Assembly (NCBI GenBank): GCA_035573675.1
Contig: DATMAB010000013.1
Span: 1-64,000 of the forward strand
DNA from: Terriglobales bacterium
GTDB taxonomy: Bacteria; Acidobacteriota; Terriglobia; Terriglobales; Acidobacteriaceae
DNA: 64,000 nucleotides
Direction of reading: 5' to 3'
How positions within the stretch are numbered: the first letter of the stretch is position 1; the number at the start of each line of letters is the position of its first letter. Below, piece by piece: positions 1 through 64,000 of this stretch. The notes below the pieces were generated by a model, which was not told where the DNA came from, ran no database searches, and saw nothing but the letters and a program-made list of their open reading frames with translations. The position numbers were made by a program, and so were the translations under genes.

Positions 1-175
1 ACTTGTTCCCAGCTGGGATGAAAATCACAGCCTACAATCATCATGCGAGGGCTCCTTCCTCCCCAGCAGCCTTGGTCCTTAACCAAAGACTACCGGGTCG
101 AGTCGGAGCCTTCGCTGTTATCCAATCAACGTTCGCGCCCGTCTTTGGCGCGTACGTGGGGAAACGAAGGTTGAA

Positions 176-1600
176 CTACGGCGTGGCCGCCAGCACTTTG
201 CTGACGTTCTGCCACAAATCGGCGGCGGCGGCCTCTGCCTGTTTCTCCGCCTCTTTGTTCCACTTTTTCTGCGCCTTCATGTTCTTCTCCACCAGGTCGG
301 TGAAGGCGCGGCGGAATTTCTTTTCGTCCATCTTCTCCTGGCTGGCCCAGATGGACCATTGCATCAGGCTGTCCAGGGTGGTCAGCTTGGGCCGCGCCTG
401 GCCGGTGAGGAACTGGGTGTAGGCGGAACTGATCAGGCGGCGCGAGCGTAGTTCTTCCCCGCTCTCTTTGGGTGAGGCGAACTTGTAGGAGGTGTTCCTG
501 GCCGGCGCCAGCTTCTCCAGCTCCAGGCAGAAGGCACGCAGGTTGAACGTGGCTTCGCCGCTCTCCGGCACGGCAAAGTGCATGGCGCCGGGTGGAGAGA
601 CCGAGCGCGCCGCCACCTCCGCTGTGGTTCCTTCCGTCATCATCTTCTGGAAGTCTTTGAGCGCGGGACCGCCACCGCCCAGGATGCCCGCAATCACCCT
701 TCCGATGAACCCTTTGGGCTTCAGCACCGCGCCGTGCGGCACGAAGACCTCCACCGGACACGGCCGCAGGTTGCGCACGCGCACCTGGAACGCTTCGCCG
801 GTCGAGGTGCCCAGGCCGGTGACTTCGTACTTGAGGTCGTCCTTGTCGTCGCCATCCATCTGCGTGAGGTCGACAGCGCCTCCGCAATCGGGTTCGAAGT
901 CGAACGGGCCGGGGCTCAGCGGCAGCGCACCCGGCTGGGCGGGCCGCGGCGGCGTGGGCGGGTGTCCGCGGCGCACGATGGTGAACTCGCCGGCCAGCAG
1001 GTACACTACGCCCACTACTTTGGGATCAATGTTGCGCACGCCGGTGATGCGCTCCAGGCCGTAGACGATGGTCTCTTCGACAGCGTGGAAGTCGGCCAGC
1101 GTGGGCTGCTGCATATTGGGGCCGGGCAGCGCGCCGGGCGTGAGGTCAGCGAGCGTGTTGATCTGGTTGGCCGCGGCGCTGCTGCGCGTGGCGTCGATGG
1201 CGAACTCGGTCCCGATGGCCCCCACCACCGCCGTGGGCGTGCGCACTTCAAACCCGGCCGTGGGCTTGGTCATCTTCACGACGCGCGCACGCATGCGGCC
1301 GTAGAGCAGTTCGGCCAGCGACTGTTGCGACTGCGCATCGTGCTTCACCACGCGCAGCTCGGATTCGCTGCCCAGCGTAAGCAGCGAGCCATCCACCAGG
1401 CTCAGGCGCATGCGGCCCTGCCGGCTGGTGCGCAGGACGTCGTTCCAGGCTACCGGATCAGGGACCCGGGCCTCTGCCGTCGCCGCGGCCCGGGTGATGA
1501 AGCCTTCAGGCAGCACTCGCGCCACCTTGCCCGCATCCTCGGCCAGGAGCGGCGGACGCCAAAGAAAAACCACGAAGGTCGCCAACAGGAGCCGGTGCAT
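176..1600 (-). CDS. Exported FecR-domain protein
   Basis: This 474-aa protein begins with a Sec-type signal peptide (hydrophobic stretch at residues 3-20, small residues near 20-22). Residues about 55-145 read as a FecR domain: the run from GRMRLSLVDGS through LLTLGSESEL to TPTAVVGAIGTEF has the usual pattern of an iron-sensor/cell-surface regulatory beta domain, with the late V-x-G-x-x-G-T-x-F motif. The remaining C-terminal 300 residues are proline-rich, then charged and helical, and I do not recognise them. In Acidobacteriota such proteins usually stand alone, without a FecI sigma factor, and none is seen here, so a classical FecIR role is not supported. It probably acts in the periplasm or at the envelope. 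The next gene is divergent, 240 nt away. Confidence 0.75.
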   Translation of the reverse strand: MHRLLLATFVVFLWRPPLLAEDAGKVARVLPEGFITRAAATAEARVPDPVAWNDVLRTSRQGRMRLSLVDGSLLTLGSESELRVVKHDAQSQQSLAELLYGRMRARVVKMTKPTAGFEVRTPTAVVGAIGTEFAIDATRSSAAANQINTLADLTPGALPGPNMQQPTLADFHAVEETIVYGLERITGVRNIDPKVVGVVYLLAGEFTIVRRGHPPTPPRPAQPGALPLSPGPFDFEPDCGGAVDLTQMDGDDKDDLKYEVTGLGTSTGEAFQVRVRNLRPCPVEVFVPHGAVLKPKGFIGRVIAGILGGGGPALKDFQKMMTEGTTAEVAARSVSPPGAMHFAVPESGEATFNLRAFCLELEKLAPARNTSYKFASPKESGEELRSRRLISSAYTQFLTGQARPKLTTLDSLMQWSIWASQEKMDEKKFRRAFTDLVEKNMKAQKKWNKEAEKQAEAAAADLWQNVSKVLAATP

Positions 1601-1839
1601 GGTTTCAACCTCCCGGGGATTTTATGCCGGGTGTGACCACTCGGAACCGAGAAATCGGCGCGTACGATGTTGCTCTCTGCCTACACTTCGTCACTCCAAT
1701 GTCGGATCAAAGGTGCGGGAGGTTACTTACAATAAACCATACGTTCATCCCAAAAACCGCATTCTGAGCCGCGGTTCAGGCATATAATTTGCTAAGGGCC
1801 AGCGGCGAAAGGAGTTAGCTACAGCCGCTCCTACAGCCT
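1601..1839. other. Divergent intergenic region
   Basis: This gap separates the divergent FecR-domain and histidine kinase genes. It holds a perfect TATAAT at 1783-1788 (plus strand) and an AAAGGAG at about 1808-1813. The latter lies too far (about 27 nt) from the GTG at 1840 to be its ribosome binding site. I see no gene or RNA in it. Confidence 0.4.
1783..1788 (+). promoter_or_regulatory. -10 hexamer candidate for the histidine kinase
   Basis: Perfect TATAAT in otherwise GC-rich DNA, followed by TTGC, about 50 nt before the GTG start at 1840. No convincing -35 is visible at 16-18 nt upstream, so this is a candidate only. Confidence 0.35.
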
Positions 1840-4761
1840 GTGGAACGTAACTTGCATCTTAACACCGAGCCCCCGAATCCAAGGGGTAACGGCCGCGCCG
1901 CGCGCGCGACGAAGGGTTCGTTGAAGCGAGAGCTGCAAGTCCGCCTGACTGCCGCCGTGCTCGGGCTGTTCACGGTGGCCGCGATCATCTTCGCGTGGAC
2001 CAACTGGCAGCAGGAGCAGCGCTACCCCGTCCCCGACGACGGCGTCTGGTGGGTGGAAAGTGATGCCGGGTTGCGCGCCGAACGGGTCCTGCCGGGCGGA
2101 CCTGGCGAAAAGGCCGGCATTCGAGTCGGCGACCGGCTGGCCGCTGTCAATCAGCAGCCGGTAAGCAAAGTGGGCGCGCTGAACCGCGCCATGTACCGCG
2201 CCGGCATCTGGACCAAGGCTACCTACAGCCTGGTGCGCCAGCAGGTCCCGCTCGATGTGCCCGTCATCCTCGCACCTGCCGACAAGAGCCTGAACGCCGG
2301 CCTGCGCCTGATCGCGCTGGTGTATCTCGGCATCGGCATGTACATCCTGTTGCGCCGCTGGACCGCGCCCAAGTCCACGCACTTTTACGTCTTCTGCCTG
2401 GTCTCGTTCATCTTCTATTCCTTCAAGTACACGGGAAAGCTCTCGCCCGTGGACCAGTCGTGGAGCGACTTTGATCAGATCGTTTACTGGTCGAACGTCG
2501 TCGCCGGACTGCTGCAGCCGGCGCTCTTCCTGCACTTCGCCCTGACCTTCCCGGAGAACAAGGAATTCGTGCGCCGCCACCGCTGGCTTCCGGCGGCCGT
2601 GTACGCTCCGGGCGCCGGGCTGCTGCTGATCCAGGTCTTTGCTGTCACGCAGCTCGCAGGCAACGAGCTGCTGCGCTGGAACCTGGACCGCCTTCAGTTG
2701 GTCTATTTGGTGGTCTGCTTCGCCATCGCAGCCGGGATCCTGTGGCACACCTACCGCCACGCCGATACGCCCATCCTCCGCCAGCAGATGAAGTGGGTGA
2801 CGCGCGGCACCGTGCTGGCCATCACGCCCTTCACCCTTCTCTACGTGCTGCCCTATCTGGCGGGCGCGCTGCCCACGGGGTGGATGAAGATCTCGGCCTT
2901 CTCCCTGGTCTTCCTGCCGCTGACCTTCGGCTACGCCATCGTGCGCTATCGGCTGATGGACGTGGACCTGATCTTCAAGCGCGGCATGGCCTACACGCTG
3001 GCTACCGCAGCCATCGTGGGCGTGTTTTTCGGGATGGTCGGGCTGGTGGCCGAGCTCGTGCACACGCAACTGCCCGGCACCGGCACCTACGGCCTGATCG
3101 CCGCCATCATCGTGACCGCGCTGCTGTTCGAACCCTTCAAGAAGTGGATCCAGGAGCGGTTGGACCGCGTTTTCTACCGCCGCCGCTACGACTATCGCCA
3201 GACGCTCATCGAGTTCGGCCGCGAGCTGAACTCCGAGACCAACCTCGACCGCATGCTGGCCTCCGTCGTGGACCGCCTGGCGCGCACCCTGCTGGTGGAC
3301 CGCGTCGCCGTCTTCCTGGCCGATGACGCCGGCCGCCTGGCGCTGGCCCGCTCGCACGGCATCTCCTACGCCGGCGAGCTCGACCTCAGCTTCCTCGCGG
3401 CCTCGCGTCCGGAGTGGCAGGAAGGCCACCTCTTCTTCGAGCACACCGGGCACGCCTGGCGGGAAGCGCCCGGCGCGCAGCACACCATCGCCCAGCTTGA
3501 CCTGAACTACTTCATCCCCGCCCTGGTGCAGAACCGCATGGTGGCGGTAATCGGACTGGGCAAAACCGTGGAAGGCGACTTCCTCGACTCCGAGGACGTC
3601 GAGCTGCTGGAGACGCTGGCCGGTTACGTCGGCATCGCGGTGCAGAACGCGCGCCTGGTGGCGTCGCTCGAGCAGAAGGCCGCGCAGTACGAGCGCCTCA
3701 AGGAATTCAGCGAGAACATCGTCGAGAGCATCAGCGTGGGCGTGATGGCGGTGGACCTCGAGGACCGCATCGAGAGCTGGAACTCGCAGATGGAAGTGAT
3801 GTTCGCCACGCCGCGCGCGCAGGCGCTCAACCGCCCGCTGGCCGAAGTCATGCCGGCCGAGTTCGCCGAAGAGTTCTACCGCGGCCGCCAGACCCCCGGC
3901 ATCCGCAACCTGTACAAGTTCCGGCTGACGTCGCCCGCGGGCGAGACGCGCATCGCCAATATCGCCATCGCGCCCCTGGTGACGCGCAGCTTCGAGCTCA
4001 TCGGCCGGCTGATCATCCTGGATGACATCACCGAACGCGTGGAACTGGAAGCCCAGCTCTCCCAGGCTGACAAGATGTCGTCCATCGGCCTGCTGGCGGC
4101 GGGGGTGGCCCACGAGGTCAATACGCCCCTGGCCGTCATCTCCTCCTATGCGCAGATGCTGGCCAAGCAGATGCCGCGCGATCCCCGGCAGCAGGAATTG
4201 CTGGAGAAGATCACGCGCCAGACCTTCCGCGCCTCGGAGATTGTCAACAGCCTGCTGAACTTCTCGCGCACCAGCGCTACCGAGTTCACCGACGTCGACC
4301 TGAACAAGGTCATCCGCGACACACTCACGCTGCTGGAGCACCAGCTCAGGCAGTCGCGCGTGCAGGTGGAGACGCAGCTCAGCGACGCCCCGGTTCCCGT
4401 CTACGGCAACTTCGGCAAACTGCAGCAGGTGTTCCTGAACCTGTTTCTGAACGCGCGTGACGCCATGCCCGAAGGCGGCACGCTCAGAGTCGCCACCTCG
4501 AACGGCGACGCCGCCCGCGTCAGCGTGAGCGATACCGGCGTGGGCATCGCCCAGGAGCACCTGAGCCGCATCTACGATCCGTTCTTCACCACCAAGAACG
4601 GCGCCGGCGGCGGCCAGCCCCGCGGCACCGGCCTGGGCTTGTCGGTCACCTACGGAATCATTTCTGAACACGCGGGCAAGATTCGCGTGGAAAGTCGTCC
4701 CGGCGAGGGCACCACGTTCCATCTGGAGTTCCCGCGGGTAAGGAAGGCGGTGCGTGTTTGA
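1840..4761 (+). CDS. Membrane sensor histidine kinase with PDZ domain
   Basis: 973 aa. A transmembrane helix at about 36-53 is followed by a PDZ-like domain at about 70-145 (RVLPGGPGEKAGIRVGDRL is the typical carboxylate-loop and core pattern). A block of six or seven membrane helices follows at about 150-390. The cytoplasmic part carries a GAF domain (about 465-605), a PAS domain (about 620-740), a HisKA domain with phospho-acceptor His758 in AHEVNTP, and a HATPase domain with N box NARDAMP, G1 DTGVGI and G2 GTGLGLS. It should autophosphorylate and pass phosphate to the sigma54-type regulator 88 nt downstream. The PDZ domain following the first membrane segment could bind exposed C termini in the envelope; that is inference. 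The GTG start has no near Shine-Dalgarno; an in-frame TTG at 1921 is the main alternative. Confidence 0.85.
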   Translation: MERNLHLNTEPPNPRGNGRAARATKGSLKRELQVRLTAAVLGLFTVAAIIFAWTNWQQEQRYPVPDDGVWWVESDAGLRAERVLPGGPGEKAGIRVGDRLAAVNQQPVSKVGALNRAMYRAGIWTKATYSLVRQQVPLDVPVILAPADKSLNAGLRLIALVYLGIGMYILLRRWTAPKSTHFYVFCLVSFIFYSFKYTGKLSPVDQSWSDFDQIVYWSNVVAGLLQPALFLHFALTFPENKEFVRRHRWLPAAVYAPGAGLLLIQVFAVTQLAGNELLRWNLDRLQLVYLVVCFAIAAGILWHTYRHADTPILRQQMKWVTRGTVLAITPFTLLYVLPYLAGALPTGWMKISAFSLVFLPLTFGYAIVRYRLMDVDLIFKRGMAYTLATAAIVGVFFGMVGLVAELVHTQLPGTGTYGLIAAIIVTALLFEPFKKWIQERLDRVFYRRRYDYRQTLIEFGRELNSETNLDRMLASVVDRLARTLLVDRVAVFLADDAGRLALARSHGISYAGELDLSFLAASRPEWQEGHLFFEHTGHAWREAPGAQHTIAQLDLNYFIPALVQNRMVAVIGLGKTVEGDFLDSEDVELLETLAGYVGIAVQNARLVASLEQKAAQYERLKEFSENIVESISVGVMAVDLEDRIESWNSQMEVMFATPRAQALNRPLAEVMPAEFAEEFYRGRQTPGIRNLYKFRLTSPAGETRIANIAIAPLVTRSFELIGRLIILDDITERVELEAQLSQADKMSSIGLLAAGVAHEVNTPLAVISSYAQMLAKQMPRDPRQQELLEKITRQTFRASEIVNSLLNFSRTSATEFTDVDLNKVIRDTLTLLEHQLRQSRVQVETQLSDAPVPVYGNFGKLQQVFLNLFLNARDAMPEGGTLRVATSNGDAARVSVSDTGVGIAQEHLSRIYDPFFTTKNGAGGGQPRGTGLGLSVTYGIISEHAGKIRVESRPGEGTTFHLEFPRVRKAVRV

Positions 4762-4848
4762 GGCGACTTGCAGGCGTGAGCGAGGCGAGCGGCGCGAGCC
4801 GAGGCGGGAGCCCGCAGCCGAAATCCCGGGCGCAGCGAGGGACCTCTG
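4762..4848. repeat. GC-rich repeat spacer between kinase and regulator
   Basis: The spacer consists of near-repeats of GAGCGAGGCGAG and GCGCAGCGAGGGACC. The last part matches the CCGAGCG..CGAGGGA repeat family also seen at 40430, 55850, 56033 and 56250. Confidence 0.5.
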
Positions 4849-6288
4849 ATGTCTGAAAGCGCTGTCATCACGCGCCCGCCGTTCAACCGCGAAGAGACTG
4901 CGCCCGCGGCCATCCTCATCATTGACGATGAGGCGGCCATCCGGGAGTCGCTCGAGACGCTGCTCGACCTGGAACACTACGAGGTGCGCGTCGCGGCCAA
5001 CGCGGAGGCGGGCCTGGCGGCGCTGGGCGAGCGTCCCTTCGAGCTCGTCCTGCTCGACCTGGCGCTGCCCGACCGCAACGGCCTCGACGTGCTGCGCGAG
5101 ATCCGCGAGCGCGACCCCATCGTGCCCGTCATCATGATCACCGCTTACGGCACGGTGGAAAATGCCGTCGCCGCCATGCAGGGCGGCGCTTCCAACTTCG
5201 TGCAGAAGCCCTGGGACAACGAGAAGCTGCTGGCCGACATTCGCACCGCCATCGCCCGCCGCCGCGCCGAAGAAGAAGTCGTCCAGCTCAAGCGCGCCCT
5301 CAAGCAGCGCTACAACTTCGAGAACATCGTGGGCAAGAGCGACGCCATGCTCAAAATCTTCGACCTGGTGGCGCAGGTCGCGCCCAGCCGCTCGACCGTG
5401 CTCCTGCAGGGCGAAAGCGGCACCGGAAAGGAGCTGATCGCCAAGGCCATTCACGCCAACTCGCCGCGCCGCGACCGTCCGTTCGTGCCCGTGAACACCG
5501 GCTCCATGCCGCCGGACCTTTTGGAGTCCACGCTCTTCGGGCACGTCAAGGGCGCCTTCACCAGCGCTATCGCGTCGAAAAAGGGCCTGTTCGAAGTGGC
5601 CGACCGCGGCACCATCTTCCTCGACGAGATCGGCACCATGAGCCTGGAGACGCAGTCCAAGATCCTGCGCGTGCTCCAGGACCGCAAGTTCATGCACCTG
5701 GGCGGCGTGCAGGAGATCCAGGTGGACGTGCGCGTCATCGCGGCCACCAACGTCGACCTCAAGCAGATGGTGGCCGAAGGCCGGTTCCGCGAAGACCTCT
5801 ACTACCGGCTGAACGTCATCACCATCGACCTGCCGCCGCTGCGCGCCCGCCGCGAGGACATCCCGCTGCTGGTCGAGCACTTCCTCAAGAAGTACGCCGC
5901 GGAGAACGACAAGCCGGTGCGCCAGGTCTCGGCCGAAGCCCTGCGCCCGCTGATGGACTACCAGTGGCCGGGCAACGTGCGCGAGCTGGAAAACGTCATC
6001 GAGCGCGCCGTGGTGCTCTCTACCGGCCCGGTGATCGGCATCGACCTCTTGCCCGACCTCATCGTCGGCCGGGGCACGCCGGTGAGCCTGCTGGCCTCGA
6101 ACCCCGACGCCTCGCTGTTCGACATCATCGAGGACTGCGAGCGTCGCATCATCACCGACATGCTCGAAAAAACCTCCTGGAACCAGACCGAGGCCGCGGA
6201 ACGCTTCCGCATCCCGCTCTCGACACTGAATCAGAAGATCAAGCGGCTGAATATCGAGATACGGAAAAGACGGGGCGGGGCAGAGTAA
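4849..6288 (+). CDS. NtrC-family sigma54-dependent response regulator
   Basis: 479 aa. The receiver domain (about 20-135) has the acidic pair DD at 26-27, phospho-acceptor Asp70 and the conserved lysine in the QKPW motif. The AAA+ domain (about 165-400) has Walker A GESGTGKE near residue 188, and Walker B in FLDEIG. The sigma54-contact loop reads GAFTSA at about 235, where the usual sequence is GAFTGA. A Fis-type helix-turn-helix closes the protein (about 440-475, WNQTEAAERF..STLNQKI). It is the partner of the upstream PDZ histidine kinase and should activate sigma54 promoters on phosphorylation. Its target promoters are not evident in the window. Confidence 0.92.
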   Translation: MSESAVITRPPFNREETAPAAILIIDDEAAIRESLETLLDLEHYEVRVAANAEAGLAALGERPFELVLLDLALPDRNGLDVLREIRERDPIVPVIMITAYGTVENAVAAMQGGASNFVQKPWDNEKLLADIRTAIARRRAEEEVVQLKRALKQRYNFENIVGKSDAMLKIFDLVAQVAPSRSTVLLQGESGTGKELIAKAIHANSPRRDRPFVPVNTGSMPPDLLESTLFGHVKGAFTSAIASKKGLFEVADRGTIFLDEIGTMSLETQSKILRVLQDRKFMHLGGVQEIQVDVRVIAATNVDLKQMVAEGRFREDLYYRLNVITIDLPPLRARREDIPLLVEHFLKKYAAENDKPVRQVSAEALRPLMDYQWPGNVRELENVIERAVVLSTGPVIGIDLLPDLIVGRGTPVSLLASNPDASLFDIIEDCERRIITDMLEKTSWNQTEAAERFRIPLSTLNQKIKRLNIEIRKRRGGAE

Positions 6289-6299
6289 ACTGGCGTCTC

Positions 6300-7118
6300 T
6301 TACCCCGCCGCCACCTTCTGCCCCAAGAACACCAGCGGCCTTATTGCTGCAATCACGCCGCAGTCCACGGCGTGGCGGTAGAACAGCTCCAGGCCCTCGC
6401 GGTGCTCGGCGTCGAAGGCGTAGTCGATGTTCTCCGTCAGGTAGCTGGCCACTTCCCTCTCGCTGATGCCGACGCGCGGCGCCCACTCGCGGGCGAGGAC
6501 CTGGACGTTCTCCGGCTCCAGGCCGTGGTCGCGTGACTGCTGGAAGACGCGCGCTAGCTCCGGCTGGGCTGCTTCCGCGCGCACCGCCCAGAAGGCGAAC
6601 ACGGCAGGCTTGCCGGTGAACCGGTTCCATTCTTCGGCCAGGTCGTAGGTGAGGTGGCGGGAGCGATCCACGGTGAGTGCCGGATCGCCGATGAGCAGAG
6701 CCGCGTCGCAGGCCGCCAGCATGGCGTCAAGATCCGGCTGCATGGCGTGGAAATGCCGCTGCCCGCCCCACCACTTGGCGAACAACACCCGAGCCAGCGC
6801 TACCGAAGTCCGCGAGGAAGTATCCGCCGCGACGGTTTCCACTTCTTCAATCGGTTTCTTCGCCACCAGCAGAATGGAACGCACCGAGCGTCGCGCGGAG
6901 ATCGACACGCCGGGAATGATGGCCAGGTCCGGGATGGTCTCGTAGGCAATGACCGGGATGATGCCCACGTCGGCCGCGCCGGTGCGCAACTGCTCGGCGC
7001 ACTGCGCGGGCACGGTATAGCGCACCTCGAATCCGGCACGCGGCGGGCCGTGCTCGAAGTCCCACATCAAGGGCGCAGTGTTCAGGAAGGAGATGGCCGA
7101 GATGCGCACATACCCCAT
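6300..7118 (-). CDS. mqnA: Chorismate dehydratase MqnA (futalosine menaquinone pathway)
   Basis: 272 aa, the usual length of the family. MqnA converts chorismate to 3-enolpyruvyl-benzoate, the first step of the futalosine route to menaquinone. The N terminus RISAISFLNTAPL is the family signature: this periplasmic-binding-like fold starts with a conserved SFLNxxPL segment. The stretch DVGIIPVIAYE corresponds to the substrate-pocket region. It is convergent with the response regulator gene (11 nt between stops). A TAGAAT hexamer lies 9 nt before the ATG on the minus strand, suggesting a leaderless transcript. mqnC (16553) and mqnD (24741) are also in this window, which supports the call. Confidence 0.9.
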   Translation of the reverse strand: MGYVRISAISFLNTAPLMWDFEHGPPRAGFEVRYTVPAQCAEQLRTGAADVGIIPVIAYETIPDLAIIPGVSISARRSVRSILLVAKKPIEEVETVAADTSSRTSVALARVLFAKWWGGQRHFHAMQPDLDAMLAACDAALLIGDPALTVDRSRHLTYDLAEEWNRFTGKPAVFAFWAVRAEAAQPELARVFQQSRDHGLEPENVQVLAREWAPRVGISEREVASYLTENIDYAFDAEHREGLELFYRHAVDCGVIAAIRPLVFLGQKVAAG

Positions 7119-7127
7119 GACGGCGGA

Positions 7128-7133
7128 ATTCTA
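7128..7133 (-). promoter_or_regulatory. -10 hexamer candidate for mqnA
   Basis: TAGAAT on the minus strand, ending 9 nt before the mqnA ATG. A transcript from it would start at or next to the start codon. Confidence 0.35.
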
Positions 7134-7221
7134 CAGCTACTAGCTACTAGCTGCTAGCTGCTAGCAAACAGCTCTTGGCCACAGATCCACACGGAATGGA
7201 CACGGATAACCCATTGCAGGC

Positions 7222-7290
7222 CGTCATCCTGAGCGACGGAGGGCTCCCGCGCGAACGTACCAGCGCGGGATACCGGAGCGAAGGATCTTG
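7222..7290. repeat. Dispersed repeat, CATCCTGAGCG family (copy 1)
   Basis: GTCATCCTGAGCGACGGAGG, then CCCGCGCG...CAGCGCGGGA, then GAGCGAAGGATCT. The CCCGCGC/GCGCGGG parts can pair. A close copy lies at 42856-42926, 35 kb away. Confidence 0.7.
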
Positions 7291-7321
7291 GGGCAGAGTG
7301 CCTTCCACTTCAGGGAAACAG

Positions 7322-7351
7322 TTGACAGCGATTTTCCGCTGCGTGTACAGT
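7322..7351 (+). promoter_or_regulatory. Sigma70-like promoter candidate upstream of dprA
   Basis: TTGACA at 7322-7327, an 18-nt spacer, then TACAGT at 7346-7351. The -35 is a perfect consensus. It lies about 290 nt before the proposed dprA start, within repeat DNA, so its use is uncertain. Confidence 0.3.
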
Positions 7352-7530
7352 CCCGCGCGGGCCCCTCCGTTTTTCGCCGCGGATCAACGCGGATACACAC
7401 AGATACCCAGAAGCAATGTCCCGGTAGCTCGGCCACGCATTTCACTGGGTACCAAAGGTGGTCTCAAGAATGTTTTTTCGGGGTCGGAGGGCTGCCCTCA
7501 AGGGCTAAAGCCCGCAGCTTATAGGACCCG

Positions 7531-7580
7531 GAACGGCACGGCTGAAGCCGTGCCCCTCCGAAAACTGATTTTTGAAACGG
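7531..7580. repeat. Dispersed hairpin repeat, GCACGGCT..AGCCGTGC family (copy 1)
   Basis: GAACGGCACGGCTGAAGCC followed by GTGCCCCTCCGAAAACTGA. The core GGCACGGCTgaAGCCGTGCC is a hairpin. An inverted copy with the same flanks lies at 41502-41550. Confidence 0.7.
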
Positions 7581-7636
7581 TTCCAGGTACTGGGTTCCAT
7601 GTTTTCGCTAGAAGCCAGGAGCTAGCCGCTAGTAGC

Positions 7637-8806
7637 TTGTCAGACTCACCATCCAATCCACCCTCGGCCACGAGCGACCGCCGCCTCCAATGGCTGGCAA
7701 TCGCGCTCACGCCGCAGCTCGGGCCGACGCGGGCGCGCAAGCTGGTGGAACACTTTGGCGGCGTCGAGCAGGTGTTTCGCGCTTCGCTGACCGAGCTGGA
7801 AGCCGTCGGTCTGCAGGCGGTCTCGGCGCAGGCGCTGGCGACGGGACGTTCGCTCGAACTGGCGCGCGAAGAGATGCTGCGGGCGACGGCGGCCGGAGCC
7901 GAGCTGCTGACGCTCGAAGACGCCGCCTATCCTCCGCTGTTGCGCCAGATCTATGACCCGCCGGTCGTGCTTTACGTGCGCGGCGACGTTAGTGCGCTCT
8001 CGCGGCCGGCCATTGCAGTGGTGGGCACGCGGCATCCTTCGCCCTACGGCATGGGGATGGCGGAACGCCTCGCGGCCGATCTCGCCGCCCGCGGCCTGGT
8101 GATCACCAGCGGCCTGGCGCGCGGCGTCGACGCGGCCGCTCACCGCGGCGCCATCACGGCCCGCGGGCGCACCGTGGCCGTCTTCGGCACCGGCGTGGAC
8201 GTGGTCTATCCGCGCGAGAACCGCAAGCTGGCGGACAGCCTGCTCGCTCTGGGCGGCGCTGTCCTCTCCGAATTCCCTGCCGGAACGTTCGCGGCCCCGC
8301 AGAACTTCCCCATCCGCAACCGCATCATCAGCGGGCTGGCGCTGGGCGTGCTGGTGGTGGAAGCCGGCGAGTACAGCGGCACCCGCATCACGGCGCGTTG
8401 CGCGCTGGAGCAGAACCGCGAAGTCTTTGCCGTGCCCGGCAACGTGACCAACAGGAACTCCTGGGGACCGCACACGCTGATCAAGCAGGGAGCAAAGCTC
8501 GTGGCCACCTGGGAAGACGTATGGGACGAGCTGCCCGCCGAAGTCCGCGGCGAACTCGCCCCGCAGCTCCTCTCTGAATCCGCAGGCCCCTCCACTGCAT
8601 CTCTATTCGGCGAGGACTCGCTCGCTCCTCACGAGAGGAAAGTCCTCTCCCTGCTGAAGCCGGACGAATCCACCCACATCGACGACCTGGTGGTGAAGCT
8701 GGAACCGGAGGTCTCGGCTTCGGAGATCTTCGCCGCCCTGTTCGAGCTGGAACTGGCGGGCAAAGTGCGGCAGTTGCCGGGGAAGAATTTTGTGAGGAGC
8801 TTTTAA
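7637..8806 (+). CDS. dprA: DNA-processing protein DprA
   Basis: About 389 aa from the proposed TTG. DprA (Smf) loads RecA onto incoming single-stranded DNA during natural transformation. The order is an N-terminal SAM-like helical domain (LTPQLGPTRARKLVEHFGG), the extended Rossmann fold with VVGTRHPSPYG and SGLARGVDAAAH, and a C-terminal winged helix (about the last 65 residues, ending LPGKNFVRSF). The open frame continues upstream to 7175, but those 154 codons cover repeat DNA. I therefore place the start at the in-frame TTG 7637, just before family similarity begins; the exact start is unsure. Next downstream is a tandem repeat and a four-helix-bundle gene. Confidence 0.85.
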   Translation: MSDSPSNPPSATSDRRLQWLAIALTPQLGPTRARKLVEHFGGVEQVFRASLTELEAVGLQAVSAQALATGRSLELAREEMLRATAAGAELLTLEDAAYPPLLRQIYDPPVVLYVRGDVSALSRPAIAVVGTRHPSPYGMGMAERLAADLAARGLVITSGLARGVDAAAHRGAITARGRTVAVFGTGVDVVYPRENRKLADSLLALGGAVLSEFPAGTFAAPQNFPIRNRIISGLALGVLVVEAGEYSGTRITARCALEQNREVFAVPGNVTNRNSWGPHTLIKQGAKLVATWEDVWDELPAEVRGELAPQLLSESAGPSTASLFGEDSLAPHERKVLSLLKPDESTHIDDLVVKLEPEVSASEIFAALFELELAGKVRQLPGKNFVRSF

Positions 8807-8984
8807 TGCGCTCTCCGCTCTCCGCTATCCGCTTTCCGTTGTCTCACGGGTTTGGCGAAAGAAGGACTGCGGACCGCGGAAAGCGAGTCTTGAATGCGCG
8901 CTCTTCGCTATCCGCTCTCCGCTTTCCGTTGTCTCACGGGTTTTGGCGGAAGAAGGACTGCGGACCGCGGAAAGCGAGTCTTGA
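8806..8984. repeat. Tandem duplication of a hairpin repeat
   Basis: Two head-to-tail units (8806-8893 and 8894-8984, about 88 and 91 nt) share GCTATCCGC/GCTCTCCGC, TTTCCGTTGTCTCACGGG, and GAAGGACTGCGGACCGCGG followed by AAAGCGAGTCTTGA. Each unit can fold, CGCTTTCCG pairing with CGGAAAGCG. Unit 1 begins at the dprA stop, and the start codon of the next gene falls exactly where a third unit would begin. Confidence 0.8.
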
Positions 8985-9413
8985 ATGAGAAACTTCCGTG
9001 ACTTGCGCGCCTGGCAGCAGGCGCACCGTCTTACGCTCAGGTTGTATCGTGAAACGAAATCGCTTCCGAAGGATGAACTGTTCGGCTTGACCAGCCAAAT
9101 GCGTCGTGCCTGCCTGTCCATTGAAGCCAACTTGGCGGAAGGATGCGGGCGGCAAACGGATGGCGAGTTGGCGAGGTTTGGCCAGATTGCGCTCGGCTCC
9201 GCGAGCGAATTGGAATGCCACTTGCTCGTGGCCAAGGACCTCGAGTATTTGACCTCCAGCGCATACCGGACGCTCCAGGAAGAACTTGAGGACGTGCGCC
9301 GGATGCTGACGGGTCTAAGGCGGTCCCTGAACAGGTCCAGTGATGTGCCTGAGGGAACGTTGACAGGAAGTCGGAAAGCGGAGAGCGGACAGCGGAAAGC
9401 GCCTTCCAGCTAG
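8985..9413 (+). CDS. Four-helix-bundle protein (23S rRNA IVP-like)
   Basis: 142 aa. The N terminus MRNFRDLRAWQQAHRL and the middle LTSQMRRACLSIEANLAEG are the hallmark segments of the four-helix-bundle family first described from intervening sequences of 23S rRNA genes. The helices cover about residues 5-115. The last 20 residues run into repeat sequence (GCGGAAAGCGGAGAGCGG at 9371-9403), so the native C terminus may be shorter. These proteins are common in Acidobacteriota, and their molecular role is not established. The gene sits between a tandem repeat upstream and an inverted copy of the same repeat core downstream, so gene plus repeats may have moved or been copied as a unit. Confidence 0.85.
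   Translation: MRNFRDLRAWQQAHRLTLRLYRETKSLPKDELFGLTSQMRRACLSIEANLAEGCGRQTDGELARFGQIALGSASELECHLLVAKDLEYLTSSAYRTLQEELEDVRRMLTGLRRSLNRSSDVPEGTLTGSRKAESGQRKAPSS
9371..9403. repeat. Inverted copy of the CTCTCCGCTTTCCG repeat
   Basis: CGGAAAGCGGAGAGCGGAC followed by AGCGGAAAGCGCC is the reverse complement of the CGCTTTCCGCT/CTCTCCGC core at 8811-8850 and 8898-8930. It overlaps the 3' end of the four-helix-bundle gene. A further degenerate copy is at 26168-26206. Confidence 0.7.
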
Positions 9414-9458
9414 CGAGGCACGCGCGTTCCATGCTAGCTTCCTTCGAGAGGAAACGAA

Positions 9459-11999
9459 TTGCCCAAGAACCTCGTCATCGTCGAATCGCCCGCCAAGGCC
9501 AAGACGATCGAAAAGTATCTCGGCAGGGAGTACGGAGTCGAAGCGTCCTTCGGCCACGTCAAAGACCTGCCCAAGACCACGCTGGGCGTGGACGTCTCCA
9601 ACGGGTTCGAGACCGACTACGTCGTCATTCCCGGGAAGGAAAAAGTGGTGGCCAAGCTGAAGAAGCTGGCGCAGTCGGCGGCGGCCATCTACCTGGCGCC
9701 CGACCCGGACCGCGAAGGCGAAGCCATCGCCGCCCATCTGGCGGAAGAGCTCACGCCCAACGGCGGGCGCAGGAAGAAAGCCAAGAAAGCCGCCGGCGTC
9801 CCGGTGCATCGCGTCACGTTCAACGAGATCACGGCCAAGGCGGTGCGCGAGGCGTTCGCGCATCCGCGCGGGATCGACCAGCATCTGGTGGACGCGCAAC
9901 TGGCGCGCCGTGTGCTCGACCGCCTGGTGGGCTATCAGGTCTCGCCGCTGCTGTGGGACAAGGTTCGCCGCGGGCTTTCCGCCGGGCGCGTGCAGACGGT
10001 GGCGCTGCGGCTCATCGTGGAGCGCGAGCGCGAGATCAAAGCCTTCGAGAAGAAGGAGTACTGGACGCTGGACGCGCACCTGGCTGCACAGAAGCCTCCC
10101 GCGTTCGACGCGCGTTTTGTCGGCCGCGGCGAAGAAAAGATCGAGATCCCCAACGGCGAGGAAGCCACACGCCTGCGCGAGCTGCTGCAGGGGGCGGCGT
10201 GGACGGTGGCATCAGTCGAGACCAAGGAGCGCCGGCGCAGCGCGCCTCCGCCCTTCACTACCAGCAAGCTGCAGCAGGATGCGGCGCGCAAGCTGCGCTT
10301 CAGCGTGAAGCGCACCATGATGCTGGCGCAGCATCTCTACGAGGGCGTCGAACTTGGCGAAGAGGGCCTGGTCGGCCTGATCACCTATATGCGCACGGAT
10401 TCCACCCGCGTCGCGGACGATGCGCTGGGCGAAGTGCGACAGGTGATCGGCTCGGAGTTCGGGACTTCCTACCTGCCGGAGAAGCCGAACTTCTTCCGAT
10501 CGAAAAAGGGCGCGCAGGATGCGCACGAGGCTATCCGGCCGACTTCGGCGGCGCGCCACCCGGACGCCATCCGCCGGTATCTGAAGGAAGATGAATACAA
10601 GGTGTACAAGCTCATCTGGCAGCGCTTCGTGGCTTCACAGATGAATGCGGCGCTGTTCGACCAGACCAGCGTGGATATCCACGCCGCTGCCGACGGTGGA
10701 CCGTACCTGTTCCGCGTCACCGGGTCGGTGCTGAAGTTCGACGGCTTCCTGAAAGTCTACGAGGAATCGAAGGAAGGAAAGGACGAGGAAGACGAGGCGC
10801 TGAAGCACAAGCTGCCGGCGCTGACCGCCGGGCAGAAGCTCACGCTGCGCGAGCTGAAGGCCGAACAGCACTTCACCGAGCCGCCGCCCCGCTACAACGA
10901 GGCGTCGCTGGTGAAGGAGCTGGAAGAACAAGGCATCGGGCGGCCTTCCACCTACGCCACCATCCTTTCCACCATCCAGGAGCGGCAGTACGTCACCAAG
11001 ACGGGAGGAAAGTTCATCCCCACGGAGATCGGGATGGTGGTGACGGAATTGCTGGTGAAGAACTTCCCCGACATCTTCGACGTGAAGTACACGGCGCGCC
11101 TGGAAGAGGAGCTGGACGACATCGAGGAAGGCCGCGAGAAGTGGACCGACGCGCTGGAGGAGTTCTATGCCAAGTTCTCCAAGGACCTGGACTACGCCCG
11201 CGAGCACATGGAAAACGTCAAGCGGATGGAGAAACCCACCGAGGAGAAGTGCGAGCGCTGCGGCTCGCCGCTGGTCATCAAGTGGGGACGGCACGGGTCG
11301 TTCTTCGCCTGCAGCGCCTATCGCAAGGACGACCCCAACAGTTGCACGTTCACCAAGGAAAATCCCATCGCCCTGCCCGACCTGGATTCCGCCGACGACA
11401 TGCAGGAAACCTCGCACGAGGAGTACTGCGAGAACTGCGGGCGGGTGATGGTGCTCAAGCGTGGGCGCTTCGGTCAGTTCCTGGCCTGCACCGGATACCC
11501 CGAGTGCAAGACCACGCGGCGGCTCGACCAGGGCAAGCGGGTCCCCGATATCCTGACCGACGAGATCTGTCCCAAGTGCGGCCGCCACCTGGTGATCCGC
11601 CACGGCCGCTACGGCGAATTCACCTCCTGCTCGGGCTACCCCGACTGCAAGTTCATCAAACAGAACTTTATCGGGGTGAAGTGTCCGAAGTGCGGCGAAG
11701 GCGAGATCGTGGAGAAGAAGGCGCGGAGGCGGGGCAACGTGTTCTACGGCTGCTCGAACTACCCGGACTGCGACTTCACCTCCAACTGGAAGCCGCTGGC
11801 AGAGAAATGCCCGCAATGCGGCAGCCCCTACCTGGTGGAGAAGAACCTGAAGTCGGGCCCGGTGATCGCCTGCCCCAACAGCCGGCGCAGCAGCGAGGAA
11901 GAACCGGCGCGAAGGCGGCGGGGCAAGGCTGCCCCTGAGGAGACTACCCCGACCTGCACGTATTCCCGTCCGGCAACCGCCGTCACCGTAGCGGATTGA
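9459..11999 (+). CDS. topA: DNA topoisomerase I (type IA)
   Basis: 846 aa, a full-length TopA that relaxes negative supercoils. The Toprim domain occupies about residues 3-150 (IVESPAKAKTIEKYLG, with DPDREGEAI for metal binding). The catalytic tyrosine is Tyr310 in GLITYMRTDST. The C-terminal 250 residues hold a series of zinc-ribbon repeats of the CxxCG..C type (CERCGSP, CENCGRV, CPKCGRH, CPKCGEG, CPQCGSP). The start is TTG, chosen because MPKNLVIVESPAKAKT is the family N terminus and GAGAGG lies about 8 nt upstream. The last nine codons and the stop lie inside a 110-nt direct repeat, so the very C terminus has been replaced or extended by repeat DNA. Confidence 0.95.
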   Translation: MPKNLVIVESPAKAKTIEKYLGREYGVEASFGHVKDLPKTTLGVDVSNGFETDYVVIPGKEKVVAKLKKLAQSAAAIYLAPDPDREGEAIAAHLAEELTPNGGRRKKAKKAAGVPVHRVTFNEITAKAVREAFAHPRGIDQHLVDAQLARRVLDRLVGYQVSPLLWDKVRRGLSAGRVQTVALRLIVEREREIKAFEKKEYWTLDAHLAAQKPPAFDARFVGRGEEKIEIPNGEEATRLRELLQGAAWTVASVETKERRRSAPPPFTTSKLQQDAARKLRFSVKRTMMLAQHLYEGVELGEEGLVGLITYMRTDSTRVADDALGEVRQVIGSEFGTSYLPEKPNFFRSKKGAQDAHEAIRPTSAARHPDAIRRYLKEDEYKVYKLIWQRFVASQMNAALFDQTSVDIHAAADGGPYLFRVTGSVLKFDGFLKVYEESKEGKDEEDEALKHKLPALTAGQKLTLRELKAEQHFTEPPPRYNEASLVKELEEQGIGRPSTYATILSTIQERQYVTKTGGKFIPTEIGMVVTELLVKNFPDIFDVKYTARLEEELDDIEEGREKWTDALEEFYAKFSKDLDYAREHMENVKRMEKPTEEKCERCGSPLVIKWGRHGSFFACSAYRKDDPNSCTFTKENPIALPDLDSADDMQETSHEEYCENCGRVMVLKRGRFGQFLACTGYPECKTTRRLDQGKRVPDILTDEICPKCGRHLVIRHGRYGEFTSCSGYPDCKFIKQNFIGVKCPKCGEGEIVEKKARRRGNVFYGCSNYPDCDFTSNWKPLAEKCPQCGSPYLVEKNLKSGPVIACPNSRRSSEEEPARRRRGKAAPEETTPTCTYSRPATAVTVAD

Positions 12000-12082
12000 A
12001 TAATCGAACCGTCAGTTTGTGAAGGCCGGTCGAGTCTCCCACGTCTGCGCCCAACACCGGGGCGCAGACATGGGGCACCGTC
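11973..12082. repeat. 110-nt direct repeat, copy A (contains topA stop)
   Basis: Begins GCAACCGCCGTCACCG, includes CGAACCGTCAG and GTGAAGGCCGG, and ends GGGGCACCGTC. It contains the hairpin CCCACGTCTGCGCCC / GGGCGCAGACATGGG at 12038-12074. Copy B follows at 12111-12220 with only a few substitutions. Confidence 0.85.
12038..12074. terminator. Strong hairpin downstream of topA
   Basis: CCCACGTCTGCGCCC (12038-12052) pairs with GGGCGCAGACATGGG (12060-12074) with one mismatch and a 7-nt loop. There is no U-tract, so it may be a REP-like element more than a classical terminator. The same hairpin recurs at 12177-12213 and 29013-29050. Confidence 0.5.
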
Positions 12083-12110
12083 AGCCGCGCAGACAGCCGC
12101 GACGTGTCGT

Positions 12111-12220
12111 GCAACCGCCGTCACGGTCGCGGACTGAATGGTCGAACCGTCAGTCTGTGAAGGCCGGCCGAGTCTCCCCACGTCTGCGCCCAACACCGGG
12201 GCGCAGACATGGGCACCGTC
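12111..12220. repeat. 110-nt direct repeat, copy B
   Basis: Copy B of the repeat at 11973-12082, offset 138 nt, including the same hairpin at 12177-12213. Differences such as CACCGTAGCGG against CACGGTCGCGG show it is not a perfect recent duplication. Confidence 0.85.
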
Positions 12221-12283
12221 CGCGGAGGAGACGGCCGCAACGAGGTCCAGACCTGCTACACTTTGTAGCTCTCACTTACCCCC

Positions 12284-12289
12284 AGGAGG
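12284..12289 (+). promoter_or_regulatory. Consensus ribosome binding site
   Basis: AGGAGG with a 6-nt spacer to the ATG at 12296, one of the few perfect Shine-Dalgarno sequences in the window. It fixes the start of the 154-aa protein. Confidence 0.7.
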
Positions 12290-12295
12290 ATACCT

Positions 12296-12760
12296 ATGGC
12301 CAAGAAGCCGACCGCAGCCGACGCCCAGCTGGGGCTGAAGCTCTATGACCTGCGCCGCGAGACGGAGATGCGCAAGGCGCGCAACTTCATCAACTTCGAC
12401 TTCAACCCCACGACCGCCGACGAGTTCCTGAAAGTGGTCACCGCGATGGGCACGCCGGAGAACGCGTACCTGCGGCAGGTGTTCTCCTACTGGCAGATCG
12501 CGGCTTCGCTGGTGCTGCGGGGGACGCTGCATCCCGCCACGTTCGTCGACACCTGCGGCGAAGGGCTGTTCGTCTACGCCAAGTTCAAGCCGCTGCTGAA
12601 AGAGATCCGGGCCAAGTTCGATCCGGAGTTCCTGAGCAAGGTCGAACAGGTCGTGCAACAGAACAAGGAATGCCGCGAGCGCGTGGCCCACATCGAGAAG
12701 CGGATCGCGGCCTGGAAGGAAGCGCAGCAGAAAGCGTCGCGGGAAGCGGCTGCGGATTAG
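12296..12760 (+). CDS. Small conserved-looking hypothetical protein
   Basis: 154 aa, soluble, no signal peptide or membrane segment. The N-terminal half is mixed (RKARNFINFDFNP), followed by a helical middle and a charged C-terminal coiled-coil-like tail (about 110-150, rich in K, E, Q and A). The start is well supported: AGGAGG at 12284-12289 sits 6 nt before the ATG, and a TACACT hexamer lies 27 nt further upstream at 12257-12262. I do not recognise the family. Codon use matches the neighbours. Downstream is a hairpin repeat separating it from the convergent ABC transporter gene. Confidence 0.75.
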   Translation: MAKKPTAADAQLGLKLYDLRRETEMRKARNFINFDFNPTTADEFLKVVTAMGTPENAYLRQVFSYWQIAASLVLRGTLHPATFVDTCGEGLFVYAKFKPLLKEIRAKFDPEFLSKVEQVVQQNKECRERVAHIEKRIAAWKEAQQKASREAAAD

Positions 12761-12791
12761 GATTCTTCGCTCGTATCAACGTCGAAGTGCA

Positions 12792-12838
12792 GGGCTCAAG
12801 CCCCGTGTGGCATCTCGCGCAACGCGGGGCTAAAGCCC
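12792..12838. terminator. Hairpin repeat between convergent genes
   Basis: GGGCTCAAGCCCCG (12792-12805) and CGGGGCTAAAGCCC (12825-12838) pair apart from two bases. It lies between the 3' ends of two convergent genes, so it may end transcription both ways. The GGGCTAAAGCCC core recurs at 7499-7516. Confidence 0.45.
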
Positions 12839-12898
12839 GCTTTCCCACCGCTAGGGGAACTGCCAGAGCCGGTTCCAGCGAAACTCCCGAAACAGGTC

Positions 12899-13744
12899 TC
12901 AGGCGAGGTATTCGCGGATGTACTCGTCGCGCGAGGCGGCGAGCTCGCGGGCGGTGCCGTCGAAAATCTTCTTGCTGTCGCGCAGGATGAGAAACGTGGT
13001 ACGGGTTTCGCGGCGGCCGGTGCCGGCGACCGGCTTCATCTGGTTGGTTTCCGGGTCGAAGTAATGCGAGGCCATGGTGAAACCGTCCTGCAGGCGGTGG
13101 CTCACCATGAGGGCGCTGCTTTCGTAAACGTCGCGCTGCTTCACGATGAGCTCGATGATGGTGGTGGAAGTGATGGGATCAAGCCCGGCGGTGGGCGAGT
13201 CGTAGAGCAGGATCTCCGGGCGGTGCACGATGGCGCGGGCGATGGCCACGCGCCGCCGCATGCCGCCGGAGAGTTCCGACGGATACATGGTCAGCGTGTG
13301 TCCCAGCTCGACGAAGCGCAGCGCCTCTTCCACCCGCCGATGGATCTCCTCAGGCGGCAAGTCGGCTTCTTCCTGCAACCGGTAGGCCACGTTTTCCTCG
13401 ACGGTGAGCGAGTCGAAGAGCGCGCTTTCCTGGAAGACCATGCCGATCTTGCGGCGCAGCTCGAACAGGTCGTCCTCGGCGAGGGCGGTAACCTCGTGCC
13501 CCAGCACCCAGATGCGTCCGCGGTCGGGCCGCACCAGCCCCAGCACCAGCTTGAGGATGGTGGTCTTGCCGGAGCCGGCCACGCCGAACAGCACTTTGGT
13601 CTCGCCGCGCGCCACTTCGAAGGAAACGCCGTCGAGCACCAGGTTGTCCTCGAAGGCGAGCCCAACGTCCTCGAAGACAATGGCCTTGTGGACGGTCTCC
13701 CCCGCAGGCGGGAGCGGCGTTTCGCGGGCCAGGGTGGAGGGCAT
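12899..13744 (-). CDS. mlaF: MlaF-like ABC transporter ATPase
   Basis: 281 aa. It has Walker A GVAGSGKTT, the signature LSGGMRRRVAIARA and Walker B ILLYDSPTAGLDP, with the reduced-spacing layout of the Mla/Ttg2A lipid-transport ATPases. The start is the ATG at 13744, four nt after the stop of the permease gene, with GGAG about 8 nt upstream. An upstream in-frame extension overlaps the permease and is unlikely. It should energise phospholipid or lipid movement with the DUF140 permease. The C-terminal part resembles the MlaF tail. No MCE-domain (MlaD) gene lies nearby. Confidence 0.85.
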   Translation of the reverse strand: MPSTLARETPLPPAGETVHKAIVFEDVGLAFEDNLVLDGVSFEVARGETKVLFGVAGSGKTTILKLVLGLVRPDRGRIWVLGHEVTALAEDDLFELRRKIGMVFQESALFDSLTVEENVAYRLQEEADLPPEEIHRRVEEALRFVELGHTLTMYPSELSGGMRRRVAIARAIVHRPEILLYDSPTAGLDPITSTTIIELIVKQRDVYESSALMVSHRLQDGFTMASHYFDPETNQMKPVAGTGRRETRTTFLILRDSKKIFDGTARELAASRDEYIREYLA

Positions 13745-13748
13745 GGGC

Positions 13749-14531
13749 CTACATCTCCAGCCAGGTGATGAGAAAGCGGGTGACGAAAAAATTGACCGTA
13801 AGGATGAGCACCGAAGCCGCCACCACGGCTTGCGTGGTGGCACGGCCCACACCCTGAGTGCCGCCGCGCGCCGTCAGCCCGTAGTAGCAGCCCACGGTGG
13901 CGATGATGAACCCGAAGAACACCGGTTTCACCAGGCCCATAATCAGGTCCTCGGGCTCCAGCGTCTGGTAGGCGTTGGTCCAGTACTGCTGCGGATCGAG
14001 CCGCAGGACGAGCGACGACACCATGAAGCCGCCGCCCAGGCCCACCAGGTCAGAAATGATGGTGAGGAAGAAGAGCATGATGACGCTGGCGACCACGCGG
14101 GGGGTGACCAGCTTCTTGGTGGGATCGGTGCCCAGGGCGCGCATGGCGTCAATCTGCTCGGTAACCACCATGGAGCCCAGCTCGCTGGCCATGCCGCTTG
14201 CGTTGCGCCCGGCCACCATCAACCCGGTGAGCACCGGGCCCAGTTCGCGGACCATGGAAAGCGAAACCACCTGCCCGGTGAGCGAGAGCGAGCCGAACTG
14301 CTGCAGCGTTTTCGAGGTCTGCAACGCCAGCACCGCGCCGGTGAAGAAGCCCGTCAACACCACGATGGAAAGCGAGCCCACGCCGATCAAGTCGGCCTGC
14401 ATGAGCATGTCCGCCACGTAGCGCGGGTGGCGGAACAGGTTGGTCAGCGAGCGCCCCGCCAGCAGCGAATACTCCTGCACGGCCAGGACTTTCTCCTTGG
14501 CGATATCGAAGGGAGTGGCGAGCAGTTCCAT
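13749..14531 (-). CDS. mlaE: MlaE-like lipid ABC permease (DUF140)
   Basis: 260 aa from the ATG at 14531. It is an integral membrane protein of the MlaE/DUF140 family: the segments LTGFFTGAVLALQ, VRELGPVLTGLMVAGR, ELGSMVVTEQIDAMRALG and the terminal membrane helices are family signatures. It pairs with the ATPase that starts 4 nt downstream, so both are one operon. Family knowledge predicts retrograde or anterograde phospholipid transport between the two membranes. The open frame extends 86 codons upstream through repeat-like sequence; these lack family similarity and are left out. Confidence 0.88.
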   Translation of the reverse strand: MELLATPFDIAKEKVLAVQEYSLLAGRSLTNLFRHPRYVADMLMQADLIGVGSLSIVVLTGFFTGAVLALQTSKTLQQFGSLSLTGQVVSLSMVRELGPVLTGLMVAGRNASGMASELGSMVVTEQIDAMRALGTDPTKKLVTPRVVASVIMLFFLTIISDLVGLGGGFMVSSLVLRLDPQQYWTNAYQTLEPEDLIMGLVKPVFFGFIIATVGCYYGLTARGGTQGVGRATTQAVVAASVLILTVNFFVTRFLITWLEM

Positions 14532-14706
14532 GGCGAACCGGGAAATATAGCAAATCTCCCACCCCGTCGCTCCAACATCGGGAGCGACACGGGTGAAGCA
14601 CCCGGCAAGTTTGGGCAATTGCGAACTACGAATTGTGACCCATGGACAGAGAGCTGGAGAGGGCGATCCAACCAGCTTACCGGCGCACGGAAGGGCCGCA
14701 GAATCC

Positions 14707-16368
14707 CTAAGGCCGTGGGGCCGTCGCAGAAGCCGGGGCCGGAGAGGCGACGACCGGCTCTGCGGAGACGCTGATCTGCTGCTCGACATGGATGCGAAGC
14801 GTGTCTGGCGGCAGTGCGCTGTCGGTCGCTGGTTCGTCGGCGATGGAAAGCGGCAAGCGCCGGCGCAGAGCTGCGATTCGCCGGGCGGTGAGCGCAGGAT
14901 CGACGCCGGCAGGCGCGACCCACCGCGACGTGAGATCGTCGCGCTCCCGCAGCGGCTCCAGCCAGCGGCGAGCGCGCGCTACGGATGCGGCCTCGGGCAC
15001 AACCGAGCTTGCGGCAAAGGAAATCAGGTCCGCGGGTTCGTCCTCCGCCGGCGTGAGGTGGACGCGCGCGCGCAAGCGGACGCGCGAGCCGAGGTCGTGG
15101 GCCAGGGAGGCCGCGGCCACCGCCCAGGCCTGCGGGTCGCCGGGCTGCGGCGCCGAGGCCGCGACCTCGATGACGATGGAATCATCGGCCTGCCGGCCCA
15201 CCATCTGCACTTTGCCGGCAGCCAGGCCCATGGGCGGCAGCAGGGGCTGCAGCGCCGCCTCCACCTTGCCCTGCACATCGGAAAGCAGCGTGCCCGCGGT
15301 GCGGGCCAGCTCCGGCGTGGTCGAGGGGCGGATCATGGCGGAAGCCAGGAAGTCGCGCAGCCTCCGCGACTCTCCCGCCGGGTCCTCCTCGACACGAATC
15401 TGCTCCAGCCGAAGCCGGACGCGGCGTCCGAGCCTGTCGCCCAGGGCAGTTTCCACCTGGCGCACCTGAGGAAGTTCAACGTACTCGGTGGTGTGGAGGA
15501 TGGCGCTGACGGTGACGGCGTCGTCACTTACGCGGAAGTCCACGCCGCTCAACCGCGACTTGCCGGGCTGCTCCAGAGCCCGCAGCGTGGAGGAAATGGC
15601 CTGGCGCATGCGCGCCTGCGTAGCCGCCTGATAGAGCGTACGCACCAGCGGGATGGAGATGAGCGCCAGAATCACCGTCGCCGCGATGATTCGATAGCGA
15701 ACCAGCAGCTTGTGCTCGTGCTTGAGCATCGTGTGCGCCGGCCGGAAGCCGACCCAGAGGAAGATGAGGTCCGCGCTGATGACGATGGCCGTGAGGTTGG
15801 TGAAGAAGAGAAGGAAAGCGCCACCGGCGATGCCCCACTGCGCAGTCGCCAGGCCGTAGCCGACGGTGGCCAGCGGCGGCATGACTGCCGTGGCGATGGC
15901 CACTCCCGGGATGATGGTCATCCCCATCTTGCGCGAGGTGAGCGCCAGCACACCGGCCACGCCGGAGAAGAAGGCGATGAGCAAGTCCATCAGGTTGGGA
16001 TTACTGCGGGCGAGGATCTCCGGGGTGGCCTCCTTGAGCGGTGACAGCAGTGTGGCCACGGCAGCGATGGTTACTGCCTCGAGAACCGAGAAACCGACGT
16101 TGCGAACCGCCTTGCGCCCCAGATTCCACTCGGCCAGAGTGAGCGCCAGACCGCAGGAAAGAATGGGGCCCATCAGCGGCGAAATGAGCATAGCGCCGAT
16201 GATGACTGCCGGGCTGTTCACCAGCAGGCCCAGCAGGGCGATCAGGCACGACAGCACCAGCATGCCGGCATATACGGCGTCGAACTGGCGGCCCTCATAG
16301 ATGTCGCGGTAAATCTCCTCGAGGTCGCGGAACTCGGGACGGAGGCGCTGCAGCCAGGCGCGGAACAT
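14707..16368 (-). CDS. DUF389 membrane protein
   Basis: 553 aa. The N-terminal half has about six membrane helices with the DUF389 signatures NSPAVIIGAMLISPLMGPI, a helix rich in AVATLLSP, and AIATAVMPPLATVG. The C-terminal half (about 225-553) is soluble, with repeated beta-alpha units, and may be a ligand-sensing part. DUF389 proteins are widespread in bacteria with no settled function. A 175-nt gap with repeat-like GAACTACGAATTGTG sequence separates it from mlaE, so co-transcription is possible but not shown. Confidence 0.85.
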   Translation of the reverse strand: MFRAWLQRLRPEFRDLEEIYRDIYEGRQFDAVYAGMLVLSCLIALLGLLVNSPAVIIGAMLISPLMGPILSCGLALTLAEWNLGRKAVRNVGFSVLEAVTIAAVATLLSPLKEATPEILARSNPNLMDLLIAFFSGVAGVLALTSRKMGMTIIPGVAIATAVMPPLATVGYGLATAQWGIAGGAFLLFFTNLTAIVISADLIFLWVGFRPAHTMLKHEHKLLVRYRIIAATVILALISIPLVRTLYQAATQARMRQAISSTLRALEQPGKSRLSGVDFRVSDDAVTVSAILHTTEYVELPQVRQVETALGDRLGRRVRLRLEQIRVEEDPAGESRRLRDFLASAMIRPSTTPELARTAGTLLSDVQGKVEAALQPLLPPMGLAAGKVQMVGRQADDSIVIEVAASAPQPGDPQAWAVAAASLAHDLGSRVRLRARVHLTPAEDEPADLISFAASSVVPEAASVARARRWLEPLRERDDLTSRWVAPAGVDPALTARRIAALRRRLPLSIADEPATDSALPPDTLRIHVEQQISVSAEPVVASPAPASATAPRP

Positions 16369-16510
16369 GCGAACCGGAGCTTACGCGGGGGACGAGGGAA
16401 AAGTCCATCGAGGGATTTGTGATCTGCGAACTGTGAACGGCGAACTAAGAGCGGGGGCAGCGTAGTGTGACGGATGAAACGGATGAAGAGTTCAAACGGA
16501 TGGCGTGGTC

Positions 16511-16540
16511 TTGGAGGCCGCTCGGCGCAGCGGCTAGAAT
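16511..16540 (+). promoter_or_regulatory. Promoter candidate for mqnC
   Basis: TTGGAG at 16511-16516, 18 nt, then TAGAAT at 16535-16540, which ends 12 nt before the ATG. A transcript would have almost no leader. Confidence 0.4.
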
Positions 16541-16552
16541 AGCCCTCAAACC

Positions 16553-17599
16553 ATGTCTCTTACGAAGGAGCAAGCCCTCGACCTGTTCCGTTCCGATGAC
16601 CTGATCGGCATCGGCATGGAGGCCGACGCGGTGCGGCGCAAGCTGCATCCGGAGGGCGTGGTCACCTACGTCATCGACCGCAACATCAACTACACCAATC
16701 TCTGCACCGAGTACTGCACCTTCTGCGCCTTCTACCGGCCGGTGAAAGGTCCGAAATCGAAGGAAGGCTACACGCTCGAATACGAGACCATCTACGAGAA
16801 GATCCGCGAGACGGTGGAGCTGGGCGGCACGGGCGTGCTGATGCAGGGCGGCCTGAACCCGGCGCTGCCGCTGGAGTGGTATGAGAAGCTGCTGCGCGGC
16901 ATCAAACAGCGCTTCCCGCGCGTGCACCTGCACTGTTTTTCGGCTTCCGAAATCATTTTTCTGGCGGAATTGAGCGGGCTTTCCATTCGCGACACCATCC
17001 TGCGGCTGCGCGATGCCGGCCTGGATTCCATCCCCGGCGGCGGGGCCGAAATCCTGGACGACGAAGTGCGCTACAAAATCGCGCGCCTGAAATGCCTGAC
17101 TGAAGACTGGCTCAACGTGCACCGCACCGCCCACAAGCTGGGCATGCGTACCACCGCCACCATGATGTTCGGCTGCGGTGAGGCCTTCGAGCATCGCGTG
17201 AACCATTTCCAGCGCCTCTACGACCTGCAGGAAGAAACGGGCGGATTCACCGCGTTCATTCCGTGGTCGTTCCAGCCGCAGAATACCGCGCTGGGCGGGC
17301 GGCACTGGGACGAGGCCACCGCCGTCGAGTACTTGAAAGTCCTGGCCATCTCGCGCCTGTTCCTCACGAACTTCTTGAACGTGCAGGCGAGCTGGGTGAC
17401 ACAGGGACTGAAGGTCTGCCAGCTTGGGCTGCGCTTCGGCGGCAATGACGTCGGCTCGGTGATGCTGGAAGAGAACGTGGTGGCCGCGGCGGGAGTGCGT
17501 AACCGGACCAGCGAAGAAGAACTGCGCCGGATCATCCGCGACGCCGGCTTCCGCCCGGCGCAGCGGGACACGCTGTACCGGCAGTATTTCCTGAATTAG
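16553..17599 (+). CDS. mqnC: Cyclic dehypoxanthinyl futalosine synthase MqnC
   Basis: 348 aa radical SAM enzyme. The cluster motif is CTEYCTFCAFYR (CxxxCxxC) at about residues 50-60, preceded by the family segment DRNINYTNLC. GGTGVLMQGGLNP and the C-terminal IPWSFQPQNTAL are also typical of MqnC. It cyclises dehypoxanthine futalosine in menaquinone synthesis. Its TAG stop overlaps the TAA stop of the convergent small glycosylase-like gene. mqnA and mqnD are in the window; mqnB and mqnE are not. Confidence 0.93.
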   Translation: MSLTKEQALDLFRSDDLIGIGMEADAVRRKLHPEGVVTYVIDRNINYTNLCTEYCTFCAFYRPVKGPKSKEGYTLEYETIYEKIRETVELGGTGVLMQGGLNPALPLEWYEKLLRGIKQRFPRVHLHCFSASEIIFLAELSGLSIRDTILRLRDAGLDSIPGGGAEILDDEVRYKIARLKCLTEDWLNVHRTAHKLGMRTTATMMFGCGEAFEHRVNHFQRLYDLQEETGGFTAFIPWSFQPQNTALGGRHWDEATAVEYLKVLAISRLFLTNFLNVQASWVTQGLKVCQLGLRFGGNDVGSVMLEENVVAAAGVRNRTSEEELRRIIRDAGFRPAQRDTLYRQYFLN

Positions 17600-18249
17600 C
17601 CGTTCGGTGGGCTGCCTTGGCCGCCGCAGTGCTTGGTTGAGACACCGCTGGCACGCTGTGACATGTAGCGCCAAATGCTATAGTCGAGAACAGACCAGTC
17701 GACGCCGAGGAGTGTGGCAGCGTCACAGATGAGTTTGTGCGCCTCGTCGTAGCTATTCGTGGGAGTACCTGCCTCCTCAAGGAATCGGAACAGGTGACGG
17801 TCTATCGCGACGCCTTGTGCGCCCACGAGAATCTGGAGATAGTGCGCGGTCTTGTCTTTTATCCCCTTTATCTGTCGTATCCGTTCGAGGTTTGCAGGCT
17901 TTTCTAGCCAGATTCGCAGTTGATCCTCAGTTTCGACACCGTTCTGCAGGAGGACGCTTATGAGTTCTTGAAGCGTCCTGAGCTTCCGATTACCTTGCCA
18001 GCTTAGGACTTGATCTGCGCCAAGTTGTCTGATGAGACGGGCAAACGAGCTCGTCGTTGTCGCGTCCGGGTACGTTCCCAGTACACGTTCAACGCGCGGT
18101 CGAACAACGGTCTCGTAATTAACACCAGCCTGCAGGACGGCGTCCGTTAGGGTGGCACCCATGTGCCCATAGCTGCCTTCCATTGACGCCACGAGTACAA
18201 ACTCCGTGTGCAACCGGATGTACGCTGCCAATGCCTCCGCGTGGTTCAT
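17596..18249 (-). CDS. HhH-GPD-like small DNA glycosylase candidate
   Basis: 217 aa, all alpha by appearance, no signal. Residues about 125-155 resemble the HhH-GPD hallmark: a hairpin IKGIKDKTAHY followed by VAIDRHLF. Aligned to the OGG type, Lys133 falls at the catalytic lysine and Asp150 at the catalytic aspartate. The rest is too divergent for me to name the substrate, so this is a fold-level call. Codon use is visibly less GC-rich at third positions than in the neighbours, suggesting recent acquisition. Its stop codon overlaps that of mqnC by two bases (TAA 17596-17598, TAG 17597-17599 on the other strand). Confidence 0.55.
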   Translation of the reverse strand: MNHAEALAAYIRLHTEFVLVASMEGSYGHMGATLTDAVLQAGVNYETVVRPRVERVLGTYPDATTTSSFARLIRQLGADQVLSWQGNRKLRTLQELISVLLQNGVETEDQLRIWLEKPANLERIRQIKGIKDKTAHYLQILVGAQGVAIDRHLFRFLEEAGTPTNSYDEAHKLICDAATLLGVDWSVLDYSIWRYMSQRASGVSTKHCGGQGSPPNG

Positions 18250-18314
18250 CGAGCAACGCCTCTATGCGAACCTGGCTAATGTCCAGAGCGGAGAACACCG
18301 TACAACACCCCGCT

Positions 18315-20513
18315 TCAGAAGAACAACCGTCCAAAGCGGAAGAACACTTTCTTTTCTCCCTGTTCACCCACGCTGCCCCCAACGTAGAAGACGCCCAATC
18401 GGGTGACGCCCATCACGCCCAGGGCGACGTCGTGGAAGGTGTTGGCGGCGTCCACATCGTCAAAGGCATCGCCCATTTCATAGCCGACCACGAAGTAGGT
18501 GCGGGTGGCGAGGCTCGTTGGATCGCGACTCAGCGTGCGCAGCAGGGCCAGGCTCCCGTTATAAAAGCTCCCACCGCGGAGCTGATCGCGGCCCAGCGCG
18601 CTCAGGCGCAAGGGACCGCCGAGCGTGAAGGCGTCCACCGGAGAGCCACGGCCAAAGTTGGAGCCACCGGCAGCCGTGCCGATGAGCAGATACTTGGGCG
18701 CGAGCTGCCGGGCCACGAGCCAGCGCGACTCGAAGGTGGGAAACTCTCGAACCTCTCCCGGCGATTCGAACACCCAGCCCACGCTCATTTCCCCGCGGGC
18801 GCCTGAGGTGGGAATGGCAGGGCTGTCGGTTCCGTCGTATCGCCAGAGCGCGCGCAGGGCACTATGCGTGCCAGTCAGCTTGGGCAAGGTCGAGGCGCCG
18901 ATGGTGGAGAAGGCGTCGACGTGCGCGATCTCATACCCGAAGCGGAATTCGCTGGTGCGCCCGAGCAGAAAGCCGAAGTCCATTCCGCCGCCCATGCGAT
19001 CCAGGTTGTATTCCGCGATGCGGTCGCTGCCGTCGTAGACATCCTGCTTCTCGCGGCCGACAAAGGCCCGTGGCGCCAGGAACCAACGGCCGCCGCGGAT
19101 GCGCCGGTAGTACTCGCTGGAGAAAAAGCTGGTCCTGCCGAGATTGAAATCGTTGCGCCACTCATCGGAAGGCACGGCCAGGCGCAGGAAGGTAACCCGC
19201 GCGCCGAAGCCGAAGCGCGGATCATCGGCCTGGCTGCCATCGATGGTGAGTCCCCAGTTGATGAAGGGAGGCCCGTAACGCTTCTCACTCAGGTTGACTT
19301 CGAGGACGTTCACCTTTTCGCGTTGCAACTGCTGGTAGGTGGCGGTGGAAAAACGCCCCCCGGCAATCTCGTCCAGCCGGCGCTCGACTCGACGAACATC
19401 GAATGGCTGGCCCGCGAGCGACCGCAAATCGGCTGTGACCGCGCGAGACTCTTCGCCCGCGCCGTGCACTTCGATGCGCTGCGGCGTTTCCATGTTGCGC
19501 CGCCGGGCGCGGCGCGCTTCCAGATAGCTCTCCCACTCCGCGTCACTGACGGCCAGGGTCTTGAGGAAACGCGCCTTGGCTTCCGCGGCGGCGTAGCCAC
19601 GTTCTTCCAGGTCCTGCCACTTCTCGAAATCGGTGGACGAAAGACCCTTCAAGTCCGGGGAGAGCACCAGATCGGCCTGGGCCAGGCTGCGGCGCTCGTT
19701 CGCGGCAATCATCGTGGTGAGGGATTCACGACTCACTTTCAGCAGCGACTCCAGCGACTCCGGCGTTGGCGGCGGCGTATCCAGTTCCACGGCGATGACC
19801 ACGTCACTGCCCATCTTGCGCGCGACGTCGACCGGCAGATTGTTCAGCAGGCCTCCGTCGACGAGGATCTGACCATCCTTGCGCACCGGCGCGAAAATGG
19901 CGGGCAGCGACATGGTGGCCCGCAGCGCCTCCAGCAGCGAGCCCTGGTGAAAGACCACCTGCTCGCGGCTCACCAAATCGGTGGCGACGCAACGGAAGGG
20001 CGTGGGCAGTTCGTCGAAGCTGCCCGTTTCCGCGTAGGGCGCCGCGAATCGGCTCAGCACCAGGCTCACTCCCTGGCCGCTGTTGAAACCCGGAGGGAAA
20101 CTCACGCCGTCGTGCCATCCGAGCTCGAGCTCATTGGCAAACACGCGCTGGTCTTCTTTGCGACGGAAGGTGAGATGGCGATAGGTCGTGGGCGGGCCGA
20201 AGACCCGGCCCCAGTCGGTGTCCCGCACCAAGGCACGCATCTCCTCCGGGGAGTAGCCGCTGGCGAACATGCCGCCCACCAGTCCTCCCATGCTGGTTCC
20301 CGCCACGTAATCGACCGGGATGTGGTGCTCGTCGAACCAGCGAAGGACGCCAAGGTGCGCCAGCCCCAATGCACTGCCTCCCGCCAGTGCCACGCCAATG
20401 CGCGGCCGCGGCGCCGGAGGCGGATCGGTGGTTTGTGTCTGCTGAGCCAGAAGCGTACGGCTGGCAGGGAACAAGAGAACAAATAACAGAGCTATACCGC
20501 GAATCTGACGCAT
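18315..20513 (-). CDS. Patatin-like phospholipase with C-terminal beta-barrel
   Basis: 732 aa. After a signal peptide (about 1-23) comes a patatin domain (about 38-225) with the oxyanion glycine loop GVALAGGSALGLAHLG, nucleophile serine in GTSMG and the Asp of the dyad in VDGGLLNN. A POTRA-like segment follows (about 345-415). The C-terminal 310 residues look like a 16-strand Omp85/BamA-type barrel, ending in aromatic FGRLFF as expected for an outer-membrane strand. This is the PlpD (type Vd secretion) layout, so the lipase is probably displayed on or released from the outer membrane. GGGGAGGAAG lies just before the ATG. Confidence 0.85.
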   Translation of the reverse strand: MRQIRGIALLFVLLFPASRTLLAQQTQTTDPPPAPRPRIGVALAGGSALGLAHLGVLRWFDEHHIPVDYVAGTSMGGLVGGMFASGYSPEEMRALVRDTDWGRVFGPPTTYRHLTFRRKEDQRVFANELELGWHDGVSFPPGFNSGQGVSLVLSRFAAPYAETGSFDELPTPFRCVATDLVSREQVVFHQGSLLEALRATMSLPAIFAPVRKDGQILVDGGLLNNLPVDVARKMGSDVVIAVELDTPPPTPESLESLLKVSRESLTTMIAANERRSLAQADLVLSPDLKGLSSTDFEKWQDLEERGYAAAEAKARFLKTLAVSDAEWESYLEARRARRRNMETPQRIEVHGAGEESRAVTADLRSLAGQPFDVRRVERRLDEIAGGRFSTATYQQLQREKVNVLEVNLSEKRYGPPFINWGLTIDGSQADDPRFGFGARVTFLRLAVPSDEWRNDFNLGRTSFFSSEYYRRIRGGRWFLAPRAFVGREKQDVYDGSDRIAEYNLDRMGGGMDFGFLLGRTSEFRFGYEIAHVDAFSTIGASTLPKLTGTHSALRALWRYDGTDSPAIPTSGARGEMSVGWVFESPGEVREFPTFESRWLVARQLAPKYLLIGTAAGGSNFGRGSPVDAFTLGGPLRLSALGRDQLRGGSFYNGSLALLRTLSRDPTSLATRTYFVVGYEMGDAFDDVDAANTFHDVALGVMGVTRLGVFYVGGSVGEQGEKKVFFRFGRLFF

Positions 20514-20647
20514 CGCTTCCTCCCCTGGAGCGACCAGAATCTCTTTATCTCGATTCTGATGCCCCAGCGACGCAGACCGGAGAGCATCCGCGAGGGGAAT
20601 CGTACTCCCAATGCAGTCGCGGTACAGGCAACCCGGACCAAATCATG

Positions 20648-20653
20648 TATAAT
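20648..20653 (+). promoter_or_regulatory. -10 hexamer candidate for the GT2 gene
   Basis: Perfect TATAAT about 85 nt before the proposed ATG at 20739, in a locally AT-rich patch (CATGTATAATCAAAAGC). No clear -35. Confidence 0.35.
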
Positions 20654-20738
20654 CAAAAGCTTGTGGCGGACTGGGCCGCCGCATCTGTAATTTTCATCCG
20701 ACGGGAGCCCTCCCCTGTTCAGTTTTGCACTCATCTGG

Positions 20739-22337
20739 ATGGCGGCATTCGCCCGCCAGCGCGGGCTGGAAGAGTACATCCGCCGCCACTTCTTCGACAC
20801 GACCTTCAAAGGGCTGTACCATCTCAACGCGTTTGACCTGGCGCTGCTGGTGCCGTATTTCATCGTGCTCATCCTCCTGGCCAGCTATGGGATGCATCGT
20901 TACGCGCTGGTCTACGCTTATTACCGGAACCGCAAGAACCGCGTGACCGAACCCGCGGCGCGCTTTGTCGAACTGCCGCGTGTGACGGTGCAGTTGCCGA
21001 TCTTCAACGAACGCTTCGTGGTCGAGCGGCTGGTGGAAGCGGTGTGCCGGCTGGAGTATCCGCGGGAGAAGCTGGATATCCAGGTGCTCGACGACTCGAC
21101 CGACGACACGCGCCAGGTGGCTAGCGGCGTGGTGGAGCGCTACGTGGCCCTGGGTTACCCCATCAGCTATCATCATCGCGCGAACCGCGAGGGCTTCAAG
21201 GCAGGCGCGCTGCACGAGGGACTGAAGACGGCGCAGGGCGAGTTCATCGCCATCTTCGACGCCGATTTCGTGCCGCCGGAGGACTTTCTACTGCGGCTCA
21301 TCCACCACTTCACCGACCCGCAAGTGGGCATGGTGCAGGGGCGCTGGACGCACATCAACCGCAACTACTCGTTCCTCACCGAGGTGGAGGCCATCCTGCT
21401 CGACGGCCACTTCGTGCTGGAGCATGGCGGACGCTCGCGCTCGGGCCTGTTCTTCAACTTCAACGGCACGGCAGGGATGTGGCGACGCAAGGCGATCGAG
21501 GAAGCCGGCGGCTGGCAGCACGATACGCTCACCGAGGACACCGATCTTTCCTATCGCGCGCAGCTCAAGGGCTGGCGCTTCCGCTATCTGCAGGACGTCG
21601 AGTGTCCGGCGGAGCTGCCGATCGAGATGACGGCGTTCAAGACGCAGCAGGCGCGCTGGGCCAAGGGACTGATTCAGACGGCGAAGAAGATCCTGCCGCA
21701 GGTGATGAAGTCGGATGCGCCCTTCAAGGTGAAGGTGGAGGCGTGGTTCCATCTGACCGCGAACCTCAGCTATCCGTTGATGATCGTGCTCTCCACGCTG
21801 CTGTTGCCGGCGATGATCATCCGCTTCTACCAGGGCTGGTTCCAGATGCTGTACATCGACCTGCCGCTGTTTTTGGCGTCGACCTTCTCCATCTCCAGCT
21901 TCTACCTGGTGTCGCAGAAGGAACTTTACCCGCGGAGCTGGCTGCGCACGTTCCTCTACCTGCCGTTCCTCATGGCTCTGGGCATCGGGCTGACGGTGAC
22001 CAATGCGAAAGCGGTGCTCGAAGCGCTGCTGGGCATCCAGTCGTCGTTCAAGCGGACGCCGAAGTACAAGGTCGAGACGCGGCAGGACAAGGTGACGACC
22101 TCGCGGTATCGCCGGCGGCTGGGCTGGGTACCGTGGGTCGAGCTGGCCATCGGCGGCTACTTCTTCGCGACCGTGTACTACGCCATGGCCAACGAGAACT
22201 TCATCACCGTGCCCTTCCTCATCCTGTTCGTAATCGGCTACTGGTACACGGGAGTGATGTCGCTGCTGCAGGGAATGTTTACCGGCTGGACGTTGCCCAT
22301 GCCGGCGCGTGCCAAGCCCTACGCCGTGGGGGTGTAG
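20739..22337 (+). CDS. Membrane family-2 glycosyltransferase (CesA/CslA-like)
   Basis: 532 aa processive-type GT2. The catalytic set is visible: DDSTDDT, the metal-binding DAD in IFDADFVPPED, TED in LTEDTDLSY, and the QxxRW motif as QQARW. Membrane helices occur near residue 45 and in the C-terminal 200 residues, so the polymer is probably made at and moved across the inner membrane. No bcs or alg partner gene is present, so the product (mannan, glucan or another) is unknown. The start is uncertain: the ATG lacks a good ribosome site, whereas an in-frame CTG at 20715 has GGGAG about 8 nt upstream. Confidence 0.85.
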   Translation: MAAFARQRGLEEYIRRHFFDTTFKGLYHLNAFDLALLVPYFIVLILLASYGMHRYALVYAYYRNRKNRVTEPAARFVELPRVTVQLPIFNERFVVERLVEAVCRLEYPREKLDIQVLDDSTDDTRQVASGVVERYVALGYPISYHHRANREGFKAGALHEGLKTAQGEFIAIFDADFVPPEDFLLRLIHHFTDPQVGMVQGRWTHINRNYSFLTEVEAILLDGHFVLEHGGRSRSGLFFNFNGTAGMWRRKAIEEAGGWQHDTLTEDTDLSYRAQLKGWRFRYLQDVECPAELPIEMTAFKTQQARWAKGLIQTAKKILPQVMKSDAPFKVKVEAWFHLTANLSYPLMIVLSTLLLPAMIIRFYQGWFQMLYIDLPLFLASTFSISSFYLVSQKELYPRSWLRTFLYLPFLMALGIGLTVTNAKAVLEALLGIQSSFKRTPKYKVETRQDKVTTSRYRRRLGWVPWVELAIGGYFFATVYYAMANENFITVPFLILFVIGYWYTGVMSLLQGMFTGWTLPMPARAKPYAVGV

Positions 22338-22425
22338 GGCGCCGGCGTCTTTGGCCGGCTATCGCGCGCGGGCATCATGGAGCGCGCGCGGCGGCATGCT
22401 AGAATCCCCCTTCTTCTGAATCCCA

Positions 22426-23781
22426 ATGGCGAGGCTTTCCGTGCGCAGGTTCCTGATCGCTCTGCTGTTTCTCTCTACGACGCTGGCCGGGGCCATGGAG
22501 CGGCAGCCCAACGCCGACTATCGCGCGCGGCGGCAGGCGCTGGCCGCCAAGACCAACGGCGGCGTGGTGGTGCTCTTCGCCCCCATGGAAAACGAAGGGC
22601 CGAACGCGCTCTACGGCTTCCGTCAGGAGGACAACTTCTATTACCTGACGGGGTTGTCGGCGCCGGATGCTGCGCTGGTGATTTCGCCGGCGGTCGAGGC
22701 CAAGGGCGAAGAGCCGGCGCGCCCGTATGTCGAGATCCTTTTTTTGGCCGCGCGCAACACGACGCAGGAGCGCTGGACTGGACCGAAGCTCGGCCCGGAG
22801 AATCCCAGAGCCCGCGAAATCACCGGCTTCGATCGCGTGGAGCCACTGGACAGGATGCGCGAGGAGCTGGCCCGCATCCTGCCATCGCCGCGGGTCACCA
22901 TCTACACCGATATCCGCGAGGGCGGCGAACGCTCGCCTTCCACCAGCGGCATCGAGTTCCTGTGGCGCTCCAACGCTTTCCCCAATTACGTCGGATTCAG
23001 GGACGTCCGGCCGCTGGTGCATGCCCTGCGGCTGGTGAAAGACGCAGGCGAAGTCGGGCTGATCCGCAAGGCGACCGACGCCAGCATGGCCGCGCACCGC
23101 GCCGTGCTCCACAACATGAAACCGGGGATGACCGAGCAGCAGATCTCGGCCTTGATGCAGTATGAGTTCCTCAAGCGCGGCTGCGAGCGCCCGGCCTATG
23201 CGCCCATTGTGGGGTCGGGCTTCAACGGCACTGTGCTGCACTACTCGGAGAACTCGGCCACCCTGGCCGACGGCGACCTGGTGGTGATGGACGTGGGCGG
23301 CGAGTACTCCATGTACGCCACCGACATCACCCGCACCCTGCCGACGAACGGCAAGTTCACCGCCCGTCAGCGCGAGATCTATGAGATCGTGCTGGGCGCG
23401 CAGCAAGCGGCAGAGAAGGCCTTCGAGCTCGGCAAGACCACCCTGGCGCGCAGCGGCGAAAACTCGCTGCAGAAGGTCGCCTACGACTACATCAACTCCC
23501 ACGGCAAGGACAAGCACGGCAAGCCGCTGGGGCAGTACTTCATTCACGGATTGGGGCATTCGGTAGGGCTGAACGTGCACGATCCCGGCTACGACGGAAA
23601 ACCCATTCCGAAGGGCATGGTGTTCACCATCGAGCCCGGTATCTATATCCCGGAGGAGAACCTGGGCGTGCGCATCGAGGACATGTATTACGTCGATAAC
23701 GATGGCAAGCTGGTGCGCCTGTCTGCCGGCCTGCCGCGGACCGTGGAAGAGATTGAGGCGGAGATGGCCAAGCGGGATTAG
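22426..23781 (+). CDS. Secreted Xaa-Pro aminopeptidase (M24B)
   Basis: 451 aa. A signal peptide (about 1-24) precedes an aminopeptidase P N-terminal domain (NFYYLTGLSAPDAAL) and the pita-bread catalytic domain (about 215-440). The five metal ligands are visible: Asp in VVMDVGG, Asp in YATDITRT, His in HGLGHSVG, Glu in FTIEPGIY and Glu in VRIEDMYY. It should release N-terminal residues preceding proline from peptides in the periplasm. TAGAAT at 22400-22405 is a possible -10. Downstream is a TCATCTGG inverted repeat. Confidence 0.9.
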   Translation: MARLSVRRFLIALLFLSTTLAGAMERQPNADYRARRQALAAKTNGGVVVLFAPMENEGPNALYGFRQEDNFYYLTGLSAPDAALVISPAVEAKGEEPARPYVEILFLAARNTTQERWTGPKLGPENPRAREITGFDRVEPLDRMREELARILPSPRVTIYTDIREGGERSPSTSGIEFLWRSNAFPNYVGFRDVRPLVHALRLVKDAGEVGLIRKATDASMAAHRAVLHNMKPGMTEQQISALMQYEFLKRGCERPAYAPIVGSGFNGTVLHYSENSATLADGDLVVMDVGGEYSMYATDITRTLPTNGKFTARQREIYEIVLGAQQAAEKAFELGKTTLARSGENSLQKVAYDYINSHGKDKHGKPLGQYFIHGLGHSVGLNVHDPGYDGKPIPKGMVFTIEPGIYIPEENLGVRIEDMYYVDNDGKLVRLSAGLPRTVEEIEAEMAKRD

Positions 23782-23796
23782 GGAATCTGGTCATGT

Positions 23797-23875
23797 TGTC
23801 ATCTCGTCATCTGGCCATCTGCGCGGCAGGGTTTCAAATGACCAGATGACTACTTGGCCAGATGACCACGTGGCT
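23797..23875. repeat. Inverted repeat of TGGTCATCTGG units
   Basis: GGTCATGTTGTCATCTC then GTCATCTGGCCATCT, followed by the complementary AATGACCAGATGAC and GGCCAGATGACCACG. The two arms can pair over a long distance downstream of the aminopeptidase gene. Related pieces are at 53097-53112 and 53779-53796. Confidence 0.7.
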
Positions 23876-23945
23876 ACCTGACCCGATGGTTCGATACCCA
23901 ATCACCCGATATCCGACTCCTCTGGTATCCTAGAAGTCTGTGTTG

Positions 23946-24107
23946 ATGAGCTTCCTGTACGCTGTGTTGGTACTCTCGGTCGTGGCCCTGCTGGGGTCGG
24001 CGGTGATGGCCTGGGTACGCGTGCACCGGGAGCTGAAAGCCTCCGATGAGGCCCTGCGCCGCGCCCTGGCCGAGATCCAGGCTGAGCAGGAAGCGACGCG
24101 AACCTAA
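23946..24107 (+). CDS. 53-aa single-span membrane peptide
   Basis: The reading frame from ATG 23946 to TAA 24105-24107 encodes 53 aa. Residues 3-23 form one hydrophobic helix (FLYAVLVLSVVALLGSAVMAW) followed by a charged amphipathic helix (REL..DEALRRALAEIQAEQEA). A TATCCT hexamer lies 14 nt before the start. The stop is 3 nt before the GTG of bioY, so the two are probably translated together. I do not recognise a family. Real coding is supported by the membrane topology, the position and codon use like the neighbours. Confidence 0.55.
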   Translation: MSFLYAVLVLSVVALLGSAVMAWVRVHRELKASDEALRRALAEIQAEQEATRT

Positions 24108-24110
24108 ATT

Positions 24111-24728
24111 GTGGTCAACCTGAGGCTCCGACCGAGGATGCGCGACCGAAAACGCGGCCACGTTGCGGTTTTCCCTGCTTTCCCTGCGAGCCGCAGGACC
24201 GAGTTACTGTACCAGGGGCTCACCGTTGTGGGAGCTTCTCTCTTCGTCGCTCTTTGCGCTCGCGTCACGCTGCCGCTTCCCTTCACACCGGTGCCGTTGA
24301 CGCTGCAGAACTTCGGCGTGCTGGCGGTCGGGATGATCCTGGGCAGCCGGCGCGGCGCGGCGGCGTTGGCTCTCTACCTCGCACAGGGCGCCATGGGACT
24401 GCCGGTGTTCAATCCGACTGGACCGGGCGGCCTGGCCCAGATTCTGGGTCCGACCGGCGGCTATCTCCTGGCCTATCCCGCGGTAGCCTACATCGCCGGG
24501 ATGGCGCGGGAGCGCGGAGGTTTCTTCCGCTTTCTGGCTGCGGGCATCGCGGCGGAGATGGTCCTGTTCGCCGGCGGTGTGGCGTGGCTGTTCCTGCTCA
24601 CGGGTTCCCTCGAGCGCGCGGCGCAATTCGGCGCACTGCCTTTCGTGTTCGCAGAGGTCATCAAGATCATGCTGGCGGCGGGCGCGGCCGACCGCTGGCA
24701 GCGCTTCCGCCGTGGCGGCAAGTCCTAG
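24111..24728 (+). CDS. bioY: BioY family biotin transporter
   Basis: 205 aa, about six membrane helices. The family signatures are visible: VTLPLPFTPVPLTLQNFGVLAVGMILGSRRG near the N terminus, LYLAQGAMGLPVF, and GPTGGYLLAYP. BioY is the substrate-binding component of the biotin ECF transporter and can work alone or with BioMN; neither bioM nor bioN is here. The GTG start is 3 nt after the 53-aa peptide; an in-frame ATG at 24138 is the alternative. mqnD begins 12 nt after the bioY stop, so the three genes form one transcription unit. Confidence 0.92.
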   Translation: MVNLRLRPRMRDRKRGHVAVFPAFPASRRTELLYQGLTVVGASLFVALCARVTLPLPFTPVPLTLQNFGVLAVGMILGSRRGAAALALYLAQGAMGLPVFNPTGPGGLAQILGPTGGYLLAYPAVAYIAGMARERGGFFRFLAAGIAAEMVLFAGGVAWLFLLTGSLERAAQFGALPFVFAEVIKIMLAAGAADRWQRFRRGGKS

Positions 24729-24740
24729 TCCCGCGGCCGC

Positions 24741-25616
24741 ATGACCCCGCATTCCTCCAGGTCCAGCCGTACGAAAGCCGCCGCTGTGCGTGAGATCACC
24801 GTAGCCCACAGCCCGGACTCCGACGACGCCTTCATGTTCTACGCCCTGGCCACCAGCAAACTGGAAACGCCCGGGCTGCGCTTCCGGCACGCGCTCTGCG
24901 ACATCGAGACGCTGAACCGCAAGGCGCTGGAGGGCTTCTACGACGTTACCGCGATCTCTTTTCACGCCTATCCCTACGTGCAGGAGAAGTACGCGCTGTT
25001 GCCCACCGGCGGCAGCGTCGGCGACGGCTACGGTCCCATGGTAGTCGCCTCACGTCCCTTCACGAACACGGAGCTGTCGCGGCAGATCATCGCTGTCCCG
25101 GGCACGCTGACTACGGCCTACCTCGCGCTGAAGCTGTTCCTGCCGGACGCACAGACCGCCGTGGTTCCGTTCGACCAGATCATCCCGCAGGTGATGGAAG
25201 GACGCTACCAGGCGGGACTCATCATCCACGAGGGCCAGCTCACCTATGCCAAGGCCGGACTGCATCGCGTGGTGGATCTGGGCAGGTGGTGGCGCGACTC
25301 CACCGGCCTTCCGCTGCCGCTGGGCGGAAACGCCGTGCGGCGCTCGCTGGGCAGCGAGACCATCCGCAAAGTCTCCGCGGCCATCAAGGGCAGCATCCAG
25401 TATGCGCTGAATCATCGCGAGCTGGCGCTGGAATATGCCATGCAGTTCGCCCGCGAGCTCGACCCGGATTCGGCCAACAAGTTCGTCGGCATGTACGTGA
25501 ACGAGCGCACGCTCGACTACGGCGAAGACGGCCGCGAGGCCGTGCGCCGCCTGCTGGAGATGGGCCATCGGGCGGGCATCATTCCGCATCCCGCCAAAGT
25601 GGAGTTTCTGGGCTAG
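24741..25616 (+). CDS. mqnD: MqnD-like 1,4-dihydroxy-6-naphthoate synthase
   Basis: 291 aa, a periplasmic-binding-like fold acting in the cytoplasm. The segment VAHSPDSDDAFMFYAL and the following ALCDIETLNRKALEG, DVTAISFHAYPYV are characteristic of MqnD, which converts cyclic dehypoxanthinyl futalosine to 1,4-dihydroxy-6-naphthoate. The first 18 residues are low-complexity and may be non-native. It is downstream of bioY in the same orientation. Related MqnA-type proteins share the fold, but the DxDDAF motif supports MqnD. Confidence 0.88.
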   Translation: MTPHSSRSSRTKAAAVREITVAHSPDSDDAFMFYALATSKLETPGLRFRHALCDIETLNRKALEGFYDVTAISFHAYPYVQEKYALLPTGGSVGDGYGPMVVASRPFTNTELSRQIIAVPGTLTTAYLALKLFLPDAQTAVVPFDQIIPQVMEGRYQAGLIIHEGQLTYAKAGLHRVVDLGRWWRDSTGLPLPLGGNAVRRSLGSETIRKVSAAIKGSIQYALNHRELALEYAMQFARELDPDSANKFVGMYVNERTLDYGEDGREAVRRLLEMGHRAGIIPHPAKVEFLG

Positions 25617-25778
25617 GTAATTCGCCTGGCCTGGCTCCGTTCGGCTTCCCTCGGTAGAGACGCAGCTTGCTGCGTCCCAGAGACGTTGCAAGCACCTCTC
25701 TACGTCAGGCGCCGTCGGCGCCCCAGCGTTTCTGGGATTTCTCTGCGATCTCCGCGGACTCTGCGTTGAAAAAAAGCG
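25617..25778. repeat. Intergenic hairpin repeats after mqnD
   Basis: GACGCAGCttGCTGCGTC at 25659-25676 is a perfect hairpin. GGCGCCGTCGGCGCC follows at about 25709-25723, and a CTCTGCGATCTCCGCGGAC stretch after it. No gene is seen. Confidence 0.5.
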
Positions 25779-26111
25779 TCAGCTGCCCGGCTGGTTGTAG
25801 CGGCCGATGATGACCCCGATCTCGACCGCCGCCTCCGGAGTGAGCTTCTCAAACTCCAGCCCCACGCCCGCGCCGCCGGCATAGCGCACGACCGTATGCA
25901 CTTTGCGGCGGATGCCTTCGCGCTCGTCGGTGATGGTGAGGATGCGCTTGGCGCCAACCGGCCAGCGCCGCGTGGTATCCAGGTGCATGCCGCCGCGGCC
26001 CAGCATGCGCACCAGCCCGGCGCGTTTGCCGCGCGCATCTGCGGCGTACACCTCCGCCGACTCCGGAATGGCCACGCGCTCGAACTTCCGTCGTTCCGGG
26101 GGCTCGGCCAT
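25779..26111 (-). CDS. PilZ domain protein
   Basis: 110 aa, one PilZ domain. The N terminus ERRKFERV gives the RxxxR half of the c-di-GMP motif, and the later LGRGGMHL matches the (D/N)xSxxG half only loosely (G and G kept, Asp and Ser not). Binding of c-di-GMP is therefore plausible but may be weak or lost. It is one of two possible c-di-GMP-linked genes here, the other being the HD-GYP protein at 29292. TACAAT on the minus strand ends 7 nt before the ATG, suggesting a leaderless message. Confidence 0.8.
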   Translation of the reverse strand: MAEPPERRKFERVAIPESAEVYAADARGKRAGLVRMLGRGGMHLDTTRRWPVGAKRILTITDEREGIRRKVHTVVRYAGGAGVGLEFEKLTPEAAVEIGVIIGRYNQPGS

Positions 26112-26118
26112 GCGCGCG

Positions 26119-26124
26119 ATTGTA
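26119..26124 (-). promoter_or_regulatory. -10 hexamer candidate for the PilZ gene
   Basis: TACAAT on the minus strand (ATTGTA on plus), ending 7 nt before the ATG at 26111. Confidence 0.35.
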
Positions 26125-26161
26125 ACAAAGAACGCTCACCGGCTTCTGCTTGCCGCCCGAC

Positions 26162-26280
26162 GGTCCGCGTTTTCGGCTTTCCGGCTTCCGCTCTCCGCTT
26201 TCCGCACTTGGCTGTTGGCTTTTGGGGCTCGGCCTTGCATTTTGCCTTTTGCATTTTCAATTTTGCATTTCACTTCGGCT
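26162..26280. repeat. Pyrimidine-rich degenerate repeat block
   Basis: TTTCGGCTTTCCGGCTTCC, GCTCTCCGCTTTCCGC, then TTGCATTTTGCCTTTTGCATTTTC. The first part is another copy of the CTCTCCGCTTTCCG family (see 8806-8984 and 9371-9403). Confidence 0.6.
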
Positions 26281-26302
26281 CGGCGGTATAAGGAGATTGC
26301 CT

Positions 26303-27016
26303 ATGAGCGCCGAGTTTTCCATCACGTCTCCGCAGAACCTGCTCATCGACGCCGACGACACGCTGTGGGAGAACAACAAGTATTTCGAACGGGCCATCGC
26401 CAACTTCATCAGCTTTCTCAATCACCACGAGTACACCGCAGAGCAGGTGCGCGAAGTGCTCAATGATGTGGAGCGCGAGTGCATTCTGAAACACGGCTAC
26501 GGCTTGCACAGCTTTGCCCACGCGCTGGTGGATACCTTCGAGCGCCTGTCGCTGGAGCCGCTGACGCCCGGCCTGCATGAAACCATCCGCGGCTTTGCGC
26601 ACACCATCGCCGAGCATCCGGTCGAGATCATCGCCGGCGTACCGGAAACGCTCGAGTACCTGGCCGCCCGCCATCACCTGATCCTGATGACCAAGGGCGA
26701 CCTGACCGAGCAGTCGGGCAAGATCGAGCGCTCCGGGCTGAAGCCCTTCTTCGCCGCGGTCGAGATCGTGCTGGAGAAAGACCCGGCCACGTACCGCAGC
26801 ACCACCGAAAAATACGGCCTGGAACCCGAGATCACCTGGATGGTGGGCAACAGCCCGCGGTCCGACATCAATCCCTCGCTTTCGGCGGGGCTCAACGCCG
26901 TTTTCGTGCCCCACGACAACACCTGGATTCTGGAGCACGAGGAAGTGAACCAGCCCGCGAACGGCAACTGCCTGCTGGTGGTGGAACGCTTCGCCGACCT
27001 CTGCCGCCACTTCTAG
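26303..27016 (+). CDS. HAD-superfamily hydrolase
   Basis: 237 aa. The four HAD motifs are present: motif I as LIDADDTLW (nucleophile DxD), motif II threonine in LILMTKGD, motif III lysine in EIVLEKDP, and motif IV as GNSPRSDI. A helical cap lies at about 30-110. Substrate is unknown; the layout matches phosphoglycolate-phosphatase-like or pyrimidine 5'-nucleotidase-like HAD proteins. The ATG is chosen because AAGGAG at 26290-26295 lies 7 nt upstream; upstream in-frame codons are repeat DNA. Confidence 0.88.
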   Translation: MSAEFSITSPQNLLIDADDTLWENNKYFERAIANFISFLNHHEYTAEQVREVLNDVERECILKHGYGLHSFAHALVDTFERLSLEPLTPGLHETIRGFAHTIAEHPVEIIAGVPETLEYLAARHHLILMTKGDLTEQSGKIERSGLKPFFAAVEIVLEKDPATYRSTTEKYGLEPEITWMVGNSPRSDINPSLSAGLNAVFVPHDNTWILEHEEVNQPANGNCLLVVERFADLCRHF

Positions 27017-27066
27017 CGCCTTCTGGACACCTTGGCGCCTCTCGCATATGCTGGCCGCTTCGCACG

Positions 27067-27849
27067 ATGTCCGACGACCGGGATATCTTGTACGCGGCCA
27101 TCGGCGCCGGCTTCGGCGCCTGGTCGTTCTTCAAAGGCTTCCGGATCCTTCGCAATAAACGCCTGGTCGAGAACACGCCGACGTCGAAGTGCCGCTCGGT
27201 GGCGCTCGGCCTGGCCGAGGTGCAGGGCAAGGCCACGGGCGACACCTGGTTCATCAGCCCGCTGGCCGAGGTGCGCTGCTACTGCTCGCAACTCAAGATC
27301 GAGCGCTACGAGAAGCGCGGCAAAAGCTCGCGCTGGGTCACCGTGCACGAGCGCCAGAACATGGTGCCCTTTTTCGTGGAAGACGAGACCGGCCGCGTGC
27401 GCGTGAACCCGGCGGGCGCTGAACTGGACCTTTCTCCCGACCTGGAGTACGAAAACGAGAGCGGCCTTGTGAACTGGCTGAAGCAGGCCTTCAGTGGCGA
27501 TCCCGCCGACGGCCTGGCGGGCCGCTCCATCGAGGAACGCTTCCGCAGTTACTGCGCGCGGCAGGGAGTCTCCTACTCGGGGCCCATGCGCTTCACGGAG
27601 CGCAACCTGTGCCCCGGAGGCCCGGTCTACGTGTTCGGCATGGCCAACGAGGTCCGCGGGGAAGCCGACGAGAACCTGCGCGTGGTCATCGAGAAAGGGA
27701 AACATCACCCCTGGTTCTTCATCGCGGAGTCAAGTCAAAAAGAAGTCTTGCAGAAACTGGCCCGCAACGTATGGTTGTACGTGTTCGGGGGCGGGGCGTT
27801 GTTCCTGGCCTGCCTGGGATGGCTGCTGGTCCGCCTGAATTTGTGGTAA
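27067..27849 (+). CDS. GIDE-domain membrane protein (MULAN/BAM-like)
   Basis: 260 aa. A helix at about 8-26 and a C-terminal helix at about 235-255 flank a soluble beta-rich region. Residues about 45-120 match the GIDE/BAM domain (GLAEVQGKA, then PLAEVRCYCSQLKIERY, then PFFVEDETGRVRV), known from the mitochondrial ubiquitin ligase MULAN and from bacterial membrane proteins. No RING finger is present. Two lemA genes follow 21 and 597 nt downstream in the same direction, and bacterial GIDE genes are, from general knowledge, often near lemA. The function of the set is unknown. TATGCT ends 14 nt before the ATG. Confidence 0.72.
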   Translation: MSDDRDILYAAIGAGFGAWSFFKGFRILRNKRLVENTPTSKCRSVALGLAEVQGKATGDTWFISPLAEVRCYCSQLKIERYEKRGKSSRWVTVHERQNMVPFFVEDETGRVRVNPAGAELDLSPDLEYENESGLVNWLKQAFSGDPADGLAGRSIEERFRSYCARQGVSYSGPMRFTERNLCPGGPVYVFGMANEVRGEADENLRVVIEKGKHHPWFFIAESSQKEVLQKLARNVWLYVFGGGALFLACLGWLLVRLNLW

Positions 27850-27870
27850 ACGATATCGAGGAGGTTGCCC

Positions 27871-28431
27871 ATGATCGCGCTGGGATTCCTGGTGGTCCTG
27901 CTGGTGGCGGCGGTGGTCCTTGTGATGTGGGCTATCGGCATCTACAACGGCCTCATCGCCATGCGTAATACCGTGGACAAGGAATGGTCGGACATCGACA
28001 TCCTGCTCAAGCAGCGCTATGACGAATTGCCCAAGCTGGTGGACACCTGCAAAGGCTACATGGCGCATGAGCGGGGCACATTCGAGGCCATCACCAAGGC
28101 GCGCGCGGCGGTGGCCCAGGCCGGTACCCCGGCTCAGCGCATGGAGGCGGAGAACCAGATCACCGGGGCGCTCCGGACTCTGTTCGCGGTGGCCGAGAAC
28201 TATCCCGAGCTGAAGGCCAACCAGAACTTCCTGCAGTTGCAGGGACGGGTGACAGGACTGGAGAGCGACATCGCGCGCCGCCGCGACGAATTCAACGAGG
28301 CCGCCAACGTCTACAACATCCGCATCGCGCAGGTGCCGGACATGATCGTGGCCCGCTTCCTGGGCTTCATGCGGCGCGACCTGTTCCAGGCCGCCGCCGC
28401 CGAGCGCGCGGACGTGAAGATCAGCTTCTGA
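27871..28431 (+). CDS. lemA: LemA family protein, copy 1
   Basis: 186 aa. One N-terminal membrane helix (about 4-24) followed by the LemA helical bundle: VDKEWSDIDILLKQRYDELPKLV, NYPELKANQNFLQLQ and the late NEAANVYNIRIAQVPD are all family blocks. The ATG is preceded by GAGGAGG at 27858-27864 with a 6-nt gap, which decides against the in-frame TTG at 27865. LemA proteins sit in the inner membrane with a soluble helical domain; their molecular function is unsettled. It lies between the GIDE gene and a second lemA. Confidence 0.93.
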   Translation: MIALGFLVVLLVAAVVLVMWAIGIYNGLIAMRNTVDKEWSDIDILLKQRYDELPKLVDTCKGYMAHERGTFEAITKARAAVAQAGTPAQRMEAENQITGALRTLFAVAENYPELKANQNFLQLQGRVTGLESDIARRRDEFNEAANVYNIRIAQVPDMIVARFLGFMRRDLFQAAAAERADVKISF

Positions 28432-28446
28432 ACGGGGAACCAGGCT

Positions 28447-29004
28447 ATGGGCTTCATGATTGCAGCCTTCTTCTTCCTCGTGGTGGCGGGCCTGGTGCTC
28501 TACTTCATCACCGTCTACAACAGCCTGGTTTCGATCCGCAATGAGTGCGACCGCGCCTGGTCCAACATCGACGTGCTGCTGAAGCAGCGGCACGACGAGC
28601 TGCCCAAGCTGGTGGAAACCTGCAAGGGCTACATGCAATACGAGCGGCAGACGCTGGAAAACGTGGTGCAGGCGCGCACCGCCTGGCTCAACGCCACCAC
28701 CGTAGACCAAAAACTGCAGGCGAACCAGCAAACCGCCGGAGCGCTGAAGACGCTGTTCGCAGTGGCGGAGAAGTATCCTGACCTCAAAGCCAACCAGAAC
28801 TTTTTGCAGTTGCAGGCGCGCATCAGCCAGCTCGAATCGCACATCGCCGACCGGCGCGAGTTGTACAACGACGCCGTCAACACCTTCAACATCCGCATCG
28901 CGCAGTTGCCGGACGTATTCATCGCCCGCATGCTGGCCTATGTTCCTAGGCCTCTGTTCGCCGCCACTGGCGCCGAGCGCGCGGACGTGAGCGTGGCCAT
29001 GTAG
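28447..29004 (+). CDS. lemA: LemA family protein, copy 2
   Basis: 185 aa, a paralogue of the preceding gene, 15 nt downstream. Shared blocks include RAWSNIDVLLKQRHDELPKLV, YPDLKANQNFLQLQ, and NTFNIRIAQLPD; both copies end in a GAERADV/AERADV motif. The membrane helix is at about 4-24. The pair probably arose by tandem duplication and may form hetero-oligomers. A CCCACGTCTGCGCC hairpin begins 9 nt after the stop and probably ends the operon. Confidence 0.93.
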   Translation: MGFMIAAFFFLVVAGLVLYFITVYNSLVSIRNECDRAWSNIDVLLKQRHDELPKLVETCKGYMQYERQTLENVVQARTAWLNATTVDQKLQANQQTAGALKTLFAVAEKYPDLKANQNFLQLQARISQLESHIADRRELYNDAVNTFNIRIAQLPDVFIARMLAYVPRPLFAATGAERADVSVAM

Positions 29005-29012
29005 GGTGTTCC

Positions 29013-29050
29013 CCCACGTCTGCGCCGAAAGGCGTGGCGCAGATCATGGG
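29013..29050. terminator. Hairpin repeat after the lemA operon
   Basis: CCCACGTCTGCGCC (29013-29026) pairs with GGCGCAGATCATGGG (29036-29050), with a single bulge. Same family as the hairpins at 12038-12074 and 12177-12213. There is no U-tract. Confidence 0.5.
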
Positions 29051-29291
29051 GCTTCATCATCCGCGCTGCCACGCCGGACGCCTGCCGGGCCATCCTTTCC
29101 CTTCCACTCAGTCTCGGCTGCCTCAGTGTTCATTTGTAGCGAACCGTAGAGTTCCATCGGCATGGTAACCGCCCCCGGAGTTACCCCACCGCACCAAGTT
29201 AACCAATAGCCCGAAGGTGGCGGGCGGAGCCGGGTGTGGTTGGCGGCGTGGTAATCTCAATCTGCTCTGCGGTTTTCGCTGCCACCTTCGC

Positions 29292-30545
29292 GTGACAGTG
29301 AAAAAGAACAATTTCCGGCGGCTGCTCGGAACCTTCGAGACCCTCGCCGACCTCGGTCCGGAACTGACCGCGGAACGGGACTTCCCCGAGACCGCGCGCG
29401 TCATGCTCAACCTGCTGCTGGAGGCCCTAGGGGCGCGCGAAGGAGCGCTGTTCACCTACAGCGACAAGCCTGCCTTGCTGGCTTCGGTGGCGGCGCAAGG
29501 TTTTGCCCTCTTCCCCGATGCGGCAGTGATCCCTCTGTTGCCGCGACACGTCCATGCGCTGCAGACCACGCGTACCCCGCAGGCGCTGACCCCGAAGAGC
29601 TGCGACAATTTTCTGAGCTCGAACGGCAACGTGGCGCCGGAGCTGTTCAAGTGCATCGCACCGCTGCGCGTGGGCTCGAAGCTGGTGGGCATGCTGGCGC
29701 TGGGCCGGCGCGAGGGCGACGCCGTCTACGAGGGCGACGAATTCGACGCCCTGGGCCTGATGGCCAACTACATCGCGCTGGCCGTGCACAATCACAATCT
29801 GAGCCAGTCGCTGCAGCATCGCATCGCGGAGAACCTGCGCCTGCTAGCCTCGCTGCACAGCTTTTATGACCAGACTCTGGAAGCGTTTGCCAGCGCCATC
29901 GACGTGAAGGACGTACACACGCACGGGCACTCCCTGCGCGTGGGCCGCTATGCAGCGGGCATCGCCACCAGCCTGGGCATGGACGAGACCGAGGTCAGCG
30001 GGCTGCGCGCCGCCGGCTACCTGCACGATATCGGCAAGGTCACGGTGGACAAGTACATCTTCGCCAAGCCCACGGCGCTGGGCCCGGAAGAGTTCCGGGA
30101 GATGGCCGACCACACCGTCATCGGGCACAAGATCGTAAGCGGCGTGGAGTTCCCCTGGCCCAGGATCGCGGACGTGGTGCGCTGGCACCACGAGCGCTCC
30201 GACGGCTCCGGCTACCCCGACCGGTTGCGCAACGACGACGTGGTCGTGCCGGTGCGCGTCACCGCGGTGGCCGATACCTTCGACGCCATGACCAGCCCGC
30301 GGCCCTACCGCCAGCCGCTCTCGGTGGGCGAAGCCCTCAGCGAGATCGTGCGCCTGACGCCACAGAAGTTCGATCCCAACATCGTGCAGGGCCTGCTGGT
30401 GCAGGTGCGCCGCGACGCCACCGGCCGCAACCGTCCCACCTTCCTCGATGAGCGCCTGGAATGCAACATCGCTCCCACCGACGTGGACCAGGTCGCCGCC
30501 TCCCTCAACTACCGCATCAATAAAGGCCGGGTGTACTCGGCGTAA
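29292..30545 (+). CDS. GAF/HD-GYP domain phosphodiesterase
   Basis: About 417 aa from the GTG at 29292 (another GTG at 29298). A GAF domain at about 20-185 is followed by an HD-GYP domain at about 205-390, with the HD dyad in LHDIGK, the histidine pair in WHHERSDGSGYP (the GYP motif) and a later TAVADTFDAMTS. HD-GYP proteins cleave c-di-GMP to GMP. No membrane span or receiver domain is present, so the GAF domain is the likely input. The preceding 285 nt are the lemA hairpin and unassigned sequence. With the PilZ gene it is a hint of c-di-GMP signalling near here. Confidence 0.9.
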   Translation: MTVKKNNFRRLLGTFETLADLGPELTAERDFPETARVMLNLLLEALGAREGALFTYSDKPALLASVAAQGFALFPDAAVIPLLPRHVHALQTTRTPQALTPKSCDNFLSSNGNVAPELFKCIAPLRVGSKLVGMLALGRREGDAVYEGDEFDALGLMANYIALAVHNHNLSQSLQHRIAENLRLLASLHSFYDQTLEAFASAIDVKDVHTHGHSLRVGRYAAGIATSLGMDETEVSGLRAAGYLHDIGKVTVDKYIFAKPTALGPEEFREMADHTVIGHKIVSGVEFPWPRIADVVRWHHERSDGSGYPDRLRNDDVVVPVRVTAVADTFDAMTSPRPYRQPLSVGEALSEIVRLTPQKFDPNIVQGLLVQVRRDATGRNRPTFLDERLECNIAPTDVDQVAASLNYRINKGRVYSA

Positions 30546-30576
30546 CCCATTTGGTAATTGGCCGGAACGACGGCGC

Positions 30577-31734
30577 TCAGGAGTACATCTCCGGATACAA
30601 CCGCCGGGCGCAGTCAGGACAGATGCCGTGGCTGAACTCGGCCTCGGAGCGGGCGCGGATATAGGTCTCCATGGGGTTCCAATTTCCCTGCTCGTCGCGG
30701 ATCTTCTTGCAGGAAGCGCAGACCGGCAGCAGTCCGCGCAGCGTCTTGACCTCAGCCAGCATGGCTTCGAGTTCCGCGGTGCGCTCGCGGACCTTGTTTT
30801 CCAGGTCGGCGGCCAGGGCTTGCAGTTCCTGGTTCAGCCGATTGCGCTCCGCCAGGGTCTGCTCGAGCTCCTGGTGAGATCGGAGCAGGCTCACGGCCAG
30901 GCCGGAGAACTCGCCGGAGAGCTGCGCCACCTCCGCGGGGATCCCGGGAGCCGCCTCAAGCGGAGCCGGACCGTCCCGCGTGGTGAGATGCAGGCCGCGC
31001 ACGTGGTCGACCAGATGGTCGAGCGGGCGCAGCACACGGGCCGCAGCCACGCGTGCGAACACGATGGAGAAGGCGATGCCCGCCAGCGCCAGCAGCAGCG
31101 TGGCCAGGTGGTAGCGTTCGGCTTCGGACACTGCGTGCTCGTGGGCGTAGAGGCGCCAGTGCAACACGCTGAGTCCGAGCACGGGAACCGTGGTGGTAAG
31201 CACCAGCACGTGAAGAAGGTAGAAGCGCAGGGAGCGCGGCTCCCCCGCGGCAAGACCACCCGGGATCCAGCCGCGCATCACCGCAGCACCGACCACCAGC
31301 TCCGCCAGCAGGACGTTCAGCAGGCCGTTGAGCGGCGTCTTGGCGAGGATGAACCACACGCCGGGCGTTGCCTCGCGCAAGGCAACGACGTGCGTCAGGT
31401 AGAGCAGCGGAACGCCGGCGACCGCCCAGTAGAGCAGGTCGGCCGCCAGTGGCATCCAGCGGCGGCGCACCAGCAAGCCGACCGCGGCTGCTTCCAGCAC
31501 GACGGCCGCAATGGCATACGGATGGCCCAACAGCGTCAGCGTGCGGCCGGCAGCCAGCGCCGCCGCCAGCGCTCCCCAATACGGACCGCAGAGCAGGGCC
31601 ACAGCCAGCGGCAAGACGCCGCCGAACATCAAGGGGACGTCGGCAAACAGCGGTACGCTCCAGGAGTTCAGCAGGAAGCCCAGTGCCCCGGCCGCAAGGC
31701 TGAGAATGACGGCCCTTCGTCGCTCGTCCGACAT
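30577..31734 (-). CDS. Membrane sensor-like protein without output domain
   Basis: 385 aa. About six membrane helices (about 10-165) of the 5TMR/MASE type, with LMFGGVLPLAVALLCGPYWG, then two further helices near 175-195 and 210-230, and a HAMP-like segment (RVLRPLDHLVDHV). A coiled coil follows (about 275-335). The C-terminal 50 residues carry two CxxC pairs (LPVCASCKKIRDEQG and GICPDCARR), a tail usually found at the end of bacterial sensor and diguanylate cyclase proteins. No kinase, GGDEF or receiver is present, so it may be a truncated sensor or a redox or metal-responsive scaffold. The ends look intact. Confidence 0.7.
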   Translation of the reverse strand: MSDERRRAVILSLAAGALGFLLNSWSVPLFADVPLMFGGVLPLAVALLCGPYWGALAAALAAGRTLTLLGHPYAIAAVVLEAAAVGLLVRRRWMPLAADLLYWAVAGVPLLYLTHVVALREATPGVWFILAKTPLNGLLNVLLAELVVGAAVMRGWIPGGLAAGEPRSLRFYLLHVLVLTTTVPVLGLSVLHWRLYAHEHAVSEAERYHLATLLLALAGIAFSIVFARVAAARVLRPLDHLVDHVRGLHLTTRDGPAPLEAAPGIPAEVAQLSGEFSGLAVSLLRSHQELEQTLAERNRLNQELQALAADLENKVRERTAELEAMLAEVKTLRGLLPVCASCKKIRDEQGNWNPMETYIRARSEAEFSHGICPDCARRLYPEMYS

Positions 31735-31818
31735 GCTGGAGCACCGCCGCGCCGCTGGCTTCGGGAACCGCGCGGATTATATGCCGGGCCCAGCCGGATT
31801 CGAAAGCGGCGCCGGACG

Positions 31819-32322
31819 TCAGCCGCGCAGGACCTTCTCAATCTGCCGCGTGTGATTGATGTCGTGCCCGGCGAACATGGTGGCGATGCGAGCCACGGTC
31901 TCCCTGCCGCGTTCGGAGTGGATGCCGTACATGCGCCACTGCCGGGGCTGGAGCGAGCGCAGCAGCGCCAGGTTGCTGCGGCGCAGGGTGGAGAACATTT
32001 CCAGCGACTGTTTCGGATCTTGCCGGGCGTACTTGCCGACCTTGGCCCATTTGTCCTGGTCGAAGGCCTGGATGGCGGTGCCGTTGGCGCTCAGGATCAT
32101 ACGCAGGCGATAGCCGGCCACCATCTCGGACTCGGCCAGATGCGCCAGGACCTCCGCCACGGACCACCTGCCCGGGGCGGGGCGTCGCGCCAGTTGCGCA
32201 CGGCTGCGCCCGCGGATCAGGCGCGCCAGACGGCGGGGCGTCGCCTGCTGTACTGCGAGCGGGTCGTGCCCTTCCACATACCCGAGGATGCGCCGCACGT
32301 ACTGCTTCACCGTTTCTGCCAT
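31819..32322 (-). CDS. DinB family protein
   Basis: 167 aa four-helix DinB-like fold. The metal-binding histidines are likely in VAEVLAHLAESE (first) and GHDINHTRQIEKVL (two near the C terminus). Family members include thiol transferases for bacillithiol or mycothiol and many of unknown role. It lies 8 nt downstream of the exported hypothetical gene stop region, in the same direction, and could share its transcript. Confidence 0.85.
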   Translation of the reverse strand: MAETVKQYVRRILGYVEGHDPLAVQQATPRRLARLIRGRSRAQLARRPAPGRWSVAEVLAHLAESEMVAGYRLRMILSANGTAIQAFDQDKWAKVGKYARQDPKQSLEMFSTLRRSNLALLRSLQPRQWRMYGIHSERGRETVARIATMFAGHDINHTRQIEKVLRG

Positions 32323-32330
32323 CAGTCTGC

Positions 32331-33683
32331 CTACCTTCCCTTGCGTGCTTCGGTCACCGCTTCGCGCGCCTCGGTCTTGAAGACCGCGCCCAGCACTTCC
32401 ATCTCCATCGTCCCTTCCTTGGTGCTGGCAGAGGACTCCAGGCGCGGCGTGTCCTCGCCGGTGGGGAACAGACGATAGTCCACCTGGGCCTCGTACTTGC
32501 CGGTGCCCAGGCCCGTGGCGCGGCCGAGGAATCCTCCCACCTTGCCGGCCGCTTTCATACGCGTGAGGTCAGTATAGAGGACGAAGTCGCAATCCTTGCT
32601 GCGGGCCTCCATCTGGATGTCGTCCGGCTTGGTCGCATCGAGCGGCACGGCATCGGCGTCGTAGTCGCGAATCTCGTTCATCAGCAGCTCCCGTGCCTGC
32701 TGCAGGTTGGCGGAACTCTTGGCCTTGTTTTCGATGCGCACCACGCCGATGCGCAGCTTTCCGGAACTCTTGCCGGCCGTGGACTGCGAAGCGCCGGCCG
32801 CAGCCACCGCTGCCGCCATATCTTCTTCGCTCACGTCGCCCTTCGTGGCCTGGGCCATCATCGCGCCCATGTCGGGTGCGCACATCAGTTGCTGGAAGCT
32901 CGTGACTTCCCGGTAGCCGGCGGGAAGGTCGAACAGCGCCGGCTCAAGCGTGGAGCGCGAGAGCTCCAGGGTCTCCGTCGTGGTGGTAAAGGTCTGGCCG
33001 CCGGCGGTCATGGTGCGGGTTTCTTTCAGCGGGTATCCCAACTGCCCGGCGCCGGAACGGCGGAAGCGGATTTTGTCCTGGCATTCCGGCTTCTGCGGGG
33101 CGGCGGTACGGGCCGACGCCCGCTGCGCCGCCGTCTGGCAACTCAGGCCGTAGGAGACGTTGGCGTACCAGCCGTCGGTCTCCATGCTGAATTTCTCTTT
33201 CAGGCAGGCGTCCGGCGAGGGCTCGGCGCGCATCGAGCTCTTGATGTGCCGGGCGCTGAAGCCGAACATCTGCTGGCGCTCGCCGGTATCGGTGACGGTA
33301 TTGACGTAGGTAACGATGCCACCACGCGACGCGGGCTCGGTCTTTGCGCCCTTCTTTGCAGCCGGCTTGGCTGCAGGCGGAGCAGGTTCGGCAGCGGCTT
33401 CTTCCACCGCCTCATCTTCTTCCGTGAAGGGCGTCACCAGGTAGACCTTGCAGGCGTTGTTGATCTGGATTTGGCGCTTCTGATCGCACTGCAGCACTGT
33501 CGTCACCGACATGCCGGGGCCGTAGCTTTGCTCGCTGCGCTGCCGCGGTCCCTTGATGTAGACCGTGCTTTCGCTGGTATGGCCGGCCATGGTGTTGCGT
33601 GTCTTCACCTTGATATCGGCCAGCGCGGCCGGCAACAGTACGGCCACAAGGGCGATGAACACTGCCCCATAGAGCTTCTTCAT
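32331..33683 (-). CDS. Exported hypothetical protein
   Basis: 450 aa with a clear signal peptide (about 1-22). The N-terminal part (about 25-90, KVKTRNTMAGHTSESTVYIKG) resembles the DUF4412-type beta domain that reads substrate-binding lipocalin-like folds; this is tentative. An alanine- and lysine-rich linker lies at about 95-118, and a domain with several cysteines at about 120-290. A C-terminal segment (about 305-440, LRIGVVRIENKAKSSANLQQ and DYDADAVPLDA) looks like a TolB-N/CsgG-like nucleotide-free alpha-beta fold. No function can be named. The dinB gene follows in the same direction. Confidence 0.65.
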   Translation of the reverse strand: MKKLYGAVFIALVAVLLPAALADIKVKTRNTMAGHTSESTVYIKGPRQRSEQSYGPGMSVTTVLQCDQKRQIQINNACKVYLVTPFTEEDEAVEEAAAEPAPPAAKPAAKKGAKTEPASRGGIVTYVNTVTDTGERQQMFGFSARHIKSSMRAEPSPDACLKEKFSMETDGWYANVSYGLSCQTAAQRASARTAAPQKPECQDKIRFRRSGAGQLGYPLKETRTMTAGGQTFTTTTETLELSRSTLEPALFDLPAGYREVTSFQQLMCAPDMGAMMAQATKGDVSEEDMAAAVAAAGASQSTAGKSSGKLRIGVVRIENKAKSSANLQQARELLMNEIRDYDADAVPLDATKPDDIQMEARSKDCDFVLYTDLTRMKAAGKVGGFLGRATGLGTGKYEAQVDYRLFPTGEDTPRLESSASTKEGTMEMEVLGAVFKTEAREAVTEARKGR

Positions 33684-33920
33684 GATCTATCTCCCTCGTC
33701 GTGCTGAGACTCTAACGGCGGAGGTTGGAGGGCGCTATCCGATTCTTGCCTCCAGTTCACCTTCCCGGCCGCGGTCGCTCTCCAGAACGAGGAAGACAGT
33801 CTGCCACAACGGGCCGCAGTTTGGCAGTGCGCAGTGCTAGGGGCCGCTAGGAGCGGGAAAGCGATGGTGAATGGCGCCCACAAAGACGCGGTCGGCGCGA
33901 TGTGAAACGCGGCGGAGGAT
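33684..33920. other. Gene-free gap
   Basis: About 237 nt between the exported hypothetical gene and the Rieske ferredoxin gene, both on the minus strand. I see no gene, RNA or clear promoter here. Confidence 0.4.
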
Positions 33921-34229
33921 CTACACCTGAACCAGCACGTCGTCACCCTCGATCTTCAGCGGATAGACGGTAACCTTGGCGGCGGGATTGTGCGTGGCTT
34001 CGCCGGTCTTGGGGTCGTACATCCAGCCGTGCCACGGGCACACGATCTTGCCTTCAACGATGATGCCCTGCCCCAGCGGGCCGCCGCGGTGCAGGCAGAC
34101 GTTGTCCAGCGCGGTCAGATTGCCCTCGACGTTGGCTATGCAGATGGTGCGTTCACCGCAGGGGAATTCTCGCGCCTCGTCGCGACCGGGCAGGTCGCCT
34201 TTGCTGCCGATCTTCACGAACTCAGCCAT
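33921..34229 (-). CDS. Rieske [2Fe-2S] ferredoxin
   Basis: 102 aa. The cluster ligands are in CLHRGG and CPWHGW, the standard C-x-H and C-x2-H pairs. It resembles the ferredoxin subunits of ring-hydroxylating oxygenases and the small subunit of nitrite reductases. It starts 40 nt after the nuoB stop on the same strand, so both are probably one transcript. The gap carries GAACTGAGAACCGGAAACTGAGAAC repeats. Confidence 0.9.
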   Translation of the reverse strand: MAEFVKIGSKGDLPGRDEAREFPCGERTICIANVEGNLTALDNVCLHRGGPLGQGIIVEGKIVCPWHGWMYDPKTGEATHNPAAKVTVYPLKIEGDDVLVQV

Positions 34230-34269
34230 GAAGGAGTTCCTCCGAGAACTGAGAACCGGAAACTGAGAA

Positions 34270-34830
34270 CTATTTCGGCTGCAGGGTCTGCGCGATCATC
34301 ACCTGCCGCTTGAAATCTTCCACCATGCTCTCATCCAGGCGGACTTCGGTGGGACGCTTGGCCAGGGTCATCTGGTCGATCTTGTCCTGCAGCTTGAGCA
34401 GGGCGTAAAACAGGTTCTCCGGACGCGGCGGGCAGCCGATCACATACACGTCGGTGGGCACAATGCGGTCCACGCCTTGCAGCACCGCATAGGTGTTGAA
34501 CGGCCCGCCCACCGACGAACAGGCGCCCATGGAGATGCACCACTTGGGATCGGGCATCTGCGCCCAGATGCGCTGGATCACCGGCGCCATCTTCAGGGTC
34601 ACCGTGCCGGCCACGATCATCAGGTCGCTCTGCCGCGGGCTGGGCCGGAAGACCTCGCTGCCGAACCGCGCGATGTCGAAGCGCGCCGTCGAGGAGGCAA
34701 TCATCTCGATGGCGCAGCACGCCAGGCCGAACGTCATCGGCCAGAGCGCCGACTTGCGCGCCCAGTTGAACACGTAGTCCACCGTGGTGATGAGGAAGTT
34801 CTTCTCGAACTTGTTCTGCAGCCAGGCCAT
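34270..34830 (-). CDS. nuoB: NADH-quinone oxidoreductase subunit B (isolated)
   Basis: 186 aa. Ligands of the N2 [4Fe-4S] cluster are visible: the adjacent cysteines in GLACCAIEM, one in [10 protein letters not shown] and one in [10 protein letters not shown]2 is the terminal cluster of complex I, where electrons pass to quinone. No other nuo gene (A, C, D or later) lies near; the partner downstream is a Rieske ferredoxin. It may be a displaced complex I gene or a second copy serving a small redox complex. The sequence looks fully intact, including the N-terminal [19 protein letters not shown]. Confidence 0.93.
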
Positions 34831-34949
34831 AGCGCCTCTAGAAAAGCAGTCTATGGACGGCCCGGAGGGGTGTCAACCTGGTGCCCTTGCTCTTGTTGCG
34901 CGGCTTTGGTAGAAGATTGCGTTTCGCTCTGACTTCCCGGAGTCCCTGC

Positions 34950-36551
34950 ATGGACCTGACCCGACGCCGATTCCTAGAACTTACGGGCAGCGCCGCGGCC
35001 GCAGCCCTCGCCCATGAACTCTTCGGCCTGCCGGAGCTGAACGCGCAGAACACCGGCGCGGGCAAGCCTTCGGAGGCGCTTTCGGCGCTGGCCGAGGTTG
35101 CGCTGGCTCGGGCCAAGAAGCTGGGCGCCACCTACGCCGATATCCGCATCAACCGCTATCGCGACCAGGTGGTGGCATTGCGTTCCACGCCCGACCTCGC
35201 CACCGGCAAGTTGAACCACGTGCCGGCGGTGCGCGACACCGGTTCGTTCGGCTTCGGCGTGCGGGTGATTGCCAACGGCACCTGGGGCTTCGCGGCCAGC
35301 CGCATCGTCACCAAAGACGAGATCGCACGCGTGGCCGCCGAGGCGGTGGCCGTCGCCAAAGCCAACTCGGCGCTGCAAAAGCAGCCGGTGCGCCTGTCTC
35401 CGGTGAAGGCCTACGTGGACAAATACACCACGCCGCACCAGCGTAATCCGTTCGACGTGCCTATCGCCGAGAAGCTGGCGCTGCTGGAGAGGGCGAACGC
35501 CGAGGTCAAGGCGGTTCCCAAGGTGTTCAGTGCCAACTCGACGCTGGTCGCGCACAGCGAGGACAAGTTTTTCGCTTCCTCGGAAGGCTCGCGCATCCAG
35601 CAGTACATCCTGCAATGCTACGGGCAGGTGACGGCCGCGGCGCGCGACCTGGAAAGGCGCGTCTCACGCCAGCGCAATTATTCTCCGTCGCCCTACACGG
35701 CGGGCTGGGAAGCCATCGAAGAGCACGACCTGCCCGGCAACGGCCGCCGCATTGGCGAGGAAGTGGTGGAGCATCTGTCGGCGCCGCCGGTCACGCCCGG
35801 CAGGAAAGATCTGGTCCTGATGCCCAACCACCTGGCGCTGACCATCCACGAATCCATCGGGCACTCGACCGAACTCGACCGCGCGCTCGGCTACGAGGCC
35901 AACCTCGCCGGCACCAGCTTCCTGACGCCCGACAAAATGGGCAAGTTCCGCATCGGCAGCGAAATCATGAACATCCAGGGCGACCGCACGCTCCCCCGCG
36001 GCATGTCCACCGTGGGCTACGACGACGACGGCGTGAAGGCCACCGAGTTCGACATCGTCAAGAACGGCGTATTCCAGCACTTCCAGACCATCCGCGACCA
36101 GGCGCACCTGGTGGGCGAGAAGGAATCGCGGGGTTGCTGCTACGCCGATTCGTTCGACAGCATTCCCTTCCAGCGCATTCCCAATGTGTGGCTGAAGGCC
36201 GGAACCAAGCCCATGACGCTCGACGACCTGATCGCGGCCGTGGACGACGGCATCCTCATCGACGGCCGCGGCTCCTGGTCCATCGACCAGCAGCGCTACA
36301 ACTTTCAGTTCGGCGGCGACGCCTTCTGGGAGATCAAGGGCGGCAAGAAGGGCAACATGATTTCGCGCGTAGCCTACCAGTCGCGCTCCACGGATTTCTG
36401 GTCGTCATTCGAAGCCACCGCCGACCAGCGCTTCTGGCAGAACCACGGTCTTACCAGCGACGGCAAGGGCCAGCCCACGCAGATCAACGCCATGAGCCAC
36501 GGATCGTCGCCGTCTCTGTTCCGCCGGATCAACGTGCTGCTTACGGACTGA
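34950..36551 (+). CDS. tldD: TldD-family metalloprotease with Tat signal
   Basis: 533 aa. The N terminus LTRRRFLEL followed by an Ala-rich hydrophobic segment (about 12-26) is a Tat signal. The protease domain has the zinc motif HESIGH (HExxxH type) with a following ELDRALG, and the C-terminal TldD domain ending near ANVLLTD. TldD/TldE are usually cytoplasmic partners that process microcin B17 or degrade CcdA. Here TldD carries an export signal, so periplasmic or membrane-associated work is likely. The start is chosen for the Tat motif. The partner gene begins 17 nt downstream. Confidence 0.88.
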   Translation: MDLTRRRFLELTGSAAAAALAHELFGLPELNAQNTGAGKPSEALSALAEVALARAKKLGATYADIRINRYRDQVVALRSTPDLATGKLNHVPAVRDTGSFGFGVRVIANGTWGFAASRIVTKDEIARVAAEAVAVAKANSALQKQPVRLSPVKAYVDKYTTPHQRNPFDVPIAEKLALLERANAEVKAVPKVFSANSTLVAHSEDKFFASSEGSRIQQYILQCYGQVTAAARDLERRVSRQRNYSPSPYTAGWEAIEEHDLPGNGRRIGEEVVEHLSAPPVTPGRKDLVLMPNHLALTIHESIGHSTELDRALGYEANLAGTSFLTPDKMGKFRIGSEIMNIQGDRTLPRGMSTVGYDDDGVKATEFDIVKNGVFQHFQTIRDQAHLVGEKESRGCCYADSFDSIPFQRIPNVWLKAGTKPMTLDDLIAAVDDGILIDGRGSWSIDQQRYNFQFGGDAFWEIKGGKKGNMISRVAYQSRSTDFWSSFEATADQRFWQNHGLTSDGKGQPTQINAMSHGSSPSLFRRINVLLTD

Positions 36552-36567
36552 GGATAAGGGAAAGAAC

Positions 36568-37956
36568 ATGCTGAGCCGCGATGACGCCAGGAAGCTGATC
36601 GACCAGGTCCTCTCCTACTCCAAGGCCGATGACTGCCAGGTGACCATCGGCGAGCGCGACCTTGCGCAGACGCGTTTCGCCGTGAACAGCATCACCACCA
36701 GCGGGCGCTCCGATGGCGTTGCCATCTACATCTGGTCCACCAAGGACCGGCGGACCGGCCAGGTCGCGACTAATGAGACCTCGGAAGACGCGCTGCGCAA
36801 AGCCGTGGCGCGGTCAGAGGAACTGGCCGGTTTCGCGCCGCCCGATCCGGAATACGTCGAGCCGCTCAGCCCGCAGAAGTACCCGGAGATTCCCTCGTAC
36901 GATGCGGCCACCGCCGCAGCGGCGCAGAAGGAGATCCTGAGTGCAGTGAAGACAGCCGTCGAGGCCTCGCAGGCCAAGGGCGTGGTCTCCTCCGGGTACT
37001 ACGAGCGCACGGCTTCGGCCCTCGCCCTGGGCAACAAACGCGGCAATTTCGCCTATGCGACGCGCACGCGCGCGGAGTACTCGCTGACCTCACGGACGCC
37101 GGACGGCACCGGCTCGGGCTGGGCCTCAGCCGAAGGACATCGCATGGGCGACGTCGACGGCGCCCGCATCGCCGGCATCGCCATCGACAAAGCGGTGCTC
37201 TCCCGGAAGCCTCGGCCGCTGGAACCCGGCAAGTACACCGTCGTCCTTGAGTCGGCAGCCGTTTCGGATCTGCTCGCGTACATGTTTGGCCTCGGCGGCG
37301 TGTTCGACGCCCGTGCCGCCGAAGAAGGACGCTCGCTGTTCACCCGGCGCGGCGGCGGTACCCGGCTGGGCGAGAAGATGTTCTCCGAGAAGATCACCGT
37401 GCGCTCCGATCCCTTCGACTCGCGCAATCCCGGCCGTCCCTGGGTAGGCAACGTAGAGGTCGAGATCGGCGGCGTAGGGCAGATCTTCTTCGGGGGAGCA
37501 GGCGTCGCGGGCCCCAGCTATCTGCCCACAGAAAAGATCGACTGGATCGAAAAGGGCGTGGTGAAGAACCTGGTCTACACCCGCTACTGGGCGGAGAAGA
37601 AAGGCGTCAATCCGACGCCGCTGCCGGCGGCCAACCTGGTGATGGAAGGCGAAGACCACTCCGTCGAAGACCTGGTGCGTTCGACCGAGCGCGGCCTGCT
37701 GGTGACGCACTTCTGGTACATCCGCTACGTCAATCTGCAGACCGTGCAGGTCACCGGGCTGACCCGCGACGGCCTGTTTTGGATCGAGAACGGCAAGATC
37801 ACGCACCCGGTCATGAACTTCCGCTTCAACGAAAGCCCCGCCAACGTGCTGGCCAACGTCGAAATGCTGGGCCGCCCCGAGCTTTCCGACAACCGCATCG
37901 TGCCCGCCATGAAGGTGCGGGATTTCACCTTCTCGAGCGTCTCAGACGCGGTGTAA
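36568..37956 (+). CDS. tldE: TldE/PmbA-family partner protein
   Basis: 462 aa, TldE (PmbA) type: the fold matches TldD but lacks the HExxxH zinc motif. Family blocks include the N-terminal RFAVNSITTSGRSDGVAIYIWS, GWASAEGHRMGDVD and the C-terminal NLVMEGEDHSVEDLVRSTERG, and FRFNESPANVLANVEMLG. It probably forms a heterodimer with the preceding TldD. Unlike its partner it has no Tat or Sec signal in the residues seen. The gap of 17 nt and same direction support one operon. A repeat hairpin (ACTCAGCACTCAGCC / GGCTGAATGCTGA) follows the stop. Confidence 0.88.
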   Translation: MLSRDDARKLIDQVLSYSKADDCQVTIGERDLAQTRFAVNSITTSGRSDGVAIYIWSTKDRRTGQVATNETSEDALRKAVARSEELAGFAPPDPEYVEPLSPQKYPEIPSYDAATAAAAQKEILSAVKTAVEASQAKGVVSSGYYERTASALALGNKRGNFAYATRTRAEYSLTSRTPDGTGSGWASAEGHRMGDVDGARIAGIAIDKAVLSRKPRPLEPGKYTVVLESAAVSDLLAYMFGLGGVFDARAAEEGRSLFTRRGGGTRLGEKMFSEKITVRSDPFDSRNPGRPWVGNVEVEIGGVGQIFFGGAGVAGPSYLPTEKIDWIEKGVVKNLVYTRYWAEKKGVNPTPLPAANLVMEGEDHSVEDLVRSTERGLLVTHFWYIRYVNLQTVQVTGLTRDGLFWIENGKITHPVMNFRFNESPANVLANVEMLGRPELSDNRIVPAMKVRDFTFSSVSDAV

Positions 37957-38017
37957 CACTCAGCACTCAGCCGAACCCAAGGTGTGGCTGAATGCTGACT
38001 GCTGATTGCTGACTGCT
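37957..38017. repeat. CTGACTGCTGATTGCTGAC repeat with short inverted arm
   Basis: CACTCAGCACTCAGCC at 37968-37983 region pairs with GGCTGAATGCTGACTG. It lies between the convergent tldE and methyltransferase genes. A weaker relative (ACCGCTTATTGCTGAC) is at 38801-38817. Confidence 0.5.
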
Positions 38018-38755
38018 TCAGTAGATCTGATAGGCCGGCGCCGGGTTCCGCACGTTCGGCTTCTGCGCCACCAAGAGCAGCGCTCCGATGCGCTTGAAGT
38101 CGCGCAATTCCTCGGCGTTCTTGAACCACTTGCCCGTGTACTCGTCGGGTGTGGGCGTGTCGTCGGGGATACGCAACGCGCGCACTTCTTCGAAGGCGTT
38201 CCTCCGCAACAGCTCGACATACTCCGCTTCCGAGCGCGCGTGCACCGGGACCTTCAGCTCCTCCACCCAGCGCAGCGTGTAGGGATTGTCCCTGTACAGG
38301 TTGATCAGGATGTAGAGCCGCCCGCGCGGCGCCATTACCCGGAACAGTTCCGCCAGGGCTCGCTCCTGATCCGGGTAGTAATAGAACGACTCGACCGAAA
38401 GCACCTTGTCGAAGTAGTTTTCCTCCCAGGGGATCTGCTCCGCTGAGCCCCACACGTACATGATGTTCTCGAACTCGCGCGAGGCCGCGCGCGCGCGGCG
38501 AACCATCTCGTCGGAGATATCGAGACCCACCACCTGGCCGTGGCCCTGCGGACCGTCTCCCACCAGGCGCGCCAGGATGCGCGTGGCCCAGCCCACGCCG
38601 CATCCCAGGTCGAGCACGCGCTCGCCCGGACGCAGGTCCATCAGCCGCAACGTCTTCTCGGTTATATCGAGATGGTGCTTCTCCATCTCCTCGCCGCGGC
38701 CCTCTTCGGCCCAGCGGTTGAATTCCTGTTGCAGGATCTCGTCGGGTGACATCAT
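38018..38755 (-). CDS. SAM-dependent methyltransferase (UbiE/MenG-like class I)
   Basis: 245 aa. Motif I is VLDLGCGVGWATRIL, motif II includes VVGLDISDEMV, and the late motif is MAPRGRLYIL. It follows the class I Rossmann layout and most resembles UbiE-type or small-molecule methyltransferases. The N-terminal MMSPDEILQQEFNRWAEEG is a helical lid. Substrate cannot be read from sequence; a quinone methylation role is only one possibility given the menaquinone genes elsewhere. It is convergent with the tldDE operon. Confidence 0.88.
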   Translation of the reverse strand: MMSPDEILQQEFNRWAEEGRGEEMEKHHLDITEKTLRLMDLRPGERVLDLGCGVGWATRILARLVGDGPQGHGQVVGLDISDEMVRRARAASREFENIMYVWGSAEQIPWEENYFDKVLSVESFYYYPDQERALAELFRVMAPRGRLYILINLYRDNPYTLRWVEELKVPVHARSEAEYVELLRRNAFEEVRALRIPDDTPTPDEYTGKWFKNAEELRDFKRIGALLLVAQKPNVRNPAPAYQIY

Positions 38756-38824
38756 GGCGGCTCAGTGGGCCTCAGGCTGATGGATTATCGCTTCTCGTTT
38801 ACCGCTTATTGCTGACTTCTATGC

Positions 38825-38830
38825 TACATT
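38825..38830 (+). promoter_or_regulatory. -10 hexamer candidate for the six-cysteine mini-protein
   Basis: TACATT, ending 10 nt before the ATG at 38841. Short-leader pattern like mqnC and uvrB. Confidence 0.3.
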
Positions 38831-38840
38831 TGCCCGTCGC

Positions 38841-39005
38841 ATGGCTCCAGTCGCCGAACCTCAACCCCAGCCCTCCGAGCCCCTTTACTGTCCACAATGC
38901 AGCCGCGAAGTCACCGACCCGCTCACCTGCGGCGATTGCTCGGCGGTCATCTGCCGGCAGTGTGGCACTCCGCTCGAGCAAGCCGACGAACTGGGAATTG
39001 GGTGA
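38841..39005 (+). CDS. 54-aa six-cysteine zinc-ribbon mini-protein
   Basis: ATG 38841 to TGA 39003-39005. Cysteines sit at 17, 20, 30, 33, 38 and 41 as three CxxC pairs (CPQC, CGDC and CRQC), like a small B-box or zinc-ribbon fold binding one or two zinc ions. The N terminus is proline-rich (PVAEPQPQPSEP). The stop is 12 nt before the amino acid permease gene, same direction, so a shared transcript is likely. Codon use and the spacing of the three CxxC pairs support real coding. The family name is unknown to me. Confidence 0.65.
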   Translation: MAPVAEPQPQPSEPLYCPQCSREVTDPLTCGDCSAVICRQCGTPLEQADELGIG

Positions 39006-39017
39006 CCTGAGTCCATC

Positions 39018-40424
39018 ATGTCTACTTCTTCCGCCTCCAAGGCCGTCCCCGCGCCGCACACGCATGTCCGCGCTTCCCGGGGTTTGCTGCAGGTTCTGGG
39101 CGTAGGCTTCGGACTGGCGGTCATCATCGGCAACACTATCGGCGCGGGCATCCTGCGTACGCCGGGCGAGGTGGCGGCGCAACTGCCGAACGTGTGGATC
39201 TTCCTCGCCGTGTGGGTGGCCGGAGGCCTGTACGCGCTGCTGGGCGCGTTCTCCATCTCCGAACTCAGCGCCATGACGCCGCGCTCGGGCGGCTATTACG
39301 TTTTCACCCGCAGGGCGCTGGGTGAGTTTCCCGGCTTCGCCGTCGGCTGGACGGACTGGCTGGCCCAATGCGGCACTACCGCCGCCGTATCTATCGTCAT
39401 CGGCGAGTATGCCGACGTGCTTCTGCGCCGCCACGCGCCCACGCACCCTCAACTGTTCGGCCGCGAGATTCCCATCGCCATCACGGTCACCATCGGCATG
39501 GCGTTGCTGCAGTGGCGCGGCATCCGCTGGGGCAGTCTCATCCAGAACATCACCAGCGCGGCCAAGGCCCTGGGATTCGTGGCCCTGGTGGCCGCCATCT
39601 TCGCGCTCGCGCCCCGCACGCCGGAAGTCGCGCCCACGCCGCTGCCCGCTGGCCTGCCCCTGCTGGTGGCGCTGGTACTGGCGGCGCAAGCCGTCATCTA
39701 CACCTATGACGGCTGGTATGGCGCCATCTATTTCGGCGAAGAGCTGCGCGATCCCGGCCGCGACGCTCCGCGCTCCACCATATGGGGCGTGGTCTCGCTG
39801 ACGGCCATCTATGTCCTGGTCAACGCCGCGCTGGTGTACACGCTACCGATCGGCGCCATCGCCAAAGACAAGCTGGCGCTGGGTACGGCGGCCGCCACCA
39901 TCTTCGGCGACTGGACCATCACCGTCATCAGCCTGCTGATGATCGTCTCCATGCTCAGCGGCATCAACGCCTACCATCTGATGGCCAGCCGCATCACCTT
40001 CGCCATGAGCCGCGACGGCTTGCTGCCGCCCGTGGTGGCCCGCGTGAACCCCGGCGGCACGCCGACCACCGCGCTGCTGCTGAGCACCGTGGGCAGCGTC
40101 GGACTCACCCTGCTGCCTCTGCTGCGGGTGGGCGAGAAGCGTCCCTTCGAGGACGTGCTCGCGGTCACTACCTTCTTCTTCGTGACTGACTATTTCCTCG
40201 CCTACCTGGCCGTCTTCCTGCTCCGTCGTCGCGAGCCGGCTGCGCCGCGTCCCTACCGCGCCTGGGGGTACCCGTGGACCACGGCGCTGGCGCTCCTGGG
40301 CTCGCTCGCTTTCCTCGCCGGAGCCTTGGCGGGCGACACCCGCAACAGCCTGTATGCCCTCGCCGTACTGGCCGGCTGTTACCCCGTTTTTCTTGTTCAG
40401 CGGTTCGTCAGAGTACGGCGCTAG
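39018..40424 (+). CDS. APC-family amino acid permease
   Basis: 468 aa with about 12 membrane helices. The APC signature GNTIGAGILRTPGEVA lies at the start of helix 1, and helix 6 holds the AQAVIYTYDGWYGAIYFGEELRD segment typical of the LAT/cationic-amino-acid subgroup. It should import or exchange amino acids across the inner membrane. It is preceded by the 54-aa zinc-ribbon gene. Followed by GTCCCGAGCGACGCGAGGGACC repeats at 40429-40455. Confidence 0.9.
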   Translation: MSTSSASKAVPAPHTHVRASRGLLQVLGVGFGLAVIIGNTIGAGILRTPGEVAAQLPNVWIFLAVWVAGGLYALLGAFSISELSAMTPRSGGYYVFTRRALGEFPGFAVGWTDWLAQCGTTAAVSIVIGEYADVLLRRHAPTHPQLFGREIPIAITVTIGMALLQWRGIRWGSLIQNITSAAKALGFVALVAAIFALAPRTPEVAPTPLPAGLPLLVALVLAAQAVIYTYDGWYGAIYFGEELRDPGRDAPRSTIWGVVSLTAIYVLVNAALVYTLPIGAIAKDKLALGTAAATIFGDWTITVISLLMIVSMLSGINAYHLMASRITFAMSRDGLLPPVVARVNPGGTPTTALLLSTVGSVGLTLLPLLRVGEKRPFEDVLAVTTFFFVTDYFLAYLAVFLLRRREPAAPRPYRAWGYPWTTALALLGSLAFLAGALAGDTRNSLYALAVLAGCYPVFLVQRFVRVRR

Positions 40425-40556
40425 CTCGTGGTCCCGAGCGACGCGAGGGACCCCTCTGCCCGGCTATGCCATTGGGGTGAACGTACGCTCAGAATGAGGA
40501 CGGGAGGCCGAGCACTCCCAGGGATTCCTCACTGCGCTCGGTGACAACTCGAAAAA

Positions 40557-40898
40557 TTACTTCGCCCTCGACCCTTCGGCCGGGCCGAAGAACACCAGCA
40601 GCACTAGGTCTTCGGTGATGTCATGGAAGCGATGGTCGGCGTTAGCGCCCACGAAGATCACCGATCCCGGCCCGACGTCCAGGTGCCGGGCGGTACCGTC
40701 GCCGTCGGAGAAGAACTTCGCGCGCCCGCTTACCACGTAATAGATCTCGTCTTCGGTGTGTGGCTTTTGCTTGTCCTCGGCGCCCGCCGGCAGTTCGTAG
40801 AGGCCTGCGCTCAGCCCGGCCGTGCGCAGGAATTCGCGGTACGCATGGCCCGCTTTGGCCCGCGCCTCCCTCAGTTCCATCGTATGAAACACCAGCAT
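40557..40898 (-). CDS. Small cupin-domain protein
   Basis: 113 aa, single-domain cupin. Metal-binding residues are visible in KPHTEDEIYYVVSG (His, Glu) and in HRFHDITED (two His). A start at 40898 is preferred: GAGAGGA lies a few nt upstream and the extra upstream codons lack cupin similarity. Cupins bind small ligands or catalyse isomerisation and dioxygenation; no substrate can be named. It is flanked by repeats of the CGAGCG..CGAGGGA type and does not obviously join its neighbours. Confidence 0.85.
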   Translation of the reverse strand: MLVFHTMELREARAKAGHAYREFLRTAGLSAGLYELPAGAEDKQKPHTEDEIYYVVSGRAKFFSDGDGTARHLDVGPGSVIFVGANADHRFHDITEDLVLLVFFGPAEGSRAK

Positions 40899-41017
40899 CT
40901 TCCTCTCCCGCACAGCGAGTGTTTCACGTAGCACGAACGCGATGCAAGAACCCTGCGGCCCCTCTTTCTCGAACCCGCAAGATAGGTTATCCTTCCTGCG
41001 CTTTTGGGGCCCCTGCA

Positions 41018-41482
41018 ATGCTGGACTGGCTGAAGAGAATGTTCCGCGTTCCACAGCCGTCCGGCCCGCCGGTAAGCTTGCGGAAGTTCTCGCTGACCGA
41101 TCGCCTGGTGTCCACCGACGGCGTCACCCTTGAACCAGACTCCTGGAGAATCGAGGCCACCGGCGAGCGCACCTTTCTGCTGTTTCAGGTGCCGCAGCCC
41201 GGCGTGGACCAGTGCATGCTCACCTACCGTGTGCAGATGAAGACCTCGGCCGTCCGCGGCGGCGTCTATCTGGAAATGTGGTGCGTGTTCGGCGGCAACG
41301 AGTATTTTTCCAAAGGCCTCCATTCCAAAGCCAGGGGCACCACCGACTGGGCGCCCTATCAGACGCCCTTCTACCTCAAGGCGGGCCAGTTCCCCGACCT
41401 GATCAAGCTCAACCTCACTTTCGAGGGCCCGGGCACCGTGTGGCTGAAGGATGTCGAACTGCTGAAAACGCCGCTGGCGTAG
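41018..41482 (+). CDS. Hypothetical beta-sandwich protein
   Basis: 154 aa. The start at 41018 is chosen because the first residues (MLDWLKRMFRVPQP) look like a real amphipathic start and the upstream frame is the reverse strand of the cupin gene. From residue 30 the sequence alternates hydrophobic strands (ERTFLLFQVPQPG, LTYRVQMKTSA, VYLEMWCVFGG, IKLNLTFEGPGTVWLKDVEL), as in carbohydrate-binding-like jelly rolls. No signal peptide is present, and function is unknown. A repeat of the GCACGGCT family starts 20 nt after its stop. Confidence 0.65.
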   Translation: MLDWLKRMFRVPQPSGPPVSLRKFSLTDRLVSTDGVTLEPDSWRIEATGERTFLLFQVPQPGVDQCMLTYRVQMKTSAVRGGVYLEMWCVFGGNEYFSKGLHSKARGTTDWAPYQTPFYLKAGQFPDLIKLNLTFEGPGTVWLKDVELLKTPLA

Positions 41483-41501
41483 GGCTTGTTGTTTGGAATG
41501 A

Positions 41502-41550
41502 ATTTTCGGAGGGGCACAGCTTCAGCCGTGCCGTTCGAGACTGATTGATT
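41502..41550. repeat. Dispersed hairpin repeat, GCACGGCT..AGCCGTGC family (copy 2)
   Basis: TTTTCGGAGGGGCACAGC followed by TTCAGCCGTGCCGTTCGAG. It is the inverse of 7531-7580, including the ACTGATT flank. One base change (CACAGC for CACGGC) breaks the first stem. Confidence 0.7.
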
Positions 41551-41715
41551 CAAATTGGCGCCCGACTGGCGGTGCCTGCACTGAGCGAAGTCGAAGGGAG
41601 CCAGCGCAGACGAGCGAGGGGGCAATAGGAGGGCCCCAAGCCCGAAAGCCGCACTACTTTTCCGCGCCGGCATCCATGCGGTAATCTGAATCGCCTCATT
41701 CCGGCAGACAGCAAC

Positions 41716-42843
41716 ATGGAACGTCCTCTCGAACAAGTCCTCGCCGATTACGACGACAAGGCCACGCTCGCCCAGGCCTGGACCATCCCCGCCTCCTGGT
41801 ACACGGATGCGCGCCTCGCGGAGCTCGAGCGCCGCAGGGTTTTCGGCCGCACCTGGCAGATGGTGGGCCGCGCCGAACAGGTGGCCGAGCCGGGACAATA
41901 CGTCACCGCCGAGGTCGCCGGTGAGCCGGTCGTCGTCGTGCGCGGCGAGGACCGTGTGCTGCGCGCCTTCTACAACGTGTGCCGGCACCACGCCGCCGCG
42001 GTGATGACCGAGCCGGCAGGCACGTGCTCCCTCATGCGCTGCCCGTACCATTCCTGGACCTACGGTCTGGACGGCTCGCTCAAAGGCACGCCGGATTTCG
42101 CCGGCGTCGCCGATTTTGACCGCGCCGCCAATGGCCTGCTGCCCGTTCGCGTCGAAACCTGGGAACAGTTCGTCTTCGTCAACCTCGACCTGCAGGCTCC
42201 CAACTTTGCCGATCACCTCGGCGGCATGGCGGCGCGCATCGCCCCGCTCAACCTGGGTTCGCTGCACTTCGTCGAACGTCGCGTCTTCCCGTTGCAATGC
42301 AACTGGAAAGTCTTCGTGGATAACTACCTCGACGGCGGCTACCACGTCCCGTATTTGCACAAGGGGCTGAGCAGCGTGCTCGACTACGCCGGCTACACCA
42401 TCGAGTGCGAGGACCGCTACTGCCTGCAGTCCTCGCCGGTGAAAGCGGAGGGCGGCGAAGCGGCCACCGCCGCTGTCCGCAAAGGAGAGGCCCTTTACTT
42501 CTGGCTCTACCCCAACCTCATGCTGAACTGGTACGAGGGCTATCTCGACACCAACCTCGTTCTGCCGTCGGGCATCGACCGCTGCCAGGTAATCTTCGAC
42601 TTCTACTTTGCCGATGTCAGCGAGAAAGCGGCCGAGCACAACCGCAAAAGTATCGAGGTCAGCCAGCGCGTACAGGACGAGGACCACGCTATCTGCGAAT
42701 CCGTGCAGCGCGGGCTGAATTCACGCGCCTACCGCGCCGGCCGCCTCTCCGTCCGCCGCGAAGCCGGCGAGCACCTGTTCCACCGCTTGCTGGCGAAAGA
42801 CCTCAAGAGTGGCTTGGAACGCGAGAGAGCGGCGGCAGACTAG
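41716..42843 (+). CDS. Rieske oxygenase alpha subunit (demethylase-like)
   Basis: 375 aa. The Rieske domain (about 45-140) has CRHHAA and CPYHSW ligands. The catalytic domain has the mononuclear-iron segment DNYLDGGYHVPYLH (bridging Asp and His) at about 205-218. The short length and the QCNWKVFVDNYLDGGYHVPYLHK pattern are close to the choline monooxygenase / glycine betaine demethylase (GbcA) branch, more than to aromatic-ring dioxygenases; this is family judgement, not proof. No reductase gene is adjacent. purU, convergent, and the GcvT-like gene nearby fit release of C1 units. Confidence 0.8.
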   Translation: MERPLEQVLADYDDKATLAQAWTIPASWYTDARLAELERRRVFGRTWQMVGRAEQVAEPGQYVTAEVAGEPVVVVRGEDRVLRAFYNVCRHHAAAVMTEPAGTCSLMRCPYHSWTYGLDGSLKGTPDFAGVADFDRAANGLLPVRVETWEQFVFVNLDLQAPNFADHLGGMAARIAPLNLGSLHFVERRVFPLQCNWKVFVDNYLDGGYHVPYLHKGLSSVLDYAGYTIECEDRYCLQSSPVKAEGGEAATAAVRKGEALYFWLYPNLMLNWYEGYLDTNLVLPSGIDRCQVIFDFYFADVSEKAAEHNRKSIEVSQRVQDEDHAICESVQRGLNSRAYRAGRLSVRREAGEHLFHRLLAKDLKSGLERERAAAD

Positions 42844-42855
42844 GCGGCTGGTGGA

Positions 42856-42926
42856 AGCCGTCATCCTGAGCGATGGAGGCTCCCGCGCGTATTCACCAGC
42901 GCGGGAAACCTGAGCGAAGGACCTCG
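42856..42926. repeat. Dispersed repeat, CATCCTGAGCG family (copy 2)
   Basis: GTCATCCTGAGCGATGGAGG, then CTCCCGCGCGTATTCACC and AGCGCGGGAAACC, then TGAGCGAAGGACC. Very close to the element at 7222-7290. Confidence 0.7.
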
Positions 42927-42949
42927 GTGTTGCGTTCCGACTCGCCTCT

Positions 42950-43804
42950 CTAGTCGAACACCACCGTCTTGTTCGCATACAGCAGGATCCTGCTTTCGAT
43001 GTGCCACCGCACCGCGCGTGACAGCACAACCTTCTCCAGGTCCCTGCCCTTCTGCATCAGGTCTTCGAGCGTGTCGCGATGCGAGACCCGCACCACGTCC
43101 TGCTCGATGATGGGTCCTTCGTCCAGCGCTTCGGTCACATAGTGGCTGGTTGCTCCGATCAGCTTCACGCCGCGCTGGTACGCCTGGTGGTACGGCCTCG
43201 CACCCACGAACGCCGGCAGGAACGAATGGTGGATGTTGATGATGCGTTGCGGATAGCGGTCGGTGAAGTTTTTCGAGAGAACTTGCATGTAACGGGCGAG
43301 CACCACGAGATCGACGCCCTGCTTCTCGATGAGCTCTACCTGCTGCCGTTCTGCTTCCGCCTTATTCTCTTTCGTGACAGCGACCTCGTGATATGGGATG
43401 CGATAGAACTCTGCCCAGCGCCGGTTGTCGGGGTGATTGCTGACGATGCAGGGAATGTCGCAGGCCAGTTCGCCCGCCTGGTGCCGGTAGAGCAGATCGA
43501 CCAGGCAATGATCATAGCGTGAAACGAAGATGGCCACCCGCGGCCGGTGGCTGGAAAGGGCCAGCCTCCACTGCATCTTGAACCGCCCGGCCAGCGGTGC
43601 GAAGTGGCGCTCAAAGTCCCCCGGCGCGATGGCGAAGCCCGCCAGGTCCCACTCCACACGCATCAGGAACAAATCGAGTTCCGGGTCCTGGTGCTGATCC
43701 GAGTGCAGGATGTTGCCGTTGTTGCGGAAGATGAAGTCCGCAATCGCCGCCGAGAGCCCTTTGCGGTCCGGACAACTGACCAGCAGGATGGCGGTGTTCT
43801 TCAT
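42950..43804 (-). CDS. purU: Formyltetrahydrofolate deformylase
   Basis: 284 aa. An N-terminal ACT domain (about 1-80, LLVSCPDRKGLSAAIADF) precedes a formyltransferase-like catalytic domain (about 88-275). Catalytic residues are the Asn in IVSNHPDNR, the His in IHHSFLPAF and the Asp in TEALDEGPIIEQD. It hydrolyses 10-formyl-THF to formate and THF. In glycine betaine and sarcosine catabolism it serves to recycle THF, which fits the Rieske and GcvT-like genes nearby. Inverted CACAGAGACAC repeats separate it from the FAD oxidoreductase genes upstream, so the operon link is uncertain. Confidence 0.93.
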   Translation of the reverse strand: MKNTAILLVSCPDRKGLSAAIADFIFRNNGNILHSDQHQDPELDLFLMRVEWDLAGFAIAPGDFERHFAPLAGRFKMQWRLALSSHRPRVAIFVSRYDHCLVDLLYRHQAGELACDIPCIVSNHPDNRRWAEFYRIPYHEVAVTKENKAEAERQQVELIEKQGVDLVVLARYMQVLSKNFTDRYPQRIINIHHSFLPAFVGARPYHQAYQRGVKLIGATSHYVTEALDEGPIIEQDVVRVSHRDTLEDLMQKGRDLEKVVLSRAVRWHIESRILLYANKTVVFD

Positions 43805-43820
43805 GGGCGAAGGATGCCTT

Positions 43821-43953
43821 GACCACTAAGCCATGGAGACACAGAGAAAGACCGGATGGACTGCGAAGTCCGAGGCACGAACAACCCTCGAACGCGTGAG
43901 TCTGCTCTTGATTTGCGGTTTTTCTCCGTGTCTCCGTGTCTCTGTGGTGAAAT
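43821..43953. repeat. Inverted repeat pair, CACAGAGACACGG family
   Basis: CCACTAAGCCATGGAGACAC and AGAGAAAG at 43822-43850 against CTCCGTGTCTCCGTG and TCTCTGTGGTGAAAT at 43924-43953. Arms are about 70 nt apart. Sister pairs are at 52309-52388, and a single arm at 53798-53820. Confidence 0.75.
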
Positions 43954-45540
43954 CTACTGTCTCAGGTCTTTCAATATCTCTCTCGCCGCATTCGCGCCCG
44001 ATCCGCCCGTGAGTCCCGTCCCGGGGTGCGTCCCCGAACCGCACAGGTACAGCCCGCGGATGGGTGTGCGGTAGCGCGCCCAGCCCAGCAGCGGCCGCAT
44101 GGTGAAGATCTGGTCCAGCGCCAGGTCGCCGTGGAAGATGTGCCCGCCGGTCAGGCCGTACGCCTGCTCCAGGTCGAGCGGCGTGATCACTTCTCCGCCC
44201 ACCACCAGCGACGCCAAGCCGGGAGCGTAGCGCTCCAGCGTTTCCAGCACCACGCGGCCCAGCTCCTCGCGTCGGTTGTTCCAGTCTCCGTTCTTGAGTT
44301 TGTAAGGAGCAAACTGCATGGTCACGCTCATCACGTGCTTGCCCGCCGGCGCGAGCGAAGGATCGGAAAGCGAGGGAATCATCACGTCCAGGTACGGCTC
44401 TGGCGAGAAGTCGCCGTACTTCGAGGCGTCGAACGCGCGCTCCAGGTAGTCGATCTCCGGACCGATGTGGATTCTTCCCGCCAGCATGTTGTCGCTGCCG
44501 TCGCCCAAATCCTGCAGCGCGGTGAACTTCGGTAGGCCGCCCAGCGCCAGATTCACTTTCGCCGTGACACCGGGCGCGCGGTAACTCTCCATGCGCAGGA
44601 TGAAGGTGGGCGTAAGGTGTACCGGGTCGATCAGTTGCAGGAACGTGCGCCGCGGGTCGGCGCTGGAAACCACCTTTTGCGCGACAATCTCTTCCCCGTT
44701 GGCCAGCACGACGCCCGTGGCCAAGCCGTCCTTCACCAGGATCCGGGCGACTTCGGCGCCGGTGCGGATCTGCGCGCCCGCCTGCTGTGCCGCGGCAGCC
44801 ATGGCCTCGGTGAGCGCGCCCATGCCGCCGCTGGCAAAGCACGCCGGACCCGCCGGATGCGGGTCGCACGCTGCGCGCAGCAGCAGCAGCGCCCCCGAGC
44901 CCGCCGACCATGGCCCGGCAAAGCTGCCAAAAATGCCGCGCGCCGCGATCGAGGCGCGCAGCAGCTCGGTCTCGAAGAACTCGGCCACCAGGTCGGCCGC
45001 CGCCATCGGCATCCAGCGCAGCAGCCGGTACAGGTCTTTGTCACCCAGCTTCCGCAGGTCGCGACCCGTGCGCAGCAGGCCCCACAGCTCGCCGGTCGTG
45101 GGATTCTCGATCTCGGGCGGCGTCGTGGCCAGCAGCTTGCCCAGGAAACCGCCCAGCCGCTCCAGGGCTTGGCAGAATTTCGGATAGGCCGCTGCATCCT
45201 TGGTCGAGAGCGCGGCGATCTGCCGCACCGTGCGCGCCGTGTCTTCATAGAGCACGAGCGCCCGGCCGTCTGGCGCAGGTGCGAACAGCCGCGGATCGGG
45301 ATGGACCATCCTCAAACCGTGGCGCTCGAGCTGCATGTCGCGCACCACGTCGGCACGAAGCGGGCCTGCGGCGTGCGCCAGCGTCGAGCAGCGGAATCCG
45401 GGATGGAACTCTTCCGTGACTGCGGCGCCGCCCACCGCGGCGCGCCGCTCCAGCACCAGCGGCTTGCGTCCCGCGCGCGCCAGGTAAAAAGCGGTGACCA
45501 GGGCGTTGTGCCCGCCGCCCACGATCACGATGTCGCGCAC
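43954..45540 (-). CDS. FAD-dependent oxidoreductase, PYROXD2/CrtI-like (copy 2)
   Basis: 528 aa. N-terminal dinucleotide-binding motif VGGGHNALVTAFYLARAGRK; the C-terminal FAD-contact segment is LCGSGTHPGTGLTGG. It belongs to the large COG1233 group (phytoene-desaturase-like; eukaryotic PYROXD2), where most members lack a known substrate. It is a paralogue of the gene that ends 16 nt upstream (both keep HVMS..QFAPYKL and DWN/DWD..RE). The pair probably forms a heteromer. It is not next to carotenoid genes, so a desaturase role in carotenoids is unlikely. Confidence 0.82.
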   Translation of the reverse strand: MRDIVIVGGGHNALVTAFYLARAGRKPLVLERRAAVGGAAVTEEFHPGFRCSTLAHAAGPLRADVVRDMQLERHGLRMVHPDPRLFAPAPDGRALVLYEDTARTVRQIAALSTKDAAAYPKFCQALERLGGFLGKLLATTPPEIENPTTGELWGLLRTGRDLRKLGDKDLYRLLRWMPMAAADLVAEFFETELLRASIAARGIFGSFAGPWSAGSGALLLLRAACDPHPAGPACFASGGMGALTEAMAAAAQQAGAQIRTGAEVARILVKDGLATGVVLANGEEIVAQKVVSSADPRRTFLQLIDPVHLTPTFILRMESYRAPGVTAKVNLALGGLPKFTALQDLGDGSDNMLAGRIHIGPEIDYLERAFDASKYGDFSPEPYLDVMIPSLSDPSLAPAGKHVMSVTMQFAPYKLKNGDWNNRREELGRVVLETLERYAPGLASLVVGGEVITPLDLEQAYGLTGGHIFHGDLALDQIFTMRPLLGWARYRTPIRGLYLCGSGTHPGTGLTGGSGANAAREILKDLRQ

Positions 45541-45556
45541 GTTGGCGATGGCCTGC

Positions 45557-47140
45557 CTACCTGCCTTTCCCGTCTTTCAGGATTTCCAGCGCCGCCAGCC
45601 TGCCCGGCGCGCCCATGATGCCGCCCCCGGGATGGGTCGCCGAGCCGCACATGTACAGGTTTTGAATGGGCGTGCGGTACTGCGCCCAGCCCGGCACCGG
45701 ACGCAGGAAGAAAAGCTGCTCCAGCGACAACTCGCCCTGGAAGATGTTGCCCTCCGAAAGTCCCCACTCCCGCTCCAGGTCGAGCGGCGTCACCACCTGC
45801 CGGTGCAGGATGATGTTCCGCAGGTTGGGCGCGTGCTCGGCGATGGTTTCTACTACCGTGTCCCCGAAGGCTTCCCGCTCCTTGTCCCAGTCGCCGTTCA
45901 GTTTGTAGGGCGCGTACTGCACGAAGCAGGACATCACGTGCTTGCCCGGCGGCGCGACGGATGGATCGGTCAGGCTGGGAATCACGATGTCGATGTACGG
46001 GCGCCGCGAGTAGCGGCCGTACTTGGCGTCGTCGTAGGCGCGCTCCATGTAGTCGACGCTGGGGGAGATGGAGATCGCACCGCGCAGGTGCAGCCCCGCG
46101 CCGGGCAGGCAGGTGAAGTTCGGCAGCCCGTCCAGCGCCATGTTCACCTTGCCTGACGACCCGCGGAACTTGTAGCGGTTCACTTCTTCCAGAAAGTCAT
46201 CGGGCAGGTGGCCGCGCTCGATCATCTTCACGAACGTCAGCCGCGGATCGACGCTCGAGGAGACCACGTCGGCGTGGAACTCGTCGCCGTTCTCCAGCAC
46301 CACGCCTGTTGCCTTCCCTTCCCGCACCAGGATGCGAGCAATGGGCGACTCGGTCCGTATCTCCGCCCCCGCCTCGCGCGCCGCCGCAGCGATGGAATTG
46401 GAGATGGCGCCGGTGCCGCCGCGCGCGAATCCCCAGGAGCGGAACGCGCCGTCGATCTCTCCCATGTAGTGGTGCAGCAGCACGTACGCCGTCCCCGGCG
46501 AGCGCACGCCCAGGAACGTCCCGATGATGCCCGAGGCCGACATGGTCGCCTTCAACACGTCGGTCTCGAACCACTGGTCCAGGAAGTCCACGGCGCTCAT
46601 GGTCATCAGGCGCACGTGCAGGTACTTCTCCTCCTCCGGAAGCGCCTTGAAGCGCTTGCCCAGGAACAGCAGCTTGCTCAGCTCCTTCCACGCCAGCTTC
46701 GTAGGATCGGGCGGCGTCATTGCCAGGATGGGCTTCACGAACCGGCAAAGCTGCACCATCGCCTTGCCGAACTCTTCGTACGCCTCCGCATCCAGCCGCG
46801 AATGGCGCGCGATCTCGCGTCGGGTTTTGGCGTGGTCGTTCACTCGCCACAGGTAATCGCCGCTGGGCATGGGCGTGAACGTGCCGTCGAGCGGCAGGAT
46901 TTCCAGCCCGTGGCGCGGCAAGTCGAGGTCGCGGATGATCTCCGGCCGCAGCAGCGACACTACGTACGAGCACACCGAGAACTTGAAGCCGGGGAAGACT
47001 TCTTCCGTGCAGGCCGCCCCGCCCAGCACGTGGCGCCTCTCCAGCAGCAGGACTTTCTTGCCCGCCTTGGCCAGATAAGCGGCGTTGACCAGGCCATTGT
47101 GGCCTCCGCCGATGACGATGACGTCGTATTTCTGGGCCAT
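45557..47140 (-). CDS. FAD-dependent oxidoreductase, PYROXD2/CrtI-like (copy 1)
   Basis: 527 aa from the ATG at 47140 (MAQKYDVIVIGGGHNGLVNAAYLAKAG is the Rossmann motif; upstream in-frame codons lack similarity). The C-terminal motif MCGSATHPGGGIMGAPGR is typical of COG1233 enzymes. It is first in a minus-strand operon with its paralogue 16 nt downstream. It diverges from the GcvT-like gene, and both share a 206-nt intergenic region. A TAGAAT -10 candidate lies at 47193-47198. Substrate is not known; the GcvT, PurU and Rieske neighbours make an N-methyl or amine substrate conceivable. Confidence 0.82.
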   Translation of the reverse strand: MAQKYDVIVIGGGHNGLVNAAYLAKAGKKVLLLERRHVLGGAACTEEVFPGFKFSVCSYVVSLLRPEIIRDLDLPRHGLEILPLDGTFTPMPSGDYLWRVNDHAKTRREIARHSRLDAEAYEEFGKAMVQLCRFVKPILAMTPPDPTKLAWKELSKLLFLGKRFKALPEEEKYLHVRLMTMSAVDFLDQWFETDVLKATMSASGIIGTFLGVRSPGTAYVLLHHYMGEIDGAFRSWGFARGGTGAISNSIAAAAREAGAEIRTESPIARILVREGKATGVVLENGDEFHADVVSSSVDPRLTFVKMIERGHLPDDFLEEVNRYKFRGSSGKVNMALDGLPNFTCLPGAGLHLRGAISISPSVDYMERAYDDAKYGRYSRRPYIDIVIPSLTDPSVAPPGKHVMSCFVQYAPYKLNGDWDKEREAFGDTVVETIAEHAPNLRNIILHRQVVTPLDLEREWGLSEGNIFQGELSLEQLFFLRPVPGWAQYRTPIQNLYMCGSATHPGGGIMGAPGRLAALEILKDGKGR

Positions 47141-47192
47141 AGAGTGTGCGACCGCACGCCCTGCGGGGCCCGCGCCCCGGAAGGAAGCAGAC

Positions 47193-47198
47193 ATTCTA
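47193..47198 (-). promoter_or_regulatory. -10 hexamer candidate for the FAD operon
   Basis: TAGAAT on the minus strand, about 52 nt before the ATG at 47140. It faces the plus-strand TATAAT at 47311-47316, giving a divergent promoter pair. Confidence 0.35.
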
Positions 47199-47310
47199 AA
47201 GGCGCTGTCCGGAGTTTGTCTCGCTTGCGGGAATCGATCACCGCCGCAGGCCCGCATCACCCACCGGATGGGGCTCCTGGATGCGGATGACGCCGCCCGC
47301 ACCGGGCCTT

Positions 47311-47316
47311 TATAAT
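47311..47316 (+). promoter_or_regulatory. -10 hexamer candidate for the GcvT-like gene
   Basis: Perfect TATAAT, 30 nt before the GTG at 47347, with GGAG at about 47336-47339 as ribosome site. The -35 region is unclear. Confidence 0.4.
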
Positions 47317-47346
47317 CCGCCTTCGGCTTGCAGCCGGAGAATCGCC

Positions 47347-48570
47347 GTGCCCATCGGAACCGCCTTCCACGAACGCACCTTCGCGCTCTGTGAGAGCTTG
47401 AACTACCGCGAGTGGTCCGGCTATTACACGGTCAGCGCCTACGAGACCCATCACGAGCACGAGTACAACGCCATCCGCAACTCGGTGGCGCTCATCGATG
47501 TCTCTCCGCTCTTCAAGTATCTGGTCACCGGCCGCGACGCCACGCGCCTGGTGAACCGCATCATTGCCCGCGACATTCACAAGGTCGCCGTCGGTCAGGT
47601 GATCTACTGCTGCTGGTGCGATGAGCAGGGCAAGGTGATCGACGACGGCACCATCACCCGCCTCGAATCCAACGCCTACCGCTGGACCGCCGCCGACCCC
47701 AGCCTGCGCTGGTTCCGCCAGAACGCGCTGGGCATGCAGGTGGAGGTTACGGAGATCTCCGAGCAGGTCGCAGCGCTCGCGCTGCAGGGTCCCGCCTCCG
47801 GGCTCCTGCTCAAGAAGATCACCGAAGCGGACATCGAGAACCTCAAGTACTTCCGCATGACGCGCGGCACGATCGCCGGCGTTCCCGTGGACATCTCGCG
47901 TACCGGCTATACCGGCGACCTCGGCTACGAGATCTGGATCCCCTGGGAGCGCGCGCTGATGGTCTGGGACGCCATTACCGATGCGGGCCGTGAATTCGAC
48001 CTCCATCCCGCCGGCATGCTTGCGCTTGACATCGCCCGCATCGAGGCCGGCCTGCTCCTGATCGAAGTGGACTACATCAGCAGCCGCCGCGCCATGATTG
48101 AAGCCCAAAAGTTCTCGCCCTATGAGATCGGCCTGGGCAAGATGGTGCATCTCGACAAGCAGGACCCGTTCATCGGACAGCAGGCGCTGATCGAAGAGCA
48201 TAAACGCGGTCCGGCGCGCCAGCTCGTCGGCCTGGAGATCCACTGGCCCGAGGTCGAAGAGCTCTACGAATCCGTGGGCCTGGCGCCGCAGGCGCCCGCG
48301 CAGGCCTCGCGCGTGCATGTCCCGGTCTACGATCGCGGCAAGCAGGTCGGCAAAGCGACCTCCACCACCTGGTCGCCGACGCTCAAGAAGATGATCGCGC
48401 TGGCCAGCATCGCCACGCCGCACGCCGCCGCCGGCACCGTGCTCGAACTCGAACTCACCGTGGAGGCCGTGCGCTACACCGTGGGCGCGACCGTGGTGCC
48501 GCTTCCCTTCTTCAACCCCAGGCGCAAGACGGCCACGCCGCTCTCCAAGGTCGACCCCTTCGCCGAGTAG
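47347..48570 (+). CDS. GcvT-like aminomethyltransferase / folate enzyme
   Basis: 407 aa. Features of the T-protein/YgfZ/dimethylglycine-dehydrogenase C-terminal fold are clear: an N-terminal SVALIDVSPLFKYLVTG, then KVIDDGTITRL containing the conserved Asp of the folate site, SRTGYTGDLGYEIW, and ALDIARIEAGLLL. The folate-binding fold suggests transfer of a methylene or formyl group to THF from a demethylated amine. It is not in a gcvTHP operon. Divergent from the FAD pair, and doxX follows 8 nt downstream. The GTG start with GGAG upstream is preferred to the in-frame codons at 47281. Confidence 0.85.
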   Translation: MPIGTAFHERTFALCESLNYREWSGYYTVSAYETHHEHEYNAIRNSVALIDVSPLFKYLVTGRDATRLVNRIIARDIHKVAVGQVIYCCWCDEQGKVIDDGTITRLESNAYRWTAADPSLRWFRQNALGMQVEVTEISEQVAALALQGPASGLLLKKITEADIENLKYFRMTRGTIAGVPVDISRTGYTGDLGYEIWIPWERALMVWDAITDAGREFDLHPAGMLALDIARIEAGLLLIEVDYISSRRAMIEAQKFSPYEIGLGKMVHLDKQDPFIGQQALIEEHKRGPARQLVGLEIHWPEVEELYESVGLAPQAPAQASRVHVPVYDRGKQVGKATSTTWSPTLKKMIALASIATPHAAAGTVLELELTVEAVRYTVGATVVPLPFFNPRRKTATPLSKVDPFAE

Positions 48571-48578
48571 CTGCGGCC

Positions 48579-48986
48579 ATGCTTTCCCAGCGCCTCGCTT
48601 CGCTCCAGCCCGTGGGCATCTTCGTGATGCGCGTCGCGCTGGGCGGCATCGTCCTTGCGTACACCGTCAAGCGCCTCTCCGGCGGCATGGCGGCGTTCAC
48701 CTCGGTCGTGACTTCTCTTGGATTGCCGCGCTGGCTCGCGCCCGCAGCTTCCTGGATAGAACTCCTCGCCGCCGCCATGCTCATCATCGGACTGCAGACC
48801 CGCCTGGCCGCGGCCGTCATTTTCCTGTTCATGGCCATCGGCGTCCGCATCCACTTGGGTGAGAGCCTGAGCAGCTATGACGCGTACCTTTCACACGCCG
48901 TGATGGCGCTGGCCTTGGTCTTCTTCGGCGCGGGTCCCTGGTCCATCGACAACAAGTCGCGCCCTGCCAGCGGCCGCCGGCGCTGA
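48579..48986 (+). CDS. DoxX family membrane protein
   Basis: 135 aa, four membrane helices. The opening SLQPVGIFVMRVALGGIVLAYTVKRLSG and LAPAASWIELLAAAMLIIGLQTR are DoxX signatures. DoxX-type proteins include subunits of terminal oxidases and thiosulfate:quinone oxidoreductase, but most are of unknown role. It starts 8 nt after the GcvT-like stop, so they are one operon. Confidence 0.88.
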   Translation: MLSQRLASLQPVGIFVMRVALGGIVLAYTVKRLSGGMAAFTSVVTSLGLPRWLAPAASWIELLAAAMLIIGLQTRLAAAVIFLFMAIGVRIHLGESLSSYDAYLSHAVMALALVFFGAGPWSIDNKSRPASGRRR

Positions 48987-48989
48987 TCT

Positions 48990-49118
48990 TCACTTCTTCC
49001 GGTATTTCCTGAGCACGCACAAGGCGAGCCAGGTAGCGGTCACGCTGATCACCACATTTCGCACCACGTGCTGCCACGTGATGCCAAAGATGAGCTCGCC
49101 TTCTTCGGAGCCGAACAC
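48990..49118 (-). CDS. 42-aa single-span membrane peptide
   Basis: A reading frame from GTG 49118 to TGA at 48990-48992 gives VFGSEEGELIFGITWQHV followed by one hydrophobic helix (VVISVTATWLALCVL) and a basic tail RKYRKK, i.e. a membrane span with positive-inside end. It begins 16 nt after the E1 dehydrogenase stop on the same strand, so may be co-translated. The frame continues upstream past the GTG without a better start. I do not know a family; evidence is topology and position. Confidence 0.4.
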   Translation of the reverse strand: MFGSEEGELIFGITWQHVVRNVVISVTATWLALCVLRKYRKK

Positions 49119-49134
49119 GGCATCACCCGCCTGG

Positions 49135-51420
49135 CTAGAAGCGCGCCAGCTCTTCCATGGCACGGTACAGGTCGTCGGCCTGCGGCAGGATTTCGTCCTC
49201 GAGCAGCGGCTGATAAGCGACGAAGGTATCCATGGCGGCCACGCGCTTCACCGGCGCGTCCAGTTCCTCGAACAACTCATCGGCGATGCGCGCCACGATC
49301 TCCGCTCCGTAGCCCCAGCTCAGCATGTCCTCGTGCGCGACGATCACGCGGTTGGTCTTGCGCACCGACGCCACGATCGCTTCCCAGTCATACGGGTTCA
49401 GCGTCCGCAGGTCGAGGATCTCGACGCTCAGCCCCAGCTCGCGCTCGATGCGCTGCGCCGCCTGCAGCGCGCGCGGCACCACCGCGCCGTAGGTGATCAC
49501 GGTGAGGTCCGAGCCTTCTTTCCACACGCGCGCCTTGCCGAACGGAATCATGTGCTCCGGTCCCGGATAGGGTGCGCGCCCGAAGGGCTCGCGGTACAAC
49601 CGTTTATGTTCCAGGAACAGGACAGGATCATCGCAGCGGATGGCGGTGCGCAGCAGGCCGTTCGCGTCCAGCGCATTTGAGGGAAACGCTACGCGCATTC
49701 CGGGCGTGTGTGTGAAGATGCTCTCTCCGCACTGCGAGTGGTAGATGGCGCCGCCGGTCAGGTAGCCGCCGATGGCCACGCGCACCACCGCGGGAGAGGA
49801 GAAAGCGCCGTTCGAGCGCCAGCGCATCAGCGGCAGCTCGTTGCGCAGTTGCATCATCGCCGGCCAGATGTAATCGAAGAACTGGATCTCCACGACAGGC
49901 TTCAGCCCGCGCGTCGCCATGCCCACGGCGCGGCCCACGATGTTGGCCTCGGCCAGCGGCGAGTTGAACGCGCGCTCGCTGCCGAACTCCGTCTGCAGTC
50001 CGGCGGTCAGCTTGAAGACGCCGCCCTTGCCCTTGATGAGCTTCTTCCTCAGGTACTCTTCGCGGCTGCAGTCGGCCACGTCCTCGCCAAAGACCACCAC
50101 GCGCGGATCACGCCGCATCTCGTCCTTCAGGCAGGCGTTGATGAGATCGGCCATGGTCTTTTCCGCGCCCGTGGCCGGCTGCGGCTTGTCGGCGGCCGTG
50201 CCGGAATACGTCGCCTGCCAGTCGAGCGTGGCGCTGTCGCCGCCTGCCACCGGCGGACTGTCGAACGCAGCCGACGTCGGATCGAGGTCGGGCGAATAGA
50301 CGAAGCGCGTGATGGAGTCGGTCGACGGCAGCGCCGCGGCCAGCGCCCGGTCTGTGGCCTCCTGCACTTCCCCGTCCACTTCTTTTTCCAGCTTGTTGAT
50401 GCCCTTTTCGTCCAGGATGTTCTCGCGGATCAAAAACATCTGCATGCGCGTGATGGGATCGCGCTGCGCTTCCTTTTGCCGCTCGAATTCCGGCCGGTAG
50501 AGCCGCTCGTCGTCAGAGAGCGAATGCGAGTACGGGCGGATGACGTGCGCATGCACGAACGCCGGGCCGTTCCCGGCACGGCAATATTCCACGGCCTTCG
50601 TGAGTGCGGCATAGCTGGCCACGGGATCGGTGCCGTCGACTTCCGCGAAGTGAAAGTTGGGAAAGCCGCAGACCAGTTTCGAGATGCTGCCGCCCGCCGT
50701 CCCCACTTCCACCGGCACCGAGATGGCGTACTCGTTGTCCTCGATCAGGAACAGTACCGGCAGCTTGAGGTTGGCGGCGGAGTTCATCGCCTCCCAGAAC
50801 TCGCCTTCGCTGGTGGTGCCGTCGCCCGCCGAAACATACACGACCTCGTCGCCCTGGAAAGAGACGTCCTTGAATTGGCGATAGTCGCCTTCGACCTTCT
50901 GCGCCGCTTCCGGATGCCGCGCGAAGTAGCGGCCCGCTTCGGCGCAGCCCACGGCCTGCAGGAATTGCGTGCCTGTGGGCGACGACTGGCTCACGATATT
51001 CAGGTTCTTGTGGCCCCAGTGCGCGGGCATCTGGCGGCCGCCGGAGTTGGGATCGTCGGCCGCGCCTACCGCTTCCAGCAACTGCTCGTAGGGCGTCATG
51101 CCCAGCGCCAGGCACAGCGCACGGTCGCGATAGTAGGGATAGAACCAGTCGTAGGCCGGCTTCAGCGCCATGCCCGCCGCCACCAGCACGGCCTCGTGCC
51201 CTGCGCCCGAGATCTGGAAGTAAATCTTCTGCTGGCGCTTCAACAGGATCTCGCGGTCATCCAGCCGTCTTGACAGGAACATCAGCCGGTACATCTCGAT
51301 GAGCTGTTTGCGCGTCAGTCCCTGCCAGGTCTTCTCCGCCTTGCCCTTGTCGGCGCGAGGCGCATCGGCCACGGCCGCCCTCGACGACGCTCTCGCTTCC
51401 GCCTTGCTTGCCATGTTCAC
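49135..51420 (-). CDS. Fused E1 alpha-beta 2-oxoacid dehydrogenase
   Basis: 761 aa, fusing E1 alpha (about 30-370) and E1 beta (about 420-761). The thiamine diphosphate motif is [21 protein letters not shown] ending in IEDN. The beta half carries [14 protein letters not shown], the E1 beta GxxD pattern and [10 protein letters not shown]. It decarboxylates a branched-chain 2-oxoacid or pyruvate-type substrate and hands the acyl group to E2. No E2 or E3 lies near. A linker of about 40 residues (PTSAAF..AADKP) joins the halves. TAGAAT lies about 30 nt before the ATG. Which 2-oxoacid is used is not readable. Confidence 0.9.
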
Positions 51421-51616
51421 CTCGGAGCGGATGTGCTCCCAGCCAGCCCTATTCTAGAACGGGAGGTGCTATCGGGACCCGCTTTCCGACTTGGTCTTTC
51501 CGGCCTTCCGCGTAACCTGCGTCCTGCCTCCTGCACTCTGCATCCTGCCGCTTGCTCTGGCCGCAGGCGGCAAGCGGCCGGCTGCCCGCCTTCCTTTCCG
51601 AAGATATACTGAGAGC
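51421..51616. repeat. Repeat-rich gap before the HAD phosphatase
   Basis: Contains CTTTCCGACTTGGTC and GCCTTCCGCG (CTTTCCG family), then GCGTCCTGCCTCCTGC and ACTCTGCATCCTGC, a CTGCATCCTGC-type repeat. A TATACT lies at 51605-51610 just before the next start. Confidence 0.5.
51605..51610 (+). promoter_or_regulatory. -10 hexamer candidate for the phosphatase gene
   Basis: TATACT, ending 6 nt before the GTG at 51617. Transcription would begin at the start codon. Confidence 0.35.
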
Positions 51617-52339
51617 GTGAAGATTCTCCGCCCTATTCCGGCGCACGACCTGGAGCTGCTGATCTTCGACCTCGACGGCACGCTGGTGGATTCGCGCCTC
51701 GATCTGGCCAATTCCGTCAACGCCATGCTGCGACACTACGGCAAGCCGGAGCTGCCCTGCGACGTCATCGCAAGCTACATCGGCGACGGCGCGCCCATGC
51801 TAGTGCGCCGCGCCCTCGGGGACCCCGATGAAGAGGGCTTCGTCACCGAGGCTTTGAACTTCTTCCTGGCGCACTATCGCGAGCACAAGCTGGATAACAC
51901 CTACGTTTACGCCGGGGTTGCGGAAGCGCTCCGGAGGCTGCGCGCACACGGCAACGGCGCCGGCGGCCGCTTTCGCATGGCCGTGCTCAGCAACAAGCCG
52001 GAGCGGCCTTCGCAGCAGATCCTCGAGGCTCTCGGCCTTGCTGACTTCTTCTTCCGCGTGTACGGCGGCAATAGCTTCCATACCAAGAAGCCTGACCCGC
52101 TGGGCGTCCGGACGCTGCTCGAAGAAAGCGGCGCGCGCCCCGAAGAGGCCGTCATCATCGGCGACAGCGACATCGACGTCATCACCGGCCGCAACGCCGG
52201 CATCTGGACCGTGGGCGTCACCTACGGCTTCGTGCCCCATTCCCTCGAGGCCGCCACTCCCGACGTGCTGGTGGACTCGCCGGTGGAATGGGCCGAGCTG
52301 TTTCAACTCACCACTGAGTCACAGAGGCACAGAGGATGA
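51617..52339 (+). CDS. Phosphoglycolate-phosphatase-like HAD hydrolase
   Basis: 240 aa. HAD motif I is FDLDGTLVDSR, motif II AVLSNKP, motif III lysine in FHTKKPDP, and motif IV IIGDSDIDVITG. Helical cap at about 25-95 as in Gph, which clears 2-phosphoglycolate arising from DNA repair. The start is GTG 51617; the frame upstream is repeat DNA. The last ten residues (LTTESQRHRG) come from a CACAGAGGCACAGAGG repeat, so the stop is supplied by the repeat and the true C terminus may have been altered. Confidence 0.88.
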   Translation: MKILRPIPAHDLELLIFDLDGTLVDSRLDLANSVNAMLRHYGKPELPCDVIASYIGDGAPMLVRRALGDPDEEGFVTEALNFFLAHYREHKLDNTYVYAGVAEALRRLRAHGNGAGGRFRMAVLSNKPERPSQQILEALGLADFFFRVYGGNSFHTKKPDPLGVRTLLEESGARPEEAVIIGDSDIDVITGRNAGIWTVGVTYGFVPHSLEAATPDVLVDSPVEWAELFQLTTESQRHRG

Positions 52340-52388
52340 GCAGTTTCCTGCTGAACTTATCTCGGTGCCTCCGTGTCTCTGTGGTGAG
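52309..52388. repeat. Inverted repeat, CACAGAGGCACAGAGG family
   Basis: CACCACTGAGTCACAGAGGC followed by ACAGAGGA (52309-52336) pairs with TCGGTGCCTCCGTGTCTCTG then TGGTGAGG (52361-52388). The left arm overlaps the 3' end of the phosphatase gene, including its stop. Confidence 0.75.
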
Positions 52389-52421
52389 GTCTTTCTTTGA
52401 GCAGCTTGGGGCGGGACAGGC

Positions 52422-53030
52422 GTGAATAACACCTTCGGGCTCACACGCGCTGAGCTGCGCACCTTCCGCTCCTTCAAGACGCCCGCCGGCGTGCAGCGCT
52501 TCCTCGATTCCCTTCCCTATCACCTGGCCATGACCTGCTGGTCGCCGCGGCGCGTGCTCCGTGAGCGCACCGTGCATTGCCTGGAAGGCGCCATCTTCGC
52601 AGCCGCCGCGTTGCGCGTGCTGGGCTTCCCGCCGCTGCTCGTGGATCTTGAAGCCGAGCAGGATACCGACCACGTGCTGGCCGTTTTCCAGGTCCGCGGG
52701 CACTGGGGCGCAGTGGCCGCATCGAACTTCGCCTCCTGCCGCTACCGCGAGCCCGTGTACCGCACGCTGCGCGAGCTGGCCATGAGCTACTTCAATTCCT
52801 ATTTCAACCTCCGCCGCGAACGCACCCTGCGCAACTTCTCACGCCCGGTCAACCTCAAGCGCTTCGACCACCTGAACTGGATGACCTCGGAGAAGGACGT
52901 CTGGTTCATCCCCAACTACCTCTGCGACATCTCCCACACGCCTCTGCTCAAACCGTGGATGAAGAAGCGCCTGACGCGCCTCGACGAGCGCAGCTACAAG
53001 GCCGACCTGGTGGGACACCGCTGGAAATAA
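52422..53030 (+). CDS. Transglutaminase-like fold protein (candidate)
   Basis: 202 aa. Residues 50-105 have a transglutaminase-like pattern: a cysteine at 53 after TVH in VHCLEGAIFAAAALRVLGFP, a histidine at 84 in DTDHVLAVF, and a following polar stretch GAVAASN near 97-102 that could hold the third residue. This is typical of bacterial transglutaminase-like cysteine peptidases. No signal peptide is seen, so it is cytoplasmic. The C-terminal part (about 110-200) is basic. Start is GTG without a strong ribosome site. Call is moderate. Confidence 0.5.
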   Translation: MNNTFGLTRAELRTFRSFKTPAGVQRFLDSLPYHLAMTCWSPRRVLRERTVHCLEGAIFAAAALRVLGFPPLLVDLEAEQDTDHVLAVFQVRGHWGAVAASNFASCRYREPVYRTLRELAMSYFNSYFNLRRERTLRNFSRPVNLKRFDHLNWMTSEKDVWFIPNYLCDISHTPLLKPWMKKRLTRLDERSYKADLVGHRWK

Positions 53031-53091
53031 TCCCGCCGCGGATTCACTCGGATAGTGGCGGATTGGGGAGATCTGACCAAGTAGTAGATTG

Positions 53092-53412
53092 TCAGCGGGT
53101 CATGTTGTCATCTTCCTCGTGGAAAGTGGACTTGGCGATCTGCAGGGACCAGAGCAGCAGGGACGCAGTGCGCGGGTCGAGGGACTGCTCCGTCAGGGCG
53201 CGGGCGACCTGCATGGCGGCGCAGGCCACGGCCTCGTCGTCGCGGAGGGCGGGCAGGAGGCCGTTTTGCTGCGGATATCGGGCCCGAAGGTGGGCGAAAC
53301 AGAGCCTTTTCCCCTTGATGGCGGGCGAGCCGCAACGGCGGCCATCGACCAGGAAGTGGTTGCAGCGCAGCGCCTTACGGGCCAGTTCAAGTTTGGCCAG
53401 AGGGTCGTTCAT
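53092..53412 (-). CDS. 106-aa Cys/His zinc-binding-like protein
   Basis: From ATG 53412 (GGGAAGGGGG upstream). Cys17, Cys27, Cys38 and His41 in CNHFLVDGRRCGSPAIKG and LCFAH make a likely single-zinc site of C-x9-C-x10-C-x2-H type. The rest is helical. This family is, as far as I recall, common and often repeated in Acidobacteriota without known function. A promoter with TATAAC and TTGTGA lies about 110 nt upstream in an AT-rich island. It lies between repeats, and the 5' extension to 53436 is less likely. Confidence 0.7.
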   Translation of the reverse strand: MNDPLAKLELARKALRCNHFLVDGRRCGSPAIKGKRLCFAHLRARYPQQNGLLPALRDDEAVACAAMQVARALTEQSLDPRTASLLLWSLQIAKSTFHEEDDNMTR

Positions 53413-53523
53413 GGATGCCCCCTTCCCCCTACCCAACTAATGGAATCAACGAGTTAGGGTGGCAAAGTCCCGGATGATCCCCGGAAACAAAGGAGTTAGA
53501 GGTAAGTTCCCCGCAAATAAGTA

Positions 53524-53552
53524 GTTATATTCTCATAGTCAATACTTCACAA
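53524..53552 (-). promoter_or_regulatory. Sigma70-type promoter for the Cys/His protein
   Basis: On the minus strand TTGTGA (53547-53552), 17 nt, TATAAC (53524-53529), in an AT-rich island. It points to the 106-aa gene with a leader of about 105 nt. It is one of the best-spaced -35/-10 pairs in this window. Confidence 0.5.
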
Positions 53553-53820
53553 AGCATATGACAATTAGATGCAGATGTCAAGGGGAAAGTTGCGGGAGAC
53601 GGACAAGGATCTCTTAGCGCCGAGAGAGCGGAGGACCGCAAGAACGCAGTATTCCCACGGCCGAAAGCCGTGGGCGACGATGCGGCCCCTTTCAGGCGCT
53701 GGGATAGGGGCTAAGGGCGGGCGCCCGCGCGACAACCGGCGAGAACGGCGGCGCTACTTGAGATGACAAGGTTCACCGATGACCACATGACCAGATTCCT
53801 CCGTGCCTCTGTGGTGAATC

Positions 53821-53826
53821 TATAAT
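53821..53826 (+). promoter_or_regulatory. -10 hexamer candidate for uvrB
   Basis: Perfect TATAAT, 11 nt before the ATG at 53838. Directly follows a CACAGAG-family repeat arm. No clear -35. Confidence 0.35.
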
Positions 53827-53837
53827 CAAGTGTTCCG

Positions 53838-55829
<1,992 letters not shown>

Positions 55830-55848
55830 GGGTCTGTCTTGTCATTCC

Positions 55849-56288
55849 GAGCGCAGCGAGGAATCCCTATGTGCGCGAAAGAGTACCGGGTGTAAACCGA
55901 GACGGAATATCAGGCAATAGGGATTCCTCGCCCGCCGAGGCGGGCTCGGAATGACAAAGGAGAACAAGCGATAACCAGAAAAGATCAAGCGGTGCGGCTT
56001 CTTGCTCTCCCGTTATTGCTAACTGGGAATAGCGGTCCCTCGCTGCGCTCGGGACTAAAGAAAAGCCAAGAGCTGGAAAACCAAGGGCGCCCTGCTCTCT
56101 CTACAGGGCGCCCTCTTTATTGCGTCGCTCCTCCCCTAAAGGTGCGGCGCAAAACCTGGGCCGGGGCTAAACCCCGACAATCTTGTCGTTGCCTTTCGAC
56201 ACGGTTGCAAGTCGTGCCCTGCTGCTCTCCCCCTATTCCGTGGACAGGGTAGGGATCCCTCGCTACGCTCGGGATTACAAAGCGAGAT
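55849..56288. repeat. Gene-free repeat block between uvrB and the chemosensory operon
   Basis: TGTCATTCCGAGCGCAGCG followed by AGGAATCCCTAT (55849-55870) pairs with ATAGGGATTCCTCGCCCGCC and TCGGAATGACA at 55918-55957. Further copies of CCCTCGCTGCGCTCGGGA at 56036-56055 and CCCTCGCTACGCTCGGGAT at 56256-56276. A terminator-like hairpin lies at 56084-56121. No gene seen. Confidence 0.6.
56084..56121. terminator. Terminator-like hairpin
   Basis: AGGGCGCCCT (56084-56093) and AGGGCGCCCT (56105-56114) with an 11-nt loop, followed by CTTTATT. It lies between convergent genes uvrB and the REC-coiled-coil gene. Both arms are self-palindromic. Confidence 0.5.
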
Positions 56289-57104
56289 CTATTCCCCTCC
56301 CTGCAACGTCTTGAAGTGCGCTTCCAGGGCGCGGGAGTACTCGCGCTCGGCTTCCAATTCAGCTTGCAACTTTCGGACCAAACCTTCGAGGCGCAGAATC
56401 TCCATGCGCAACCTAGCGACGTCGCCCGAAGCCGGCGCCGCAGCCGCCGCCCGCGGCGTAGCGGGCTGGGCCATAGGCGCGGTTGCGCGCGGCGCAGGCG
56501 CGGCTGGAGCATATGACAGCTGCGCCGTCGCGGCTGGCGAAGCCGCGCTTCTTGCCGAGGCCGGCTGCTTCCCGTTGCCGCCATTGGTTCCGTTGCCGGG
56601 CTGCCCGGAGAAGATGCTGCTCAGCGCGGCGTTGGCGGCCACGGCCGAAACCGGCTGGGGCGCGGGCGCCGCCGGATGCAGCAGATGCTTCACGCGCGTG
56701 ATCAGATCCTGCGGCTGGAACGGTTTGCGAATCAGTTCATCCGCCTTCACGGCAAACGCTTTTTCCGCCACTGCTTTGTTAACAACCCCGCTCATCAAGA
56801 TCACGGGAGTTTTGCTCAGGGCGGGGTGATTCCGGATGTGCTCGCACACTTCGTAGCCGTCCTTGTCGGGCATGATGACATCGGAGATGACGACATCGGG
56901 ATGCGTCTGCTCGATCTGGGCGAAGGCGCTGGCCGCGTCGTGGCAGGCGATGACCTGGATGTTCTCGCGGCGGAAAGCGACCTTGATGACCTCGCGCATG
57001 GTGGCGCTGTCATCAATGAAAAGGACGGTGGGCGTCTCCGCGGCGACGGATTCGCGCGGCGGAGTTCCCTGCATCCCGGCAAAGGTGGAAGCGAAGTCGC
57101 TCAT
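56289..57104 (-). CDS. Response regulator with C-terminal coiled coil
   Basis: 271 aa. Receiver domain at about 24-140 with acidic pair DD at 31-32, phospho-acceptor Asp75 in VVISDVIMP, Ser in ILMSGVV and Lys in IRKPFQ. Next a long Pro/Ala-rich linker (about 143-215) and a coiled coil (about 220-268, RLRMEILRLEGLVRKLQAELEAER). It is the last gene of the chemosensory operon; its ATG overlaps the stop of the previous gene (ATGA). It could act as an output scaffold or phosphate sink for the CheA kinase. Confidence 0.85.
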   Translation of the reverse strand: MSDFASTFAGMQGTPPRESVAAETPTVLFIDDSATMREVIKVAFRRENIQVIACHDAASAFAQIEQTHPDVVISDVIMPDKDGYEVCEHIRNHPALSKTPVILMSGVVNKAVAEKAFAVKADELIRKPFQPQDLITRVKHLLHPAAPAPQPVSAVAANAALSSIFSGQPGNGTNGGNGKQPASARSAASPAATAQLSYAPAAPAPRATAPMAQPATPRAAAAAPASGDVARLRMEILRLEGLVRKLQAELEAEREYSRALEAHFKTLQGGE

Positions 57105-57880
57105 TGGGCGCCTCCTGTGGCGGCGCCCTGCTGGTCTTCATCGACCTCGCGCAGGGCGTCGAGCATGAGCTCGGTAGCCGACTTGAGCACGGTGCGAGTG
57201 CCGGCCGTGGCTCCCGGAACGAACTTGTAGACGCCATCGGCGCCGCCGTTGCAGTTCTTGACGATGAAGACGACGGCGTCGTCGCCGACCATCTCGCCGA
57301 CCTCGGCATGGCTGATCTCGCCGCCATCGATGAAGAGCACACCATCGGTGGAACCGGCGTTGATGTGCAGGGCGCCGGTCTGACGCGAGTGCATGAGCAT
57401 CTGCACCACGCCCGGAAGGTCGAGATGCTGCAGGTTGCCGCTGAGCGCGGTCTCGGTCTGCTCCAGCATCTGCGTCGGCTGGAAACCCTCGTGATGGCTG
57501 CGCAGGAAGGCGCGGACGTGGCTGGCGATGGTCTCCGGGCCCAGGCGGCGATCGACGTAGTCGTCGCACCCGGCGCGGAAAGCTTCCATCAGGGCCTGGT
57601 CGCCGCCGTCGCCCATGGCGATGATGGGAATGTTGGCCGTCTTCGCGTCGCCATTGAGGATGCGCGGAATCTCGTACGCGCCCAGCTCGCGCAGATTGGT
57701 GGCGCAGAGGATGGCCGTGGGCGGATTCCACTCCAGCATGGTCAGCGCGTACGCGGACTGGGTGCTGTGCACCACCTCCAGGCCCTCGTGCTTGAGAGCG
57801 TCCGAGAGGCGGCGCGCGAAGAACACGTTGCTGTCAATGAGCAGCACGCGGGGGGCGGTGTCGATGGCCGGGGTACTCAT
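57101..57880 (-). CDS. Degenerate receiver with DUF4388 domain
   Basis: 259 aa. The receiver-like N-terminal domain (about 10-130) lacks the usual phosphorylation site: the place of the Asp reads ILCATNLRELGAYE, and the acidic pair is ID plus S. It is probably not phosphorylated. The C-terminal domain (about 150-250) is DUF4388 (PATAN-like): NLQHLDLPGVVQMLMHSRQTGALHI and VLFIDGGEISHAEVG. Start ATG 57880 overlaps the stop of cheW (ATGA) and its own stop overlaps the next ATG. Pseudo-receiver plus DUF4388 suggests a protein-interaction role in chemosensory signalling or pilus-type output. Confidence 0.82.
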   Translation of the reverse strand: MSTPAIDTAPRVLLIDSNVFFARRLSDALKHEGLEVVHSTQSAYALTMLEWNPPTAILCATNLRELGAYEIPRILNGDAKTANIPIIAMGDGGDQALMEAFRAGCDDYVDRRLGPETIASHVRAFLRSHHEGFQPTQMLEQTETALSGNLQHLDLPGVVQMLMHSRQTGALHINAGSTDGVLFIDGGEISHAEVGEMVGDDAVVFIVKNCNGGADGVYKFVPGATAGTRTVLKSATELMLDALREVDEDQQGAATGGAQ

Positions 57881-58302
57881 CGCGATTCCTCCGTGGCGGC
57901 CAGCGCCTCCAGGTCGAGGACCTCCACCAGCTCTTCCTTCAACGGCAGCAAAGCGGTGACGTAGCTGGGAAGGCGGCCGGCGGGCGGGATCATGGCAAGA
58001 CTGGCGAGTTCGCACTCGCCGGAGACCGGGATGGCGGCGCTTTCGCTCGCGCCTTCGATCCAGCGGTTGGCGATCAGGTAGAAGCGGCGCGGCACGGCGG
58101 TTGGCGCCAGCACCTGAGCAATGTCGAACACCGGCAGGATGCGGCCGCGGCGCACCAGCACGCCGGCCAGCAGCGGCGTGGTATGCGGAAACTCCTGCAG
58201 TCGATCGGGACGCGCCAGTTCGCTCACCGTCTCCGCGGGCAGCGCGAAGCGCTTTTTCCCCAGCGGGAACAGGACGTATGACTTGTGCTCGGCCGGCCTC
58301 AT
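57877..58302 (-). CDS. cheW: CheW-like coupling protein 1
   Basis: 141 aa from ATG 58302, whose ATGA overlaps the stop of the preceding cheW gene. CheW-fold features: YVLFPLGKKRFALPAETVSEL, and HTTPLLAGVLVRRGRILPVFDIAQVL. It should join CheA to receptors. Two cheW genes in one operon suggest two receptor or array partners. The longer start at 58320 is less likely given the overlap. Confidence 0.88.
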   Translation of the reverse strand: MRPAEHKSYVLFPLGKKRFALPAETVSELARPDRLQEFPHTTPLLAGVLVRRGRILPVFDIAQVLAPTAVPRRFYLIANRWIEGASESAAIPVSGECELASLAMIPPAGRLPSYVTALLPLKEELVEVLDLEALAATEESR

Positions 58303-58805
58303 GCGGATGCCATCTCCCATTCGAGCGCGGAACCCAGCACCATCTGCTCCGCCTTGGTGAGGAAGGATTCCGGATTCACCACTGGAACCACCTGCTCGGC
58401 GATCAGGGCCAGGCCGCGGTACCAGCGACGCTCGTCACCGCGGAAGGCGCGCGGCAGGGCGCGCACGGAAACGATTTCGGTCATGCGATCCACGCCGGCG
58501 ACCAGCAGGGCCACGGGCATGTCGCGCAGCAGAAGGACGCGGTTGGGCGCCGCCTCGCCCGCACGGAAGTGGCGGGCCACATCCACCACGTACAGAGTGC
58601 GCGAGCCGCGCTCCAGCGTGTAACGGACCTTCGCCAGGTGGCCCTGGCCCGCAGGCAGTTCCAGCGGGCACAGGCCCTGGGTGGAGCGAATCTCATCCAC
58701 GGCCTGGGCCGCGATGGCAAAGGTGGCCGGGCCGACCGCGAACAGGATGACGGGTTCGCTGCGGCGCGAGCGCGAGCGACGCGTTTCCTTGTGCGCAATC
58801 CTCAC
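58299..58805 (-). CDS. cheW: CheW-like coupling protein 2
   Basis: 168 aa. GTG start at 58805 overlaps the cheB stop (GTGA). Features are ILFAVGPATFAIAAQAVDEIRS, LYVVDVARHF and the last LIAEQVVPVVNPESFL. It diverges strongly from the other cheW. The N-terminal 15 residues are basic and poorly conserved. Function is coupling of receptors to the kinase, or a dedicated partner for one of the two Hpt domains of CheA. Confidence 0.85.
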   Translation of the reverse strand: MRIAHKETRRSRSRRSEPVILFAVGPATFAIAAQAVDEIRSTQGLCPLELPAGQGHLAKVRYTLERGSRTLYVVDVARHFRAGEAAPNRVLLLRDMPVALLVAGVDRMTEIVSVRALPRAFRGDERRWYRGLALIAEQVVPVVNPESFLTKAEQMVLGSALEWEMASA

Positions 58806-59935
58806 AGCGCACCCACCTTCTGCGCGCCGAAGACGTAGAGCAGGCGTTTTTCGATGGCGGCGTAGATGTCGTCGAGCGGGGCCACCTGGTCCACGGCGCC
58901 GGTCTTGATGGCCTCGGCCGGCATGCCGAAGATGACGGAACTGGCCTCGTCCTGGGCGATGACGTGTCCGCCGGCCTGCTTGACGGCCAGGATGCCGCGC
59001 GAGCCGTCATTGCCCATGCCCGTCATCACCACACCCACGGTCAAGGGACCGGCGTGGGCGGCGGCGGTTTCCAGGGTGACGTCAGCGCACGGGCGGTAGC
59101 CGGAGATGCGCGGGCCATCGTCGAGCTGGATGCGGCCGGTGGCGGAAATCCGCATGTGATGCGTGCCGGGACAGATGTAAATGGTGCCAGGCTTGACGAT
59201 CTCGCCCGGCTCGGCTTCCTTGACGCGGATGGCGCAGGTTTCGGCGAGCTGCTGGCTGAACTGCGCCGTGAAGTTGCCGGGCATGTGCTGGGCCACCAGC
59301 ACCGCGCCGGGGAAATCCTTGGGGAACGCCGGGAAAAGCTTCATGAGCGTGGCGGGACCGCCGGTCGAGCAGGCGACGACCACGAGCGGAAAACGGCCGT
59401 TCGCGGCCGAGGCGGCGCTGGCGAAGCGTCCGGTCGAAACCGGAGGCTTGGGAGCGGGTTCGGTGCGGGGCGCAGAGGTGGCGATCTCCTGTCCCAGACG
59501 CGAGCGGGTGGCGGTGCGCACCACGCGCACCTTGGCGGCCAGGCGCAGCTTGCGGCACAGCTCTTCGCGGACCACGGTCATATCGAGATCGACGCCGCCG
59601 GAAGGCTTGGCGACGAAATCGATGGCGCCCAGCTCCAGCGCCTTGAGCGTGGGCTCGGCGCCTTCGCGCGACTCCGAACTGACGATGACAATGGGCCGCG
59701 GATTGGAGCCCATGATGAGCTCGGTGGCCTGCAAGCCATCCATGTGCGGCATGTTGATGTCCATGGTGATGACGTCGGGCTTGAGCGACTCGGCCTGGGA
59801 GACGGCGTCACGTCCGTCGCGGGCCTCGCCCACTACCATCAACTGCGGGTCGGCGTTGATCAGGCTGGTCAGAACCTTGCGCATGAAGGCCGAATCATCG
59901 ACGACCAGCACCCGGATTTTGCCCAGTCCCTGCAT
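58802..59935 (-). CDS. cheB: Chemotaxis protein-glutamate methylesterase CheB
   Basis: 377 aa. Receiver domain (about 7-130) with phospho-acceptor Asp59 in ITMDINMP; linker; methylesterase domain (about 180-370) with catalytic Ser190 in ACSTGGP, His217 in QHMPGNF and Asp310 in GMGNDG. It removes methyl groups from receptors in adaptation. Start is 2 nt after the cheA stop. Works against cheR in the same operon. Confidence 0.95.
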   Translation of the reverse strand: MQGLGKIRVLVVDDSAFMRKVLTSLINADPQLMVVGEARDGRDAVSQAESLKPDVITMDINMPHMDGLQATELIMGSNPRPIVIVSSESREGAEPTLKALELGAIDFVAKPSGGVDLDMTVVREELCRKLRLAAKVRVVRTATRSRLGQEIATSAPRTEPAPKPPVSTGRFASAASAANGRFPLVVVACSTGGPATLMKLFPAFPKDFPGAVLVAQHMPGNFTAQFSQQLAETCAIRVKEAEPGEIVKPGTIYICPGTHHMRISATGRIQLDDGPRISGYRPCADVTLETAAAHAGPLTVGVVMTGMGNDGSRGILAVKQAGGHVIAQDEASSVIFGMPAEAIKTGAVDQVAPLDDIYAAIEKRLLYVFGAQKVGAL

Positions 59936-59937
59936 GA

Positions 59938-62900
59938 CTACGACAGAACCTCCACGGCGGGGGAGGCGGACTTCTGCCCGGGCCCGATGAGGCGCCCGAC
60001 CTCCGCCAGGAGCACATCCTCCTGCACCGGCTTGGTGAGGAAGGCGACGGCCCCTTCCTTGAGGGCGCGGTCGCGATGCTTGGCGCCCGCGCGGGAAGTG
60101 ACCACCATCACGGGCAGGGCGGCGGTGGCGGCATCCTGGCGCAGGTGCGCCATGAGTTCGTATCCATTCGTGCGAGGCATCTCGAGATCGGTCACGACCA
60201 GGTCGCAGCGTGACTGGGTGACGATCTCGAGAGCCTCCAGTCCATCCGACGCGAGCCGCACGCGGTAGCCGGCTTTTTCCAGCATCCGGCCCACGAACTT
60301 GCGCACGCTGATGGAATCGTCGGCGAGCACCACCACCTTGTCCTGGGGAACGGCGTCCACGACGGCGGCGGGCAGGGTGCCGGCGGCCACGGCCGCCGCG
60401 CCCGGCGCGAACACGCGGGCTACCGTGGCGGCGGCCATCAGCGGCCGGCGCTCGATGCCTTCGCCCGCCACCAGACGGTTCACGTCGATGAGCAGGATCA
60501 GGCTGCCGTCGGGCGCGATGGTGGCTCCGGGGAACAGCTTGGCGTTTCGCAGGTACTCGCCCAAACTTTTGATAACAATCTCGTCCTTGCGCAGGACTTC
60601 CTCGACCACGATGCCCACCTGGCGGCCGCCGACGTTCACGATGACCATGCGGTACCAGCCGTTGACCGGCTCGACGGGCTCCAGGCCCAGTTGCTGGTCG
60701 AGGCGGACGATCTCCGTGACCACGTCGCGCACGCGGGTGAGCAGCTTCCCTCCCACTTCCTCGATGTCGGATTGATTCAGGCGGCGGATCTCTTCCACGA
60801 ACGCCAGCGGCAAGGCGAAGCTGTGCGCGCCGCAGCGCACGAACAGCGCCTGGGAGATGATGAGCGTGAGCGGTACCTTCAGGGTGAAGCGGGTGCCACG
60901 GCCCAACTGGGTGTCGATCTCGACTTCGCCGTTGAGCGCCGCCAGGTTAGCGCGCACCACGTCCAGGCCGACGCCGCGTCCGGCAAGTTCGGTCTTGCGC
61001 GGCGCGGTGGAGAAACCGGGGTGGAACAGGAACTCCAGCAGGTCGTGCTCCGCCATGGAAGCCGCATCCTCGGGCGTGACCAGGCTGGCTTCGACGGCGG
61101 TGTTGCGGACTTTTTCGTAATCGATGCCACGGCCGTCGTCCTCGACCTCGATGTAGACGTGGTTCCCGCGATGGTAGGCGCGCACCGCGACCGTGCCGGC
61201 GTCGGGCTTGCCCGCCAGATAGCGGTCTTCCGAGCGCTCCAGGCCGTGGGCCACCGCGTTGCGCACCAGGTGGATGAGCGGATCGGAGATCTGCTGGATG
61301 ATGTTGTTGTCGAGTTCGGTTTCCGCGCCCGCCAGCTGCAGGTCCACCTGCTTGCCGGCGGCCTTGGCGGCGTCGCGCACCGTGCGCGAAATGCGCGTGT
61401 AGAGGTTGCCGATGGGCACCATGCGCGCCTGGGTGATCTCGTCCTGCAGGCGGTGGGCCAGCTTGCTGAACTCGTCGATGTCGGTATCCACGCGGCGCAC
61501 GAAGCCGTCGAGCTGCGTGAGCACCTCGGTGATATCGGCCGAAATCTCGGTCAGCGAGCGGGAAAGGATGTTGAAGTCGTCGTAGCGGTCCATCTCCAGC
61601 TCGGTGAATTCGGCGGGACCGTCATCGAGCGCGTGGGAATAGCCGGAAAGAGCGGCGCGATAGAGCTGGGGGTTGAAGGGCGCAGGACTGGAGCCGGGCA
61701 GCCGGCTGAACTCGTGCTTTTCCGTGAACTCGGATACCTTCTCCGACATGCGGGCCTTGGAAAAGTTCAGGACGTCGGCCAAACGCTCCAGTTCGGCGAC
61801 GCGGCCCATCATGCGGGTGCGGTTAATCACCAGCTCGCCGACCGCGTTCATCATGCGGTCCAGGCGTTCCAGCGCAATGCGCACCGACCGGGACTGTGGC
61901 ATGGCCGCCAGTTCCTTCTTGCCCGCCAGAACAGGCTCGGCTTCCGCTTCTGCCGGAGGGACTTCGACGACAGACTCCGCAGGCAGCGACTCAATGGCCG
62001 TAACCGGCGGCGCGCTTCCCTGTTCGACTACGTCTTCCTCGGCGCCGGAACCGCTTTCCAACGGGAAGGCCGGGGCGGAGTCGTCCTGCTCGGGAGCCAG
62101 CCGGGCGATGCGCGCGAGCAAGGACTTCACCGCCGGCTGCAGCGTGGCTTCGTCCGGCCACTGGCGATAGAGGAATTTCTTGAGGGTATCCACCGCCTCC
62201 AGGCAGATATCGACGATCTCGGCGCTGGGGCCGAGTTCGCCGTCGCGCAGGCGTCCTACCAGATCTTCGGCGCGATGCGCCACACGGGCGATGCGGTGCA
62301 GGCCAACCTGTGCCGCCGAACCTTTCACCGTGTGGATCGCGCGGAACAGCCGGTGGATGTCTTCCGCGTTGGGATTCGCTTCCAGGGCGAGCAGGCACTC
62401 AGTCACCACCTGCAGGTGCTCTTCCGCCTCCGGAACGAAGAATTCGAGGATCTCGTCGGGCACCTCGCCATCCGGAGGCAAATCCTCGAAGCCGGCGACG
62501 GCGGCCGGCGTACCGGACTCTTGCGCAGCAGGCGCCGGCTCGCCGGCTTCGCTCGCAACCGGTTCCGACCACGATTCAGCGGCGTTCGCCTGGAAGGCGA
62601 AAGGAAACTTCTGCTTGAAGGCGGCGATCTCTTCTTCCGCCTCGACGGCGTCGTTGCTGATGAAGAGCAGGTCCGACTCCAGGACGGAGACGGCTTCGGA
62701 GATGAACTCCACCAGCGGAGCGGCGGCCTCCGGCGTGACGGAGGCGTTCATGGCGTACTGGAAAATGTGGGCCAGCTTGCCTGCAACTTCCGAGAAGTGC
62801 GGGTAGCCGTACATGGCGGAAGCGCCGGCCAAGGTGTGGGCCGCGGCATGGAGGCGCTCCATGTCGCTGGCCGACGGGTACGGGTCCTGCAGGATGCCGG

Positions 62901-62976
62901 AGTACTCGCGCAGGAACTGCAGGTGCTCGGAGGCTTCGGTGAGGAAGACCTCGACGAATTCCTGGTTGGGGCTCAT
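59938..62976 (-). CDS. cheA: Hybrid CheA kinase with two Hpt domains and receiver
   Basis: 1012 aa. Two Hpt domains: His47 in AAAHTLAGAS, and His215 in AIHTVKGSA. Then dimerisation and HATPase domains (N box HLVRNAVAHG, G1 DDGRGID, G2 GRGVGLD), a CheW-like domain, and a C-terminal receiver with Asp930 in VVTDLEMP and Lys in LTKPVQ. This is the ChpA/FrzE-like layout, not the simple flagellar CheA. There is no separate CheY in the window; the fused receiver and the REC proteins downstream could take phosphate. Start overlaps the cheR stop (ATGA). Confidence 0.94.
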   Translation of the reverse strand: MSPNQEFVEVFLTEASEHLQFLREYSGILQDPYPSASDMERLHAAAHTLAGASAMYGYPHFSEVAGKLAHIFQYAMNASVTPEAAAPLVEFISEAVSVLESDLLFISNDAVEAEEEIAAFKQKFPFAFQANAAESWSEPVASEAGEPAPAAQESGTPAAVAGFEDLPPDGEVPDEILEFFVPEAEEHLQVVTECLLALEANPNAEDIHRLFRAIHTVKGSAAQVGLHRIARVAHRAEDLVGRLRDGELGPSAEIVDICLEAVDTLKKFLYRQWPDEATLQPAVKSLLARIARLAPEQDDSAPAFPLESGSGAEEDVVEQGSAPPVTAIESLPAESVVEVPPAEAEAEPVLAGKKELAAMPQSRSVRIALERLDRMMNAVGELVINRTRMMGRVAELERLADVLNFSKARMSEKVSEFTEKHEFSRLPGSSPAPFNPQLYRAALSGYSHALDDGPAEFTELEMDRYDDFNILSRSLTEISADITEVLTQLDGFVRRVDTDIDEFSKLAHRLQDEITQARMVPIGNLYTRISRTVRDAAKAAGKQVDLQLAGAETELDNNIIQQISDPLIHLVRNAVAHGLERSEDRYLAGKPDAGTVAVRAYHRGNHVYIEVEDDGRGIDYEKVRNTAVEASLVTPEDAASMAEHDLLEFLFHPGFSTAPRKTELAGRGVGLDVVRANLAALNGEVEIDTQLGRGTRFTLKVPLTLIISQALFVRCGAHSFALPLAFVEEIRRLNQSDIEEVGGKLLTRVRDVVTEIVRLDQQLGLEPVEPVNGWYRMVIVNVGGRQVGIVVEEVLRKDEIVIKSLGEYLRNAKLFPGATIAPDGSLILLIDVNRLVAGEGIERRPLMAAATVARVFAPGAAAVAAGTLPAAVVDAVPQDKVVVLADDSISVRKFVGRMLEKAGYRVRLASDGLEALEIVTQSRCDLVVTDLEMPRTNGYELMAHLRQDAATAALPVMVVTSRAGAKHRDRALKEGAVAFLTKPVQEDVLLAEVGRLIGPGQKSASPAVEVLS

Positions 62977-63836
62977 GCCCTGCCCTCCGTGGTCGCGGCG
63001 GAGCGCGCGGGCTCGACAGGCTTGCGGTAGATGCGGCAGTCGCGGTGGACGATGGTCTCCAGCTTCACCGTAGCGCGGGAGATGAACTCAGCGTGGCCCA
63101 GGAAGAGGTAGCCGCCGGGCTCGAGCGAATCGTGGAAGCGATGGATGAGCTCGGCGCGGCGCGCTTCGGAAAAATAGATCAGAACGTTCATGCAGAAGAT
63201 GCAGTCGAAGCGCCCCATATAGACGGGCTGCGCCAGGTTCAAGGGCGCGAAGCTGATCATGCTGCGCAGGCGCGGCTTCACCCGGAACTGCTCGCCCACC
63301 CGGGTGAAATAGTTCTCGCGGCGGCCCAGGTCCACGTTGGCCAGGCTGCGAGCGCCGTAGACGCCGCGCTCGGCGAACTCCAGCGCGCGTTTACTGATAT
63401 CCGTGGCCAGCAGTTTGATGTCCCACGCCTCCGCGAAGGGCAGCGTCTCGGCCAGGGTGAGGGCGATGGAGTAGGGCTCTTCGCCGGAAGCGCATCCCGC
63501 GCTCCAGATGCGAAGGGTGCGCGGGTTGTGCCAGAACTTGCGGTTGCGGATCTCCGGAAGCACGCGCGTGTGCAGCGCTTCGTAGACCGCGGGATAGCGG
63601 AAGAACGTCGTCTCCTGCGTGAGCAGGCCTTCGAGGAAGGCGTCGTATTCGACGTTGGAGGAGCGCAGCAGGCGCACCAGCTCCGCGGTTCCGCCGAGCT
63701 GCTTGCGCTCGATGTGCTCGCGCACGCGGGTGGAGAAGAAGCGCTCGCGGGAATCGTCGAAGAGGATTCCCGAGCGCGCCTCGATGAGGGCGCGGATTTC
63801 CGCCATTTCATGCCCGGTGAGCGCTGCGTTCATCAC
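62973..63836 (-). CDS. cheR: Chemotaxis receptor methyltransferase CheR
   Basis: 287 aa. Helical N-terminal domain (about 5-75), then a SAM-binding Rossmann domain with IWSAGCASGEEPYSIAL and LATDISKRALEFA. The DCIFCMNVLIYF segment is typical. It methylates glutamates on receptors. It starts 41 nt after the receptor gene stop on the same strand, and the cheA ATG overlaps its own stop. Confidence 0.95.
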   Translation of the reverse strand: MMNAALTGHEMAEIRALIEARSGILFDDSRERFFSTRVREHIERKQLGGTAELVRLLRSSNVEYDAFLEGLLTQETTFFRYPAVYEALHTRVLPEIRNRKFWHNPRTLRIWSAGCASGEEPYSIALTLAETLPFAEAWDIKLLATDISKRALEFAERGVYGARSLANVDLGRRENYFTRVGEQFRVKPRLRSMISFAPLNLAQPVYMGRFDCIFCMNVLIYFSEARRAELIHRFHDSLEPGGYLFLGHAEFISRATVKLETIVHRDCRIYRKPVEPARSAATTEGRA

Positions 63837-63877
63837 CTTGCTTCCTCAGGGACCGAAGCGGCCCCGCTGGTTGTCGG

Positions 63878-64000
63878 TTACCGGCGCGCGACCGCCATTT
63901 CCGCGCGCGCATTGCCGTTGCCGTGTCCGTTCCCGTTGGCGGGAGGGAGCGCCGGAGCGGAGGTGCTGATGCGGAACTGGGAAAGCGCCTCGTTCAACTG
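63878..64000 (-). CDS. Methyl-accepting chemotaxis protein, C-terminal end (partial)
   Basis: The window ends inside this gene. The last 40 codons are readable: QLNEALSQFRIS, then a Pro/Ala/Asn/Gly-rich linker, ending AEMAVARR and stop at 63878-63880. LNEALSQFR directly follows the conserved receptor hairpin in MCPs, and the position before cheR fits. The sensor and membrane parts lie outside. No NWETF-like CheR docking pentapeptide is present at the end. Confidence 0.7.
   Translation of the reverse strand, partial: QLNEALSQFRISTSAPALPPANGNGHGNGNARAEMAVARR

Follow-up and report, generated by a model that had tools for sequence, protein, structure and literature searches.

A GIDE-domain membrane protein and a distinct class of LemA proteins are probable functional partners in Acidobacteriota and other prokaryotes

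The mitochondrial ligase MULAN (MAPL, MUL1) carries a BAM/GIDE domain between two membrane helices, and its BAM domain is located in the intermembrane space (PMC4457424). LemA proteins (PF04011) have one N-terminal membrane helix, and a structure is available for a Thermotoga LemA (2ETD). The LemA homologue MamQ is required for wild-type-like magnetosome membranes, and its loss leads to aberrant membranes (PMC4902198). Haloarchaea also contain genes annotated as 'GIDE domain-containing protein'. Our literature search found no paper linking GIDE with LemA; a 2009 paper (reference 7 of PMC4457424), which lay outside this search, is said to be the first description of prokaryotic BAM proteins.

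We analyzed a 64,000-nucleotide stretch of a Terriglobales genome (hereafter, the window), in which a GIDE gene and two lemA genes follow one another on the forward strand at positions 27067-29004, separated by intergenic gaps of 21 and 15 nt. The features of this region are as follows.

27067..27849, + strand: GIDE/BAM-domain membrane protein gene, 260 aa, without RING and without EF-hand insert (PF12483, E 4e-17)
27070..27174, + strand: predicted N-terminal membrane helix of GIDE, residues 2-36 (AF2; acidic before, K/R-rich after)
27175..27735, + strand: predicted beta-rich BAM domain, residues 37-223 (AF2), with conserved R43, S44, G48, E51, G54, C71, D106, and G191
27736..27834, + strand: predicted C-terminal membrane helix of GIDE, residues 224-256 (AF2 and hydropathy)
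27860..27864, + strand: GGAGG, strong ribosome site of lemA1, from the sequence
27871..28431, + strand: lemA1, GIDE-type LemA, 186 aa with an N-terminal membrane helix (PF04011, E 1.4e-52; profile A3, 288.7 bits)
28434..28438, + strand: GGGGA, moderate ribosome site of lemA2, from the sequence
28447..29004, + strand: lemA2, GIDE-type LemA, 185 aa with an N-terminal membrane helix (PF04011, E 2.3e-50; profile A3, 304.7 bits)
29012..29051, + strand: palindromic repeat 3' of lemA2, a dispersed family and not a canonical terminator

The original prediction described a GIDE/BAM protein lacking a RING finger, followed by two tightly spaced tandem lemA genes with good ribosome sites. The domain assignments were borne out: PF12483 matched residues 82-247 of the GIDE protein at 62.6 bits (curated cut-off, 23.6) as the sole domain found, and the lemA1 and lemA2 products scored 177.9 and 170.8 bits against PF04011 (cut-off, 26.2), with the short spacing given above. 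The statement on ribosome sites was right only in part, because no obvious site was seen for the GIDE gene. For lemA1, the ATG at 27871 was favoured as the start, and the program-called TTG at 27865 is less likely. A GIDE-type lemA lies directly 3' of GIDE on the same strand, the arrangement that we refer to as a GIDE–LemA pair. The flanking genes, a HAD-type hydrolase upstream and an HD-GYP/GAF protein downstream, belong to other families. No known defence system was matched by PADLOC and no RNA element by Rfam.

The two LemA proteins of the window share 53% identity, and hydropathy placed their membrane helices at residues 1-19 and 3-21. They have the same fold by sequence as 2ETD (E 2.9e-32). 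They are homologous to MamQ but fall below the cut-off of the MamQ equivalog (NF040966, 250 bits), scoring 76.6 and 66.7 bits. In the tree, lemA1 grouped with weak support (84/51) toward the LemAs in second position at other tandem loci, a placement that may reflect a swapped gene order or an independent duplication. The source genome (3.16 Mb) contains one GIDE gene and three LemA genes, the third of which lies alone elsewhere.

Like MULAN, the window GIDE has a BAM domain between two membrane helices: the AF2 model (pLDDT 91.6, pTM 0.83) consists of a long helix, a beta-rich domain, and a second long helix. Unlike MULAN, it is encoded with LemA and has no C-terminal RING; the protein stops just past its second membrane helix, and Pfam detected neither a RING nor any second domain. 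A RING or other catalytic domain was likewise not found in the scanned relatives. On this sequence evidence, the best reading is that the window GIDE is not a ubiquitin ligase, and nothing favours ligase activity. When the BAM model was searched with Foldseek, no solved structure matched under E 1e-3, and the best matches were mostly OB folds (SSB, PriB; E about 0.01, prob about 0.5), which gives only a hint of an OB-like fold.

The charge bias around the membrane helices was also considered. In GIDE proteins, the segment that joins the last N-side helix to the BAM motif contained a mean of 4.6 K/R, versus 1.3 before the helix; in LemA proteins, the mean was 2.3 K/R after the membrane helix versus 0.9 before it. 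From this bias, the BAM domain and the LemA helical bundle are both predicted to lie on the cytoplasmic face. This is contrary to one paper in which the C-terminal domain of LemA is assigned to the lumen side (PMC3905215), and if the prediction is right, the window BAM domain and that of MAPL differ in orientation.

To sample GIDE loci irrespective of LemA, a PF12483 search of 297 Acidobacteriota genomes was performed, which identified 15 genomes with GIDE, several of them with LemA beside it. An alignment of these GIDE proteins was then used as the query for a scan of named genomes, yielding 80 loci; the alignment was required, as the window GIDE used alone as the query of the genome collection gave no match. 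The scan used one motif and therefore samples a single large branch among the GIDE proteins of prokaryotes. In 61 of the 80 loci, a lemA gene was present 3' of GIDE on the same strand, usually within about 40 nt, and a downstream lemA on the opposite strand was seen in none (0/80). Where at least 1 kb of downstream sequence was available, the LemA domain started within 300 nt in 58 of 75 loci. The adjacency is therefore not confined to the window. Two findings had been named beforehand as counting against the original prediction, the lack of a GIDE profile match and a lemA adjacency seen only here, and neither was obtained.

The 61 linked loci represent 11 named bacterial phyla and two archaeal lineages. 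By phylum, a linked lemA was found at 17/32 GIDE loci in Acidobacteriota, 23/23 in Bacteroidota, 5/5 in Thermodesulfobacteriota, 3/3 each in Elusimicrobiota and Pseudomonadota, and 2/2 each in Myxococcota and Ignavibacteriota; one linked locus each came from Nitrospirota, Fusobacteriota, Eiseniibacteriota, and Coatesiibacteriota. The archaeal loci belong to one genome of Micrarchaeota (Microcaldota) and one of Candidatus ainarchaeum, and a further archaeon has three tandem GIDE genes with one lemA. The haloarchaeal GIDE genes mentioned above resemble the window GIDE in domain and length but differ in context: in three plasmid-borne cases, outside the 80-locus sample, no LemA was found within 3 kb.

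The GIDE-LemA-LemA order of the window recurred at five further Acidobacteriota loci, two of which have three GIDE genes, and the order LemA-GIDE-LemA was found in Providencia and Proteus. In both the GIDE and the LemA tree, the Providencia, Proteus, and Pasteurella copies nest inside Bacteroidota, and this agreement suggests that GIDE and LemA moved as a pair. E. coli genomes contained no DNA similar to the Proteus copy. The Bacteroidota and Pasteurella loci have an extra small membrane protein gene behind LemA. Such a gene (about 130 aa) was located directly 3' of lemA in 21 loci (the Bacteroidota loci within L068-L099, and L081); its product matched Pfam only below the threshold and NCBIfam not at all. 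On a 489-kb plasmid of Providencia alcalifaciens (L173), a LemA-GIDE-LemA-small protein cluster was observed in which GIDE is annotated 'hypothetical protein', an annotation that makes the GIDE–LemA link easy to miss. No natural GIDE–LemA fusion was seen; a candidate 994-codon open frame at L102 was rejected, as its upstream portion appears to be read in antisense; at the related locus L051, GIDE and lemA are separated by a distinct gene on the minus strand.

We next asked whether GIDE is accompanied by a particular class of LemA, scored with a profile (A3) built from GIDE-adjacent LemAs. Because of this construction, membership of the class depends in part on gene neighbourhood, but the genomes tested were not chosen by the profile; in Acidobacteriota, 18 genes scored at least 264 bits and all others at most 222. 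Among 396 genomes of this phylum, the 18 high-scoring genes were distributed over 17 of the 21 GIDE-bearing genomes and were present in none of the 375 GIDE-free genomes. In a second phylum, that of a Geobacteraceae genome, the scores split at 252 versus 215 bits, and the class was present in 7/9 GIDE genomes versus 0/189 others. Fisher tests gave p values of 2e-26 (Acidobacteriota), 7e-15 (Acidobacteriota at the genus level), and 2e-11 (second phylum), all of which are too small because related genomes are not independent. The third LemA of the source genome and the standard LemAs had lower A3 scores and lay apart in the tree; unlike them, the LemAs of the window belong to a separate high-scoring class that tracks GIDE. 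This LemA class depends on GIDE in a near-obligate manner.

Several exceptions among the GIDE genomes were examined. In G280, the LemA next to GIDE is partial and close to the end of a contig (L111), and in G499 GIDE is situated at a contig end. The GIDE matches in G175, G191, G354, and G578 are either weak or divergent; in the divergent Acidobacteriota G175, G191, and G354, GIDE had no nearby LemA. In one Acidobacteriaceae clade, the adjacency has been lost and most genomes retain LemAs whose place in the tree is among the GIDE-adjacent LemAs. In unlinked cases, GIDE and LemA are usually both still in the genome, and of all the evidence, this retention of the GIDE-type LemA speaks most strongly for a mutual dependence of the GIDE and LemA functions.

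Taken as a whole, these data indicate that GIDE and LemA are very likely dedicated functional partners. As this special LemA is found only in GIDE genomes and the pairing is recurrent, one membrane complex is probable, and we favour, with less assurance than the partnership itself, a stable inner-membrane complex in which the two proteins bind physically. GIDE would serve as the scaffold, its two membrane helices holding the BAM domain against the cytoplasmic face, and one or two GIDE-specific LemAs, each with a single membrane helix and a cytoplasmic helical bundle, would bind to it. By analogy with MamQ, the one specialised LemA member that offers a precedent for such a role, the complex may organise or stabilise a patch of the cytoplasmic membrane, the job that we tentatively favour. 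The recurrent pair and the GIDE-tracking LemA class join two orphan families and provide each with a testable partner.

Alternatively, GIDE and LemA could be co-expressed and act in the same envelope process without binding. Linkage and co-occurrence show shared function, not contact, and linkage can vanish while both genes stay, as this alternative would allow; the predicted location of both proteins on the same membrane face, the usual gap of no more than some 40 nt, and the tracking of GIDE by the special LemA class but not by standard LemA make it rather unlikely in our judgement. That two common membrane genes became neighbours by chance or hitch-hiking is refuted by the recurrence and is hardly credible. 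LemA is indeed common, with at least one copy in 36/36 GIDE-bearing genomes searched via the loci; yet with few LemA genes per genome, the lemA gene repeatedly lies close by on one strand and one side of GIDE, across many phyla, and the class is missing from the GIDE-free genomes of both phyla.

The family name and MULAN biology (PMC4457424), and only these, would support a third reading, in which bacterial GIDE is a ligase precursor that acts as an adaptor for membrane protein quality control or degradation, with LemA holding the substrate. The lack of a RING or catalytic domain noted above, together with a published survey without any prokaryotic RING (PMC4457424), renders it very improbable.

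A further difference among GIDE proteins was found within the BAM domain. An EF-hand loop (e.g. DTNKDGKIDITE) is inserted between two BAM strands in 13 of 87 GIDE sequences, which come from Nitrospirota, Acidobacteriota, Thermodesulfobacteriota, Myxococcota, Elusimicrobiota, and Coatesiibacteriota (a single loop each at L028, L034, L051, L053, L056, L058, L060, L061, L063, L065, L066, L070, and L080). The loop of the Nitrospira GIDE (L028) was modelled as a helix-loop-helix, and the window GIDE has a short loop and no EF-hand at this position. In the EF-hand relatives, the loop may add calcium control to the proposed complex, a control that the window version would lack. It is a long shot that GIDE–LemA represents an ancient module for membrane remodelling in prokaryotes, gated by calcium in many lineages, from which MAPL inherited its BAM domain; if so, the ancestral partner of BAM would be a LemA-like protein. 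Separately, the GIDE proteins at L066, L058, L060, L061, L080, and L114 have a length of about 570-690 aa and carry a long extension at the N terminus; in the two scanned (L066 and L114), the extension matched no other Pfam family.

Finally, the strong terminator-like hairpin predicted behind the operon was examined. The 81-nt stretch does fold (-36.6 kcal/mol, z -2.1), but the hairpin at 29012-29051 has no T run and for this reason is absent from the terminator scan list. Its palindrome, GTCTGCGCCGAAAGGCGTGGCGCAGA, has at least 35 genomic copies (up to 3 mismatches) versus 0 for the reversed control, identifying it as a dispersed palindromic repeat that gives no evidence for a dedicated terminator; the terminator reading was therefore rejected. 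The copies are often clustered (e.g. G000:C18:3323-16246), and the source genome contains seven Y1-type transposase genes, which suggests that the palindrome belongs to a REP/RAYT-like family.
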